Source: Candidatus Methanomethylicaceae archaeon
Lineage (GTDB): Archaea > Thermoproteota > Methanomethylicia > Methanomethylicales > Methanomethylicaceae
Assembly (NCBI GenBank): GCA_025057955.1
Contig: JANXER010000009.1
Coordinates: 1-51,075, forward strand
Direction: 5' to 3'
Length of the DNA: 51,075 bases
Notes under the pieces: model-generated
Databases searched by the model: none
Told to the model about the DNA's origin: nothing
The model's input: only the letters and a program-made list of their open reading frames with translations
Position numbers and translations under genes: made by a program
Shown here: piece after piece, positions 1-51,075 of the stretch
Numbering within the stretch: position 1 is the stretch's first letter
How the letters are laid out: every line of letters starts with the position of its first letter

Positions 1-27
1 AAATAAGATTCTTTTTATAATTCGTAA

Positions 28-1101
28 ATGATGGTAGAAGGAATATGTATTAAAGTGGATAGAAAAAGAGGTGAAGAAGTAAGAAGAATCCTCACTGATA
101 GAAATCTCATAGATAATTCCAGGAAGATTATCTCAAAAGATGAATACATATTTATTCCAATTTTAAGAGAATTGAGTAAAGAAGAACTTGAACTTATAAA
201 TCCTGTGGAAGTAGTATTAATGGAATTACCTACATCAAAGAAAAGATATAGAAGTTTAATTGAGGCTTTGAATGGAGTACTTCAACCTCATCTATTAGCA
301 ATGCTTCCAAAATCCTTTGATATAGTTGGAGATATTGCCATTATAGAGGATCTGGAACCAGATCTCCTTCCTTATAAGGAAAAAATAGCTGAGGCATTGA
401 TGAAAGTACATTCGAATATTAAAACCGTCTTACTAAAAACAGGAAAGGTTGATGGAATATTTAGAATTCCTAAGTATGAATTCATAGGAGGAATAGAAAA
501 TTATGAGACTATTCATAGAGAATATGGAATTAGATTAAAGGTAAACTTATTCAAAGCATATTACTCCCCTCGACTAGCTACGGAGCACTTCAGAGTGGCT
601 TCACAAACAAAAGATGGAGAGATAGTAGTAGACATGTTTGCTGGCATAGGACCTTTCTCCATAATGATAGCCAATATGGTTAAAGCCAAGGTGTATGCCA
701 TAGATATAAATCCAAGCGCCATTGAGCTTCTGAAGGAAAACATAAGGATGAATAAGCTAAAGGGAGAAGTTATCCCACTTTATGGCGATGCTAGGAGCTT
801 TTCTAAAATTCTAAATGGAATGGCTGATAGAGTTATTATGAATTTGCCAGGAGAGGCCATAGCTTATTTGGATTGTGCAATTAATTTCTTAAAAAAAGAT
901 GGAGGAATTATTCACTTCTATAGTTTTTTAAAGGAAAATGAAAAAGAATCAATAGAAAAAATATTATCCTCCAAGCTGAATTCGTTAGTAGATTATTATA
1001 GGATTATAAATATTAGAGAGGTAAAGCAAGTAGCTCCAAGGGAGTGGCAATTAGCAATAGATTTTTTTGCTAAAGCAAAATCATTCTCATCTAATCAATA
1101 A
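28..1101 (+). CDS. trm5: tRNA (guanine37-N1)-methyltransferase, Trm5 family
   Basis: SAM-dependent methyltransferase predicted to modify G37, next to the anticodon, which prevents frameshifting in archaea and eukaryotes. The C-terminal Rossmann fold has the SAM motif VVDMFAGIGPFS (about residue 203) and the Trm5 signature MNLPGEA (about residue 271, NLPxxA-type). The N-terminal half has the D2 domain typical of archaeal Trm5, and 357 aa is a normal length. It starts at tandem ATG codons with no obvious Shine-Dalgarno. Archaea have several Trm5 paralogues (Trm5a/b/c, some making wyosine intermediates); I cannot tell which this is. It is convergent with the DUF371 gene, with about 20 bp between stops. 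Confidence 0.88.
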   Translation: MMVEGICIKVDRKRGEEVRRILTDRNLIDNSRKIISKDEYIFIPILRELSKEELELINPVEVVLMELPTSKKRYRSLIEALNGVLQPHLLAMLPKSFDIVGDIAIIEDLEPDLLPYKEKIAEALMKVHSNIKTVLLKTGKVDGIFRIPKYEFIGGIENYETIHREYGIRLKVNLFKAYYSPRLATEHFRVASQTKDGEIVVDMFAGIGPFSIMIANMVKAKVYAIDINPSAIELLKENIRMNKLKGEVIPLYGDARSFSKILNGMADRVIMNLPGEAIAYLDCAINFLKKDGGIIHFYSFLKENEKESIEKILSSKLNSLVDYYRIINIREVKQVAPREWQLAIDFFAKAKSFSSNQ

Positions 1102-1122
1102 AATTAATTTATAAATATATTT

Positions 1123-1542
1123 TTATTCTATAATTAATGTAAATCTAACTTTAGTATTTTTATTCTTTAAAACTTCAACTAATAATCTATTCAATTCTAT
1201 AGCTGCTTTATTTGCACCTATCATTAAAGTTCTTTTGCATATAAAGTTGGTTTTTCTAATAATCATATCATGCTCACTTTCAAAAGATAATTTAGGATGT
1301 CCCTTTCCCCATACTTCTTCAGAAATTCCTCCTGCCTCAATTATCAATCCTATTCTAGCTTTTTCATCCTTAGCTCTTTCCTTAAATTCCTCTGGAAGAT
1401 CTTTTAAAGCTAATTCAGATCGTGTAGCAATTATACAATCTCCCTTAGGGCTTTTAATATCATGCTTGGTTATTTCCATGGTTGTTCTATGAAGTGCACT
1501 TATGAGTGGATCACCCCAAGCATAGAATACAATTTTGAACAT
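1123..1542 (-). CDS. DUF371 family protein
   Basis: Small archaeal protein of unknown function matching the DUF371 family from memory: it opens MFKIVFYAWGDP and contains an ALHRTTMEITK segment and a GKGHPKLS loop. I moved the start to the ATG at 1542 (139 aa), because the longer ORF adds about 42 hydrophobic residues that lie inside the divergent methyltransferase gene. No membrane segment or catalytic motif is evident in the trimmed protein. It is divergent from pcm, with only about 20 bp between start codons, so the two promoters must overlap. Confidence 0.72.
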   Translation of the reverse strand: MFKIVFYAWGDPLISALHRTTMEITKHDIKSPKGDCIIATRSELALKDLPEEFKERAKDEKARIGLIIEAGGISEEVWGKGHPKLSFESEHDMIIRKTNFICKRTLMIGANKAAIELNRLLVEVLKNKNTKVRFTLIIE

Positions 1543-1561
1543 AATATTTTTAATTATATGC

Positions 1562-2275
1562 ATGAAAATAAAAATTGTGAGAAAATCTTTTAACGAGAAA
1601 AGAGAGGAGCTAATAAAATATCTTATAGATAGAGGTATTTTAAATAAGCCAGAGGTAATAAGGGCCATGCTTAAGGTTCCAAGAGAGATGTTTGTCCCTG
1701 AGAGTTTCTTAGATCATGCTTATGATGATACTCCATTACCAACACTTAAAGGTCAAACCATATCCGCTCCACATATGGTAGCAATGATGTGTGAGCTCCT
1801 GGATTTGAAAATAGGTTATAAGGTTTTAGAGGTTGGAGCTGGGAGTGGATATCATGCTGCAGTATGTGCTGAAATAGTAGCTCCAAGTGATGAGTCAAGG
1901 GAAAAATGGGGGCATGTTTATACAATAGAGTTTTTTGAAGAACTTGTAGAGTTTGCAAGAAACAACCTAAAGAAGAGTGGTTATGATAATAGAGTAACCG
2001 TGATAAAGGGGGATGGAACCTTAGGATATCCTAATGCAGCTCCATATGATAGAATTTTGGTTACTGCAGCAGCTCCAAATGTTCCACCACCTTTAAAAGA
2101 ACAACTTAAGGATGGAGGGAAAATAGTAATTCCAATTGGAGAGGCATATTCTATTCAAGAGTTATTATTAATTGAAAAAATAGGAGATAAGTTCAAGGAA
2201 ATTAGATGTGGTGGTTGCATATTTGTTCCACTTTATGGAAAATATGGATGGCAAAAATTAGAACCATTTATCTAA
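1562..2275 (+). CDS. pcm: protein-L-isoaspartate O-methyltransferase
   Basis: Repairs age-damaged proteins by methylating L-isoaspartyl residues with SAM. The family signature is clear: TPLPTLKGQTISAPHMVAMM (substrate-side loop) followed by the SAM motif VLEVGAGSGYHAA, then VTVIKGDGTLGYP and ILVTAAAP. The ATG at 1562 is preferred over the track start at 1535, which would overlap the divergent DUF371 start; this gives 237 aa, slightly longer than the bacterial enzymes. The last 18 bp overlap the convergent 3' end of fen1. Confidence 0.93.
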   Translation: MKIKIVRKSFNEKREELIKYLIDRGILNKPEVIRAMLKVPREMFVPESFLDHAYDDTPLPTLKGQTISAPHMVAMMCELLDLKIGYKVLEVGAGSGYHAAVCAEIVAPSDESREKWGHVYTIEFFEELVEFARNNLKKSGYDNRVTVIKGDGTLGYPNAAPYDRILVTAAAPNVPPPLKEQLKDGGKIVIPIGEAYSIQELLLIEKIGDKFKEIRCGGCIFVPLYGKYGWQKLEPFI

Positions 2276-3277
2276 GCTTGAGCTCTTAATTTTCTTCAGC
2301 TTTGCTAGAGCAGATTCTATTCTCTCAAGGGAAAAATCATGTTCATCACATAGTAATCGTTTAATTTTTTCCTCATTTATTTCGCTCCATGATAACTTAT
2401 AATCATAGGAAACTTTTGGATTTATGAAAATTTCTCTTATAGCATCTACATCTATTGAGAAATCGCTAGAAATCGCTCCACTATTTATAGCAGCCTTAAG
2501 TGAAGAATAGGTCTTTATTATTTTTAGGGCTCGCTTTGGACCAATTCCTTTGAATCCATTAGGATTGAAGTCAGTGCCTAGTAATATTGCTATATCTATT
2601 AACTGCTCCCTTGTTAGGCCAAGCTCCTTCAGAACCTTATCCAAGAATATTATTTCAGGTTCTATTTCTACATAGACTGGTTTATTAGGGAGCTTTCTTC
2701 TTCCGGATATAGTGAGGTTTCTTATAAGCCTTGGAGCACCAAAAAGTATAGAGTCATAATCTTGGCTCACTGTGGCCCATGCATCACCCCTTAAGGTCAT
2801 AGCTGCTGCTTGAGCTTCTCCTTCTGATGGTGCTTGAATCCAAGGCACACCAAGTGCTTCAAGTAATTTCTTCGCATCCTCAACCATTTCACTAGTAAGC
2901 TTGGCTGTGGCTTGAGCTGCTTTTCTAGCAGCCTCTAAATCACCACGTTCTATAGCTTCTCTATACTCTTCCTCAGCCTTCTCCTTAATTTCCATTCTCC
3001 TCTCTATTTCCTTCATTTTTAGCTCAGGAGGTTTTCCATCAAGTATATATACTGGTTTTAATCCCATTTCTAAAAAATTGACTGTTCTATAGAATAGCCC
3101 ACTCAAATGGCTGGTTATTCTTCCTCTCGAATCCATAAGAGGTGTGCCATCTGGTTGTCTTATTATGGATAGAAATTGATATAGAGCATTATATGCATCA
3201 ATAGCTAGAACCTTTCCTTTCAAAGATTCCAAAGTTATTTTTGTAGGAGTTATTAAGTCTCTAAGATTTACGCCCAT
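2258..3277 (-). CDS. fen: flap endonuclease 1 (FEN1)
   Basis: Structure-specific 5'-flap nuclease for Okazaki-fragment maturation and repair. Full length (339 aa), with the XPG N domain (MGVNLRDLITP, LAIDAYNALYQ, YILDGKPP), the XPG I domain (EGEAQAAAM, VSQDYDSILFG) and the helix-hairpin-helix region (LLGTDFNPNGFKGIGPKRAL). The acidic metal ligands are present. The C-terminus SSSLDKWF is a PCNA-interacting peptide, fitting tethering to the sliding clamp. It is downstream of a small winged-helix gene (2-bp gap) and probably in its operon; the 3' end overlaps convergent pcm. Confidence 0.97.
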   Translation of the reverse strand: MGVNLRDLITPTKITLESLKGKVLAIDAYNALYQFLSIIRQPDGTPLMDSRGRITSHLSGLFYRTVNFLEMGLKPVYILDGKPPELKMKEIERRMEIKEKAEEEYREAIERGDLEAARKAAQATAKLTSEMVEDAKKLLEALGVPWIQAPSEGEAQAAAMTLRGDAWATVSQDYDSILFGAPRLIRNLTISGRRKLPNKPVYVEIEPEIIFLDKVLKELGLTREQLIDIAILLGTDFNPNGFKGIGPKRALKIIKTYSSLKAAINSGAISSDFSIDVDAIREIFINPKVSYDYKLSWSEINEEKIKRLLCDEHDFSLERIESALAKLKKIKSSSLDKWF

Positions 3278-3279
3278 AT

Positions 3280-3525
3280 CTAAGATTCCTTTCGCTTAAT
3301 CATAGTTATTAATTTTCCCTTTTTTAAAGAGGATACACTTATCTTTCCTGAAAGCTCCATCTTCATTAAAATTTTATTCAAAGTAGGAAGAGATATCTCC
3401 TTAACCATGCTCTTAAGCATTTCCAGCAATTCATCTTCCTTCAAGCTACCATCTTTTCTTCTTAATAAATCAAGTATTATTAAGTCTAAAGGTTCTGATC
3501 TCCAAATGGATTCCTCTTCAGCCAT
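3280..3525 (-). CDS. small winged-helix-like protein of unknown function
   Basis: An 81-aa basic protein. The stretch LDLIILDLLRRKDGSLKEDELLEMLKSM followed by LPTLNKILMKMELSGKISV reads like helix-turn-helix plus wing, so nucleic-acid binding is plausible. I do not recognise a named family. The start has a GTGATTTTCATG-type context. It lies between cdc48 (25 bp upstream) and fen1 (2 bp downstream) on the same strand, suggesting cotranscription. A role linked to Cdc48 or FEN1 is only a guess from position. Confidence 0.6.
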   Translation of the reverse strand: MAEEESIWRSEPLDLIILDLLRRKDGSLKEDELLEMLKSMVKEISLPTLNKILMKMELSGKISVSSLKKGKLITMIKRKES

Positions 3526-3550
3526 TGAAAATCACTTCATATGAAGTTTA

Positions 3551-5764
3551 TTAGATGAAGTTTATTAGAGGCTGCTTTCCAGATACTAATCGTTTGCTTC
3601 GCTCCTCCCAAGCTTTATAATATTTTATCATATCATCATTTATGGAAGGCTTCACTTTATTCATAGCTCTCTCAAAGTGACGCATATAAACCTCCATAGC
3701 CTCTGGATTCTCCCTTAGGGCCATTAGACCTGCTTCTCTGCATATTGCTTCAATGTCCGATCCAGCATATCCTTTCGTTATATTGGCAAGTTTTTCAAGA
3801 TCAACATCCTTTGCCAATGGCATATTTCTGGTATGAATTTTAAATATTTGTAATCTCGTTTGAGTATCTGGCTCAGGAACATAAACTAGTCTATCGAATC
3901 TTCCAGGTCTTAGAAGAGCTGGATCTATCATATCTGGTCTATTTGTTGCACCTATTACTACAACATTCTCTAAATCCATAATTCCATCCATCTCTGTTAG
4001 AAGTTGACTTATTACTCTCTCAGTAACCATGGAGTCGCCACCTCCAGCCCATCTTATTGGAGCTATGGAATCTATTTCATCAAAGAAGATTATTGATGGA
4101 GCTGCCATTCTAGCTCTTCTGAAAACTTCCCTTATGGCTTTTTCAGATTCTCCAACCCATTTACTGAATATTTCAGGACCCTTTACTGTTATGAAGTTTG
4201 CTTCACTTTCATTAGCAACTGCCTTGGCTAGTAGTGTTTTTCCACAGCCAGGAGGACCATAGAGAAGAATCCCCTTGGGAGGTTTTATGCCCAGTCTTTT
4301 GAATTTCTCAGGATATCTAAGCGGCCATTCTACACATTCCTTCAACTCTTGTTTAACTTCTTCAAGTCCTCCTATATCTTCCCATTTAACCGTTGGTATT
4401 TCCACATATATTTCTCTAAGCTCTGTAGGAGTAATTTCCTTGTAAGCTGCTTCAAAGTCCTCCATTCTAACTTCAAGCTTTTCTAAAAGCTCAGGGGGTA
4501 TTTTATCTTGATGTATATCAATTTCCGGAAGGTATCTTCTAAGGGCCTTCATAGCAGCCTCTCTACATAAAGCAGCTATATCAGCTCCAACAAAACCATG
4601 AGTTATATTAGCTATTTTCTTTAGATCAACATCCTTTGCCAATGGCATATTTCTGGTATGAATTTGAAGAATTTCAAGCCTCTCATTAGCAGAGGGTACA
4701 CCAATTTCTATCTCTCTATCAAACCTTCCAGGTCTTCTCAAAGCGGGATCCAATGCATTTGGTCTATTAGTAGCTCCTATTACAATAACATCTCCTCTAG
4801 CCTCTAAACCATCCATTAATGCTAGAAGTTGAGCTACAACCCTTTTCTCAACCTCTCCAGTAACCTCCTCTCTCTTTGGAGCTATAGCATCAATTTCATC
4901 TATAAATATAATGGCTGGAGCATGTTGCTTAGCTTCCTCAAAATGCTCTCTAAGCTTTTGCTCAGATTCTCCATAGAATTTACTCATAATTTCAGGTCCA
5001 TTTATGGCTATGAAATAGGCATCGGTTTCATTAGCAACTGCCTTGGCTAGTAGTGTTTTTCCACAGCCAGGAGGACCATAGAGAAGAACTCCCTTTGGTG
5101 GATCTATTCCAAGCCTCTTGAAGAGTTCAGGATGTCTAAGCGGAAGCTCAACCATTTCTCTTATCTTTCTTATGGCTTCCTTAAGACCTCCTATATCTTC
5201 ATAAGTAACCCTTGGGACTCTTGAAATCTCAGTAGGCTTTTCAAGTATAGTCAAGCTTGTATCATCAGTTACAAGAACAATACCAGGAGGCTTTGTAGAA
5301 ACAACAATGAAAGGAATAGCTTGACCAAGAACAGGTATTAATACTTGATCTCCTTCCACAAGTGGAGTATCGGCCAATCTTCTCTTCACAAAATTAATGA
5401 ATCCAGGATCAACAGTTATGGTAAAAGATACTGGTGCTAGCTTAACCATATTTGCAGGCTTTACCTCTGCTTTTCTAACTATTACCTTTTCTCCTATTCC
5501 TATATTGGCATTTTTTCTAATTAATCCATCCATTCTTATTATGTCCATTCCTTGATCCTCAGTATAAGCTGGCCAAACTATGGCTGCAGTTTTTCTTTTA
5601 CCCTCTATTTCAACAATATCACCAACATTTACTCCTAAAGTTTTCATGGCATTAGCATCTATTCTAACTTTTCCTCTACCAACATCCCTTTGCTTGGATT
5701 CCGCTACTCTAAGCACAAGCTCTCGCTTCTCCGGCTGTTCTCTTTCCAAACTATTTACCTCCAT
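3551..5764 (-). CDS. Cdc48/VAT-type AAA ATPase (p97 homologue)
   Basis: Hexameric unfoldase acting on folded or tagged proteins, often upstream of the proteasome. The domains in order are an N domain (double-psi barrel, about residues 10-185), D1 with GPPGCGKT and [12 protein letters not shown], and D2 with GPPGCGKT and [12 protein letters not shown], each followed by NRP and RPGRFD arginine-finger motifs. About 737 aa is the usual length. I chose the ATG at 5764 (MEVNSLERE); the longer start adds seven unconserved residues. The D1 and D2 coding DNA share exact 63-bp and 43-bp blocks (see repeats), unlike the rest of the two domains. Confidence 0.96.
4207..4269 (-). repeat. 63-bp exact repeat, copy in Cdc48 D2 Walker A region
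   Basis: Identical over 63 bp to 5026..5088, including all third codon positions. It covers the codons for [20 protein letters not shown]. Elsewhere the two ATPase domains differ at most synonymous sites, so this looks like recent gene conversion between D1 and D2 rather than protein-level constraint alone. Confidence 0.9.
5026..5088 (-). repeat. 63-bp exact repeat, copy in Cdc48 D1 Walker A region
   Basis: Partner of 4207..4269. A second exact block of 43 bp is shared by 3798..3840 (D2) and 4623..4665 (D1), encoding [14 protein letters not shown] in both domains. Confidence 0.9.
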
Positions 5765-5821
5765 AGAATTCCAAAAGTTTATCAATAATTAATAAAGAGA
5801 TTATGAAAATAAAAATTACTA

Positions 5822-6109
5822 TCATCCCGGTAATGTTTGAACAATCTCCACGTCTACTTGCCCAACTCCCTTGACCTTGCTAAAAGCCTCTTCTAGAGGT
5901 TGTGTACCCCCTTCAAAGAAGGGCGGCATTACAATGAAAACTCTAAGTACTTTTATTCCAAAAGCAAGCTCTTCCTCAGTTATTTTATGAATATAGAGAT
6001 TCTCATTTCCCTTTGGGATTGCTTCTCTAATTCCTCTCTTAAGAGATTCTAAATCCACTTGATCATCCTCTGGTAGTATTCTAAATATTGCTAGAACATT
6101 ATTTGGCAA
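5822..6109 (-). CDS. translation elongation factor aEF1-beta
   Basis: Guanine-nucleotide exchange factor for aEF1-alpha. The sequence VLAIFRILPEDDQVDLESLKRGI and the C-terminal KVKGVGQVDVEIVQTLPG are characteristic. I place the start at the TTG at 6109 (MPNNVLAIFRI, 95 aa): a perfect GAGGTGAT lies 4 nt upstream, and archaeal homologues begin about here. The track start adds ten residues overlapping the upstream zinc-ribbon gene. It is in an operon with that gene (gap about 10 bp), a pairing common in archaea. Confidence 0.93.
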   Translation of the reverse strand: MPNNVLAIFRILPEDDQVDLESLKRGIREAIPKGNENLYIHKITEEELAFGIKVLRVFIVMPPFFEGGTQPLEEAFSKVKGVGQVDVEIVQTLPG

Positions 6110-6119
6110 ATTAATCACC

Positions 6120-6296
6120 TCAAGGTCCCATAAATCCACACTTAGGACATTTATAAGGATTTACTAATTCCCTACACTTTTCACATCTCCAAAAGCTTAT
6201 TTCTCCACAATTAGGACAGGGCATTTTTACGCCTTTCTCCCCAGGTATTATTGGTCTATTACAAGATATGCATATGGGTAATTCTATAGCTCCCAT
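6120..6296 (-). CDS. small zinc-ribbon protein (HVO_2753-like, two CxxC pairs)
   Basis: A 58-aa protein with four CxxC knuckles (CISC, CPNC, CEKC, CPKC), predicted to bind two zinc ions. I recognise it as the small archaeal zinc-finger family usually encoded beside aEF1-beta; the function is unknown. The ATG at 6296 is favoured because GGTGA sits just upstream; the track start (TTG, four codons earlier) overlaps that signal. It sits between the geranylgeranyl-reductase-like gene and aEF1-beta in one operon. Confidence 0.85.
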   Translation of the reverse strand: MGAIELPICISCNRPIIPGEKGVKMPCPNCGEISFWRCEKCRELVNPYKCPKCGFMGP

Positions 6297-6317
6297 TTCT
6301 TTCACCAAGTTTTATGC

Positions 6318-7403
6318 TTAAAGGAATTTCTCCAATATATAAGCTTTTAATGATCTCAAAAATGGAACTAGTGTAGATATTGCAACTTTGGAAGTAGCAA
6401 CTCTAAGAATGGCAGATCCTTGAAAATCCATATCATAGGAGGTTAGCTCTTCAAATAGGCCAGAATTATTAATTTCCTCCAATACTCTCTCCAGCTCCTT
6501 ATAATTCATATTCCTAAAAATTCTAGCAGCTAGTAGCATTCTTCTAAATTCCTTTAAATAAATTCTTTTCCACTCTCTATCAAAATCAGATAGTTTTCCC
6601 AGCGCAGCCATTTTTCCAGCCATTTTCGCAATAAGACAACCAAAGACTATACCCCCTCCAGTCGTAGGTTTAGTAAAACCACCAGCATCTCCAATTGAAA
6701 CTACTTTTTCTTTGAAAGCCTTATTTACAGGTCCTCCTATTACAACCTTTCCCCAAAGTGTTCTCAAGATCTTGGCTTTAAATCTCTTCTCTATAAAATT
6801 CATGAGAAGCCTCTTTGGATTTTCCTCAGAAGCAAGTCCCACTCTAACATGGTCATATCTAGGAACAAGCCAAGCAAAAAACCCAGGAGCTATACTTCCA
6901 GTATATATTTCAACAGCATCCCTCTCAAAATCGCTTAGTTCTAAATCAAACTGAATTGCAGGTAAGGATTTTGGAATTTCTAATCCAAATCTCCTACAAA
7001 TCCTTGCTTTAACACCTTCGGCATTTATCATTATATCATATTTGAGGGAGGGATTATATGGAGTATTAGTAATTATTTTCACACCAGCTCTTTCAGCCAT
7101 TTCCATAAGCTTCAAATCCAGTTTCCCTCTATCCACCACTACAGCCTTATATTCCCTAAGGGATATTTCATATTCTCTACCCATTGGAGAGAATATTCTA
7201 ACCTTTCTTATCCTATTTATAACCACATCTTCATAATTAGGTAAAATATTTCTTAAGCCACTTATACTAATTAAGCCTGCACAATGATCGGGTTTACCTA
7301 TTTCACGATCTTCCTCAATTAAAGTTACTTTTGCACCAATGAGGGCTGCTTCTCTAGCAGCAGTTAAGCCAGAGGGCCCTCCACCTACAACCAATATCTC
7401 CAT
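6318..7403 (-). CDS. geranylgeranyl reductase family FAD-dependent oxidoreductase
   Basis: Flavoprotein probably reducing double bonds of isoprenoid chains, as in saturation of archaeal ether lipids. The N-terminus has the dinucleotide fold EILVVGGGPSGLTAAREAA, followed by GKPDHCAGLIS, a family-typical cysteine-containing loop. A second FAD motif is VVSIGDAGGFTKPTTGGGI. At 361 aa it is slightly shorter than typical digeranylgeranylglycerophospholipid reductases (about 390-450). Substrate (lipid, quinone or polyprenol) cannot be decided here. The ATG start is preceded by GATGATTA. Confidence 0.85.
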   Translation of the reverse strand: MEILVVGGGPSGLTAAREAALIGAKVTLIEEDREIGKPDHCAGLISISGLRNILPNYEDVVINRIRKVRIFSPMGREYEISLREYKAVVVDRGKLDLKLMEMAERAGVKIITNTPYNPSLKYDIMINAEGVKARICRRFGLEIPKSLPAIQFDLELSDFERDAVEIYTGSIAPGFFAWLVPRYDHVRVGLASEENPKRLLMNFIEKRFKAKILRTLWGKVVIGGPVNKAFKEKVVSIGDAGGFTKPTTGGGIVFGCLIAKMAGKMAALGKLSDFDREWKRIYLKEFRRMLLAARIFRNMNYKELERVLEEINNSGLFEELTSYDMDFQGSAILRVATSKVAISTLVPFLRSLKAYILEKFL

Positions 7404-7450
7404 TAATCATCCAAAATAAATTTCTACTAGCATTACTTTAAAACCTTATT

Positions 7451-7804
7451 ATGAAATATAAGCAAGTTGTCATAGTGAGAAATGATATCAAAATGGGTAA
7501 GGGAAAGATAGCAGCTCAAGTTGCTCATGCAGCTCTAGCTTCATATATGGAGGCCATTAAAAGAAGGCCGAATTGGGTGGAAGAATGGTTAATGGAGGGA
7601 CAAAGAAAGATTATACTTAAAATAAATTCTCTAGAAGAATTGTTAGAAATAAAGAAGAGAGTTGAAAAAGAGGGATTTCCAAATTCATTAATAACAGATG
7701 CTGGTCTTACTGAGCTAGAACCTGGAACTATAACTTGTTTAGGAATAGGGCCTGCTCCTTCAGAGGAATTGGATAAAATTATTGGACATCTTAAATTATT
7801 GTGA
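7451..7804 (+). CDS. pth2: peptidyl-tRNA hydrolase, archaeal/eukaryotic type (Pth2)
   Basis: Releases tRNA from prematurely terminated peptidyl-tRNA. The 117-aa sequence is diagnostic: KQVVIVRNDIKMGKGKIAAQVAHAA, then ITDAGLTELEPGTITCLGIGPAP. It starts at the ATG at 7451, divergent from the flavoprotein gene. truD follows after about 23 bp on the same strand, separated by an imperfect 18-bp tandem duplication. Confidence 0.97.
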   Translation: MKYKQVVIVRNDIKMGKGKIAAQVAHAALASYMEAIKRRPNWVEEWLMEGQRKIILKINSLEELLEIKKRVEKEGFPNSLITDAGLTELEPGTITCLGIGPAPSEELDKIIGHLKLL

Positions 7805-7826
7805 TATTTTAAATTATTGTGGTACT
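7791..7826 (+). repeat. imperfect 18-bp tandem duplication at the pth2/truD junction
   Basis: Two adjacent 18-bp units beginning ttaaattattgtg differ at two positions. The first contains the end and stop of pth2; the second forms the leader just before the truD ATG. It is probably a replication-slippage duplication that created the intergenic spacer. Confidence 0.75.
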
Positions 7827-7827
7827 T

Positions 7828-9114
7828 ATGAGGCCAATTCCTACAAAATCCTTAATGGAATCCTCTTTTGGAATGTTCTATTATTCAACTCCCAATGAAG
7901 GAATAGGAGGTAAAATAAGAACTTCTCCTGAAGATTTCATTGTTGAGGAAATTACTCCAGAGGGAATTATTGTAAATGAAGATCTAAAAGCATTAGATAG
8001 AGGGCATGGTAAAGTAACCCTTGCAGTACTGAAAAAAATTTCCAAACCATTACTTCCCATTATATCTATGCTCGAGAAAAAACTGGGTGGGAGAATACGC
8101 TTCGCTGGAATAAAGGATAGAAGAGCAGTAACATATCAATTAGTTTCAATCAATAGGCCATTTGAGGGAAGATTGAAGATTGGTAGCATAGAGCTATGGA
8201 GCGTTGGAAGATCTATGTGGGAAATCTATCCTGGTGAGCTCAGTGGAAATAGATTTACTATTACAATTAGAAATCTTGAAAATTTTCCTGAAGAATTAAG
8301 CATAAAATGGTTTCCAAATTATTTTGGTCATCAAAGATTTGGAATTTCTCGCCCAAACACTCATAAAATAGGAAAAATGCTAATAAAGAGAGATTTTGAA
8401 GGAGCAATAAAAGAATTTTTAGCAGAATTATATGAAGGAGATCCTCATATTAATGTTAGGAAAAAATTGAGAGATACATGGGATTTGAAAGGGGCACTTT
8501 CATATTTTTCTGATGAACTTATCTATGAAAAGAAAGTAATAAATGCGCTAATTCATGGTTCAAGTGCAGAAGGAGCCCTTTATAAACTTTCGAAACAATT
8601 GCTTCGTTTATTTATTGAGGCTTATCAATCATACATTTTTAATTTAGCGCTATCTGAGAGGTGGAAAAGATTTGGATTATTTAATATAAAAATTGGAGAC
8701 TATATAGCTATGCTGAATTCTCATAGAAATCCCTCTAAACCAATTGAAATTGTGAAAGAGAACTTAGTCAAAATGCAAAAATTGGTGGAACAAGGAAGAG
8801 CTGTACTTTTAATGCCTATTCCAGGATCAAACATAAAATTCAAGGGAATAAATGAAGAGATATATTCAAAAATACTTTATAATGAAGGAATTGAGCCAAA
8901 GGATTTCTCAATATTTGAAATTTCACTTAGGGGCACATTTAGACCTGCGGTATTTTATCCAATGAGCTTTGAATTAATGGAGATATCAAAGGATGAAAAA
9001 TTTGAGGGAAAGATTAAGGCTATTATAAGATTCTCACTTCCAAGAGGAACGTATGCTACCATTCTATTGAGAGAACTAATGAAGCCCGAAGATCCAAAAA
9101 AGACAGGATTCTAA
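7828..9114 (+). CDS. truD: tRNA pseudouridine synthase TruD
   Basis: Isomerises uridine to pseudouridine in tRNA (U13 in characterised enzymes; archaeal relatives can act at other sites). It shows HGKVTLAVLKKIS, the catalytic-Asp motif FAGIKDRRAVTYQ and PNYFGHQRFGI, all typical of TruD. About 428 aa is normal for archaea. The ATG at 7828 is preferred to the track GTG three codons earlier. The last few bases overlap the convergent aspS stop. Confidence 0.94.
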   Translation: MRPIPTKSLMESSFGMFYYSTPNEGIGGKIRTSPEDFIVEEITPEGIIVNEDLKALDRGHGKVTLAVLKKISKPLLPIISMLEKKLGGRIRFAGIKDRRAVTYQLVSINRPFEGRLKIGSIELWSVGRSMWEIYPGELSGNRFTITIRNLENFPEELSIKWFPNYFGHQRFGISRPNTHKIGKMLIKRDFEGAIKEFLAELYEGDPHINVRKKLRDTWDLKGALSYFSDELIYEKKVINALIHGSSAEGALYKLSKQLLRLFIEAYQSYIFNLALSERWKRFGLFNIKIGDYIAMLNSHRNPSKPIEIVKENLVKMQKLVEQGRAVLLMPIPGSNIKFKGINEEIYSKILYNEGIEPKDFSIFEISLRGTFRPAVFYPMSFELMEISKDEKFEGKIKAIIRFSLPRGTYATILLRELMKPEDPKKTGF

Positions 9115-10427
9115 GGAAGTAAACGCTCTGGTGTTCTTGGAAATAGGGTAGCTTCTCTTATATTACTGAGATTTAGTAGCTGCATAGTGAATCGTTCTAT
9201 TCCAAGATTGAATCCACCATGAGGGGGGGCACCATATTTAAAGAATTCTGTAAACCATTGAAGTCCAATTAAGCTCATGCCTTTCTCCTTTATTTGCTCC
9301 ACAATTTTCTCATATCTATGTTCTCTCTGTCCACCTGAGCTTAATTCCAATCCTTTATATATTAAATCAATACTTCTCGCCCATTGCGGATCTTCATCCA
9401 CTTTCATTACATAGAAGGGTTTAATCTTGAAGGGAAATCTATTTACAAAAAAGAAATCTGATTTATATTTCTCCTTAACATATTTTGCAAGTATTACTTC
9501 AGACTCTCTATCATAATCTTCACCAAAAGGAATCTTCTTTCCAAATTCTTCCAATATTTCATATATTTTTGGAAATCTCAATTCTGGAAAAGGCGTACTT
9601 GGAATTTCTATATTTACTTCAAGAATTTCCAATTCTTCACTACATTCTTCTTTTACTTTTAACATAGCCCTTGTTACCAGATTTTCTTCTATTCTCATAA
9701 TATCTTGTTCATCATTAATGAAGCCCATTTCCACAGCGCACCCTCTGTGTTCACACAAATGCCTTGGTGTATGGCTTGGTTCAGCTCTCCAGCTTGGACC
9801 GAGATCATATATTTTATCCATTCCACTTATAACAACAAGCTGCCTATGAAGTTGAGGATCCTGTCTTAAAAAAGCAGTTTTATTGAAATAAACCACAGGG
9901 AATACTTCAGCGCCTCCCTCAGAAGCAGCGCCTATTAAACAAGGAGTAAATACTTTTTGAAATCCTTTCTCCCTTAGATAATCTTCAAAACCTTCCACAA
10001 TCTTCGATTGAATTTTGAATACTGCTAGAACCTCAGGCCTTCTAAGATCGAGAACTCTATAATCCAATCTTGTATCTAAACCTATATCAGTCTTACTTGA
10101 AATTGAAATTGGAAGGGGGGAGATGGGCCTACTTATTATTTCTATTTCATTAGGAATTAACTCTCTACCTTTTGGTGCAATTCTATTTGCCTTTACTATA
10201 CCCTTCACAGCAATTACATACTCCTCCCTTAGCTCATCAGCAATATTCATTAATTCTTGTGGAATAACCCCTCTTTTTGCAGTAATCTGCAATAAGCCCT
10301 CTCTATCTCTTAGAATTATGAATTTTACCCCTCCTAAATCTCTCACTCTATGAACCCATCCAGCTACAACTACCTCCTTACCCTCATCCTCAGGCCTAAT
10401 TTGTGATGTATAATGTGTTCGAAGCAT
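9111..10427 (-). CDS. aspS: aspartyl-tRNA synthetase, archaeal type (possibly non-discriminating)
   Basis: Class IIb synthetase. An N-terminal OB-fold anticodon-binding domain (VVVAGWVHRVRDLGGVKFIILRD) is followed by the catalytic core with FLRQDPQLHRQL, the motif 2 region (GPSWRAEPSHTPRHLCEH) and motif 3 (GGFNLGIERFTMQLL). From memory of studied archaeal enzymes, His in the GWVH position goes with enzymes charging both tRNA-Asp and tRNA-Asn, and Trp with discriminating ones; His is present here. If correct, the cell needs an amidotransferase to form Asn-tRNA. 438 aa is standard. Confidence 0.96.
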   Translation of the reverse strand: MLRTHYTSQIRPEDEGKEVVVAGWVHRVRDLGGVKFIILRDREGLLQITAKRGVIPQELMNIADELREEYVIAVKGIVKANRIAPKGRELIPNEIEIISRPISPLPISISSKTDIGLDTRLDYRVLDLRRPEVLAVFKIQSKIVEGFEDYLREKGFQKVFTPCLIGAASEGGAEVFPVVYFNKTAFLRQDPQLHRQLVVISGMDKIYDLGPSWRAEPSHTPRHLCEHRGCAVEMGFINDEQDIMRIEENLVTRAMLKVKEECSEELEILEVNIEIPSTPFPELRFPKIYEILEEFGKKIPFGEDYDRESEVILAKYVKEKYKSDFFFVNRFPFKIKPFYVMKVDEDPQWARSIDLIYKGLELSSGGQREHRYEKIVEQIKEKGMSLIGLQWFTEFFKYGAPPHGGFNLGIERFTMQLLNLSNIREATLFPRTPERLLP

Positions 10428-10441
10428 ATTCTAATCCTCTA

Positions 10442-10945
10442 CTATTCGAAAACTATGTGAACTACTTCTCCAGCCAACTTCTTTACAATTTCCTCAATTA
10501 ATCCTGCATCCATGGGTATTTTCTTCCTATCGATTTTAGGGATTCTTATTATGCTCTCCCAACTTCCATCAGGAAGCCATACGGTATTAGCACCAATAAC
10601 TCTTGCTGGATATACGAGTTGCTCAAGGAGGCGTTTTATGCTGGAGGTCTTCTCTATTATTCTTATATTTCTCTTCTTATCCATGCTCATTTGCTTCCCT
10701 ATTCTGTTCAATAATGCTCTACTCACCTTACCTCCACAGTTAATCATAACTATAAGCATTTCACCAGTGTCTATAGTCTTTTGAAGAACACAATCCTTTA
10801 TTTGAGGATTCTTTGACTCATATTCAAGGAACCATTTTGTTACTTCCACGTCATCATGAGTTATTTCACCTTTCTCTAATTTCTCCTGACACTTTGGGCA
10901 GAGTATTCCACTTTTTGCACAGAACGAACATACTGGGGTCTTCAA
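10442..10945 (-). CDS. NusA-like KH-domain protein with N-terminal zinc finger
   Basis: A 167-aa protein resembling archaeal NusA-like transcription elongation factors, which are essentially KH domains. The N-terminus has a four-cysteine cluster (CSFC...CPKC). KH-type segments follow: LIVMINCGGKVSRALLNRIGKQM and LEQLVYPARVIGANTVWLPDGS. It starts at a TTG with GGGAGGGTC immediately upstream. It lies between alba and aspS on the same strand (12- and 14-bp gaps), likely one operon. RNA binding is inferred; the exact role is not known. Confidence 0.72.
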   Translation of the reverse strand: MKTPVCSFCAKSGILCPKCQEKLEKGEITHDDVEVTKWFLEYESKNPQIKDCVLQKTIDTGEMLIVMINCGGKVSRALLNRIGKQMSMDKKRNIRIIEKTSSIKRLLEQLVYPARVIGANTVWLPDGSWESIIRIPKIDRKKIPMDAGLIEEIVKKLAGEVVHIVFE

Positions 10946-10957
10946 GACCCTCCCGTC

Positions 10958-11227
10958 CTATTTCATTTTGGCTAAAACGATGCTTATTGAGCTTATCCTC
11001 CTCACATTATCATTGAGCTTTATCTCATCAGTTCCTATGTTTATATCCTTTATTGTAATATCTGTCATGAATTTCTTTCTAACTATTTCAACAACATCCA
11101 CAGCCTTACTAATAGATCTTCCCCTTGCTTTAATTGTTACCTCTTTTGCTCCTTCATGAAAGGCCGTGAGGCATGCTAATACGTAGTTCATTTGTGATTT
11201 CTTGCCAACAAGTATTTCATTGAACAC
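10958..11227 (-). CDS. albA: Alba (Sac10b) DNA/RNA-binding chromatin protein
   Basis: Small dimeric nucleic-acid-binding protein of archaeal chromatin. It contains the Alba core FNEILVGKKSQMNYVLACLTAF...VTIKARGRSISKAVDVVEIVRKKF. The lysine in the VGKK segment corresponds to the region acetylated in Sulfolobus Alba and deacetylated by Sir2; a Sir2 gene lies at 28.8 kb. It starts at a GTG with a GGGGGAAAG element upstream. A TATA-like atttattaaa on the minus strand lies about 40-50 bp upstream of the start. Confidence 0.93.
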   Translation of the reverse strand: MFNEILVGKKSQMNYVLACLTAFHEGAKEVTIKARGRSISKAVDVVEIVRKKFMTDITIKDINIGTDEIKLNDNVRRISSISIVLAKMK

Positions 11228-11296
11228 AAGCTTTCCCCCAAATAAGTCAATCTTGAAAAGTAATGCTTTAATAAATACATTTTGGTTGGACTAAGC

Positions 11297-11306
11297 TTTA
11301 TATATA
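11297..11306 (+). promoter_or_regulatory. TATA box for the Lrp-like regulator gene
   Basis: tttatatata lies about 40 bp upstream of the TTG start at 11343 and about 25 bp upstream of the expected transcription start, in the 115-bp divergent region shared with alba. Confidence 0.6.
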
Positions 11307-11342
11307 AATATCAACTTTGTTTAAGTAAAATTGGGTGATAAT

Positions 11343-11810
11343 TTGTTTATCAGAACTAACATAACAGATAGGAGATTACAAATACTTAGATTATTATTCA
11401 CTATGAGTGAAGGGACAACAGTATTCACAATAAAGAAAACTCAAACAGAATTAGCTAAAGAACTCAAAATAAGCAGACAAGCATTGAACATTCATTTGAG
11501 AAAACTAAAGGAAGAGGGATTAATTAGAACTGGAAGAGGATTTATAGATATAACAAAGGATGCTCTTCAACTTCTTGGCATAGGAACTTCAGAGGCTTTT
11601 GTTTTTCTCAAGGTATTGCCTAAGAGAAGGGAAGAGGTCTACAATAGGGTTAAGGAACTTCCATGCCTAAAGCTCTATAGAGTGACTGGAGAAATTGATT
11701 TGATTGCCGTAGTGCCTCAAGCTCATCTGAATATCTTCTTAGAAAGGGTAGCATCTATAGAAGGTGTGGAGAGAACTTCTTCACATATTATAATCTCAAC
11801 ATTAAAGTAG
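11343..11810 (+). CDS. Lrp/AsnC-like transcriptional regulator
   Basis: A DNA-binding winged helix (TQTELAKELKISRQALNIHLRKLKEEGLI, about residues 35-65) precedes a C-terminal ferredoxin-like sensor segment (SEAFVFLKVLPKRREEVYNRVKELPCLKLYRVTGEIDLIAVV), the arrangement of archaeal Lrp/AsnC or RAM-domain regulators. I place the start at the TTG at 11343, because GGGTGAT occupies the position just upstream; the track start lies on the Shine-Dalgarno side. It is divergent from alba with overlapping promoters, so autoregulation or control of alba is possible. The ligand is unknown. Confidence 0.82.
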   Translation: MFIRTNITDRRLQILRLLFTMSEGTTVFTIKKTQTELAKELKISRQALNIHLRKLKEEGLIRTGRGFIDITKDALQLLGIGTSEAFVFLKVLPKRREEVYNRVKELPCLKLYRVTGEIDLIAVVPQAHLNIFLERVASIEGVERTSSHIIISTLK

Positions 11811-11862
11811 TAAAATTTATTAACCATTAGTTCGCTTGTGTGATAAAAAAAGGTGAAAATTC

Positions 11863-12024
11863 ATGCCAATACAAGATCCTGAGAAACTTAGAATTGCTCA
11901 GCAGCATTTGCTCTATGTTAAGATATGTAGGAAGTGTGGAGCAAGAAATCCAATGTCAGCAGAAAAATGCAGAAGATGTAGAAGTAAAGAACTTCGTCCA
12001 AAAAGAAGAGAATTGAAACGCTAA
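11863..12024 (+). CDS. rpl40e: 50S ribosomal protein eL40 (L40e)
   Basis: A 53-aa ORF missing from the track: MPIQDPEKLRIAQQHLLY, then a four-cysteine zinc knuckle (CRKC...CRRC) and a basic tail ending KRRELKR. This is the archaeal L40e, the counterpart of the ribosomal part of eukaryotic ubiquitin-L40 fusions. AGGTGA lies 6 nt before the ATG. It lies between the Lrp-like regulator and tRNA-Val. Confidence 0.97.
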   Translation: MPIQDPEKLRIAQQHLLYVKICRKCGARNPMSAEKCRRCRSKELRPKRRELKR

Positions 12025-12055
12025 GTTTTTCTGAGATTCTTATATTATGTAATAT

Positions 12056-12146
12056 GGGCCCGTAGTCTAGTCTGGTTAGGACACCTCTGAGGCCTAAGGT
12101 CGCCCTCACACGGCGGAGGTCCGGGGTTCGAGTCCCCGCGGGCCCA
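12056..12146 (+). tRNA. tRNA-Val (CAC) with a probable non-canonical intron
   Basis: Acceptor stem GGGCCCG/CGGGCCC with discriminator A, D arm gtctagtctggttaggac, anticodon arm TCGCC-CTCACAC-GGCGG (anticodon CAC, Val), five-base variable loop aggtc and T arm CGGGG-TTCGAGT-CCCCG. The total is 91 nt, because about 16 extra bases (12083-12098) sit between the D stem and anticodon stem. Without them the tRNA is a normal 75 nt. CCA is not encoded. The alternative reading with the anticodon elsewhere fails, because only this loop has T33 and a proper stem and variable loop. Confidence 0.9.
12083..12098 (+). other. 16-nt insertion (putative intron) at tRNA-Val position 25/26
   Basis: The bases acctctgaggcctaag interrupt the tRNA between D-stem base 25 and base 26; shifting by one base (26/27) is equally possible. 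Archaeal introns outside the anticodon loop are known, notably in Thermoproteales. I could not draw a strict bulge-helix-bulge with a 4-bp centre that restores the expected mature sequence; acct/aggt can pair but would place the cuts wrongly. Confidence 0.65.
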
Positions 12147-12269
12147 TATTAGAACCATTGTAAATATAAAATCCAACCTGAAATTTTTCATAAGCTTACT
12201 CTAATTTATGGCTAACCCACAATATTATATATTCATAGTAAGTTGATAAGAATAAGTGGGGGATTTGAT

Positions 12270-12962
12270 TTGGAATATGAAATAAAATTCAGACCATCAT
12301 ATTCTATGCTTGTGGTTAGATTAAATCCAGGAGAGGCAATTATTGGAGAGGCGGGAGCCATGACCTATATGACTCCAAATATAGCTGTTAGAACTAAAGC
12401 CAGGGAGGGAATTCTTGGATCAATAGGTCTAAAAATTTTAGGAGGGCAATCCTTCTGGATTAATGAGTATACAGCAGTAAATGGTTCAGGAGAAATTGGA
12501 CTTGTCTCAGCTCCACTAGGAGATATTGAGCGCCTTACTCTATCTGAAGATAAGGGCTATATAATTAGAAGAGAATCTTATATAGCTTCTTCACCATCCA
12601 TAGATCTTGATATAAGATGGGAAGGATTTACTAAGGGATTATTTGGACAAGGCCTCTTTATGATTAAGGCTAAGGGAAAAGGTGATTTGTTTATAAATAC
12701 TTTCGGAGCTATAGATAGACATTTATTGAAGGAAGGAGAGACGCTAATAGTGGATAACTTCCATCTTGTTGCCTTCAGTAGCACTTGTAATTATAGAGTT
12801 GAGAAATTTGGCGGATTAAAAGAGACTTTGCTGAGTGGAGAGGGGTTGGTAGTAAGAATTGAAGGACCAGGAGAAGTATTAATTCAAACAAAGAGCATAA
12901 GGGAATTTATTGAATGGCTTTGGAGCTTCATAGAGCCCATGATCAGATCAAGAGCTCGATGA
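12270..12962 (+). CDS. TIGR00266/AIM24 family protein
   Basis: Beta-rich protein of unknown function related to mitochondrial AIM24. Family features are the opening YEIKFRPSYSMLVVRLNPGEAIIGEAGAMTYMTPNI and the glycine-rich FTKGLFGQGLFMIKAKGKGDLFINTFG. The TTG at 12270 (MEYEIKF, 231 aa) matches the family N-terminus and has GGGGGATTT upstream; the track start lies nine codons too early. A TATA-like tattatatatt occurs near 12223. It is convergent with the DUF434 gene. Confidence 0.85.
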   Translation: MEYEIKFRPSYSMLVVRLNPGEAIIGEAGAMTYMTPNIAVRTKAREGILGSIGLKILGGQSFWINEYTAVNGSGEIGLVSAPLGDIERLTLSEDKGYIIRRESYIASSPSIDLDIRWEGFTKGLFGQGLFMIKAKGKGDLFINTFGAIDRHLLKEGETLIVDNFHLVAFSSTCNYRVEKFGGLKETLLSGEGLVVRIEGPGEVLIQTKSIREFIEWLWSFIEPMIRSRAR

Positions 12963-12963
12963 T

Positions 12964-13626
12964 TCATATCAATATTTCCGAGAGATCATATACCTTTATG
13001 TTTAATTTTTTAATGATGTAACCTGCAAAATCAAATATTCTTTTTGCTTTTTCTATAATAATAGAATCGCTTGTAGCAACAATTCCATCAGAGGATATAA
13101 GTTCATAATCAGGAGATTGAACAGTCTTAGCTTCTCCTTCAATATTAATTTCATTTAGAAGTTTTCTTACGATTGCTGCAATCTCACCGCTTCTGCTTAT
13201 TTGTTGTTCAAAAAAGAATATAACATTTTCAGGCTTAAGCTGAGAAATGAAAGAGATTATTAGTCTTAAATTTGTAAGTATATCTTCATGTTTTATAGCT
13301 CCATGAATCTCAGATAAATCTCTAACAATTCCATCATCACAAAGATATACTGGCTGTCCCTTAATAGCACTTATTACTGTCCAAAGAATATTGAAACCAT
13401 CAATTAGAAGCACATTATTTTCTATATGCTCAGGATTTACAAGTTTGGATTTATGAATAATGGATATAGATTCAGGATAAACAGCTCTATATAGCAATAA
13501 GCGCTGTTCCTTATTGAGAAGATATTTATCACCTACAAACCTTATGGAGGCAGATCTATCATAACCTCTGCTCAATAGAAATCGAAGATCTTCTACAGCC
13601 TCCTTCTTTACTTTTAATGGCCTCAT
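12964..13626 (-). CDS. DUF434 family protein
   Basis: A 220-aa archaeal protein matching DUF434 (COG2454). The N-terminal KEAVEDLRFLLSRGYDRSASIRFVGDKYLL is the family hallmark. The middle has NNVLLIDGFNILWTV, reminiscent of PIN/NYN-type nucleases, with later acidic residues (SPDYELIS, GIVATSDSII); nuclease activity is a guess. The ATG start overlaps the leuS stop by 4 bp, so it is probably translationally coupled to leuS. Confidence 0.8.
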   Translation of the reverse strand: MRPLKVKKEAVEDLRFLLSRGYDRSASIRFVGDKYLLNKEQRLLLYRAVYPESISIIHKSKLVNPEHIENNVLLIDGFNILWTVISAIKGQPVYLCDDGIVRDLSEIHGAIKHEDILTNLRLIISFISQLKPENVIFFFEQQISRSGEIAAIVRKLLNEINIEGEAKTVQSPDYELISSDGIVATSDSIIIEKAKRIFDFAGYIIKKLNIKVYDLSEILI

Positions 13627-16484
13627 TCTATATAAATTGCAGGTCTTAATGGTATAGCTTGCTCTGCTTTATTCTTTGGATCATACTCTGCTAAATCTGC
13701 TGATATTATTTTAACCTCACACTTGAAATAGTTCTCAAGAAAAGCTCTATTATTGTTTAAAGTTTCTATTTCATTTAAAGGTCCAATGGAGAGAATTTGC
13801 TTTCTTCGATCTTTTGGCATGGTTATTATTAATTGAGATATGGAATTGAGGAATTTAGCGGCCATTGATCCCTTTGATCTTATCTCTTGATCCTTCATTG
13901 CCTCTCTAAGAAGCATTTTCACATCCACACCTTCCTCTAACAATTGAATCATCTTAATATATGCATTCCATTTCCAATTTGGAGCCACATAGTAATATAT
14001 TCTAGAGGGGGAAATTCCAGTAACTTTAATTATTTCTGAGGAATCTTCTATTACACTCTTTATGAATCCCTCTATTGCCTCAGCCTTATCATCCACAAGA
14101 GATTCATCTAAAGTTGGCCAAGATTCCATAGAAATGAAACTCTTATGCCCATAGGCTTCCCACAACTCCTCACAAAGATGAGGGGCAAATGGTGCAAGAA
14201 GCTTTATTGCCACTTCCATAGTATATTTCACCACACTTTTAGCATTATCAGAGTTCTTTCTCTTCAAATACCATTGTAAATCCTGCATAAGTATGAATAA
14301 TACTAAGTGAATAGCCTCTCTAACTCTCAAAGACTCCATGGCTAAGGTTACTTGAGATATTAGACGCTGAACTCTGCTGAGCATCCATCTATCTACTTGA
14401 TCTAAATAATTCTTATCTATTGGAGGAGCTTTTGAATACTCAAGTGCAAAATTATAGAATTCCTGCAGTTTAGACTTTATTGATCTTGCTAGAGAGTCGC
14501 TAAAATCTGCATCTTGTAAAAGTTCAGAGGAGGATAATATAGCGACTCTTAGCGTATCTGCACCATAGGTTCTTAATGCTTTTCTTAGAGGTATTATATT
14601 GCCCAGAGACTTCGACATTTTCCTTCCTTCCATTAGCACACTTCCATTTACCACTATTTGTTTTGGCCATAACTCCTTTGGGAATATTGCTACATGATTG
14701 AAAATAAAGAAGGTAAGATGATTTGGAACAAGATCTCTACCAGAGTGACGACTGTCTAATGGATAGAAATAAAGAAACTCTTTCCTCATTTTTTCCAAGG
14801 TTTCCTTGTTTAAGGAGGATGGATTACCCTTGCCTAAAAATACATAGTCAAATACTTCAGGAGTAAGTAATGAGGCTTCAATTTTTTCCTCGTTTATTAT
14901 TCTAGCGATAGTATAGTAAGCCATATAAATTGTTGAATCTGAGAGGCTTTCTATTATCCAATTTCTATCCCAAGGAAGGGGAGTACCAAGTCCAGCTCTT
15001 CTAGCACAAGCTTTTTCCCTCAGCCAATCTATGATATTTTCGAACTCTTTTCTCATTTCATCGGGAATTATATTCATTTGTGATAGACATTCTCTTGCTA
15101 AATCTTTCCATTCTCTATTTCCATAATTTATGAACCATTGATCTCCAAGGACATTTACAATTATCTTAGAACCACATCTACAATATATTGGACCATTTAT
15201 CACTTCATAGAATTTAAAAGCCTTGTTGCTTTCTAATAAATGCCTCTTAATCTCTTCCCTCGCTCTATTAACTAACATTCCAGCATATTCACCAGTATTT
15301 GGAAGCATTTCACCATTATTGAATTCTTTCAAGTAAAGTTCTTTTGTAGCCTCTTCAGCTTTAGGATCCATTTGATTTTTTACTCCTAATTTTTCTATAA
15401 TTTCTTGTGCAGGTATTCTTGAGAGTTCAGGTGTTCGAATTATAGTTATTGGAGTGAGACTTGATAATATGCTTGAGTCCAATCCATATTTTTTGAGGGA
15501 TTCTGAATGGCTTTGAAGATCTCTTATGGCAAGAAAATCATAAGGAGCATGTGCTGGTACTGACATAACTACGCCAGTAGCATTGTTTGGATCGACAAAT
15601 TCCGCTGGAAGTATGGGGACTTTCCTTCCATCCATTGGATTTATAACATATTTTCCAATTAGAGAAGATCCTTTGATTTTTTTAATTAATACAACATTGG
15701 AAAATTGATGTTTAAGCTTTTCAATAGAGCTTTCGCTAACTATTACTTTCTCTCCATTGATAAGAACTTCAGCATATTCTACTTCAGGATTAATCCATAT
15801 ATTCGTTACACCAAAAATTGTTTCAGGTCTAAGTGTGGCTGCGGGAAGATATTTATCCTCAAATATGAACTTTATGGATATGAATTCTCCTATCTCTGGT
15901 TCAGCATCTCCCTTAGTATCATGTTGTCCAACTGGATTTTTACAGGAGGGGCACCAACCTATTGGATGAGATCCCTTGGTTATGTAATTTTTCTCTCTTA
16001 ATTTATAAAATTGCCATTCTATGAACTTATTATAAGCAGGATCTATTGTAGTAAACTCTCTCCTCCAATCTATTGAATATCCCATCTCTTGCATTCCCAA
16101 CTTCAAATCTTCATGAAAGTACTTTGCAATGCTTATTGGGGAAGTAAAGGTGGTGATTACTTCCTCAGGAACGCCTAAACTCTTGAATTGTTCTATTAGT
16201 TCTTTGTCACCGGATTGTAGTCTCTTGCTTTGAGCGAGAATAGGAGTACCAGTATAGTGAAAAGCCATGGGAAATAATACATTGTAACCTCTCATTCTCT
16301 TATAACGAGCATAGACATCTGTTAAAGTATACGTCCTCGCATGACCTATATGTTGAGGCATATTTGGATAGGGATATGCTACAGTCAAGTAAAACTTAGG
16401 TTTTGATTCCTCAGGATTAGCTTCAAATATACGAGCTTCTTTCCACTTTTTCTGCCATTTCTCCTCTATAGCTCTAAAGTCCAA
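13623..16484 (-). CDS. leuS: leucyl-tRNA synthetase
   Basis: Class Ia synthetase of archaeal/eukaryotic type. It has AYPYPNMPQHIGHARTYTLTDVYARYKRM (HIGH motif, about residue 42), an internal CP1 editing domain, GRKMSKSLGNI (KMSKS, about residue 640) and a C-terminal anticodon domain. 953 aa is typical. It starts at the TTG at 16484 with GGTGAT four bases upstream, inside the alaS 3' end; the two genes overlap by about 11 bp, indicating coupled translation. Confidence 0.97.
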   Translation of the reverse strand: MDFRAIEEKWQKKWKEARIFEANPEESKPKFYLTVAYPYPNMPQHIGHARTYTLTDVYARYKRMRGYNVLFPMAFHYTGTPILAQSKRLQSGDKELIEQFKSLGVPEEVITTFTSPISIAKYFHEDLKLGMQEMGYSIDWRREFTTIDPAYNKFIEWQFYKLREKNYITKGSHPIGWCPSCKNPVGQHDTKGDAEPEIGEFISIKFIFEDKYLPAATLRPETIFGVTNIWINPEVEYAEVLINGEKVIVSESSIEKLKHQFSNVVLIKKIKGSSLIGKYVINPMDGRKVPILPAEFVDPNNATGVVMSVPAHAPYDFLAIRDLQSHSESLKKYGLDSSILSSLTPITIIRTPELSRIPAQEIIEKLGVKNQMDPKAEEATKELYLKEFNNGEMLPNTGEYAGMLVNRAREEIKRHLLESNKAFKFYEVINGPIYCRCGSKIIVNVLGDQWFINYGNREWKDLARECLSQMNIIPDEMRKEFENIIDWLREKACARRAGLGTPLPWDRNWIIESLSDSTIYMAYYTIARIINEEKIEASLLTPEVFDYVFLGKGNPSSLNKETLEKMRKEFLYFYPLDSRHSGRDLVPNHLTFFIFNHVAIFPKELWPKQIVVNGSVLMEGRKMSKSLGNIIPLRKALRTYGADTLRVAILSSSELLQDADFSDSLARSIKSKLQEFYNFALEYSKAPPIDKNYLDQVDRWMLSRVQRLISQVTLAMESLRVREAIHLVLFILMQDLQWYLKRKNSDNAKSVVKYTMEVAIKLLAPFAPHLCEELWEAYGHKSFISMESWPTLDESLVDDKAEAIEGFIKSVIEDSSEIIKVTGISPSRIYYYVAPNWKWNAYIKMIQLLEEGVDVKMLLREAMKDQEIRSKGSMAAKFLNSISQLIITMPKDRRKQILSIGPLNEIETLNNNRAFLENYFKCEVKIISADLAEYDPKNKAEQAIPLRPAIYIE

Positions 16485-19227
16485 TCATATCACCTATTTG
16501 TTTTTTTAAATTTTGAATATTAGCTTCAAATTCTGAAATATGAGAAATTGGTATTTTTCCTTGACCTATATCTGGTCTACCTCCCCCCTTACCACCAATA
16601 CCAGCTACAAGAGAGGCAATAATTCTTCCAGCATTCAATCCCCTCTTAATAGCATCCTCCCCACACATAACCACTACATATCCATCAGTCTTAGAAACGA
16701 AAACAACTAAGGAAAGTTTATCTTTCCTCACTATATAAGATGCAATAGCCAATATATCCTCATTAAGGAGATCCTCAAATTTTTCAAAGAAAAATTTAAT
16801 TCCATTTATAGTTTCAGATTTGAGGTTAGAGTAGATTATAGCAGCTAATTTTCCTCTGAGATCCTCCGTTATTTTCCTATAATCCGAGAGCTCCTTTATG
16901 AGCTTACTTACTGCCACCTCAAGATGCTCCATTGGAGCATTGAGGGCTTTGGAGATCCTCTGTATCATATCTTCTTGGGAATGAATATATTTTATTGCTT
17001 GTTCTCCTGCTACAAATTCCAATCTTTCAACTCCATCTTGAATACGTTCAGAGCGTATTATCTTTACAATCCCTATTTCTCCAGTATTAGAGCAATGTAT
17101 ACCCCCACATGCCTCCACATCCCATCCCTCTATCTCCACAATTCTTATTCTTCTTCCTGGAACTACTCCTCCTTGATAAAGCATCATACCAAATTTTTCC
17201 TCTGCTTTATTTCTATCCTCGAAGTAAGTTCTTATAGGTCTACATTCCTGTATTACTCTATTTGCTAGAACTTCTATTTCCCTAAGCTGAGATGAATTTA
17301 TTTTTTCAAAGTGGGTTATATCCAAACGGCTTCTATCAACATCTTTTTGTGCTCCATGTTGCCATACGTGATTTCCTAAAACTCTTCTAGCAGCTCCTAT
17401 TAAGATATGAGTGGAAGAGTGATGCTTCGAGAGGCTAATCCTTCTGTTCAAATCTATTATACATTCAACTTCACTTCCAACATCTATTGATTGATCATTC
17501 TCAATATAATGAACTACTATCCCTTGAGACTTTTTCACATTATTAACTTTGATTTCCTTACCATTAGCCACAATTATACCTATATCGCTTGGTTGTCCTC
17601 CACCCTCTGGATAAAATATAGTTCTATCTAAAACAATTCTTTTACCATCTGAATAAAGAACCTTTGCTTTAATTCGTCTAGCTCTTGGATCAGTATAGTA
17701 TACGAGCTCAGTCTCAGGAAGATTAGGCATATCTTGTAGTATATCTTCTTCCATTTTAGATGGTTGAGAAGATTGATGTAAAGATGCAATCATAGCATCA
17801 AAAGCCGCAGGAATCTCCACTCTTACACCCTGAGGTTCAGCAATCTCCTTCACAATCTCTGGTGGAACTCCATGAGAGTCGTAAAGTTGTAAAAGAGTCT
17901 CTGTTGGAATATTAGAGCTCTTTCTTATTTTCTCATCTTTTAAAATTTTCATTATCAAACTTTTTCCTTGCTCCATGGTTTTGGTATATCTTTCCATCTC
18001 AAGATCGGCTACCCTTAATATATAGTCCATATTCTCTACAAGTTCCGGAAATTGATTTTTCCAATGATCAATTTGCATGGATAGAAGCTCTGAAATAGGC
18101 ACATATACCTTTAGAATATCCATTAAACGTTTGATACGTCTAATTAAGAATCTAGCAAAATATCCTGCTTGAACATTCGAAGGAACAAGCCCATCACCTA
18201 GCATAAAAATTAAAGCTTTTGTATGATCCATTATAGCCATTATAGATTCCACTGGCCTCAGAAATAATTCTAATGATGGAATATCCATTCCTACAGCCTC
18301 TGAAACTTTTCTCTTGAATAAATTTATGGATGCATCATCACTTACATCGATAATTCCACTCAGTTTAACAACCTCACTCAATATTTTTGAGTCTGGTTCA
18401 TTAAAACCAAATATTTTGAAGAAACCCTTGTATAGACTATCATAAGCTGCTTCAAAGGCTGTTGGAGTTCCCTTAGAAATCCAAGTAAAACGCTCTAGAC
18501 CATATCCTGTATCAACGATCCTAAGTGGAAGTTCTCTATAAGAATTACCAACCTTCCTATATTGCATAAAAACTAGAGTGGAAATCTCCAATCCGCGTAC
18601 TACACCCTCTACATCTGGTCCTGCGTCTCCTCCTCCTTCCCACCAATGCTCAATGTAAGTTATTTCATCCTCGGGTATTCCAAGATCCTTTGTTAGAAAT
18701 TCATGATGATATGCTACAGTTTCTTCCTTCCAATATACCTCTCTATCCTTTGAAGAGAATGCATGATGTCCCATCATTTCAAATATTGTTAAGTGTCTTC
18801 CCCCAGTTCTTCCTACATTTCCTATATCAGTCATCCTTATGGAGGGTTGAGAGATCACAAGTGGATTATAAGGAGGAGGGACTTCACCGCTTGTTACATG
18901 TGGTTGAAAACAAGCTATAGAAGCTATTGTAAAGAAGATATCGTCCCTCCATCTTGCTACTACTGGATAGCGCTTAATTCTTGTATGTCCTCTCTTCTCA
19001 AAGAAAGAGAGAAATGCTTCACGCATCTCCCAAATATGATAACTCCTCTTTGTTGGAGGATTATTTATGAAGGTATATGGGGTACAAGGAGATTCTCCAC
19101 AAACTTCACGATTCGGATTAACTGTCCAAAAGTGTCTCTTACAAACCCTACATTCTTTTCTAGTGAAACCATTCTCCAGAAAAAATCTCAATCTATATGC
19201 TTCAGGTCCTACTATCAAATCTACCAT
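16474..19227 (-). CDS. alaS: alanyl-tRNA synthetase, archaeal type
   Basis: Class II synthetase charging tRNA-Ala and clearing misacylated Ser/Gly. The archaeal N-terminal extension carries a cysteine cluster (CRVCKRHFW...CGESPC). The catalytic core has RMTDIGNVGRTGGRHLTIFEMMGHHAF. The editing domain has zinc ligands HHSSTHIL and VEACGGIHCSNTGEIG. The C-terminal oligomerisation domain ends with a glycine-rich GGKGGGRPDIGQG. 917 aa is the expected size. It is followed directly by leuS. Confidence 0.97.
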   Translation of the reverse strand: MVDLIVGPEAYRLRFFLENGFTRKECRVCKRHFWTVNPNREVCGESPCTPYTFINNPPTKRSYHIWEMREAFLSFFEKRGHTRIKRYPVVARWRDDIFFTIASIACFQPHVTSGEVPPPYNPLVISQPSIRMTDIGNVGRTGGRHLTIFEMMGHHAFSSKDREVYWKEETVAYHHEFLTKDLGIPEDEITYIEHWWEGGGDAGPDVEGVVRGLEISTLVFMQYRKVGNSYRELPLRIVDTGYGLERFTWISKGTPTAFEAAYDSLYKGFFKIFGFNEPDSKILSEVVKLSGIIDVSDDASINLFKRKVSEAVGMDIPSLELFLRPVESIMAIMDHTKALIFMLGDGLVPSNVQAGYFARFLIRRIKRLMDILKVYVPISELLSMQIDHWKNQFPELVENMDYILRVADLEMERYTKTMEQGKSLIMKILKDEKIRKSSNIPTETLLQLYDSHGVPPEIVKEIAEPQGVRVEIPAAFDAMIASLHQSSQPSKMEEDILQDMPNLPETELVYYTDPRARRIKAKVLYSDGKRIVLDRTIFYPEGGGQPSDIGIIVANGKEIKVNNVKKSQGIVVHYIENDQSIDVGSEVECIIDLNRRISLSKHHSSTHILIGAARRVLGNHVWQHGAQKDVDRSRLDITHFEKINSSQLREIEVLANRVIQECRPIRTYFEDRNKAEEKFGMMLYQGGVVPGRRIRIVEIEGWDVEACGGIHCSNTGEIGIVKIIRSERIQDGVERLEFVAGEQAIKYIHSQEDMIQRISKALNAPMEHLEVAVSKLIKELSDYRKITEDLRGKLAAIIYSNLKSETINGIKFFFEKFEDLLNEDILAIASYIVRKDKLSLVVFVSKTDGYVVVMCGEDAIKRGLNAGRIIASLVAGIGGKGGGRPDIGQGKIPISHISEFEANIQNLKKQIGDMIGL

Positions 19228-19269
19228 CCCACAATTGAAATATATAAATGAGCAATATAAAGGGGATGG

Positions 19270-19578
19270 TTAGCCAAAGAGAGCACTTAACCCTTCCACA
19301 CTTTCCTCTTCCTTTTTCTCCTCCTCTTCCTTTGGTGCTTCCTTTTTCTCCTCAACAGCAGGTTGAGGCTGAACAGAAGCAGGTGCACTTACAGTGGGCA
19401 TTGAAATTGCTGATTTTATTACTTCATCAATGTTTATTTCACTCAATGCTGCAACAAGAGCCTTAACTCTGGCTTTATCAACGCTTATTCCTGACGCTGA
19501 GAGCACCTTAGTTAGATTCTCCTCATTTATTGGTTGCTTGGCACTATGGAGGAGGAGGCCAGCATATATGTACTCGAT
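19270..19578 (-). CDS. rpl12: ribosomal stalk protein P1 (archaeal L12), apparent AUC start
   Basis: Acidic stalk protein that binds P0 as dimers and recruits translation factors. N-terminal dimerisation region [25 protein letters not shown], an alanine/proline hinge, a Lys/Glu-rich tail and the conserved SALFG end. Homologues begin MEYIYA. Here that Met position is ATC (19578-19576), and a perfect GGGGGTGAT ends 4 nt upstream. The only ordinary starts are GTG (19587) and TTG (19593), which overlap or precede the Shine-Dalgarno and would add 3-5 residues. I place the start at the ATC; the product is certain. Confidence 0.93.
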
Positions 19579-19582
19579 TTTA

Positions 19583-19591
19583 ATCACCCCC
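19583..19591 (-). promoter_or_regulatory. Shine-Dalgarno of the P1 gene, preceding an ATC codon
   Basis: GGGGGTGAT on the minus strand, spaced 4 nt from ATC. The same spacing is seen before the TTG starts of aEF1-beta and leuS. Confidence 0.7.
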
Positions 19592-19635
19592 AATAGAGCG
19601 TTTATTAGGAAGGAAATTTATACTTAAATCCTTTG

Positions 19636-20511
19636 CTATTTTTCCTGAACTACTTCTGGATACTTCTTTGTAATCTCTTCGAATAATCTCCTTCCTCTTA
19701 ATATAGCGATTGTTACTGAATCCTTCAATATCTCAGGTATTGGAAGAGCAGAAACAATAGCAAGAGTTCTTGCTTCCATATAGGCCTTAGATATTAGAAG
19801 TGGTACTGTCTCTTTAGTTGGATAAGCTATATTAAAGGCAAGATTAATTGCATACTCCGTTGCGCTCTTTATTTCAGATTTATATTTATCCAAATCAATA
19901 GCCAATACTTCTCCAGGAATAACCGTTTCATCAAATGCCATTTTGAGCTTAAGACTAACCATAATTGGTTTTAGACCTAACTTCTTAAGTATATCAGCTA
20001 GATCGGCAGAGATTACATCCCCCTTCTTAGCTACTAAAGTGTCTTTTACAATCCAAATCGATCCCTCTTGAATTTTTGTTGGTATTTTTGCTGCACCAAA
20101 TTTGCTCAATATAGGACCTGGCTGTAGACCAGTATTTCCTGCGGGCACTATTATGTCCTCTGTTGCTATATCTCCTGGAGCTGCTTCTGAGGCAATCTTA
20201 TTTTTCTCCAAGAGGAGATATAGTGAAAACGGATTCATATTAGAGAAAATTAGTATATTTTGGCCAGAAAGATACTTGGAAATTTCTTCTCTATACCCAT
20301 TAAACTTTGGTACTCTTTCCATGGCCTTTTTAATAAGCGTATTTTTCGCCACATACACCTCAATAAGCCCTCTGAAGTTCTTTCTAATGCTCTGAATATG
20401 CTTAGCCTTCATACCATAGAGATTTCCTATAGCGAATGTGTGATATTTTTGAAATAAAAGTACAATTTTTTCAACAATAGATTTCTTAATTTCTAGAGAT
20501 GCTCTAGCCAA
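19636..20511 (-). CDS. rpl10: ribosomal protein P0 (archaeal L10), lacking the acidic tail
   Basis: Stalk base that binds 23S rRNA, L11 and P1 dimers. The N-terminal rRNA-binding domain (YHTFAIGNLYGMKAKHIQSIRKNFRG) is followed by the insertion domain and helical P1-binding spine (KAYMEARTLAIVSALPIPEILKDS). It ends at KKYPEVVQEK, so the charged linker and terminal LSALFG motif of archaeal P0 are absent; about 290 aa compares with roughly 310-340 in relatives. Only about 57 bp separates its stop from the P1 start, so no tail is hidden by frameshift. I chose the TTG at 20511, with GAGGTG upstream. Confidence 0.93.
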   Translation of the reverse strand: MARASLEIKKSIVEKIVLLFQKYHTFAIGNLYGMKAKHIQSIRKNFRGLIEVYVAKNTLIKKAMERVPKFNGYREEISKYLSGQNILIFSNMNPFSLYLLLEKNKIASEAAPGDIATEDIIVPAGNTGLQPGPILSKFGAAKIPTKIQEGSIWIVKDTLVAKKGDVISADLADILKKLGLKPIMVSLKLKMAFDETVIPGEVLAIDLDKYKSEIKSATEYAINLAFNIAYPTKETVPLLISKAYMEARTLAIVSALPIPEILKDSVTIAILRGRRLFEEITKKYPEVVQEK

Positions 20512-21160
20512 TTTCCACACCTCTAATTTCCATAGGCTTACCCATAGTAGTCTTAATAATTATTGATGAGAGATATTGATCGAGCTTTATTCTTCTATCT
20601 ATAGCACTTAGAACTGCCATTACATTCTCGGCAATGCTTCTAGAGTCCATATTTTCAGTTCCAACACGACATTTGATAACTGGTTGATCTCGCATTCTAA
20701 TTCTAACAGATTTACGATAGTTTTTGACTATTGCATCTATATTTGCAGTAGGAGGTACAGGATCTGGCATCTTTCCCCTTGGACCAAGAACTGGACCTAG
20801 AATCTTTCCTATAATTGCCATTAAATCAGCTCTAGCAATGAAGAAGTCATATTGAGAGGCCAATTTCTTAATGGCCTTTCTATCATTTGTATACTGATCT
20901 AGTTCCTGTTTTGAAATAACTAAATCAGCTCCAGCTTGTTTAGCTTTTATTAATAGATCTCCATCTGCTATAACACAAATTTTCACTTCTTTTCCAATAG
21001 GATTAGGAAGGGTGATAACTTCATTTATTCTATTTTCTGGAGATTTCATATCAAGTCCTTTCAAATTAACTATTAATTCCATACTTTGTATAAAGTTTCT
21101 CTTCTTTGAATTTTTCTTTGCTTCTTCAACCATTGAAGTAATAGTTTCAAGATCTATCAT
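20504..21160 (-). CDS. rpl1: 50S ribosomal protein L1
   Basis: uL1, part of the L1 stalk at the ribosomal E site; in other archaea it can repress its own mRNA. It has KEVKICVIADGDLLIKAKQAGADLVI, the signature LGPRGKMPDPVPPTANI and a final TTMGKPMEIRGVEIG. 218 aa is normal. The ATG start has GGAG upstream. The end overlaps the P0 start by 8 bp, within the L11-L1-P0-P1 order conserved in archaea. Confidence 0.97.
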   Translation of the reverse strand: MIDLETITSMVEEAKKNSKKRNFIQSMELIVNLKGLDMKSPENRINEVITLPNPIGKEVKICVIADGDLLIKAKQAGADLVISKQELDQYTNDRKAIKKLASQYDFFIARADLMAIIGKILGPVLGPRGKMPDPVPPTANIDAIVKNYRKSVRIRMRDQPVIKCRVGTENMDSRSIAENVMAVLSAIDRRIKLDQYLSSIIIKTTMGKPMEIRGVEIG

Positions 21161-21161
21161 A

Positions 21162-21659
21162 CTATTGCTCCTCCGCTTTTCTTATTACTTCATCATAAAC
21201 TCCAGCATCAATTTCTTTTTCAATGATTTTTGGATCTTTACCTTCGACTGTAACTCCCATGCTTAAGCATGTTCCAACAACTTCCTTAAGACAAGATTTC
21301 AAATTTCTTGCTAAAGAATGAGGAAATCTTATTTTTGCAATCTTTATTGCTCCTTCTATGCTTAAGTTGCCCACTTTCTCTGTCTTAACATTAGTTGCTC
21401 CTTTTTGAAGCTTTAGCTCCTTCACTATTAGAGCGGTGGTTGTTGGAACTCCAACCTCCACTTCAAATTCCTTTGTATCTGAATCTACTATGACTTTAAC
21501 AGGAACTCTCATGCCCTCAAATTCCCTAGTTTTTTCATTTATGGCATTCACCACTTGAAGGATATTAACTCCCAATGGTCCAAGTGATGGACCTATTGGT
21601 GGTCCGCCAGTTGCCTTTCCACCATCTATTAGGAAATTGAAAGTTTTCTTAGTCCCCAT
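21162..21659 (-). CDS. rpl11: 50S ribosomal protein L11
   Basis: uL11, which binds the GTPase-associated centre of 23S rRNA. It has NFLIDGGKATGGPPIGPSLGPLGVNI and the C-terminal LSMGVTVEGKDPKIIEKEI. I start it at the ATG at 21659 (MGTKKTFN, 165 aa): the longer track ORF adds 14 unconserved residues inside nusG. GGAGGAT precedes the start. Confidence 0.97.
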   Translation of the reverse strand: MGTKKTFNFLIDGGKATGGPPIGPSLGPLGVNILQVVNAINEKTREFEGMRVPVKVIVDSDTKEFEVEVGVPTTTALIVKELKLQKGATNVKTEKVGNLSIEGAIKIAKIRFPHSLARNLKSCLKEVVGTCLSMGVTVEGKDPKIIEKEIDAGVYDEVIRKAEEQ

Positions 21660-21660
21660 A

Positions 21661-22185
21661 TTACTTATCCTCCAATTTTGAGAACTCCTCAAATATGTCA
21701 ATTTTTTCTTTCTTCTCTTGAACCTCTTGCTTTATTGCTTCACTTTTAGATATAATTTTTACTTGTTCAGCTCGAATGGTTATAGGTAAGGTGTAAGGTG
21801 CTTCTAATAATTCTAAAGTAACTTCCCCTTTAGCTTTATCCACACGAGTTACTTTTGCTTGCATGCCCTTAAATGGGCCTGAAACTATTTCTACTTTATC
21901 ATCTGTATTAATTAAATCTATAATCGGTTGCTGAATTAAAAACTTAGTAATATCATTCAATTCAACTTTTCCAGCCACCCATCCCTTAACGTGTTTTATT
22001 TCCTCTATGGCCAAACTAACAATATTTGGACCACTAGCTTCTAAAAATACATAGCCACTCACATCTGGAGGGGAAATTATAGATTTAACATTAATATTCT
22101 TAGCAGTACATCTTCTCTCAATTAAGAGAGCTACATTCATTTCTTGTCCTGCAGTGGTTCTCACTGCAAATATTCTCGAAGACAA
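21661..22185 (-). CDS. spt5: transcription elongation factor Spt5 (archaeal NusG)
   Basis: Processivity factor of archaeal RNA polymerase, partner of Spt4. The N-terminal NGN domain (IFAVRTTAGQEMNVALLI, VSGYVFLEA) precedes a KOW domain (KVEIVSGPFKGMQAKVTRVDKAKGEVTLEL). The C-terminus has an extra charged extension (KQEVQEKKEKIDIFEEFSKLEDK) beyond the usual about 150 aa. It starts at a TTG four bases downstream of secE's stop, with GGGGGATGAG as ribosome-binding site, in the classic secE-spt5-L11 order. Confidence 0.95.
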   Translation of the reverse strand: MSSRIFAVRTTAGQEMNVALLIERRCTAKNINVKSIISPPDVSGYVFLEASGPNIVSLAIEEIKHVKGWVAGKVELNDITKFLIQQPIIDLINTDDKVEIVSGPFKGMQAKVTRVDKAKGEVTLELLEAPYTLPITIRAEQVKIISKSEAIKQEVQEKKEKIDIFEEFSKLEDK

Positions 22186-22188
22186 AAC

Positions 22189-22365
22189 TCATCCCCCAAG
22201 CCCAAGCATAAGAGTAGCCATAATCTGAATTAAAAAACCAAAAGTACCCACAATTATAAGACCAAGGAAACATACTCTCAAAGATAGTTTAAACTCATCA
22301 AAGTCTGGCTTCCTAGAGAGTTTCAACACTCTATTTATAGCATAAAGTATTTCTGAGAGTTTCAT
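22189..22365 (-). CDS. secE: preprotein translocase subunit SecE (Sec61 gamma)
   Basis: A 58-aa ORF absent from the track. The N-terminal amphipathic region (MKLSEILYAINRVLKLSRKPDFDEFKLSLRV) is followed by a single membrane span (CFLGLIIVGTFGFLIQIMATLMLGLG), as in archaeal SecE. It is located immediately upstream of spt5, its near-universal position. It is the first gene of the stalk/ribosomal operon. Confidence 0.93.
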   Translation of the reverse strand: MKLSEILYAINRVLKLSRKPDFDEFKLSLRVCFLGLIIVGTFGFLIQIMATLMLGLGG

Positions 22366-22373
22366 TATTTTTC

Positions 22374-22390
22374 ATCTACCTTAGGTAGAT
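22374..22390. promoter_or_regulatory. 17-bp perfect palindrome in the secE operon leader
   Basis: atctacct-t-aggtagat: two perfect 8-bp arms around one base. It sits 8 bp upstream of the secE ATG, and about 20-25 bp downstream of a TATA-like element (minus strand ctttaaatta, about 22407-22416), so it should overlap the transcription start and 5' leader. It could be a repressor operator or an RNA hairpin. Confidence 0.6.
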
Positions 22391-22432
22391 TGGGAAAGAT
22401 AAAAGTTTAATTTAAAGCTTTCCATTAAATCA

Positions 22433-23227
22433 CTATATCTTTATAATTTCAATTCCCTTAATAGATTTAAGATATTCCTTGTAAATTGAAGGTGTTCCTT
22501 TCCAATCTACATAAATTTTAGAGCATTCACCTAAAGTTCTCTTCATACAAATTTCTATCATTAAAGGATTCATTTCTTCCATCATTGCATATTTCGGAAT
22601 AATATGGCCAATGAAGACATTTTCATTTATGATTTTATTTGTAAATTTTTCTGAGTAATGACCTCCCCCCATTCCTAAGCCACTTGGCTTCAAATTAATT
22701 GAAAGAGAGATTGCATGAATAACAGATTTAGCTATAATTTCTCCAAATATATTATTTTTCCATGCATTTTCATCACTTCCTATTTCTACGAAGGTTACTG
22801 GAAAATCTAGACTAGTGGGACCATGATGTGTGGCTTCCACAGTTACTGGTACATCAATTTTATACTCAGAGGTTAGCTTGTGAATTTCCTTTAATAGGAT
22901 GCTTTGAATTGGAGGGTTAGAAATTGCCACTTCATTGGGATTTCCTCCCATATCAGCTCTATTACATAGGTTTCCAGGTGTATGAGTGGTTAGACAATTT
23001 TTCCCAGCTTCGCTTCTATGCTTTGAGAGAAAAATGGAATATTCTACATTGGGAATTTCTATAATGGCATTTATCAATTCTTCCTCTACTGATATAAGGT
23101 AAATGTCTTCATAAATAAGAGTCTTAATTCCTTTAATATAGCTCTCTCTAAATGATAACTCAGAAACTATGTGAGAAGCTATATTTACTCCAGCAGGATC
23201 GCCTTTTGAGTAAAGAAGAAGCTTCAA
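22433..23227 (-). CDS. dtdA: D-aminoacyl-tRNA deacylase, archaeal/plant type
   Basis: Zinc-dependent enzyme freeing tRNAs wrongly charged with D-amino acids (DTD2/GEK1 family). It has LLLYSKGDPAGVNIA at the N-terminus, GNPNEVAISNPP, VTVEATHHGPTSLDFPVTFVEIGS and GLGMGGGHYSEKF, all diagnostic. The TTG at 23227 (MKLLLYSKGD) fits the family start with GGGTGTAT upstream; the GTG at 23236 is the alternative. It follows argF by about 10 bp. Confidence 0.92.
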   Translation of the reverse strand: MKLLLYSKGDPAGVNIASHIVSELSFRESYIKGIKTLIYEDIYLISVEEELINAIIEIPNVEYSIFLSKHRSEAGKNCLTTHTPGNLCNRADMGGNPNEVAISNPPIQSILLKEIHKLTSEYKIDVPVTVEATHHGPTSLDFPVTFVEIGSDENAWKNNIFGEIIAKSVIHAISLSINLKPSGLGMGGGHYSEKFTNKIINENVFIGHIIPKYAMMEEMNPLMIEICMKRTLGECSKIYVDWKGTPSIYKEYLKSIKGIEIIKI

Positions 23228-23237
23228 AAAATACACC

Positions 23238-24170
23238 CTATATTAGTAATGCTAATATAGCCTTCTGTACATGAAGTCTATTTTCCGCTTGATCCCATAC
23301 AGCGGAGTTCTTTCCATCAATTACTTCATCTGTAATCTCCAATCCCCTATGAGCGGGTAGACAATGCATGATAATTACATCTTGAGGAGCCTTACTAATT
23401 AATTGAGAATTAACTTGATATTTAGAAAAAGCGCTAATTCTTTCTTCCTTTTCTTTTTCTTGACCCATGGAAACCCATACATCAGTATAGATTACATCAG
23501 CATTTTTTACACCTTCTATAGGATCCTCGGTTAATATCAAAGAGGCACCTTTAGAGGCGCCTTTTCTAATTTCCTCTATATAGGATTGAGGTGGATAATA
23601 GCTCCTTGGTGAGGCTATAATCATATTACCCCCAAGTTTTAGAATGGCTTCAGAGAGGGATCTACAAACATTATTATTTCCATCTCCAATAAATACTACA
23701 TTGATCCCTTTTATTCCACCTTTTTTTTCAATTATAGTAAGACAATCAGCAATAGCTTGACAAGGATGGGCTAAATCACTTAATGCATTTATTACTGGAG
23801 CTCTTGCGTTATTAGCAATCACCTCTAAATCTAGATGTTTATATACTCGCGCTACTATACCATCTGAGTAGCAATCTATGGCCCTAGCAGTATCTGCTAA
23901 ACTCTCGCCTCTAGTTATTTGAAGATCGCTCCAATTCAGGTAAATCGAATGACCACCTAATTGATAAGTAGCAACTTCAAAGGATAGGCGAGTTCTCGTG
24001 GATGGTTTTTGAAATAGTAAAGTTATAGTTTTTCCATTGAGATATGGAATAATATATTCTCCACATTTTAATCTATGCTTCATGTCAATTGAAAGTTTTA
24101 AAATCATCTCCAATTCTTCCCTTGAGAAATTTGAAAGTGTTAATAAATCCCTACCTTTCATACTTTGCAT
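23238..24170 (-). CDS. argF: ornithine carbamoyltransferase
   Basis: Makes citrulline from ornithine and carbamoyl phosphate in arginine biosynthesis. The carbamoyl-phosphate site FQKPSTRTRLSFEVA (STRTR), DLAHPCQAIAD (HPCQ) and the ornithine-specific MHCLPAHRG (HCLP) separate it from aspartate transcarbamylase. 310 aa is normal. The ATG at 24170 has GGTG six bases upstream. Other arginine genes are not in the window. Confidence 0.96.
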   Translation of the reverse strand: MQSMKGRDLLTLSNFSREELEMILKLSIDMKHRLKCGEYIIPYLNGKTITLLFQKPSTRTRLSFEVATYQLGGHSIYLNWSDLQITRGESLADTARAIDCYSDGIVARVYKHLDLEVIANNARAPVINALSDLAHPCQAIADCLTIIEKKGGIKGINVVFIGDGNNNVCRSLSEAILKLGGNMIIASPRSYYPPQSYIEEIRKGASKGASLILTEDPIEGVKNADVIYTDVWVSMGQEKEKEERISAFSKYQVNSQLISKAPQDVIIMHCLPAHRGLEITDEVIDGKNSAVWDQAENRLHVQKAILALLI

Positions 24171-24189
24171 TTACTACACCTAGTATAAT

Positions 24190-25080
24190 TTAAATCATAG
24201 CAAATATATTTTTGATTATCCATTCAGGATCGAATTTTATTAAATCCTTATAACCTTGTCCTACTCCTAGAAATATTATTGGTTTTCTCAATATATGAGA
24301 AATGGAAATGGCAGCTCCTCCCTTTGCATCTGCATCTATCTTAGTAAGTACTATGGCATCTATTGGAACAAATTTATTAAATTCTTGAGCTTGATTTAAA
24401 GCATCATTTCCAGTAAGCGCATCTCCAACAAATACTGTTAAATCCGGCTTTGCAACCCTATGAATTTTTTGCATTTCATCCATTAATCCACGATCGGTTT
24501 GCATTCTTCCAGCCGTATCAATCAATACAACATCAATCCTATTTGATTTAGCATAGGAGATGGCATCGTATGCTACAGCAGCAGGATCTGCACCATATCT
24601 ATGTTTTATTAATTTTACCCCAAGTCTATTTGCATGTACTTCCAATTGTTCCTCAGCTCCAGCTCTAAAAGTATCACTACAGGCAAATACAACTTTTAGA
24701 CCATTATTCATTAAATATTTTCCAATTTTTGCTATTGTGGTTGTTTTTCCAGTACCGTTAACTCCAATAAACATAATAACAAAAGGCTTTTTTGAGCGTA
24801 TTATTGATAATATATCAGCTGAGGAAAGAAATTGCTTCAATATTTCAGCCAATGTATCTTTAACTAGAGGCTTTATATCACTGAATCTGCTAACTTTTGT
24901 TCCAATCAAACTACTTTTTAAATTGGATATAATAGCTTCTGCTACTGGAAGAGCAACATCACTTTCCAGTAGGGCAATTTGAAGGTTCCAAAGATGATCC
25001 TCAAGATCTTTCTCTGATAAGGATTTCTTAGAGATATCATCTATGAAACTAGAAAAAGCTTTTTTCAGTTTATCGAACAA
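24190..25080 (-). CDS. ftsY: signal recognition particle receptor FtsY
   Basis: GTPase that docks SRP-ribosome complexes at the membrane. NG domain: four-helix N domain, then GVNGTGKTTTIAKIGKYL (G1), DTFRAGAEEQLEVHANRLG, DTAGRMQTDRGLMDEM (G3) and VLTKIDADAKGGA (G4). At 296 aa it has almost no acidic A domain, as in many archaea. It starts at a TTG five bases after the prefoldin-alpha stop. Its position beside prefoldin alpha, LX and aIF6 is a conserved archaeal arrangement. Confidence 0.96.
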   Translation of the reverse strand: MFDKLKKAFSSFIDDISKKSLSEKDLEDHLWNLQIALLESDVALPVAEAIISNLKSSLIGTKVSRFSDIKPLVKDTLAEILKQFLSSADILSIIRSKKPFVIMFIGVNGTGKTTTIAKIGKYLMNNGLKVVFACSDTFRAGAEEQLEVHANRLGVKLIKHRYGADPAAVAYDAISYAKSNRIDVVLIDTAGRMQTDRGLMDEMQKIHRVAKPDLTVFVGDALTGNDALNQAQEFNKFVPIDAIVLTKIDADAKGGAAISISHILRKPIIFLGVGQGYKDLIKFDPEWIIKNIFAMI

Positions 25081-25085
25081 AATTT

Positions 25086-25541
25086 CTATACCTTCCTAGA
25101 AGATTCAATTTGTGAATATAGTTCATTTATTCTAGCCTGTAATTGATCCATCCTTGTAACAACTTGTGCATATTGATTCTGAAGCGATGAAACATGAGAT
25201 TGAATTTTCTTTATTTTATCCTCTATGTTAGAAATAGCCTCCTCTATATTTTTTTCAATGGAAACTCCTGCTCCAACATTCACAATTATTCTATTCACAT
25301 CCTTCAAGTAGGCCTTAACATAGTTGCCAGCACCAATAGGAAGAAGTACTTCAGCATTTCCTCCAAGTAACTTTATTTCGCTTAATGAGCTCTTGCTCAT
25401 AACAAGTTCCATGATCGCGCCAGTGGATATTTCTATTTGTTGACGAAGCACATCAGCGTAGGCCTTAAGATTAGAAAACTCCAATACTAAGGCATCTAAT
25501 TCCTCACTACTGGAGAATTTAAATTGAGATTCTTCACTCAT
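25086..25541 (-). CDS. pfdA: prefoldin alpha subunit
   Basis: Chaperone subunit passing unfolded proteins to the thermosome. The 151-aa sequence has two long coiled coils (LDALVLEFSNLKAYADVLRQQIEI and IEEAISNIEDKIKKIQSHVSSLQNQYAQVVTRMDQL) flanking a beta hairpin with LLPIGAGNYVKAYL, typical of the alpha subunit. Its start overlaps the LX gene stop by 8 bp. Prefoldin beta is encoded separately at 36.2 kb. Confidence 0.93.
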   Translation of the reverse strand: MSEESQFKFSSSEELDALVLEFSNLKAYADVLRQQIEISTGAIMELVMSKSSLSEIKLLGGNAEVLLPIGAGNYVKAYLKDVNRIIVNVGAGVSIEKNIEEAISNIEDKIKKIQSHVSSLQNQYAQVVTRMDQLQARINELYSQIESSRKV

Positions 25542-25728
25542 TTTTATCTACCAACTCTACTGAACTTATTTTAATTTGGAAGCGCTTTAACTTATGGTTT
25601 CCGCCAAAGAGACAAAATACTTTTTCTATGGCCATTTTTTCACTTACTGCTGAGACCAGCTTTTTGAAGTTCACCCATTCAAATCCAATTTTAATCTTTC
25701 CTTTTACTAGAAAGTTTTTTTCATTCAT
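25534..25728 (-). CDS. rplX: 50S ribosomal protein LX (eL20/L18a)
   Basis: A 64-aa protein beginning with a strand (FLVKGKIKIGFEWVNFKKLVSA) and ending FGGNHKLKRFQIKISSVELV, matching archaeal LX. GGTGG lies upstream of the ATG at 25728. It sits between aIF6 and prefoldin alpha, its usual place. Confidence 0.93.
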   Translation of the reverse strand: MNEKNFLVKGKIKIGFEWVNFKKLVSAVSEKMAIEKVFCLFGGNHKLKRFQIKISSVELVDKNE

Positions 25729-25729
25729 T

Positions 25730-26401
25730 TTATTCCACCAACCCTAGCGAAGATTCAATATGAGCCATTTCCGGCCCAGTGGTATCTTCCCCAACCACTG
25801 CACCATTAGAGTTCACTATCATTCCTACTCTTAGATAAGGTATTCCACAGTTCACTGTAGATGGATGCACTGGTTTATTAAAAATTTTTTCTAATTTAGC
25901 CATTTCTTCATTTGAAGTCTTAGGATGACAGAGAATTGCTCTACTATTCATAACAGCACAAGCCCCTGGCAAAGATACACCAGCTATTTGACCTTCAAAT
26001 ACCTCTACCCCAAGCTCATTGGAAATTAATAATCTCAGTTCCTTATCTGCTCTAGGACTAACAAGGGCACTCTTATCATTCAATAAAATCATATTTCCTA
26101 AAGCATTATATTTTCCCCTATATTGTATGATGGGAAAATCAGTAGCCTTCTCTATGAAAGATATTTCATCCTCTCTTGCATTATGAGGAACTAATATTCC
26201 TCTTGAGTTTCCTATTATAAAAATTCCCAAGAGTACACTTCCACATATGGTAGCTCTATGGACTGGAACTTTTAGAGTATTAGAAATTTCAGCAACGAAC
26301 TTCTCTGGAGCATCGTAAGGAACAAGGGCAAAAGAATCATTAGCAAAGACAAAAACACCTATGTTAGAATTTCCATATATTGATGCACGTGATATTGGCA
26401 A
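25730..26401 (-). CDS. eif6: translation initiation factor aIF6
   Basis: Anti-association factor that binds the 50S subunit and blocks premature joining. It has the five-fold repeated pentein fold: ASIYGNSNIGVFVFANDSFALVP, TICGSVLLGIFIIGNSRGILVP and later repeats ending MIVNSNGAVVGEDTTGPEMAHIESSLGL. 223 aa is typical. It starts at a TTG. Adjacent to L31e and LX in a ribosome-biogenesis operon. Confidence 0.96.
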   Translation of the reverse strand: MPISRASIYGNSNIGVFVFANDSFALVPYDAPEKFVAEISNTLKVPVHRATICGSVLLGIFIIGNSRGILVPHNAREDEISFIEKATDFPIIQYRGKYNALGNMILLNDKSALVSPRADKELRLLISNELGVEVFEGQIAGVSLPGACAVMNSRAILCHPKTSNEEMAKLEKIFNKPVHPSTVNCGIPYLRVGMIVNSNGAVVGEDTTGPEMAHIESSLGLVE

Positions 26402-26416
26402 AATACCACATCCAAG

Positions 26417-26677
26417 CTAACTTGGAAGGATTCTTACTTCACCATCTTTCAACTTTTGTATTTTCACAGAAACTTTTCTTAATGTTTTACCTTTCCCTCT
26501 AGACCATAATATCATATTTAGAGAGTTATCAATTTTTACATCATCACTATTTGCAATCCTTTTTGCTATTTCCTTAATAATTCTCACAGCCCTTGGAGCT
26601 GCTCTCTTTCCAGATGCTAAGTAAGCACCCCTCAGATTGATAGTAATCACTTTTTCTTCAATAACCTCTGAGGACAT
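26417..26677 (-). CDS. rpl31e: 50S ribosomal protein eL31
   Basis: An 86-aa protein with EKVITINLRGAYLASGKRAAPRAVRIIKEIAKRI, the hallmark of L31e, near the tunnel exit. The ATG at 26677 follows the L39e stop by 11 bp. Confidence 0.96.
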   Translation of the reverse strand: MSSEVIEEKVITINLRGAYLASGKRAAPRAVRIIKEIAKRIANSDDVKIDNSLNMILWSRGKGKTLRKVSVKIQKLKDGEVRILPS

Positions 26678-26688
26678 ATTAAATCAGC

Positions 26689-26844
26689 CTATAACTTTAA
26701 TTTTGTACGACGCCAATTGCGAATTTTAGGATGTCGCCTAAATTTTCCCCTAGTTTTAACCACTACCCAGACAGGAACTGAACTATTTTGCTTACATGCT
26801 TTTATTAATCTTTTCTTTCTTGCAAAATGTTTGCTCCTCGCCAT
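26689..26844 (-). CDS. rpl39e: 50S ribosomal protein eL39
   Basis: A 51-aa, very basic ORF missing from the track: [20 protein letters not shown], then [29 protein letters not shown]. This is L39e, lining the peptide exit tunnel. It is located between PDCD5 (4-bp gap) and L31e, the standard archaeal order. Confidence 0.97.
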
Positions 26845-26848
26845 AGTC

Positions 26849-27172
26849 TCACATCCAAGTAATTCTTATGTCCCTTTTCCTACCTTGAAGTTCAATCAAT
26901 ATGCTTTTAAGTTGTTCATCAGTAAGAGGAACTGGTAATTTTCCTTGCTGAGCTAAACTTATAAGTTGAGCTTCAAGCTGTTCAGCAAATTCCGGCTTAA
27001 TAATTTTAAGATTTGCAATTCTACTTCTTGCCTCAGGAGTTAATATTACTCGTAATATACTTTGCTTTCTAGCTTCCAATTCCCTCCTTCGCTCCTCTTC
27101 TGCCATCCTCTTTTGTAACTCTGCCATCTTTCGTCTCTTAATAAGCTCTACTTCATCCACCTCTTCAGACAA
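26849..27172 (-). CDS. PDCD5 family DNA-binding protein
   Basis: Archaeal homologue of human programmed-cell-death protein 5 (TFAR19). A charged N-terminal helix ([47 protein letters not shown]) is followed by VKP-like [25 protein letters not shown] use the TTG at 27172, preceded by GGGGGGTAATC, rather than the upstream GTG lying inside the S19e gene. The biochemical role is not established. Confidence 0.93.
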
Positions 27173-27176
27173 GAGA

Positions 27177-27650
27177 TTACCCCCCTTCACCAGCCATATA
27201 TTTTGATAATTCGGGCATTTCCTTCTGAAGCTCTCTGAGGAGCTTATATGCTATTCTATCAATGATGCTCTTTCCTTTATCTGTAATAATTCTTCCCTTT
27301 GTGTCCAATCTAGTAACTAAACCAGCTTTTTCTAATTGTTGTAGTGGCTTCCTTATCCAAGATCCACTAGCTTTATAGAAATGCTCACGCCTCATTCCCT
27401 TCTTAGCCCTCCCTCCATAAAAGGTTCTAAGTCTCTCAATACCAACAGGACCCTCAAGATATATCTGTCTCAGAAGAGAGGCACATCTAATATACCACAT
27501 ATCAGGCTGAGTGGGGATTCTTTCTGCATGCCTTCCTGTTTTCACATAAAATGACCATGAAGGAGGAGTCAACTCTTTAAAGTTCTCTTTAAGGTACTCT
27601 GCTAATCTATTAATTAATTTATCAGCAGGAACAAACTGTGCTAAGGTCAA
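27177..27650 (-). CDS. rps19e: 30S ribosomal protein eS19
   Basis: A 157-aa protein with PPSWSFYVKTGRHAERIPTQPDMWYIRCASLLRQIY and VGIERLRTFYGGRAKKGMRREHFYKASGSWIRKPLQQLEKAGLV, diagnostic for S19e. It starts at a TTG. Followed by PDCD5 with overlapping translation signals, a conserved pair. Confidence 0.97.
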   Translation of the reverse strand: MTLAQFVPADKLINRLAEYLKENFKELTPPSWSFYVKTGRHAERIPTQPDMWYIRCASLLRQIYLEGPVGIERLRTFYGGRAKKGMRREHFYKASGSWIRKPLQQLEKAGLVTRLDTKGRIITDKGKSIIDRIAYKLLRELQKEMPELSKYMAGEGG

Positions 27651-27693
27651 ATTTTTTCCCTCTTAGACCGAGAAATAATTATTAAATGTCTTT

Positions 27694-28017
27694 TTATTTT
27701 TTGCGTTTTTTGATCAAATAGCGTCTCATTGCACCACATACAAGACAGGTAACTACTATATGAGGACTTCTTCTTGGTTTAATTCTTATCCTTGCTCTTA
27801 TTCCAGGGTAGAGGAATGAATTACAAGATCTACATATAAAGTACTTCCATTTCTTTGGTATTTTTGTTCTAGTTCTCATTGAAATCTCAATTGCCATCTT
27901 AACATATCTATCCGACAGATGAGGATTTAATTTAAAATTATCAATAGCAAGTTTAAAGAGTTGCTCAATTCTTTGAACTGCTAAATCATGAATAAGAAAC
28001 CTTTTGGAAAATTTCAT
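27694..28017 (-). CDS. rnp4: RNase P protein component 4 (Rpp21/Rpr2)
   Basis: Zinc-ribbon subunit of archaeal RNase P. The 107-aa sequence has an N-terminal helical part (HDLAVQRIEQLFKLAIDNF) and a four-cysteine ribbon (YFICRSCNSFLYPG ... VVTCLVCGAMRRY) with basic spacers. The ATG at 28017 is about 30 bp from the divergent Nep1 gene. It probably begins the S19e-PDCD5 operon. Confidence 0.92.
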   Translation of the reverse strand: MKFSKRFLIHDLAVQRIEQLFKLAIDNFKLNPHLSDRYVKMAIEISMRTRTKIPKKWKYFICRSCNSFLYPGIRARIRIKPRRSPHIVVTCLVCGAMRRYLIKKRKK

Positions 28018-28047
28018 ACTGAAAGATTATTGAATGATTAAGCATAA

Positions 28048-28764
28048 ATGTTTTTAGTGACGCCGCATAGCCAAGATATTATGAAAAAAGTTAATGTAGT
28101 TCTAGCAAGATCAGCTTTGGAACTCATACCTAAGGAAATAGTAAGCCATTCTGTTATAAAAAACTGGGCGGAGAGGAGAAAGAAGGATGCTGAGAAAATG
28201 CTTCTTGATATATCCTATCACTATGCAGCCATGAAGAATTTGAGGGATTGGGATAGAAGAGGAAGGCCAGATATAGTTCATATAACCCTCCTCAATTTAT
28301 TGGGAAGTCCTTTGAATAGGGAGGGATTTTTACAAGTATTTGTTCATACTGTGAATGATTTTACAATAACAATAGATCCAGTAACAAATATTCCTAGAAA
28401 CTATTTGAGGTTTGTAGGATTAATGGAACAGCTCTTTGAAATTGGTAGAGTCCCACCAAAGGGAAAATGGTTGATGAGAATGGAGAGAAAGAATCTAAAA
28501 GAACTTATTGAAGAAATAAAGCCAAGTAAAACAATTATTCTAACTGAGAAAGGGAAAAAACTTCAGATTGATGAGCTTGGAAATAGAATTATACAAGAGG
28601 AGAATCCATTAATCATAATAGGAGGATTTCAAAGAGGAGAGTTCAGTAATGAGGATTTTAAGCTTGCTAATGAAATATTCTCAATATATAAAAAACCTCT
28701 TGATGCTTGGATTGTGGCATCAATGATTGTTTGTGAAATTGGGAGGCTATTAAAAATTGTATGA
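28048..28764 (+). CDS. nep1: 16S rRNA pseudouridine N1-methyltransferase Nep1/Emg1
   Basis: SPOUT methyltransferase acting on a pseudouridine of small-subunit rRNA. It has VLARSALELIPKEI, MLLDISYHYAAMKNLRDWDRRGRPDIVHITLLNLLGSPLN and the SPOUT SAM-binding end IIGGFQRGEFS, as in Nep1. Homologues usually start near the ATG at 28081 (MKKVNVVLARSA); the upstream ATG at 28048 would add 11 residues. No Shine-Dalgarno supports either. It overlaps sir2 by 8 bp. Confidence 0.93.
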   Translation: MFLVTPHSQDIMKKVNVVLARSALELIPKEIVSHSVIKNWAERRKKDAEKMLLDISYHYAAMKNLRDWDRRGRPDIVHITLLNLLGSPLNREGFLQVFVHTVNDFTITIDPVTNIPRNYLRFVGLMEQLFEIGRVPPKGKWLMRMERKNLKELIEEIKPSKTIILTEKGKKLQIDELGNRIIQEENPLIIIGGFQRGEFSNEDFKLANEIFSIYKKPLDAWIVASMIVCEIGRLLKIV

Positions 28765-29491
28765 TAAAATTAGAAAAGCTGTAGAGTTATTGAAGGGCTC
28801 CATACATGCAATTGCTTTCACTGGAGCTGGAATTAGTACAGAGAGTAATATACCGGATTTCAGAGGAAATCAAGGATTATGGAGAAAATTCGATCCAAAA
28901 ATGGCATCAAAAAGTTATTTCAAAGAAGATCCTGATGGCTTTTGGAATTTCTATGCTCAAAGATATGAGGCTATTGCAAAGGCTGTTCCAAATGAGGGGC
29001 ATAGAGTCTTAGCAAAATTAGAAGAAATTGGCTTATTAAAGTACATAGTAACACAAAATATAGATAGACTTCATATTAAGGGAGGATCAAAATCAGTAAT
29101 AGAGCTTCATGGTAATATTTTAATGAGTCATTGCGAAAGTTGTTTTTCTGAAAAATTCACAGATGAGTGTATAGAGGAATTTAAAAAAAATGGAAAGGCT
29201 CCAAGATGTAAATATTGTGGAGATTATATGAGGCCCTCAGTGGTATTATTCGAGGAGCCTGTTAGACTCATTGATCTTGCTATGGAAATTGCTTGTAGAA
29301 GCGATTATTGTATAGTTATTGGATCATCCCTAGTGGTCTATCCTGCAGCATTAATACCTGAAATTGTGAAAAGACAAGGAGGGAGATTAGTGATTGTGAA
29401 CTTAGAACCAACACCCTTAGATTGTATTGCGGATGTTGTGATTAATGAAAGAGCATCAGTAGTTCTGAAGAAAATTTTGGAGTTTTTGTGA
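28757..29491 (+). CDS. NAD-dependent protein deacylase, Sir2 family
   Basis: Sirtuin. NAD site FTGAGISTESNIPDFRGNQGLW; catalytic TQNIDRLHIKGGS...ELHGNI; zinc site CESC/CKYCGD; then VIGSSLVVYPAALIPE. 244 aa is typical. It starts at a TTG with GGAGG upstream, inside the Nep1 end. In Sulfolobus, Sir2 deacetylates Alba; alba is present at 11.0 kb, so the same partnership is possible. Confidence 0.95.
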   Translation: MYDKIRKAVELLKGSIHAIAFTGAGISTESNIPDFRGNQGLWRKFDPKMASKSYFKEDPDGFWNFYAQRYEAIAKAVPNEGHRVLAKLEEIGLLKYIVTQNIDRLHIKGGSKSVIELHGNILMSHCESCFSEKFTDECIEEFKKNGKAPRCKYCGDYMRPSVVLFEEPVRLIDLAMEIACRSDYCIVIGSSLVVYPAALIPEIVKRQGGRLVIVNLEPTPLDCIADVVINERASVVLKKILEFL

Positions 29492-29508
29492 AGAAAATTT
29501 ATAAATGG

Positions 29509-29584
29509 TGCGGTCGCCGGGATTTGAACCCGGGATCCGAGGCTTGGGAAGCCTCTATCCTAGACCGGGCTAGACCACGACCGC
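29509..29584 (-). tRNA. tRNA-Gly (CCC)
   Basis: Minus strand: acceptor GCGGTCG/CGACCGC plus A, D arm gtctagcccggtctaggat, anticodon arm GAGGC-TTCCCAA-GCCTC (anticodon CCC), variable loop ggatc and T arm CCGGG-TTCAAAT-CCCGG. 76 nt, no intron and no encoded CCA. It is on the same strand as EF-2, 43 bp after that gene's stop. Confidence 0.96.
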
Positions 29585-29627
29585 ACTATATAGAATAAAA
29601 AATTTTGGGATTAATAGACATTTTGGA

Positions 29628-31835
29628 CTACATTGACATGAAGTCCTCTGGTTTGGGTGGCTCTGGAGGCAGTCCCTTTCTCTCTCTTATCTTCTTTATT
29701 AGGTCCTTTGCCATATTAGAGGGCACAGGCGCCCATCTAGCGAATTCCATACCCCAAAAGGCTTTTCCAGCAGTAGCACTTCTTAACTGATCCGAGAGAT
29801 CAAAAGTCTCAGCCACAGGTATTTCAGCAATAACATTCATAGTATTTCCACTTTGATTAAGTGATATTATTCTTCCTCTCTTTCCAGCAAGTACTCTAGT
29901 AACCCCACCCAAATGTTCTTGTGGCACCCTTATATCTAACTTCAATATAGGTTCCAATAATATAGGGTTTGCAGTAAGAACTCCTTGGAACATAGCATCT
30001 CGCATGGCTGGCATTATTTGAGCTGGACCTCTATGTGCAGGATCTTCGTGAATCATAGCATCCACAATCTTAACCAATAATCCTCTTATTGGTTCTCTAC
30101 AAAGAGGGCCTTCAGCTACATTCAATCTAAAGGCTTGTATTACTGTATCCTTTATTTCACGCATATATTGAAGACCTTTTGTTGCATCCACTAGCACATT
30201 TATATAAGAATCTATGGCCCAAATACCTCTAGCAATATCAGTATCCCAGCCGGCTTGTTCGCGAAGGATTTTCGCTCTCTCGCGTGATTCCATATCTTCA
30301 TGGATAATTCCTTTCTGTATTAGTTCCATCGCCTTCTCATCAAGTGGTTCCACACTCACATAGAGTCTGTTATGTTTATTAGGAGACTTTCCTTCAAATG
30401 GGCCTACTGACTTGGTTATAGCCTCCCTATAGACTACTATTGGTGGAGAGGTTACTATTTCCAATCCACCAGTTCTCTGTTTGAGATCCCATAGAGCAAT
30501 TTCAAGATGAAGACTACCCATTCCAGCGATTAAATATTCGCCAGTCTCTTGATTTATCTTAATGGAAAGAGTTGGATCTTCTATGGCCATCTTGTGAAGA
30601 GCATCCACAAGCTTAGGTAAATCTCTATTGAACTTAGGCTCTATAGCAATTGTAACCACTGGTTCACTTATATATTTCATTTTCTCAAATGGAACCATTC
30701 TATCCTTATCCTCAGGTCTCACTAAAGTTTCTCCTGCTCTTATATTCTCCAAGCCCAAAAGAGCAACTATATTTCCTGAGGAAATTTCATTTGTAACCTC
30801 TCTATATGGACCCATATAAAGACTAACTTGTTGAATTCTTCCTTCGCTCTTCGCCATTAAACCATAGAGAACCTCTCCCTCACGTACTGTACCAGAAAAT
30901 ACTCTTCCAGTTACTACAGGACCAGCATGTGGATCTACAACTACCTTATTTACACATATGACTAATGGACCATTTTCATCACAATTTAACATAGCTTGGC
31001 CAATTGGACTGTTTAAATCTCCACGCCATATCTTTGGAATTCTATATTTTTGAGCTTCAATTGGATTTGGAATATGGTTCACAACCATGTCTAATATGGC
31101 AACATGTAATGGAAATTCTTTCTGAAGATATTCTACATCATTTCTATTATAAGCATCTATTATATCTGAGAATTTCATCCCCTTGGATTGTATTATTGGG
31201 ATTGTGAATCCCCACTTATGAAGAGCAGATCCAAAGGCTACTTGACCTCTACTAGGATTGACCTTCCATTTATCTTTGAACTCTGGATCAGCATAAGTAT
31301 CAATAAGTGTATTGAAATCCTTTATTATTTTCATTAATCTATCAAGTATTTCCTGTGGATTGAGTCGAAGTTCTTTTATTAAACGATCTATTTTATTTAT
31401 ATAAAGCAAAGGTCTAACTCGCTCTTCCATACTCTGTCTGATTACAGTTTCAGTTTGAGTCATTACGCCCTCCACACTATCAACTACACATATTCCTCCA
31501 TCCATAACCCTTAGCGATCTAGTAACATGTCCTGTGAAGTCCACGTGGCCTGGAGTATCCACTAGATTTATGACGTAGCTTTGATCATTCCACTCATGTA
31601 GTAGGCTTACATTTGCTGCTTTAACAGTCATTTGCCTTAATTGTTCAATTTCCACGTAATCCAGTGCAAGCGCCTGAGCTGCAATTTTTTGAGAGATTAA
31701 GCCAGCTCCAGCAAGCAAACTATCAGATAGAGTTGTTTTACCATGATCTACATGAGCAAGAGTGCCTATGTTTCTAACATACTCTTTATTCTTCATTAAT
31801 TTTATAATATCCTCAGTCTGTCTATACTTTGGCAA
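29628..31835 (-). CDS. fusA: translation elongation factor EF-2
   Basis: Translocase GTPase. G1 AHVDHGKTTLSD, G3 DTPGHVDFTGHV, G4 NKIDRL, then domains II-V. The diphthamide loop is AHRGPAQIMPAMRDAM, with the modifiable His present. 735 aa is standard for archaea. It starts at a TTG giving MPKYRQTEDIIKLMKNKEYVRNIG, as in homologues, with a GAGGCG element upstream. A TATA-like aaattttaaaa on the minus strand occurs around 31869-31880. Confidence 0.98.
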   Translation of the reverse strand: MPKYRQTEDIIKLMKNKEYVRNIGTLAHVDHGKTTLSDSLLAGAGLISQKIAAQALALDYVEIEQLRQMTVKAANVSLLHEWNDQSYVINLVDTPGHVDFTGHVTRSLRVMDGGICVVDSVEGVMTQTETVIRQSMEERVRPLLYINKIDRLIKELRLNPQEILDRLMKIIKDFNTLIDTYADPEFKDKWKVNPSRGQVAFGSALHKWGFTIPIIQSKGMKFSDIIDAYNRNDVEYLQKEFPLHVAILDMVVNHIPNPIEAQKYRIPKIWRGDLNSPIGQAMLNCDENGPLVICVNKVVVDPHAGPVVTGRVFSGTVREGEVLYGLMAKSEGRIQQVSLYMGPYREVTNEISSGNIVALLGLENIRAGETLVRPEDKDRMVPFEKMKYISEPVVTIAIEPKFNRDLPKLVDALHKMAIEDPTLSIKINQETGEYLIAGMGSLHLEIALWDLKQRTGGLEIVTSPPIVVYREAITKSVGPFEGKSPNKHNRLYVSVEPLDEKAMELIQKGIIHEDMESRERAKILREQAGWDTDIARGIWAIDSYINVLVDATKGLQYMREIKDTVIQAFRLNVAEGPLCREPIRGLLVKIVDAMIHEDPAHRGPAQIMPAMRDAMFQGVLTANPILLEPILKLDIRVPQEHLGGVTRVLAGKRGRIISLNQSGNTMNVIAEIPVAETFDLSDQLRSATAGKAFWGMEFARWAPVPSNMAKDLIKKIRERKGLPPEPPKPEDFMSM

Positions 31836-31887
31836 TTCAAACGCCTCATAAAAAGCGAATGCTGAGAAGGTTTTAAAATTTTATGCT

Positions 31888-32499
31888 CTATTCTATTGTG
31901 GAATGGCGTATCTTTAGATCCTCCTCAGTCTTACCCAAACATCGCATTAATTCTGCAATTAAACTATCAAGGAATACATTAAGAGTTATTTCAAATAATG
32001 TTCCAAGAGGAGCCAATGGCTCATGTTCTCCTAAAATTTGCCTCACATTATAGTCATTTTCACAAGCTAATTTAGTTCTTCCTGGAACAAGTACCACATT
32101 ATCAGCAATTTTAGCAAGTGGAGAATCTTTATGAGAAGTAATAGCAATAACCCTCGCTCGAACCTCCTTTGCAGCAGAGGCTATTGTTAAAACTACTCTA
32201 GTTGTTCCAGAGCCCGAAATAGCTATGACAAGATCACCATCTCCTAGTGCAGGAGAAATTGTTTCTCCAAATACAAATACATTAAAGCCAAGATGCATTA
32301 GACGCATGGCAAAGGCTCTTCCAGCTAGGCCCGATCTACCAGCTCCTACAACAAGCACCTTCTTATTATGTTTCAATACATCTAGAAGCACTCTTACAAA
32401 TACATCTATCTCTGAGTCATTAATTATACTCGATGCATAAAGCACATAATTAGCGATTTCTCGCATAAATTGCTTAACTATATAAGACATAACACCCAA
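31888..32499 (-). CDS. hxlB: SIS-domain isomerase, 6-phospho-3-hexuloisomerase-like
   Basis: Sugar-isomerase fold: VLVVGAGRSGLAGRAFAMRLMHLGF, LVIAISGSGTTRVVLTIASAAKE and GEHEPLAPLGTLFEITLNVFLD. These match 6-phospho-3-hexuloisomerase, which with hexulose-phosphate synthase interconverts fructose-6-P and ribulose-5-P, the pentose source of many archaea. No synthase is in the window. An A/T-rich TATA (ttttaaatat) just upstream suggests a leaderless mRNA starting at the TTG (32499) or ATG (32490). Confidence 0.83.
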   Translation of the reverse strand: MGVMSYIVKQFMREIANYVLYASSIINDSEIDVFVRVLLDVLKHNKKVLVVGAGRSGLAGRAFAMRLMHLGFNVFVFGETISPALGDGDLVIAISGSGTTRVVLTIASAAKEVRARVIAITSHKDSPLAKIADNVVLVPGRTKLACENDYNVRQILGEHEPLAPLGTLFEITLNVFLDSLIAELMRCLGKTEEDLKIRHSTIE

Positions 32500-32533
32500 T
32501 TGAAAGAAGGGAGGTTAGATATTTAAAATTTCT

Positions 32534-33289
32534 CTAACCAATTCCAAAGAATAGTTTTAAGGAGAGAATGGCAAAAAAGCTTATGAATGAGACGATTATG
32601 AAAATATAATCCTTTCTACCCATGGTAAGAGTATAAAACGAGGTTCTTTCCTTGCTTGCACCAAAAGCTCTAGATTCCATGGCATCTGCTATCATTTCAG
32701 CCCTTCTAAAGGAATTTATTATAAGTGGCACTAGTATAGGTATATACTTCCTAACTTTTTGAAGAATATTTCCTCTCTCCAATTCTAAGCCTCTGGATTT
32801 TTGAGCATCCATTATAATTTGAAGCTCTCTAGTAAGAGTGGGTACAAAACGCATGGACATATTGAAAGTTAGAGCATATTCATAGGGAATTTTCAATTGA
32901 ACCATTGATTGCATTAAATCCTCAGGAGAAGTGGTAAGAAAGAATGCTGAGAATATAGATATTAAAGCAATAAACCTAATTGACATAGCTATGGAAAGAA
33001 TTATTGAATACTCCAAAGATCCAGTACTCCAAAATATTCCAATGAAATTAAAAATGAAAATGAAAATGATGAAGAATAGAGCACTCCTTATAGAAATTTT
33101 CCATCTATCAATAACTTTTCCAAGAACAACCATAGGTATAGAAGAGAGAAAGATCAAGAATAAAATTATTGGATTAGAATAGTAGACTACTAAAATTGTG
33201 AAAAGTATAAGATATACTAATTTTGCTCTAGGATCTATCTTGTGAATTATTGATGATTTACGAGTATATTGAAAACTGAAAACTCTCAT
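32534..33289 (-). CDS. ecfT: ECF transporter transmembrane component EcfT
   Basis: Energy-coupling-factor membrane scaffold. Several hydrophobic spans (LVYLILFTILVVYYS, IILFLIFLSSIPMVVL, FFIIFIFIFNFIGIF and a C-terminal FIIVSFISFFAIL) surround cytoplasmic coupling helices with the two Ala/Ser-Arg-Gly-type motifs AQKSRGLEL and MESRAFGASKERTSF. 251 aa. It overlaps the next ATPase gene by 1 bp. No substrate-binding S component is adjacent, as in group II ECF systems sharing one energy module. Confidence 0.9.
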   Translation of the reverse strand: MRVFSFQYTRKSSIIHKIDPRAKLVYLILFTILVVYYSNPIILFLIFLSSIPMVVLGKVIDRWKISIRSALFFIIFIFIFNFIGIFWSTGSLEYSIILSIAMSIRFIALISIFSAFFLTTSPEDLMQSMVQLKIPYEYALTFNMSMRFVPTLTRELQIIMDAQKSRGLELERGNILQKVRKYIPILVPLIINSFRRAEMIADAMESRAFGASKERTSFYTLTMGRKDYIFIIVSFISFFAILSLKLFFGIG

Positions 33290-34101
33290 TAAATTTCACC
33301 CTTCATTATAGCTCTCACTTTCGATAGAACTACATCAAATTTAATTGATGGAGGGTTTATGGAAAGTTCATAACATATCTCAACCAATTGGGGCATTAAG
33401 AGCTTATTGGCCATTAATAGCTCGCCCCTAGTAAGTATATCATCTGATGGTCCATCAGCCACAATTTCTCCATTAGACATTATTATGCATCTTGGAATGA
33501 AATCTGCTACAAATTCTATATCATGTGTAACTATGATTATAGTCTTCCCTTCCTCATTAAATCTCTTTAATAATTTCGCTAAATTCCTCTTCTGATTATA
33601 GTCTTGACCAGTGGTGGGTTCATCTAATATTATTATGGATGGATCATAACAAAGAACAGCCGCTAGAGCTAATCTCTTCTTCTCTCCACCGCTTAAGGTG
33701 AAAGGAGATCTATCTTTATATTCGATTAGATCCAAACCTCTAAGTATTTTTTCAGTTCTCGATTTTATTTCCTCAGGAGGGAAACCAAAATTAATAAGTG
33801 CGAACATTACCTCCTTTTCCACAGTTTCAGCGAATAGCTGATGATCTGGATTTTGGAAAACAAGCCCAACTTGTTTTGCCAATTTAGCTACACTTACTTC
33901 CTTAGTGTTCATTCCAAGAACTTTTACATATCCAAGTTGAGGTTTCAATAAACCATTTATATGCTTTACAAGGGTCGTCTTTCCTGCGCCATTGCCTCCA
34001 AGTATTGCTAAAATTTCACCTCTATTAATAAATAAATTTATATTCTTTATTACATATTCACCGGGGACGTATGAAAAATATACTCCCTTGAATTCTATCA
34101 T
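33289..34101 (-). CDS. ecfA: ECF transporter ATPase (EcfA, second copy)
   Basis: ABC ATPase with Walker A GGNGAGKTTLVKHINGLL, Q-loop region VFQNPDHQLFAE, signature LSGGEKKRLALAAVL, Walker B SIIILDEPTTGQD and switch His VTHD. The QNPDHQLF segment is typical of cobalt/nickel/vitamin ECF ATPases. It overlaps the upstream ATPase by 4 bp and the downstream ecfT by 1 bp, so the three are coupled. Confidence 0.93.
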   Translation of the reverse strand: MIEFKGVYFSYVPGEYVIKNINLFINRGEILAILGGNGAGKTTLVKHINGLLKPQLGYVKVLGMNTKEVSVAKLAKQVGLVFQNPDHQLFAETVEKEVMFALINFGFPPEEIKSRTEKILRGLDLIEYKDRSPFTLSGGEKKRLALAAVLCYDPSIIILDEPTTGQDYNQKRNLAKLLKRFNEEGKTIIIVTHDIEFVADFIPRCIIMSNGEIVADGPSDDILTRGELLMANKLLMPQLVEICYELSINPPSIKFDVVLSKVRAIMKGEI

Positions 34102-34922
34102 TTTCTCACCATTATGAAATTTGCAAGTGATTTTGAGGATAGCGGTCTATTTTTAATACCTAAAGCCTTTGTCAAACGAACTACCTTTGGTATACCTATG
34201 CCTATGGCTTCAGCTTCATCAGAGTATAAAACCTCCTCTGGCTTACCAATAAGCGCTATACTTCCATTATTCAATATAGCACATCTATCTGCCATTTTTG
34301 CCACAATTTCCAATCTATGCTCAACCAATATGATCGTCATCCCAAATTCCCCTTTCAATCTAGATAGTAAATCCAAAACAGATTTTGAGCTAAAGGGATC
34401 TAAGTTGGCAGTAGGTTCATCTAGGACTAGTATCTTCGGCTTCATAGCTAATAGAGCAGCTATTGCTACTTTTTGCTGTTCTCCACCAGAGAGTTCATAG
34501 GGGGCTCTATCTCTTAAATGGGATATGCCCATCATAGCAATAGTTTCCTCAATTCTTTTCCTAATCTCCTCTCTAGGCAACCCTAGATTTTCAAGGCCAA
34601 ATGCAATTTCCTTTTCAACTGAAGTGCAAAAGAGCTCATTCTCTGGATCTTGAAAAACTAATCCAACTCGCTGAGCAATTATATAGACAGGATGGTTCTT
34701 TGTTGAAAGGCCGTCCACTATAACCTCTCCATCAAAGTCACCACCATAAGAATTTGGAATTAAGCCATTCAAACACTTACATAGTGTGGTCTTCCCACAT
34801 CCACTCGGCCCAGTAATTAGGAAAAACTCTCCTTCATCTACCGATAGATTTATGTTATATAGGCTCGGCTTTGTTGATCCTGGATATCTATATGTGAGGT
34901 TTCTTATTTCTACGATTGCCAT
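34098..34922 (-). CDS. ecfA: ECF transporter ATPase (EcfA, first copy)
   Basis: ABC ATPase with Walker A GPSGCGKTTLCKCLNGLIP, Q-loop VFQDPENELFCTSVEKEI, signature LSGGEQQKVAIAALL, Walker B ILVLDEPTANLD and switch His VEHRLE. Together with the second ATPase it forms the expected heterodimer. 274 aa. First gene of the ecf operon, starting at ATG 34922. Confidence 0.93.
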   Translation of the reverse strand: MAIVEIRNLTYRYPGSTKPSLYNINLSVDEGEFFLITGPSGCGKTTLCKCLNGLIPNSYGGDFDGEVIVDGLSTKNHPVYIIAQRVGLVFQDPENELFCTSVEKEIAFGLENLGLPREEIRKRIEETIAMMGISHLRDRAPYELSGGEQQKVAIAALLAMKPKILVLDEPTANLDPFSSKSVLDLLSRLKGEFGMTIILVEHRLEIVAKMADRCAILNNGSIALIGKPEEVLYSDEAEAIGIGIPKVVRLTKALGIKNRPLSSKSLANFIMVRK

Positions 34923-34978
34923 TCTAGATCATCTTATAGATCATCTTATTGGAATAATAATTCAAAAACAAGCAATAC

Positions 34979-35971
34979 TTATTTTTTTATATCAATTTCT
35001 AATAAGGAGCTTCTGGGTAGATTTAGCTTATTTAAAATCAAATCCAATAATTTAGAAATAGGAGCTTCATTAATATTAAAGAGATGCATAGTTGCAGCTG
35101 TAGCATGACCGCCCCCTTGTCCATTGAAACTTTTAGTAAGTGGTTTAATTATATCTTCTACAAGATTAAATCCTGTTTTACAATGAAAAGATTCGCTTAC
35201 TCTTCCTGTAATTCTCACATATTCATTAGTTGTATTAATTACAAGAGCAATATCTGCTCCAATATCTATTAGCGATCTTGCTACAGATGCTTCAAAGGCT
35301 CCAACATGAGTTATAGCAATAATCCATGATGAAATTCTGAATAGTTTAATTCTGGCACATCCTTTCAGCTTTGCTATTCTCTCAGAGAATTCTAACTCAA
35401 GGGTTAAGAATTGAAGAGCCTTCTCTAAGTCAGCCCCCCTATTTATGAGTTCACAAGCACAGAGAAAGGAGGATTTAGGCTTTATTAAGAATCTTTTAGA
35501 ATCATATATAATGCCAGTAAGTAGAGCATTAAGAGCTTTTCCATCAATGGGATAATCCTTTATCATCTTATAGACTATTTCGCATGTGGATGAAGAATCC
35601 TCTATAATGGCCAATTTAGCTTTCTCCAAAGTTTTCATATCTGATACATGATGATCTATAATAATGTAGGGAATATTATTGTTCTCTATGTAATGTTTAA
35701 GATTTGAAATTTGATCGAGTGAACTTACATCCACTAAAATGAATAAGTCAGATTCTGGAAGTTCCATGATAGGATTGATATTAAGATACTCCAGAAGTGG
35801 ATTTGAAATTGAATTTATGGATTCTGGTACATATATTTTAGCAATTATCTCAAAAGATTTAAGAATGGAAAATAATGCATAAGCAGCACCTAGGCTATCT
35901 GGATCAGCATTTGGATGGCAAACTATGGTAATATGCTTGAAATTTTTAATTAAGCTTAAGAAGTCTGACAA
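34979..35971 (-). CDS. DHH-family phosphoesterase (RecJ/NrnA-like)
   Basis: Manganese-dependent phosphoesterase or exonuclease. DHH-subfamily motifs are present: CHPNADPDSLGAAYAL, LVDVSS, IIDHHVSD, the helical linker and DHHA1 motif GQGGGHATAATMHL. 330 aa with no OB-fold extension, closer to oligoribonuclease-like members than full RecJ. Starts at a TTG with GAGG upstream, overlapping the DUF3194 gene by 16 bp. It ends the exosome superoperon on this side. Substrate (nanoRNA, ssDNA or cyclic dinucleotide) cannot be assigned. Confidence 0.85.
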   Translation of the reverse strand: MSDFLSLIKNFKHITIVCHPNADPDSLGAAYALFSILKSFEIIAKIYVPESINSISNPLLEYLNINPIMELPESDLFILVDVSSLDQISNLKHYIENNNIPYIIIDHHVSDMKTLEKAKLAIIEDSSSTCEIVYKMIKDYPIDGKALNALLTGIIYDSKRFLIKPKSSFLCACELINRGADLEKALQFLTLELEFSERIAKLKGCARIKLFRISSWIIAITHVGAFEASVARSLIDIGADIALVINTTNEYVRITGRVSESFHCKTGFNLVEDIIKPLTKSFNGQGGGHATAATMHLFNINEAPISKLLDLILNKLNLPRSSLLEIDIKK

Positions 35972-36228
35972 GGAATTTTTCCTCTTATGAATTTGTCAAT
36001 CTCTGAGAGAGCTATATCACTGGCTTCCTCAACAATTCTCTCAATATCAATATTCTCCATAGGTAATACATCAATAAATATATCCACTGTGAAGGAGAGA
36101 TCCTCATATATTATTGATATCTCAATACTCTTCAAAAACTTGGGATCTATTCTGGAGTAAATGTATCTTCTAGCAATATTCTCTCCAATCTCACAAGCTT
36201 CTCTTATTATCTCAAGAGGAAGAGACAA
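35956..36228 (-). CDS. DUF3194 family protein
   Basis: A 90-aa protein of an archaeal family typically found right after prefoldin beta; function unknown. It shows a helix-strand pattern (LEIIREACEIGENIARRYIYSRIDPKFL, ISIIYEDLSFTVDIFIDVL, IVEEASDIALSEIDKFIRGK). It starts at a TTG with GTGATAAG upstream and lies 6 bp from prefoldin beta. Assignment rests on context and general resemblance. Confidence 0.7.
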   Translation of the reverse strand: MSLPLEIIREACEIGENIARRYIYSRIDPKFLKSIEISIIYEDLSFTVDIFIDVLPMENIDIERIVEEASDIALSEIDKFIRGKIPCQTS

Positions 36229-36234
36229 AACTTA

Positions 36235-36594
36235 TCACGATCCAGTAAATGTGCCTGAGAGGCTTGCCTGTATAGACTTTCTTAATTCCTCAAGCTGTTG
36301 CCTAAGGCGTTGCTCTTGCTTTTCTATTGTTTTTATTCTTAAATCAAGTTCCTCCTTTCTCTCATTTAATTCTGATATAACTTTGTTTTTTTCAGTCTTG
36401 AAAAGAAGTGTTCCAACTGACTTATAGATTGTAGTATCCTCAGGAAGATTGGAGCACTCTTGAAGTGCTCTTTCAATCTCCTTAAGCTCCATTTCAAATT
36501 GCTGCTTTCTTAGAAGAAGTGCTTTATATTGCTCTTGCTGTTCTTGTAAACGTATAAGTTGATTTTGTAATTGAGGAGGTAATTGCTTAGACAT
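36235..36594 (-). CDS. pfdB: prefoldin beta subunit
   Basis: Coiled-coil chaperone subunit: N-terminal helix LQNQLIRLQEQQEQYKALLLRKQQFEMELKEIERALQE, a hairpin with TIYKSVGTLLFKTEKNKVISEL and a C-terminal helix. The ATG at 36594 (MSKQLPPQ, 119 aa) is preferred, because GGTGA precedes it; the GTG four codons earlier is part of that signal. Located in the superoperon after Pcc1, as in other archaea. Confidence 0.93.
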   Translation of the reverse strand: MSKQLPPQLQNQLIRLQEQQEQYKALLLRKQQFEMELKEIERALQECSNLPEDTTIYKSVGTLLFKTEKNKVISELNERKEELDLRIKTIEKQEQRLRQQLEELRKSIQASLSGTFTGS

Positions 36595-36627
36595 AATTTG
36601 ATTCACCTTTAAACATTATTTAGCATA

Positions 36628-36903
36628 TTAGCTTTTATTTGTTTTGGAGTTCATGAGAAGAATCTCTAAAGATGAATTAATCCAACGTAAATATGAGTTC
36701 AAAATGGCTCTAAGCCCTGGCATTGTTTTGGCCCGTATATAAAGATATAGATTTTGTCCTTCTCTTCTAATAGAAATTCTAGTGGATTTACTCTTTGTTG
36801 TTCTTACTTCTGGTACTAAAACTTTGTATAGACTATCTGCAATTTTTTCGCTCGTGGTTTCTATTACTAATGTGGATGAAATGGGAAATTTCTCATCCTT
36901 CAA
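36628..36903 (-). CDS. pcc1: KEOPS complex subunit Pcc1
   Basis: A 91-aa protein with STLVIETTSEKIADSLYKVLVPEV and YLYIRAKTMPGLRAILNSYLRWI, fitting Pcc1, the dimerising subunit of the KEOPS complex that makes t6A37 in tRNA with Kae1 and Bud32. The TTG start overlaps the Brix gene end by 11 bp. The other KEOPS subunits are not in the window. Confidence 0.82.
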   Translation of the reverse strand: MKDEKFPISSTLVIETTSEKIADSLYKVLVPEVRTTKSKSTRISIRREGQNLYLYIRAKTMPGLRAILNSYLRWINSSLEILLMNSKTNKS

Positions 36904-37441
36904 AATACATCACTTTTTCATTAATTGAATATCCACTTAAAATTATTCTTGGACCACATAATAAATTTGTCTCACTTTCAATAAAGTTCAATTCAACATA
37001 TTTGTTCTTGATTATTTTCAACTCAGTAAATGGTCTATTAATGGATGGAATTTCTGGAATAGCTTTTTTGATTATTGAATATAATTCACAAAGCTCAGTA
37101 TCCTCTGGAGGAATTACATTTAGATAGTAATCCTTCGTAGACTTAGGAAATATACCCTTAAGCTCCCTCTTCAAGCTTATGCCTCTTATTATAATAGAGC
37201 CTATGCTTTTTGATTCAAATTTTTCGATATTATAAAAAGATATTTCACCAGGATTACCATGTTTTGAGCTAACTAACCATATCCTCTCAACACCCAATAT
37301 ATGAGCATAACTAAAGAGCGAGGGTAGATTCATTTTGCCACGAGTATGATAGTAGAAAATAGAGGAAGTTGATGCTAAATCCTTACAAAATGTTCTAATT
37401 CTAGGAGAGGGTCTTAATGATGTAGAAATTAAAACTTTCAT
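36893..37441 (-). CDS. Brix-domain ribosome biogenesis protein
   Basis: A 182-aa single Brix (IMP4-like) domain: VLISTSLRPSPRIRTFCKDLASTSSIFYYHTRGKMNLPSLFSYAHILGVERIWLVSSKHGNPGEISFY. Related eukaryotic proteins bind rRNA during ribosome assembly. It is located directly after L37Ae, its conserved place. The RpoP gene often found between these two in other archaea is not present (1-bp gap). Confidence 0.88.
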   Translation of the reverse strand: MKVLISTSLRPSPRIRTFCKDLASTSSIFYYHTRGKMNLPSLFSYAHILGVERIWLVSSKHGNPGEISFYNIEKFESKSIGSIIIRGISLKRELKGIFPKSTKDYYLNVIPPEDTELCELYSIIKKAIPEIPSINRPFTELKIIKNKYVELNFIESETNLLCGPRIILSGYSINEKVMYFEG

Positions 37442-37442
37442 A

Positions 37443-37712
37443 TTATTCCTTTCTTAATGCTTTCAGCTCCTCTGGAAGAAGTGTCTTACCCATAATGGTC
37501 TGAGCTATGTAAGCACCTCCAGCAAACTCTATACCACAAAATTTACAGAGCCAAATTCCAACAGCATCTCTCTTTAAGGTATTAATAGATTTGCACTTCG
37601 GACATCTCTGATCCTTGCTCTTTAATTTTATTGCAACATATCTCTTTCTAAGCGTTGATCCGTATCTTGGACCAAAGCTTCCCGCAGGGCCAACGAATTT
37701 CGTCTTTCCCAT
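37443..37712 (-). CDS. rpl37ae: 50S ribosomal protein eL43 (L37Ae)
   Basis: An 89-aa protein with KFVGPAGSFGPRYGSTLRKRYVAI and a zinc ribbon CPKC...CKFCGIEFAGGAY, the L37Ae signature. It overlaps rrp42 by 1 bp. GGTGGTGAATA precedes the ATG. Confidence 0.97.
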   Translation of the reverse strand: MGKTKFVGPAGSFGPRYGSTLRKRYVAIKLKSKDQRCPKCKSINTLKRDAVGIWLCKFCGIEFAGGAYIAQTIMGKTLLPEELKALRKE

Positions 37713-38521
37713 TATTCACCACCACTTAGGACTATTTTCCGCAACTCCTGACTTTTAACCTTAGCGATTTCTACAGCTCTCATTAATTCCTCAGGAGTTA
37801 GAATACCGGGACCACCTTTTTGCATAGCACATATATGCTCCTGACCATTTTTTTCAACAAAAGCCACACTTATTCTGCAATCCATAACTTCCTCCTCATC
37901 AAGTGATGGATCCACAAAGAGTTTATCGCCAATTTTCGCTAAAGTGATTGTTATAGGAAGGTTAGAAATTGGTAATGGAACATATTCATTTAAAACCTTT
38001 ACTTCATTTTCAATAACTTCCGTCCTTGGCATCTTTGTTGTCATCAACGCACATAGGCTTGCTAGAGCTGAGGCATCAATTAAATTACCACAATGATCTA
38101 ATATGAATATATCCACCCAAACAATCCAAACTTTCTTGCCAGGAATGATGCAAAGCCTTTGAGTATTTATCATCTTTGCGCCACGAAATGCTCTATCCAC
38201 GATTCTGGCTAGCTCTATAGCTCTCTCATCGGGAGGGCCAGATTCAAATGTTGGAGAGGCCAATGGTAGAAATTCTGCATTTACAGAGATAACTCCTTCA
38301 TTCGGTATATCGGGAAAGGGATCTCCTATTTCAAATTTTATTCCTGCAATAACGTAAGTATCTCCAAGCTTAACTGTGGCTGAGCCCTCAGCTTTATCTA
38401 AAACATTTGTTCTAATTTCCAATTTTCTCATATCTGTCAATCCACGGCCATCTATTCTTTTACCACTCTCTGCAAGCGCCATTATGTGTCTTTTCTTAAT
38501 TGATGGAACAATATTAGACAT
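37712..38521 (-). CDS. rrp42: exosome complex subunit Rrp42
   Basis: RNase PH-fold subunit, non-catalytic on its own, pairing with Rrp41 in the hexameric core. ESGKRIDGRGLTDMRKLEI, GDPFPDIPNEGVISVNAEFLPLASP and KVWIVWVDIFILDHCGNLIDASALAS. 269 aa is the normal length. The start overlaps the rrp41 end by 8 bp. Confidence 0.96.
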   Translation of the reverse strand: MSNIVPSIKKRHIMALAESGKRIDGRGLTDMRKLEIRTNVLDKAEGSATVKLGDTYVIAGIKFEIGDPFPDIPNEGVISVNAEFLPLASPTFESGPPDERAIELARIVDRAFRGAKMINTQRLCIIPGKKVWIVWVDIFILDHCGNLIDASALASLCALMTTKMPRTEVIENEVKVLNEYVPLPISNLPITITLAKIGDKLFVDPSLDEEEVMDCRISVAFVEKNGQEHICAMQKGGPGILTPEELMRAVEIAKVKSQELRKIVLSGGE

Positions 38522-39248
38522 TTTCCAACCCCACCTTAATTTCCTTGAAATATGATTCCAGCGTCTCTCTCTGCTTTTTATAAACTTCCATACAACCCTT
38601 CTTTGCTAATTCAAAAGCTTTTTTGAATTCCTCATATGTTAACATTCCATCCATTTGTATCAAAGTAATTACATTCTTTGATGGCATTATAGCAATTGGC
38701 ATATCAGCGGATCCATGTTTATCTTCCTCATCCTTAACATCAAGTACTATTTGATCTTCAACTTTTGCCACTGCAATACTTGATACTAAATCTCGCATGG
38801 GGATGCCTGCATCTGCAAGAGCCAAGGATGCCGCAGATATAGTAGCACATCTAGTACTACCATCAGCTTGAAGCACTTCGGCAAATATATCAATCGTAGT
38901 CCTTGGGAACATCTCCACAAAAATTGCCGGTTCAAGAGCCTCACGTATTACCTTAGATAATTCAATCTCTCTACGTGAAGGGGCAGGAGATTTTCTCTCT
39001 TCTACAGAGAAGGGAGCCATATGATAGCGAGCTTGTACTATACATCTATCTGGTACTGCAAGATGTTTTGGATGAGCTTCTCTTGGACCATATACACCAA
39101 CAAGTATCTTTGTTTTTCCCCATTCTACATAAGCAGATCCATCTGCATTCTTCAAAACGCCAATTTTAAATCTTATTGGTCTAATTTCATCTAAACGCCG
39201 ACCATCAATACGCAATCCATCCTCAGATATCAATTTTCTTATTCCCAT
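38514..39248 (-). CDS. rrp41: exosome complex exonuclease Rrp41
   Basis: Catalytic phosphorolytic 3'-5' RNase of the archaeal exosome. It has DGLRIDGRRLDEIRPI, SAYVEWGKTKILVGVYGP, IFAEVLQADGSTRCATISAASLALADAGIP and VLDVKDEEDKHGSADMPIA, with the acidic catalytic residue of the final motif present. 244 aa. AGGAGGTAG precedes the ATG. Confidence 0.97.
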   Translation of the reverse strand: MGIRKLISEDGLRIDGRRLDEIRPIRFKIGVLKNADGSAYVEWGKTKILVGVYGPREAHPKHLAVPDRCIVQARYHMAPFSVEERKSPAPSRREIELSKVIREALEPAIFVEMFPRTTIDIFAEVLQADGSTRCATISAASLALADAGIPMRDLVSSIAVAKVEDQIVLDVKDEEDKHGSADMPIAIMPSKNVITLIQMDGMLTYEEFKKAFELAKKGCMEVYKKQRETLESYFKEIKVGLENV

Positions 39249-39253
39249 GCTAA

Positions 39254-39937
39254 CTACCTCCTTTTCATTAGAAACTCATGAATTCTATCAGTTAAACCAC
39301 TTATATGAGCTTCCAACTCTATTTTCTTTATAGCTTCTGCAACTAAGATTTCATTTTCCCTAGACTTCCCACTTATTAAAATTCTACCATTCTTTCCAAC
39401 ATATATTTGACAACCAGATTCCTTCTTTAATAAGCTTATCATTGATCCCTTTTTCCCAATAATTCTAGGGACTCTTGTTGGATTTACTTCAACAATCATT
39501 CCCTTCTGAATCTTACCCAAACCTTGTCCCTTTGCATTAAGTAGAGGATTTTTTGTTCTATCAAATGAAGTTACCTTAGCCATCACCATCTCACCTACAT
39601 CCAAGAAGCTACGAATATCCTCCTTCATTACATTAAGAGGTTTTGAGAGATATTCCTTAGCAAATAGAATAGCATTCCAAGGTGCTCTTATGTCTAATAT
39701 CCATGCTGTTGGAATAACATCAATAATTTTACCTATAACAATATCTCCAATTGAAGGAATATAAAATCCCTTTAGGGGGATTACAGTAATTACATTATTT
39801 CTCAGTTCTGCTAATCCAACTATTGTGGAATAAAATTTGTTGTCTTCTCTATAGACGTTATCTCCTGCTTCATATTTTCCTTCAGCCAATAGGTGTCCAG
39901 GGCCAACTATTTGTCTTGAAGTGAAGTTGATTGTAAT
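39254..39937 (-). CDS. rrp4: exosome RNA-binding cap subunit Rrp4, apparent AUU start
   Basis: Cap protein feeding RNA into the exosome: N-terminal domain, S1 domain (GDIVIGKIIDVIPTAWILDIRAPWNAILFA) and KH domain (VPRIIGKKGSMISLL). The track starts at TTG 39889 (AEGKYEAG), but the same frame continues upstream with SRQIVGPGHL, matching the conserved Rrp4 N-terminus (compare PRSIVVPGELLAEG in Sulfolobus, from memory). That extension has no ATG, GTG or TTG. It begins directly after an in-frame TAA with ATT ATT ACA ATC, and GAGGTGAT lies 5 nt before the second ATT, my preferred start. Confidence 0.95.
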   Translation of the reverse strand: MTINFTSRQIVGPGHLLAEGKYEAGDNVYREDNKFYSTIVGLAELRNNVITVIPLKGFYIPSIGDIVIGKIIDVIPTAWILDIRAPWNAILFAKEYLSKPLNVMKEDIRSFLDVGEMVMAKVTSFDRTKNPLLNAKGQGLGKIQKGMIVEVNPTRVPRIIGKKGSMISLLKKESGCQIYVGKNGRILISGKSRENEILVAEAIKKIELEAHISGLTDRIHEFLMKRR

Positions 39938-39942
39938 AATTT

Positions 39943-39950
39943 ATCACCTC
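39943..39950 (-). promoter_or_regulatory. Shine-Dalgarno of rrp4 preceding ATT codons
   Basis: Perfect GAGGTGAT overlapping the SBDS stop region, 2 nt and 5 nt before two consecutive ATT codons. The nearest conventional in-frame start lies more than 50 nt downstream, inside the conserved domain. Confidence 0.75.
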
Positions 39951-40644
39951 ATGTTCTCTTTACTATGCTTATCTCTATATCGCCCCTTGTTATTTCATTT
40001 AATCGATCTATAACTGATTGTTGAATCCCTGCAGGAATTACAATCTCACCTTTCCAAGATCCATCAGAAAGCCACTCAGATTTTGTCAAATCCCCTGTTT
40101 TTGATAAGTAATCTTTGACCTTGCTTGCACGCTCCTTTTTTGTATGAACTGAAATAGTAACTTGACTTACTTTTAATGGTAGTACTGTTCTCAATGCCTT
40201 TATCACCTCTTGAGCTTGCTCCTCCACAGGCTTAAATGGATCAATGCTTATTCTAATGTTTTCTATAGCATTCTCAATTCTAATAGGAGGATGTGGCAAT
40301 CCAGTCTGAGGATCTACACAATTTCTAGCAATAAAAGCAACTATCTGCTTTCTTTTATTCTCAATCATTTGTCTTCGTTGTTCTGTTGTTAACTGAAGTT
40401 CTCCTCTTTTTATTATTGCAGTTGCTACTGTTTTCAAGTCTGCTGTACCAAAATTTTTAATAATTGCTTCCTCTGAGGCTTTCTCTCCTTTTTTCGCATC
40501 CTTATAGACTATTTCACTTATAAGCAATTCCTTAAGGTCTACTTCTTTTCCACTCTTCAAAGCCCAAGCCAAATCAGGATCTACTAATATTTCGAAATGC
40601 TCCTTTCCAATGGTCAGCCTAGCTATTACTTTTTCCTTGGGCAT
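39949..40644 (-). CDS. sdo1: ribosome maturation protein SBDS (Sdo1)
   Basis: Homologue of the Shwachman-Bodian-Diamond protein; with an EF-2-like GTPase it evicts aIF6 from 50S subunits, and aIF6 is encoded at 26 kb here. VIARLTIGKEHFEILVDPDLAWALKSGKEVDLKELL, KKGEKASEEAIIKNFGTADLKTVATAIIKRGELQLTTEQRR and the C-terminal ferredoxin-like domain. 231 aa. Two bases from psmA. Confidence 0.96.
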   Translation of the reverse strand: MPKEKVIARLTIGKEHFEILVDPDLAWALKSGKEVDLKELLISEIVYKDAKKGEKASEEAIIKNFGTADLKTVATAIIKRGELQLTTEQRRQMIENKRKQIVAFIARNCVDPQTGLPHPPIRIENAIENIRISIDPFKPVEEQAQEVIKALRTVLPLKVSQVTISVHTKKERASKVKDYLSKTGDLTKSEWLSDGSWKGEIVIPAGIQQSVIDRLNEITRGDIEISIVKRT

Positions 40645-40645
40645 T

Positions 40646-41371
40646 CTAAGTCGCCTTTAATTCATCAATATATTTGCTTAGATTTTTCGAAGGAAGAATC
40701 TCAAATTTCCCAGTATCTTTTCTTGCAATTGCCATTTCCACTCTTGTTGAATCAATACCTCCTTCTATTACCATAGCCAATGCTTTCAAGGCTAGAGGTA
40801 TTGCATTCTCCAGGTTTATATTCACATTATAGTTTTTCTCAAAAAACTCAGTAACTGTTTGACTGCCAGCACCTATAGAGACTGCATAGTATCCAGCATA
40901 TGCTCCACTCGGCTCTGTCATGAATAGCCTTGGTCCAAATTTATCTACTCCTGCTATCAGAAGCGCTACACCAAATGGACGAACACCTGCATGTTGAGTA
41001 TAGAGTTGTTTAATGCTACTTATTTTCCTAGTAAGAGCCTCTATATCAATAATTTCATCATATAATAGACGATTTATCTGAGCCTCCTGTCTAGCACTTT
41101 CTATCAATATCCTTGCATCTGAAGAAAGCCCTGCAAAGGTTGCACCTACATGCTCGTCTATTCTCAAAATTTTTTCCATCGAGGATGGATCAATCAATGG
41201 ACTTATCTTTTTCTTCTCTACTGCAATTACAACACCATCAATGCATCTTATGCCTAGTGCAGTCCAACCTCTTCTAACAGCCTCAAGAGCATATTCTACT
41301 TGAAATAGTCTTCCATCTGGAGAAAATATTGTAATTGCACGATCATAGCCCATACCTGGAGGTGTAAACAT
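40646..41371 (-). CDS. psmA: proteasome alpha subunit PsmA
   Basis: Structural ring of the 20S proteasome; gates substrate entry and docks unfoldases such as the Cdc48 homologue at 3.6-5.8 kb. It has YDRAITIFSPDGRLFQVEYALEAVRRGWTALGI (alpha signature) and FGVALLIAGVDKFGPRLFMTEPSG. The ATG at 41371 (MFTPPGMGYDR) is preferred; the GTG three codons earlier lies in the GGTGGAT ribosome site. Its C-terminus LKAT lacks extra motifs. A TATA-like element lies near 41405-41416. Confidence 0.97.
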   Translation of the reverse strand: MFTPPGMGYDRAITIFSPDGRLFQVEYALEAVRRGWTALGIRCIDGVVIAVEKKKISPLIDPSSMEKILRIDEHVGATFAGLSSDARILIESARQEAQINRLLYDEIIDIEALTRKISSIKQLYTQHAGVRPFGVALLIAGVDKFGPRLFMTEPSGAYAGYYAVSIGAGSQTVTEFFEKNYNVNINLENAIPLALKALAMVIEGGIDSTRVEMAIARKDTGKFEILPSKNLSKYIDELKAT

Positions 41372-41458
41372 TATATCCACCTACATTAACATTTATATCT
41401 ACATAATAATATATTTTGTCAGTAAAAAATAAAACTATGATTATATGCTTTTCGCACA

Positions 41459-42856
41459 TCATTTAACTTTGATTCTTTCAAAGAGTTCAGGGATGAATTT
41501 CTTAACAAGCTGAAGCATCTCCTCATCCTGTATAGAAAGAACATTTTCATCCTCAAATCGTTTCAATACTTCTTGATATATCTTTATGACTCTTGGATCA
41601 TCCTTAGTAAGTTTTTCATTATTTTTCAATTTGAAATGATGGTTTATCCAGAATGCAATTCCTGCTGCTCCAGAATAGGGAGTTATCGATATTCCTGGAG
41701 GTACGCCCAACAATTTTTCAGTATCAAAAGGCAAGTACATTTCAATATTCTTAAGAGTGCCATCAGCATGTATTCCAGCCCTCGTCACATTAAAGTTGCT
41801 CCCAACTATTGGATAATAAGTTGGAATTCTATATCCTATTACATTTCTATAGTAATCTGCCATCTCTGTTATTGCAAGAGTATTCATACCATCAAGATCA
41901 CCCTTTATTGCAGCATATATAAATACCATGGCCTCCAAAGGAACATTGCCAGCCCTCTCTCCTATTCCAAGCATAGTTGTATTATTAAGAGAAGCCCCAT
42001 AGAGCCAAGCAGCTGTAGCATTTGCAACACCCATATGAAAGTCATTATGACCATGAAATTCAAGCCATTCTGCTGGAACACCTGCAATATGACGAAGAAC
42101 CCAAATTATCTTCGGAATACTCCTTGGTAAAGCCGATTCAGGCCATGGTAAGCCCAAACCAAGAGTGTCTGGTATTCTAACTTTAACTGGCAATCCATAC
42201 TTATCGGAGAGTTTCATGAGGCTTCTAGCAAAAGGAACTACTACGCCCAATATATTAGCTCTAGTACAATCCTCAATATGTGCTCTCATTACTATACCAG
42301 ACTTCAATCCTTCCTCTATTACCTCTAGATATTTTGAGAGAACTTGAGATCTACTAAGCCCTTTAAATTTATAGAATATATGGTAATCTGAAATTGATGC
42401 CAACATTCCAACTTCTTCCAATTTTTCTTCCTTCACAAGTCTTAGATCTTCCATACTGGCTCTTATCCAACCACTTATAGTGGGATGTTTTAAACCAAGA
42501 GAGCGTATTTGTCGCAATGCCTCTCTATCACGCTTTGTATATAGGAAGAACTCACTCATCAAAATCTTACCCTTTGGCCCTCCAATTTTATTCAAATATT
42601 TGTACAATTGAACGATTTGTTCAACAGTATATGGTTCTATTGCCTGTTGACCATCTCTGAAGGAAGTATCTGTTATCCATAGCTCCTTAGGAATATCTTG
42701 AGGTACTATAATCCCATCCCATAGCATCCTTGGTGGTGAAGTGAATGGGAATAATTCTTTATAAAGCTTTGGTTCAGACGAGTCTACTACTTCATAATCA
42801 GGATAGTCTAAACATTCCCTATTTATTGTTCTAATTAGTTCATTATCTGGTTTCAA
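41459..42856 (-). CDS. citrate Re-synthase-like HMGL/DRE-TIM acyltransferase
   Basis: Metal-dependent aldol condensation of acetyl-CoA with a 2-oxoacid. WITDTSFRDGQQAIEPYTVEQIVQLYKYLNKIGGPKGKI, MSEFFLYTKRDREALRQI, HGHNDFHMGVANATAAWLYGA, GIGERAGNVPLEAMVF and GSNFNVTRAGIHADG resemble the Re-face citrate synthase of Clostridium kluyveri (from memory) more than isopropylmalate or homocitrate synthases, and there is no LeuA-type regulatory domain. 465 aa. Starts at a TTG with GGTGTAAG upstream. It interrupts the superoperon between the Pop5-like gene and psmA, has its own leader, and has spacers of about 90 and 268 bp on its sides. Isopropylmalate synthase remains the alternative. Confidence 0.8.
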   Translation of the reverse strand: MKPDNELIRTINRECLDYPDYEVVDSSEPKLYKELFPFTSPPRMLWDGIIVPQDIPKELWITDTSFRDGQQAIEPYTVEQIVQLYKYLNKIGGPKGKILMSEFFLYTKRDREALRQIRSLGLKHPTISGWIRASMEDLRLVKEEKLEEVGMLASISDYHIFYKFKGLSRSQVLSKYLEVIEEGLKSGIVMRAHIEDCTRANILGVVVPFARSLMKLSDKYGLPVKVRIPDTLGLGLPWPESALPRSIPKIIWVLRHIAGVPAEWLEFHGHNDFHMGVANATAAWLYGASLNNTTMLGIGERAGNVPLEAMVFIYAAIKGDLDGMNTLAITEMADYYRNVIGYRIPTYYPIVGSNFNVTRAGIHADGTLKNIEMYLPFDTEKLLGVPPGISITPYSGAAGIAFWINHHFKLKNNEKLTKDDPRVIKIYQEVLKRFEDENVLSIQDEEMLQLVKKFIPELFERIKVK

Positions 42857-42903
42857 TTTGCTTACACCTTTTTTTACAAAGTAAAGATAATAAATGCCAA
42901 AAG

Positions 42904-42913
42904 CTTTTTAAAT
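42904..42913 (-). promoter_or_regulatory. TATA-like element for the citrate synthase-like gene
   Basis: Minus-strand tttaaaaag within a very AT-rich segment, about 50 bp upstream of the TTG start. The rest of the 42857-43055 gap is low-complexity AT-rich DNA, and I see no ORF in it. Confidence 0.4.
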
Positions 42914-43055
42914 TTATCTGATTAAATGATTTAAAAAATTAAAAAATTAATGTGAAGTATTTGAATAATGTTCAAAAATAATTTCGGAAATTTTAAAATT
43001 ATCTGTAAAATTTAAATTGAAGTAGGCAAAGTCTTAATTTACTTTATTAAAATAG

Positions 43056-43125
43056 AATGGGCTCAGACGGGCATTTCTCAACATATAGATTCTGATTGAC
43101 TGGGACGGCTTCCTCATCACCCAAT
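43056..43125 (-). ncRNA. C/D-box sRNA guiding 2'-O-methylation (predicted)
   Basis: A GC-rich island in an AT-rich gap. Minus strand: C box GTGATGA (43120-43114), D' box CAGA (43094-43091), C' box ATGTTGA (43084-43078), D box CTGA (43066-43063), with terminal stem TGGG/CCCA closing the kink-turn. The D' guide (CCGTCCCAGTCAA) pairs with conserved 23S rRNA UUGACUGGGGCGG using one U-G wobble, next to the peptidyl-transferase P-loop. The 11-nt D guide (GAAATGCCCGT) has no target I recognise. Same strand as, and abutting the stop of, the Pop5-like gene. Confidence 0.8.
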
Positions 43126-43430
43126 TAATTAAATAGAGAGTTCACTTTTATTTTTTCCTTTAATTTTTTAATTGTTCCTGAAGTTTTTATAGATGATATA
43201 GAAAATCTTTTCGATTGAATTAAAATTCTTGGTTTGGAGGATCTCTTGAATTGTTCCTTGAATTGTTCCCAAGATTTATGATCAATTTTCACTATAATAA
43301 AAGGCCATTTTTTAAATGTGATTTTAATTTTATGTGGAAGAAGAATGGCCCTTATATAAAAGAGAAATTCCTCTTCATCTATCTGACCAGATATTTTAAA
43401 TAAGATATATCTCGAGCGATATAATTTCAT
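43125..43430 (-). CDS. rnp2: probable RNase P protein component 2 (Pop5)
   Basis: A basic protein of about 101 aa. RSRYILFKISGQIDEEEFLFYIRAILL and later strands resemble Pop5 (RYIxFxI opening), and it occupies Pop5's place in the superoperon, after the COG1325 gene and before psmA. Its C-terminus is lysine/serine-rich (IKTSGTIKKLKEKIKVNS). The ATG at 43430 is preferred over GTG 43439, because GTGAG lies just before it. Rpp30 (RNP3), which usually lies between COG1325 and Pop5, is absent. Divergent sequence, so moderate confidence. Confidence 0.68.
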   Translation of the reverse strand: MKLYRSRYILFKISGQIDEEEFLFYIRAILLPHKIKITFKKWPFIIVKIDHKSWEQFKEQFKRSSKPRILIQSKRFSISSIKTSGTIKKLKEKIKVNSLFN

Positions 43431-43438
43431 TAAACTCA

Positions 43439-43846
43439 CTATAATTTCTGTAGAACTTCCATGGGATTTGATACACTTATCTTAACCTTTATAACATCAT
43501 CAGACAGTGATAGTCGCAATATTCCATTATATGCAGCTTGCTTATCAAGCCTTAAGAATATAAAGTTCTCATCTGAGTATAAAGATGGATTATTTTTTAT
43601 GAGAGAGATGTTAATTTTTGAAAGTGAGTTTATTATATATTTGAAAATCTCTGAAGCTAATTCAGAAGTTTTAAAATTTATGCTCAATAATAAAATAGGA
43701 TTTCCATGATGACCTTTTGCTGAAACTTTTGTAATTTCACATAATGCTCTTAGATTCTCTGGAATCAAATTAAGCATAGCAATCTTTACTTTTTCAAAAT
43801 CCTCTGTAGCATGAACTATTGTACTTATAGAAATTGAGTTTATCAT
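43439..43846 (-). CDS. RNA-binding protein, COG1325 (exosome-linked)
   Basis: A 135-aa protein of the COG1325 family, always associated with the exosome/L15e cluster and with an L5-like fold. ISISTIVHATEDFEKVKIAMLNLIPE and KGHHGNPILLLSINFKTSELASEIFKYI are typical; the conserved GHxGN is present. It sits 4 bp after L15e. RNA binding is inferred from the family. Confidence 0.83.
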   Translation of the reverse strand: MINSISISTIVHATEDFEKVKIAMLNLIPENLRALCEITKVSAKGHHGNPILLLSINFKTSELASEIFKYIINSLSKINISLIKNNPSLYSDENFIFLRLDKQAAYNGILRLSLSDDVIKVKISVSNPMEVLQKL

Positions 43847-43850
43847 TTTT

Positions 43851-44393
43851 CTAGCGCTTTCTCCTACTTCCTTTTACATAGAGGCCACGACTTTTTCGAC
43901 CAGCTGGTGTTAATCCTCTGAAGACTCGACTTCTTTGAGAAGGATTTGTAATCCATGCTAAATCCTTATCAGATTTTATTGAAGGATGATTAGGATCTAC
44001 AAGTATTACCTCATACCAAGAAAAGCGCCCATCAGAGGCAACCCAATAACTTGCAAGAACATTCATATTGGGATATTTTCTAGCTGCTCTCTCCTCAGCA
44101 ATCCATTGAAGGCTTTTTTTAGATGGATGTATTATTCCCATACGTTTTGGACGGCGTCCACTATTAGGTCTACTTACATTCATTAAGCCCCTTCTAATTC
44201 TAACTCTTACTACTATTATTCCTTGCTTAGCCTTATATCCTAAGGTTCTAGCTCGATTTAATCTTGTAGGGCGATCTATTCTCACAACAGAAGGTTCCTT
44301 CCTCCATTTAATTAGCCTTATTAGACGTAGCTTTCCAGCAATTCCCTCTGTTGGCTTTTTCCAAATCTCTGCCATGTACTTATATATAGACAT
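43851..44393 (-). CDS. rpl15e: 50S ribosomal protein eL15
   Basis: [14 protein letters not shown], then [32 protein letters not shown] and [24 protein letters not shown], diagnostic of L15e. The ATG at 44393 (180 aa) matches family starts, with GGATGGGA immediately upstream; the track GTG is five codons early. It heads the exosome/proteasome superoperon. Confidence 0.97.
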
Positions 44394-44413
44394 TCCCATC
44401 CCATCCACAAAGT

Positions 44414-45337
44414 CTAGCGACCAAACAATTTTATAATGTTTTCGGCCATAATCTTTGCTCCTTCTGCTTGAGCTTCATAAGTCTGAGCTCCAATATGAGG
44501 CGTAGTTATCACATTTGGGAGTTGTATTAATTCCTTTTCCCATGGCTCCTTTGGTGGTTCATTTTCAAAAACATCAAGGGCTGCTCCAGCTAATTTTCCA
44601 CTTTTTAGAGCTTCCAATAGATCCTTGGTATTAATAATTTCACCTCTTGAAGTATTAATAATATAGGCTCCAGTTCGCATTAGTGCTATTGTGCTACTAT
44701 TTATCAAATGCTTAGTATCTTTTGTTAAGGGCACATGTAATGATATAATATCAGATAATCTTAGCAATTCCTCAAGAGAGGAAGCTCTTGTCACTTTCAT
44801 TCTTTCCAAGCTCTCTTGATCCATGAAAATATCATATACTATGACTTTCATGCCAAAGGCTTTAGCTCTTTCAGCCACAGCCTTTCCAATCCTTCCAAAT
44901 CCTATTATGCCAAGAGTTTTGTTGAAAAGTTCATTTCCATAGAACGATTTCTTTTCCCATAATCCTTTTTTCATTGATTCAATGGCACGATAAGTTCCAC
45001 GTAAAAGATTTAAAATTAATGAGATTGTAAGTTCAGCTACAGCTATAGTGGACATTTGTGGAGTATTAATCACTTTTATTCCTCTTCTCTCAGCAGCTTC
45101 CACATCAATATTATCCAATCCAACGCCTACTCTTCCTATAAGTTTCAAATTAGTGGCATTTTCGATTATATCCCTTGTAACCTTAATCCTTCCTCTAACT
45201 ATTAGTATATCATAATTGTTAATTATTTTTTTCAAATCCTCATTAGTTATATTGGGCTTCTCTTCAACTTCAAATCCAGCTTTCTTCAATTTTTCTGAGC
45301 ACTCCTCATGGACTTCATCAGCTATTAATATTTTCAT
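44414..45337 (-). CDS. serA: D-3-phosphoglycerate dehydrogenase-like 2-hydroxyacid dehydrogenase
   Basis: NAD-dependent 2-hydroxyacid dehydrogenase, probably the first enzyme of serine synthesis. [29 protein letters not shown] site [17 protein letters not shown], catalytic Arg in [13 protein letters not shown], Glu in DVFENEPP and His in TTPHIGAQT. The 307-aa form lacks the ACT regulatory domain, so substrate is not fully certain (hydroxypyruvate or other reductase possible). Divergent from the YchF-like gene. Confidence 0.85.
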
Positions 45338-45376
45338 AACAAACCCCCAAATTCTTATATTAAAACCATATTAAGT

Positions 45377-45388
45377 AAATATAAAAAT
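45377..45388 (+). promoter_or_regulatory. TATA box for the YchF-like gene
   Basis: aatataaaaata about 25 bp before the ATG at 45404, a spacing expected for a leaderless mRNA. Confidence 0.5.
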
Positions 45389-45403
45389 AATGGTGCTTAA
45401 TTA

Positions 45404-46603
45404 ATGATATCAGGTATAATTGGAAAGACGAACGTAGGAAAATCAACTTTCTTTTCAGCGCTAACTCTATTATCAGTAAAGATAAGCAATGTGCCTTTCA
45501 CAACAATAGAGCCTAACAAAGGAGTTACAAACATAAGAGTGCGTTGTGTGTGTAGAGATTTCTCTGTAAAGGATAATCCAATGAACTCTTTATGTATAAA
45601 TGGTATTAGGTGGGTTCCAATTGAGATAATTGATGTGGCTGGGCTTGTGCCAGGAGCACATAAAGGCAAGGGTTTGGGGAATAAATTTTTAGATGATTTA
45701 AGACAAGTGGATGGTTTTATTCATGTAGTGGATGCAGCAGGCTCTACAGATATAAGCGGAAATCCCTGTGAAATTGGAAAGGGTGATCCAGTTGAGGATA
45801 TAAAGTTCGTAGAGAATGAAATAACAATGTGGATTTTCCAAATATTGAAAAAAGATTGGGATAAGCTTGTTAAGAGAGTTTTACAAGTAAAAGAGGATCC
45901 TGTATCTGTGCTTTATGAAAGATTAGCTGGATTAATGATTGATAAGAAGTTTATAACTTCTGTTTTGAAGGGTGATGCTATATTTGAAAAAAATCTGGAT
46001 AAGTGGTCTGATCAAGATATTCTAGAATTTGTGAATAGGCTTAGAAGAATTTCAAAACCTATGGTGATTGCAGCTAATAAAATAGACATACCAAAGGCTG
46101 AAGAAAATATAGAAAGACTAAGAAATACATTCAAGGAATATTCAATAATACCTTGTTCTGCTGAGGCTGAGCTTCTATTAAGATTGGCAGCAAAGAAGGG
46201 AATAATAAACTATATGCCAGGTGATTCTACCTTTGAAATAATTAGGGGGGAGGCGCTTACAGATAAGCAAAGAAATGCACTAATGAAAGTCAGAGATGTA
46301 TTAATGAGTTGGGGAAGCACTGGAGTTCAGCAAGCCATAGAGACGCTTTATAGGAAGGAGCTTAAAATGATTGCAGTATTTCCAGTGGAAAATGCTACAA
46401 AGCTTACAGATCATAAAGGAAATGTACTACCAGATGTAATTCTTCTACAAGAGGGTTCAACTGCAATTGATTTAGCTTATAAAATTCATAGCGATTTAGG
46501 AAAGAACTTCATTTTTGCGATAAATGTTAAGACAGGACAGAGGATTGGTGAGAATTATATATTGAAGGATGGAGATGTAATAAAAATTGTAGCTGGTAAA
46601 TGA
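45404..46603 (+). CDS. YchF-related GTPase with C-terminal TGS domain
   Basis: Obg-family NTPase: G1 GIIGKTNVGKSTFF, G3 DVAGLVPGAHKGKGLGNKFLDDLR, helical insert and C-terminal TGS domain (VILLQEGSTAIDLAYKIHSDLG...GDVIKIVAGK). Unlike true YchF/OLA1, whose G4 is NxxE and which prefer ATP, this has AANKID, a regular NKxD, so GTP is the likelier substrate. 399 aa. Likely ribosome-associated by family. Convergent with DUF2095. Confidence 0.88.
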   Translation: MISGIIGKTNVGKSTFFSALTLLSVKISNVPFTTIEPNKGVTNIRVRCVCRDFSVKDNPMNSLCINGIRWVPIEIIDVAGLVPGAHKGKGLGNKFLDDLRQVDGFIHVVDAAGSTDISGNPCEIGKGDPVEDIKFVENEITMWIFQILKKDWDKLVKRVLQVKEDPVSVLYERLAGLMIDKKFITSVLKGDAIFEKNLDKWSDQDILEFVNRLRRISKPMVIAANKIDIPKAEENIERLRNTFKEYSIIPCSAEAELLLRLAAKKGIINYMPGDSTFEIIRGEALTDKQRNALMKVRDVLMSWGSTGVQQAIETLYRKELKMIAVFPVENATKLTDHKGNVLPDVILLQEGSTAIDLAYKIHSDLGKNFIFAINVKTGQRIGENYILKDGDVIKIVAGK

Positions 46604-46606
46604 ATT

Positions 46607-46924
46607 TTAATCTCTACCAAAGGCTCTGAAATAATATCCCGGCTTCCTCTTCTTTCCAAATGATCTAACACCCTTTTTACGAATCCTAGTTCTAAGAGCT
46701 TCAGCATACTCCTTCGAAATTTCTCCTCTTTTTTCAAGAAAGTCAATTATTTCAATAGCTTCCTCATTACTATCACATCTTCTAATGAAGTCGATGACTG
46801 TAGGCTCATAGCCACGACTTCTATCTATTTTCATTGTAATTTTCTCTTCAAGAGATGCTTCTTCAATTTCTCTCATTAAGTTGGGAAAGGCTTTTCTTAA
46901 CTCCTCCCTTTTATATTCCCTCAT
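46607..46924 (-). CDS. DUF2095-like archaeal protein
   Basis: A charged protein of about 105 aa (MREYKREELRKAFPNLMREIEE, YEPTVIDFIRRCDSNEEAIEIIDFLEKRGEIS, basic C-terminus GVRSFGKKRKPGYYFRAFGRD), tentatively DUF2095; function unknown. The start is duplicated: a perfect 24-bp tandem repeat gives MREYKRSI twice. The ATG at 46924 lies outside the radical SAM gene; the ATG at 46948 overlaps its stop. Either may be used. Confidence 0.65.
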   Translation of the reverse strand: MREYKREELRKAFPNLMREIEEASLEEKITMKIDRSRGYEPTVIDFIRRCDSNEEAIEIIDFLEKRGEISKEYAEALRTRIRKKGVRSFGKKRKPGYYFRAFGRD

Positions 46925-46954
46925 TATAGACCTTTTATATTCCCTCATTATAGA
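46907..46954 (-). repeat. perfect 24-bp tandem duplication across a stop/start junction
   Basis: Two identical 24-bp units (ccttttatattccctcattataga on the plus strand) span the radical SAM stop and the DUF2095 start. The duplication carries the ATG, creating two in-frame starts eight codons apart. Confidence 0.95.
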
Positions 46955-48489
46955 TCTCCTATTGCTCTTATGAATTCACTTCTCAAGATCTCTGTCGGTG
47001 TTGGCATTTTTATTTCTTCCCATGGTAATGGTAAATCCAAGGATTTTGGCTCATATAACTTTTCTGGATTTTTATTAAAGCTCTTGAGTACTCTTCTCCA
47101 GCTTCCTAAACTTTCAGATCCTCTTATAGCAATATCATCTATAAGAGCTTTAATTATCTTCGAGGCTTCTAATCCAGCTGTTGAAAGATAAGCTTGAATA
47201 TTACACCATCTATAATCTAAGGATTCCACTCTTCTTATCCCCAAAGAGGAAGCCTTTCTTTGAATAATGTTCACTCTTCTCTCATAATCTTTCCTTGAAA
47301 TTAAAGGAAGCCACTGAAATGGTGTATTGGCCTTTGGAATTAATGGATTTATAGATATATGAATTGAGGATGGATTAAAGCCTAAAGAGATGATTTTAGA
47401 AAGCATTATATCAAATCCCTCAAGATCTTCATCCCTCTCTCCTGGTATCCCTATCATGAAATAAAGTTTCAAAGATTTGATTCCAGCTCTATGCGCTTTA
47501 TATATCATAGAATAGAATTGATCATTCTCAAATTTTTTATTAATCACTTCTCTTAATCTCTCTGATGGAGTCTCGGGCGCTATTGTAAGAGTCCTCTGTC
47601 CACCAGAGGCCATAAGCCTCATAAGCTCTTCATCCATATCATAAACTCTCAATGATGGAACAGAAAAGGAAATTCCTCTATCCATTAGATAGGATAGTAT
47701 GTCCTTTATTTCTGGATGATCTAATAAAGCTGAACTTATGCAACAAATACGCTTAACATTAGTAAGGAGAAGGCCTTCCTCAATTATATTTTTAATGGTA
47801 CTTACAGATCTATCTCTCTTTGGAGAGAAAAGAAAAGTCTCTAAACAAAATCTACATCTCCTATTACAACCTCTACTTATCTCCAATAGAAATGACGATA
47901 GAAATCCTATTTCTTCCTCTGAGATTATTTGTCTAAGTGAATGAGGGGAGGAGTTCAAATCTCTTACGGAAATTTTCTCAGTAGGTTTTCCTAATTGATA
48001 AATTCCAGGGAGCTCTGGTTCATGAGATTTTACATCTTTCTCCATTAAAAAGTTCAAAAAATCGTCCAAAATAGGTTCAACTTCCCCAATTATAAATAAA
48101 TCTATGAATGGTGCCATTGGGATTGGATTTGCTGATATGGAAGGACCTCCTGCAATTACTATTGGATGAGAGCGATTCTTCGATTCCAAGGGTATTCCAG
48201 AAGATCTAAGCATATCCAGCGATCTAATATAATCCATTTCATGCTGAAGAGAGAAGCCTATAACATCAAAATAACTGAGTGGCATTCCAGACTCTAAACT
48301 TCTTGGAGGAGAGCCATAATTAGAGAAGAAGAAACGCTCACAAAGGGCATCCTCTCTTTGATTTATGAGCTCATATAGTAGGCGAATTGCAAGATTGCTC
48401 ATTCCAACACTATATAAATTTGGATAGACTAATGCGAACTTCAATTTAACACTTCTATGATCCTTTTTGACAATATTTCTCTCTTTCAT
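46948..48489 (-). CDS. radical SAM protein with B12-binding-like N-terminal region
   Basis: A 513-aa radical SAM enzyme. The 4Fe-4S motif is EISRGCNRRCRFC (CxxxCxxC, about residue 212). The N-terminal part (KFALVYPNLYSVGMSNLAIRLLYELIN, VIAGGPSISANPIPMAPFIDLFIIGE) resembles COG1032 B12-binding/radical SAM proteins. The core continues with TIAPETPSERLREVINKK and LYFMIGIPGERDEDL. The chemistry (methylthiolation, methylation or other) is not predictable. It is translationally coupled to the GlmU-like gene (4-bp overlap). Confidence 0.85.
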   Translation of the reverse strand: MKERNIVKKDHRSVKLKFALVYPNLYSVGMSNLAIRLLYELINQREDALCERFFFSNYGSPPRSLESGMPLSYFDVIGFSLQHEMDYIRSLDMLRSSGIPLESKNRSHPIVIAGGPSISANPIPMAPFIDLFIIGEVEPILDDFLNFLMEKDVKSHEPELPGIYQLGKPTEKISVRDLNSSPHSLRQIISEEEIGFLSSFLLEISRGCNRRCRFCLETFLFSPKRDRSVSTIKNIIEEGLLLTNVKRICCISSALLDHPEIKDILSYLMDRGISFSVPSLRVYDMDEELMRLMASGGQRTLTIAPETPSERLREVINKKFENDQFYSMIYKAHRAGIKSLKLYFMIGIPGERDEDLEGFDIMLSKIISLGFNPSSIHISINPLIPKANTPFQWLPLISRKDYERRVNIIQRKASSLGIRRVESLDYRWCNIQAYLSTAGLEASKIIKALIDDIAIRGSESLGSWRRVLKSFNKNPEKLYEPKSLDLPLPWEEIKMPTPTEILRSEFIRAIGDL

Positions 48490-49763
48490 TTCTCTCTAAA
48501 TTCCAATTCAAATTTTTGAAAGACAAATGAATTTTGTGGAACATCCTTATAAACTGCAGTATGAGGGGCAATCCAACTATTTGGCCCTATCTTCACTCCA
48601 GGATATATGCTCACATTAATTCCAGTTTTCACATTATCACCAATGAATGCCCCTAGCTTTCTCCTTCCACTATTCACTTTCTCCCCTTTAATTGTAACTT
48701 TTATTGAGGCTTCATCAAATCTAAGATTTGAGATTATAGTTCCAGCGCCTATATTACATCCAGCTCCAATAATACTATCACCAATATAGGAAAGATGGCC
48801 TATATGAGTATTCTCCATTATTATGCTAGCCTTAACTTCACAAGCATTTCCTATTCTTACATTTTGACATAGATATGTATATGGTCGAATATAACAGTTT
48901 GGGCCAATTATACACCCTTTAGATATCCATACTGGGCCTTCTATGTATGATCCAGAAAGAATATGAGCGCCTTCTTCAATTACAACATTGCCCAATATAT
49001 GAGCGCCTTCTTCAACCATTCCAAGAATTCTTCTCTCTTTAATCAGTTTATCCATTAAAATTCTATTTGCCTCGAGTATATCCCATGGTCTTCCTACATC
49101 TATCCACTCATCCTCCTTAGCTTTGACAATAAGCATTTTGAATCCACTGTCCATAGCAGCATTGATTGCATCAGTAAGCTCAATCTCTCCTCTATTGGAT
49201 TTTGGCGTTCTTTCTAAGAAATCAAAAATTTCTGGCTTAAGTATATATATTCCACCGTTAATTAGATTGGGGCCTTCTATATTGGGCTTCTCCTCAATTC
49301 TTAATAATAAATTGTTCTTTATTGATAGCACTCCAAACTCTTTAGCATTTCTAACAGGAACTGCAAGTATAGCACCAAAGTAGGATTTATTAAATAGAGA
49401 AATCATATCATGAAGAATGGAAGGATGAAATGCAAGATCTCCATATATGACCAGAAAGGGATCGTCCTTAAGCAAATTCCTACATGAAAGTAAAGCCTCT
49501 CCTGTTCCTCCAAGGGATGGTTGTTCCAAATATCCTATTTTAATACCAAATTTAGATCCATCACCTAAATGAGCCTTTATAGATTCTCCCATGTATTTTA
49601 TAACAATTATTATTTCATTCACATTTATTTCTTTCAGAGCATTAATTATATGTTCAATTAAAGTGGCTCCAGCAATTGGAATCATATGCTTAGGACGTGT
49701 GATTGTAAAAGGTTCAAGCCTAATTCCTTTACCAGCCGCAAGAATTACAGCCTTCGTAGTCAT
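48486..49763 (-). CDS. glmU: bifunctional sugar-1-phosphate nucleotidylyltransferase/acetyltransferase (GlmU-like)
   Basis: N-terminal nucleotidyltransferase (AVILAAGKGIRLEPFTITRPKHMIPIAG, LGGTGEALLSC, VIYGDLAFH, DEWIDVGRPWDI) and C-terminal left-handed beta-helix hexapeptide repeats (VIEEGAHILSGSYIEGPVWISKGCIIGPNCYIRPYT, IGAGCNIGAGTIISNLRFD). Same layout as archaeal enzymes of the Sulfolobus ST0452 type making UDP-GlcNAc. 425 aa. Overlaps the GlmM-like gene by 4 bp, supporting a joint pathway. Confidence 0.9.
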   Translation of the reverse strand: MTTKAVILAAGKGIRLEPFTITRPKHMIPIAGATLIEHIINALKEINVNEIIIVIKYMGESIKAHLGDGSKFGIKIGYLEQPSLGGTGEALLSCRNLLKDDPFLVIYGDLAFHPSILHDMISLFNKSYFGAILAVPVRNAKEFGVLSIKNNLLLRIEEKPNIEGPNLINGGIYILKPEIFDFLERTPKSNRGEIELTDAINAAMDSGFKMLIVKAKEDEWIDVGRPWDILEANRILMDKLIKERRILGMVEEGAHILGNVVIEEGAHILSGSYIEGPVWISKGCIIGPNCYIRPYTYLCQNVRIGNACEVKASIIMENTHIGHLSYIGDSIIGAGCNIGAGTIISNLRFDEASIKVTIKGEKVNSGRRKLGAFIGDNVKTGINVSIYPGVKIGPNSWIAPHTAVYKDVPQNSFVFQKFELEFREK

Positions 49764-51075
49764 GCCTCCATTGAATCAAATATAATTTTACGCAATGAGG
49801 AGATAAGATTTTTTGCTCTCTCTTCATTTGGAGACTCCACAGTTATCCTTATTATTGGCTCTGTTCCTGAGGCTCTGATAAGAGCCCAAGTATAATCATC
49901 CCAGGAAATTCTAATTCCATCTATATAAGATATTTCAGCATCAGAATATAATTCATTAATCTTTGGCTTTAATCTATTAATTAAATTCAATTTATCATAA
50001 CATTTAATCTTTGATCTTTCTATGAAAAAGCTTGGAATTCCCATCATTAATTCAGAGGCTCTTATATCCTCTGAGTCTAAAAAATTCAAAAGAATTATTG
50101 AAGATAATACACCATCAGGACACTTCAGTATTTTCGGAAAGATCCATGCACCACAGCTCTCTCCTCCAAAGGAGGCATCTCTCTTGAGAGCTTCTTCAAC
50201 CACGTATGGATCTCCAACTTTGGTTCTATATACAATACCACCTAATGGTTTAATTAGAAAATCTATAATGGATGATGAATCCACATTAGTTACAATCGGT
50301 CCACCAAATTTCTTCACAAAATACTTAGCCACTTGAGCTAAAGTAATATCTTGAGGGATCACATTACCCTTTTCATCAATTACTACTAATCGATCTCCAT
50401 CACCATCATAGGCAAAGCCTATATCCAATGATTTCCTCTTCACAAACTCACATGTCTCTCTTAAGGACTCCTCATTCGGCTCTGGTCCTCTTCCTGGAAA
50501 TCTTCCATCTGGATCCAAGTTTATAGCATGTACCTCATGATTGCCAAGGCGAAATACAAGTGGAGCTGTCAATGAAGTTGTTCCATTACCAGGATCAATG
50601 CAGATTCTCCACTTCTTCCTTGTATTAAACTTTGATACCAACATCTCTACGTATTCATAAAATCCACAACCATCTATTCTAGATCCTAAAGAGTCCCAAT
50701 TTGCATAATTTGGCTCAGAATAAATCAAGAGTTCATAGAAGGATGGTAAGGCTGGTTTTCCAGTATTATCAAATATTTTTATTCCATTATATTCAGGTGG
50801 ATTGTGACTAGCAGTTATAGCAATTCCACCGGAATAGTATTGAGAATAAAATGCAATTGCTGGTGTAGGAAGCATGCCCATAAATATAGAATTAGAGCCA
50901 CTAGCGCAAATACCATTAATAATAGCATTTGCTAATAGAGGAGAGGTTAATCTAACATCGTGACCTATAACATAATTTCCTCTTTTCCAATTGGAAATAT
51001 TTGCGCCCACTTTAATACATAATTCCAATGAAACTTCTTTAATTGCTATTCCTCTAATTCCAGATGAGCTTATTA
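49760..51075 (-). CDS. glmM: phosphoglucosamine mutase/phosphohexomutase (GlmM-like), 5' end outside window
   Basis: Interconverts hexosamine-6-P and 1-P or hexose phosphates. Catalytic serine loop AITASHNPPEYNGIKIFD, metal loop AYDGDGDRLVVID, sugar loop GGESCGAWIFP and phosphate loop RASGTEPIIRI. The track begins at a TTG (51028), but the frame remains open to the window edge and reads SSSGIRGIAIKEVS, the conserved N-terminal SGIRG, so the true start lies at or just beyond 51075. Pairing with GlmU suggests glucosamine, though mannose/glucose mutase activity is possible. Confidence 0.9.
   Translation of the reverse strand, partial: ISSSGIRGIAIKEVSLELCIKVGANISNWKRGNYVIGHDVRLTSPLLANAIINGICASGSNSIFMGMLPTPAIAFYSQYYSGGIAITASHNPPEYNGIKIFDNTGKPALPSFYELLIYSEPNYANWDSLGSRIDGCGFYEYVEMLVSKFNTRKKWRICIDPGNGTTSLTAPLVFRLGNHEVHAINLDPDGRFPGRGPEPNEESLRETCEFVKRKSLDIGFAYDGDGDRLVVIDEKGNVIPQDITLAQVAKYFVKKFGGPIVTNVDSSSIIDFLIKPLGGIVYRTKVGDPYVVEEALKRDASFGGESCGAWIFPKILKCPDGVLSSIILLNFLDSEDIRASELMMGIPSFFIERSKIKCYDKLNLINRLKPKINELYSDAEISYIDGIRISWDDYTWALIRASGTEPIIRITVESPNEERAKNLISSLRKIIFDSMEA

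Follow-up and report, generated by a model that had tools for sequence, protein, structure and literature searches.

Probable ancestral AUU start of the exosome gene rrp4 in Methanomethyliaceae, with candidate near-cognate starts in further genes

Comparison across related genomes indicates that the archaeal exosome gene rrp4 very probably starts at an AUU codon in much of the family Methanomethyliaceae, and that this start is old. In the window, by which we mean the whole stretch of 51,075 nucleotides analyzed here, the codon lies at 39937-39935 on the minus strand. Our preferred reading, to which we give a probability of about 0.78, is that this AUU would be used by the ordinary Met-initiator tRNA with the help of a strong Shine-Dalgarno (SD) sequence and, usually, of ribosomes terminating on the upstream SBDS gene, and that it is one near-cognate start among several in this lineage.

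The rrp4 Start Region

Counted from the AUU, rrp4 occupies 39254..39937 (minus strand) and consists of 227 codons plus the stop. Its product carries N-terminal, S1 and KH domains in that order (Pfam ECR1_N_2, RRP4_S1, KH), which identifies it as the archaeal exosome subunit Rrp4, and it matches PDB 2je6 chain I with E=8e-60. The gene order SBDS-rrp4-rrp41-rrp42, established from open reading frames and their translations with Pfam matches for SBDS and rrp41, is that of an archaeal exosome neighborhood. SBDS (39949..40644, minus strand) ends in a TGA at 39951-39949 that overlaps the rrp4 SD, 11 nt upstream of the AUU, and rrp41 (38514..39248, minus strand) follows as the next exosome-operon gene with an ATG start.

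Read on the minus strand in the rrp4 frame, the start region is AAC ATG AGG TGA TAA ATT ATT ACA ATC AAC TTC ACT TCA AGA CAA, continuing ATA GTT GGC CCT GGA CAC CTA TTG, where the final TTG is that at 39889. The in-frame TGA (39946-39944) and TAA (39943-39941) rule out every start further upstream, the GTG within GAGGTG included. They are followed by ATT at 39940-39938 and the second ATT at 39937-39935 (the AUU above), and the frame read through from these stops holds no ATG, GTG or TTG before the first canonical codon, TTG 39889-39887. The sequence-only reading had already described the lack of a canonical start here, the TAA directly before ATT ATT and a perfect SD ending 5 nt before the second ATT; we found all of this as described, with the TGA in addition and the SD being GAGGTGAT at 39950-39943. 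The 3' end of the window genome's 16S rRNA (...ATCACCTCCT), whose tail is standard, is exactly complementary to it.

As a reference for spacing we used 123 confident canonical starts in Methanomethyliaceae that match the SD over 5 nt or more, measured from the GGAGG register; 89 of these 123 fall at 7-10 nt. On the same scale the second ATT stands at 9 nt, the first ATT at 6, ACA at 12 and ATC at 15, and only the second ATT combines a 16S-complementary SD with normal spacing. The first ATT was rejected as the start, a spacing of 6 being rare among SD-led starts.

The conventional choice would be TTG 39889, a legal start and the first in frame, giving an Rrp4 that is N-terminally shortened in the window genome. 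Such a start would strip the N-terminal domain of its conserved RQIVGPG segment. Moreover, this TTG has no SD, corresponds to an internal Leu codon in relatives (TTA, CTT, CTA or CTG), and lies downstream of codons under coding-type constraint. That the missing segment is conserved had been argued from the sequence alone, and it does belong to the real protein: the Pfam ECR1_N_2 match begins at residue 7 of the AUU-started Rrp4, the alignment with solved archaeal Rrp4 chains begins at residue 6, and the 16 codons after the ATT differ from the nearest relative by 6 synonymous and 3 nonsynonymous changes, a coding-type conservation. We consider a start at TTG 39889 barely credible.

The Start Column in Related Genomes

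Of 61 related genomes, 60 yielded an Rrp4, and the Methanomethyliaceae set comprised 22 genomes in seven genera (g1-g7). In the column of the second ATT, g1 (two genomes), g3 (three), g4 (one), g5 (one) and g6 (three) all have ATT, so that it is shared by five genera and 10 separate assemblies. The g2 genomes read have ATG in this column, as does the order-level outgroup G022, and g7 has a TTG one codon downstream of it. Because ten separately assembled genomes have ATT at exactly the same column, a sequencing error at this site was ruled out. The sequence-only reading, which proposed the AUU start, had called for this alignment and named ATG in relatives, together with a local error here, as the finding that would speak against it. 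The shared ATT does not agree with such an error, and the comparison, including the ATG of other relatives, strongly supports the proposed start. Among the other archaeal rrp4 loci read, most have ATG or TTG at or near the start column and a few have GTG; a Marsarchaeota record (L111) has a probable CTG, and a sister-family genome (G036) has ATA as the rrp4 start with a AGAGAGGTGG SD.

In a tree of Rrp4 and a glmU-like protein (see below), some inner nodes of which are weakly supported, the ATT genera fall on either side of the basal split of Methanomethyliaceae. Given this placement, ATT appears to be ancestral in the family, and the simplest history would be one origin with later switches to ATG in g2 and to TTG in g7.

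We also considered whether the start might be the GTG of GAGGTG, used in a leaderless or SD-less manner, with the ATT an internal Ile codon and the window genome frameshifted or misassembled. A GTG within GAGGTG, GGGGTG or AGGGTG does lie in frame, three to four codons before the ATT, in 9 of the 10 ATT genomes, and the window genome has one extra T at that site compared with G001. However, no SD precedes the GTG, initiation there would consume the SD itself, and the intervening codons vary, in contrast to the invariant ATT. In four of the five genera, 11-26% of Ile codons are ATT (about 45% in g1), and since it is thus a minority codon in those four, a fixed ATT is unlikely to be a plain Ile codon; treating the genera as independent draws, which is not entirely correct, gives a probability of about 2e-4 that the invariance arose by chance. 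Furthermore, the column is ATG in g2 and the outgroups, g2 has stops between GTG and ATG, the extra base of the window genome places two stops between GTG and ATT, and the ACG start of the glmU-like gene shows the same pattern without any GTG. This makes the GTG quite unlikely as the start in place of the ATT, although relatives may use both.

Near-Cognate Starts in Other Genes

We surveyed 180 ortholog groups (850 genes) in stretches of ten Methanomethyliaceae genomes for conserved protein sequence upstream of the first canonical start. The clearest match was the archaeal glmU-like gene (TIGR03992), which occupies 48486..49757 on the minus strand of the window. In 13 genomes from six genera, an ACG stands exactly at the column where relatives have ATG, often preceded by a G-rich SD and, a few codons upstream, by an in-frame stop. 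The window genome also has an ATG at 49763-49761, 6 nt upstream of the ACG. Because this ATG is only 1 nt from GGAGG (49769-49765), compared with 7 for the ACG, the ACG at 49757-49755 is the better candidate and the probable start. It would represent an independent parallel to the rrp4 AUU, apparently also ancestral to the family.

Further CTG candidates were found in Pcc1 (G011), in an Sm-like/HTH gene (G001, with CTG at or beside that column in G010 and G011), in a metallo-beta-lactamase-fold gene (G001 and G010, with TTG in G011), in an acetolactate-synthase-like gene (G011) and, more weakly, in RecJ (G012). ACG is a candidate in IdsA (G004) and possibly in RNase P component 4 (G012), and ATT in an NTPase (G012), there without an evident SD. 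In the sister families, ATA starts occur in SRP19 (three genomes) and in a kinase (two genomes), and a CTG start in a ZPR1-type zinc-finger gene (three genomes). The ZPR1-type CTG (L331 and matching G030/G036 stretches) and the SRP19 ATA (L332 and matching stretches) are conserved within one sister family, and each stands behind an SD in its three genomes. Many automatic flags were discarded as shadow ORFs, conserved promoters or cases with a nearby canonical start, and a control of four more distant genomes (241 genes, mostly pairs) gave only weak and noisy flags. Counted in this way, one to a few percent of the genes would have near-cognate starts, a rough figure because the control was small and cases were assessed by eye. 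One further locus (gi145 in G010, L227:10536-10970) has TTT where relatives start with TTG behind AAGGAGGGATGA, possibly an error.

The translation factor gene aIF5B, first flagged as start-less, was removed from the candidates because a bulge-helix-bulge intron accounts for its interruption. The GTPase domain contains an insert of 22-27 nt, bearing in-frame stops or a frameshift, between the ATG and the ACC of ...GAM-TQHIGA.... This insert is present outside the window near 12,000 of G000:C33 (L365), in L161 (G011), L155 (G010) and L158 (G012), and in G001 and G003 stretches, and is absent from G004. The insert fits a textbook bulge-helix-bulge intron (in G001, TTGGG GCCA TGA CTGCT..AGCAG TGGC AAA CCCAA); its inner stem covaries, and splicing yields precisely the frame seen in G004, which has no intron. 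PMC2738675 names a single confirmed mRNA intron in archaea, that of cbf5.

The sequence-only reading had treated the AUU of rrp4 as isolated, a view superseded by the near-cognate starts in other genes of the family and class. As far as these alignments go, AUU, ACG, CUG and AUA starts appear to be kept in Methanomethyliaceae and sister families, mostly at operon gene junctions, and this wider pattern is arguably more interesting than rrp4 alone. We lean slightly toward a general reading in which start selection in Methanomethylicia is permissive. AUU, AUA, ACG and CUG would then be genuine and long-conserved starts in a small share of genes (one to a few percent, among them rrp4, glmU-like, Pcc1, SRP19 and ZPR1), lying chiefly at operon junctions with an SD and serving as fixed expression brakes that selection maintains and standard annotation hides. 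An alternative for some of these genes is C-to-U RNA editing, which could turn ACG and CUG into canonical starts and would leave the rrp4 AUU as a separate oddity. ACG to AUG and CUG to UUG are each a single C-to-U step, but AUU and AUA, which such editing does not restore, occur in the same lineages. We know of no mRNA editing in archaea, and regard this explanation as highly improbable.

How an AUU Start Might Operate

Under our preferred reading, the Met-initiator tRNA (anticodon CAU) would be accepted at AUU despite the third-position mismatch, with the strong SD GAGGUGAU holding the small subunit precisely at the codon. Loading of the start would usually be helped by ribosomes that finish SBDS just upstream. 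In a coupled gene pair the upstream stop would be expected to overlap the start or to lie no further than about 14 nt from it. The SBDS stop lies 9-11 nt upstream of the rrp4 start position in 7 of 10 Methanomethyliaceae genomes; in g6 the distance is 33-77 nt, so the coupling is not essential. Near-cognate groups adjoin an upstream stop more often than ATG-type groups do (5/7 vs 12/60; Fisher p=0.009, post hoc).

The initiator tRNA, read by eye (L287), looks normal and has a CAT anticodon, and aIF1 is conserved and normal-looking in the Methanomethyliaceae members read. From these two observations, decoding by a mismatched ordinary initiator seems likely; an altered initiator tRNA or anti-SD was set aside in view of the normal-looking CAT initiator and the standard 16S tail. 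At L287 (G000:C22:75600-75900, minus strand), the initiator tRNA apparently has a small intron directly after the anticodon, and ARAGORN mislabels it as tRNA-Ser.

If the AUU is used at low efficiency, it would act as a fixed brake that keeps Rrp4 low relative to Rrp41 and Rrp42. Rrp4 and Csl4 share three places in the exosome cap, and a low, fixed dose of Rrp4 would make sense for this reason. Such an output is the probable effect of the AUU, although the brake role is extrapolated from the efficiency of AUU in Escherichia coli and may not hold in Methanomethyliaceae.

The AUU might instead be regulatory in the manner of infC, with Rrp4 synthesis depending on how abundant or how stringent aIF1 or another initiation factor is, as the sequence-only reading suggested for initiation-factor levels. 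The AUU start is retained across a family, aIF1 of Saccharolobus solfataricus destabilizes complexes on non-AUG mRNA (cited in PMC6237735), and in Methanomethyliaceae a conserved TTG is the start of aIF1 itself. Yet Rrp4 is not an initiation factor, so that a feedback loop would stay unclosed and infC-like autoregulation has no specific support; in an infC-type case the product would be a factor that discriminates against non-AUG starts, and here it is an exosome subunit. The other near-cognate genes have unrelated functions, aIF1 looks normal, and RNA structure at the rrp4 start is not unusual (z=-0.17). The suggested sensitivity to initiation-factor levels thus finds no specific support, and we consider this explanation unlikely. 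In the minimum-free-energy fold the rrp4 SD is paired with codons 4-8, whose sequence is not kept in the nearest relative.

The TTG of aIF1, the start-codon fidelity factor, stands behind AGGTGA in every Methanomethyliaceae member read (L172, L297, L303, L305, L309, L312), an arrangement reminiscent of the self-control of eIF1 and IF3.

Relation to Known Systems

Near-cognate starts count as exceptional in prokaryotes. Established examples of AUU starts are those of E. coli infC and pcnB (cited in PMC1780047), and the efficiency of AUU in that species is about 0.3% of that of AUG (Hecht 2017, cited in PMC10666635). Among 61,358 ancestral AUG starts, one switch from AUG to AUU and two from AUG to CUG were recorded (PMC5622118). 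In a review on initiation in archaea, a text search turned up AUG, GUG and UUG only (PMC7531240), and the literature searched, whose scope excluded most subscription papers, yielded no report of conserved AUU, ACG or AUA starts in archaea. If the AUU of an exosome gene and the ACG are conserved as proposed, archaeal start selection can be looser than thought, and a start codon can serve as a stable dose setting. Apparently ancestral AUU and ACG starts are here accompanied by a normal-looking initiator tRNA and aIF1. With several such genes in the family, standard gene finders would mis-annotate them and truncate their proteins.

Rrp4 of the Saccharolobus exosome (PDB 2je6) has the same N-terminal, S1 and KH domains, with rrp41 and rrp42 in the operon, and differs from the rrp4 described here in the start codon only. 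E. coli infC (IF3) and pcnB resemble rrp4 in having an AUU with an SD, conserved at a specific gene (for rrp4, in ten genomes from five genera) and expected to initiate at low efficiency. They differ in that rrp4 has archaeal initiation machinery, an exosome product and an operon junction beside SBDS; infC is called autoregulated, and its link to rrp4 is by analogy only. Streptomyces sigR, with a GTC start repressed by IF3 (PMC5472188), likewise places a particular gene under the control of a near-cognate start, but it is bacterial, encodes a stress sigma factor, and involves another codon and factor. Finally, the termination-reinitiation pairs of Haloferax (PMC10666635) share with rrp4 a downstream start near an upstream stop, with an SD. 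Those pairs were studied with conventional starts, whereas at rrp4 the start is AUU and the distance 9-11 nt (33-77 nt in g6).
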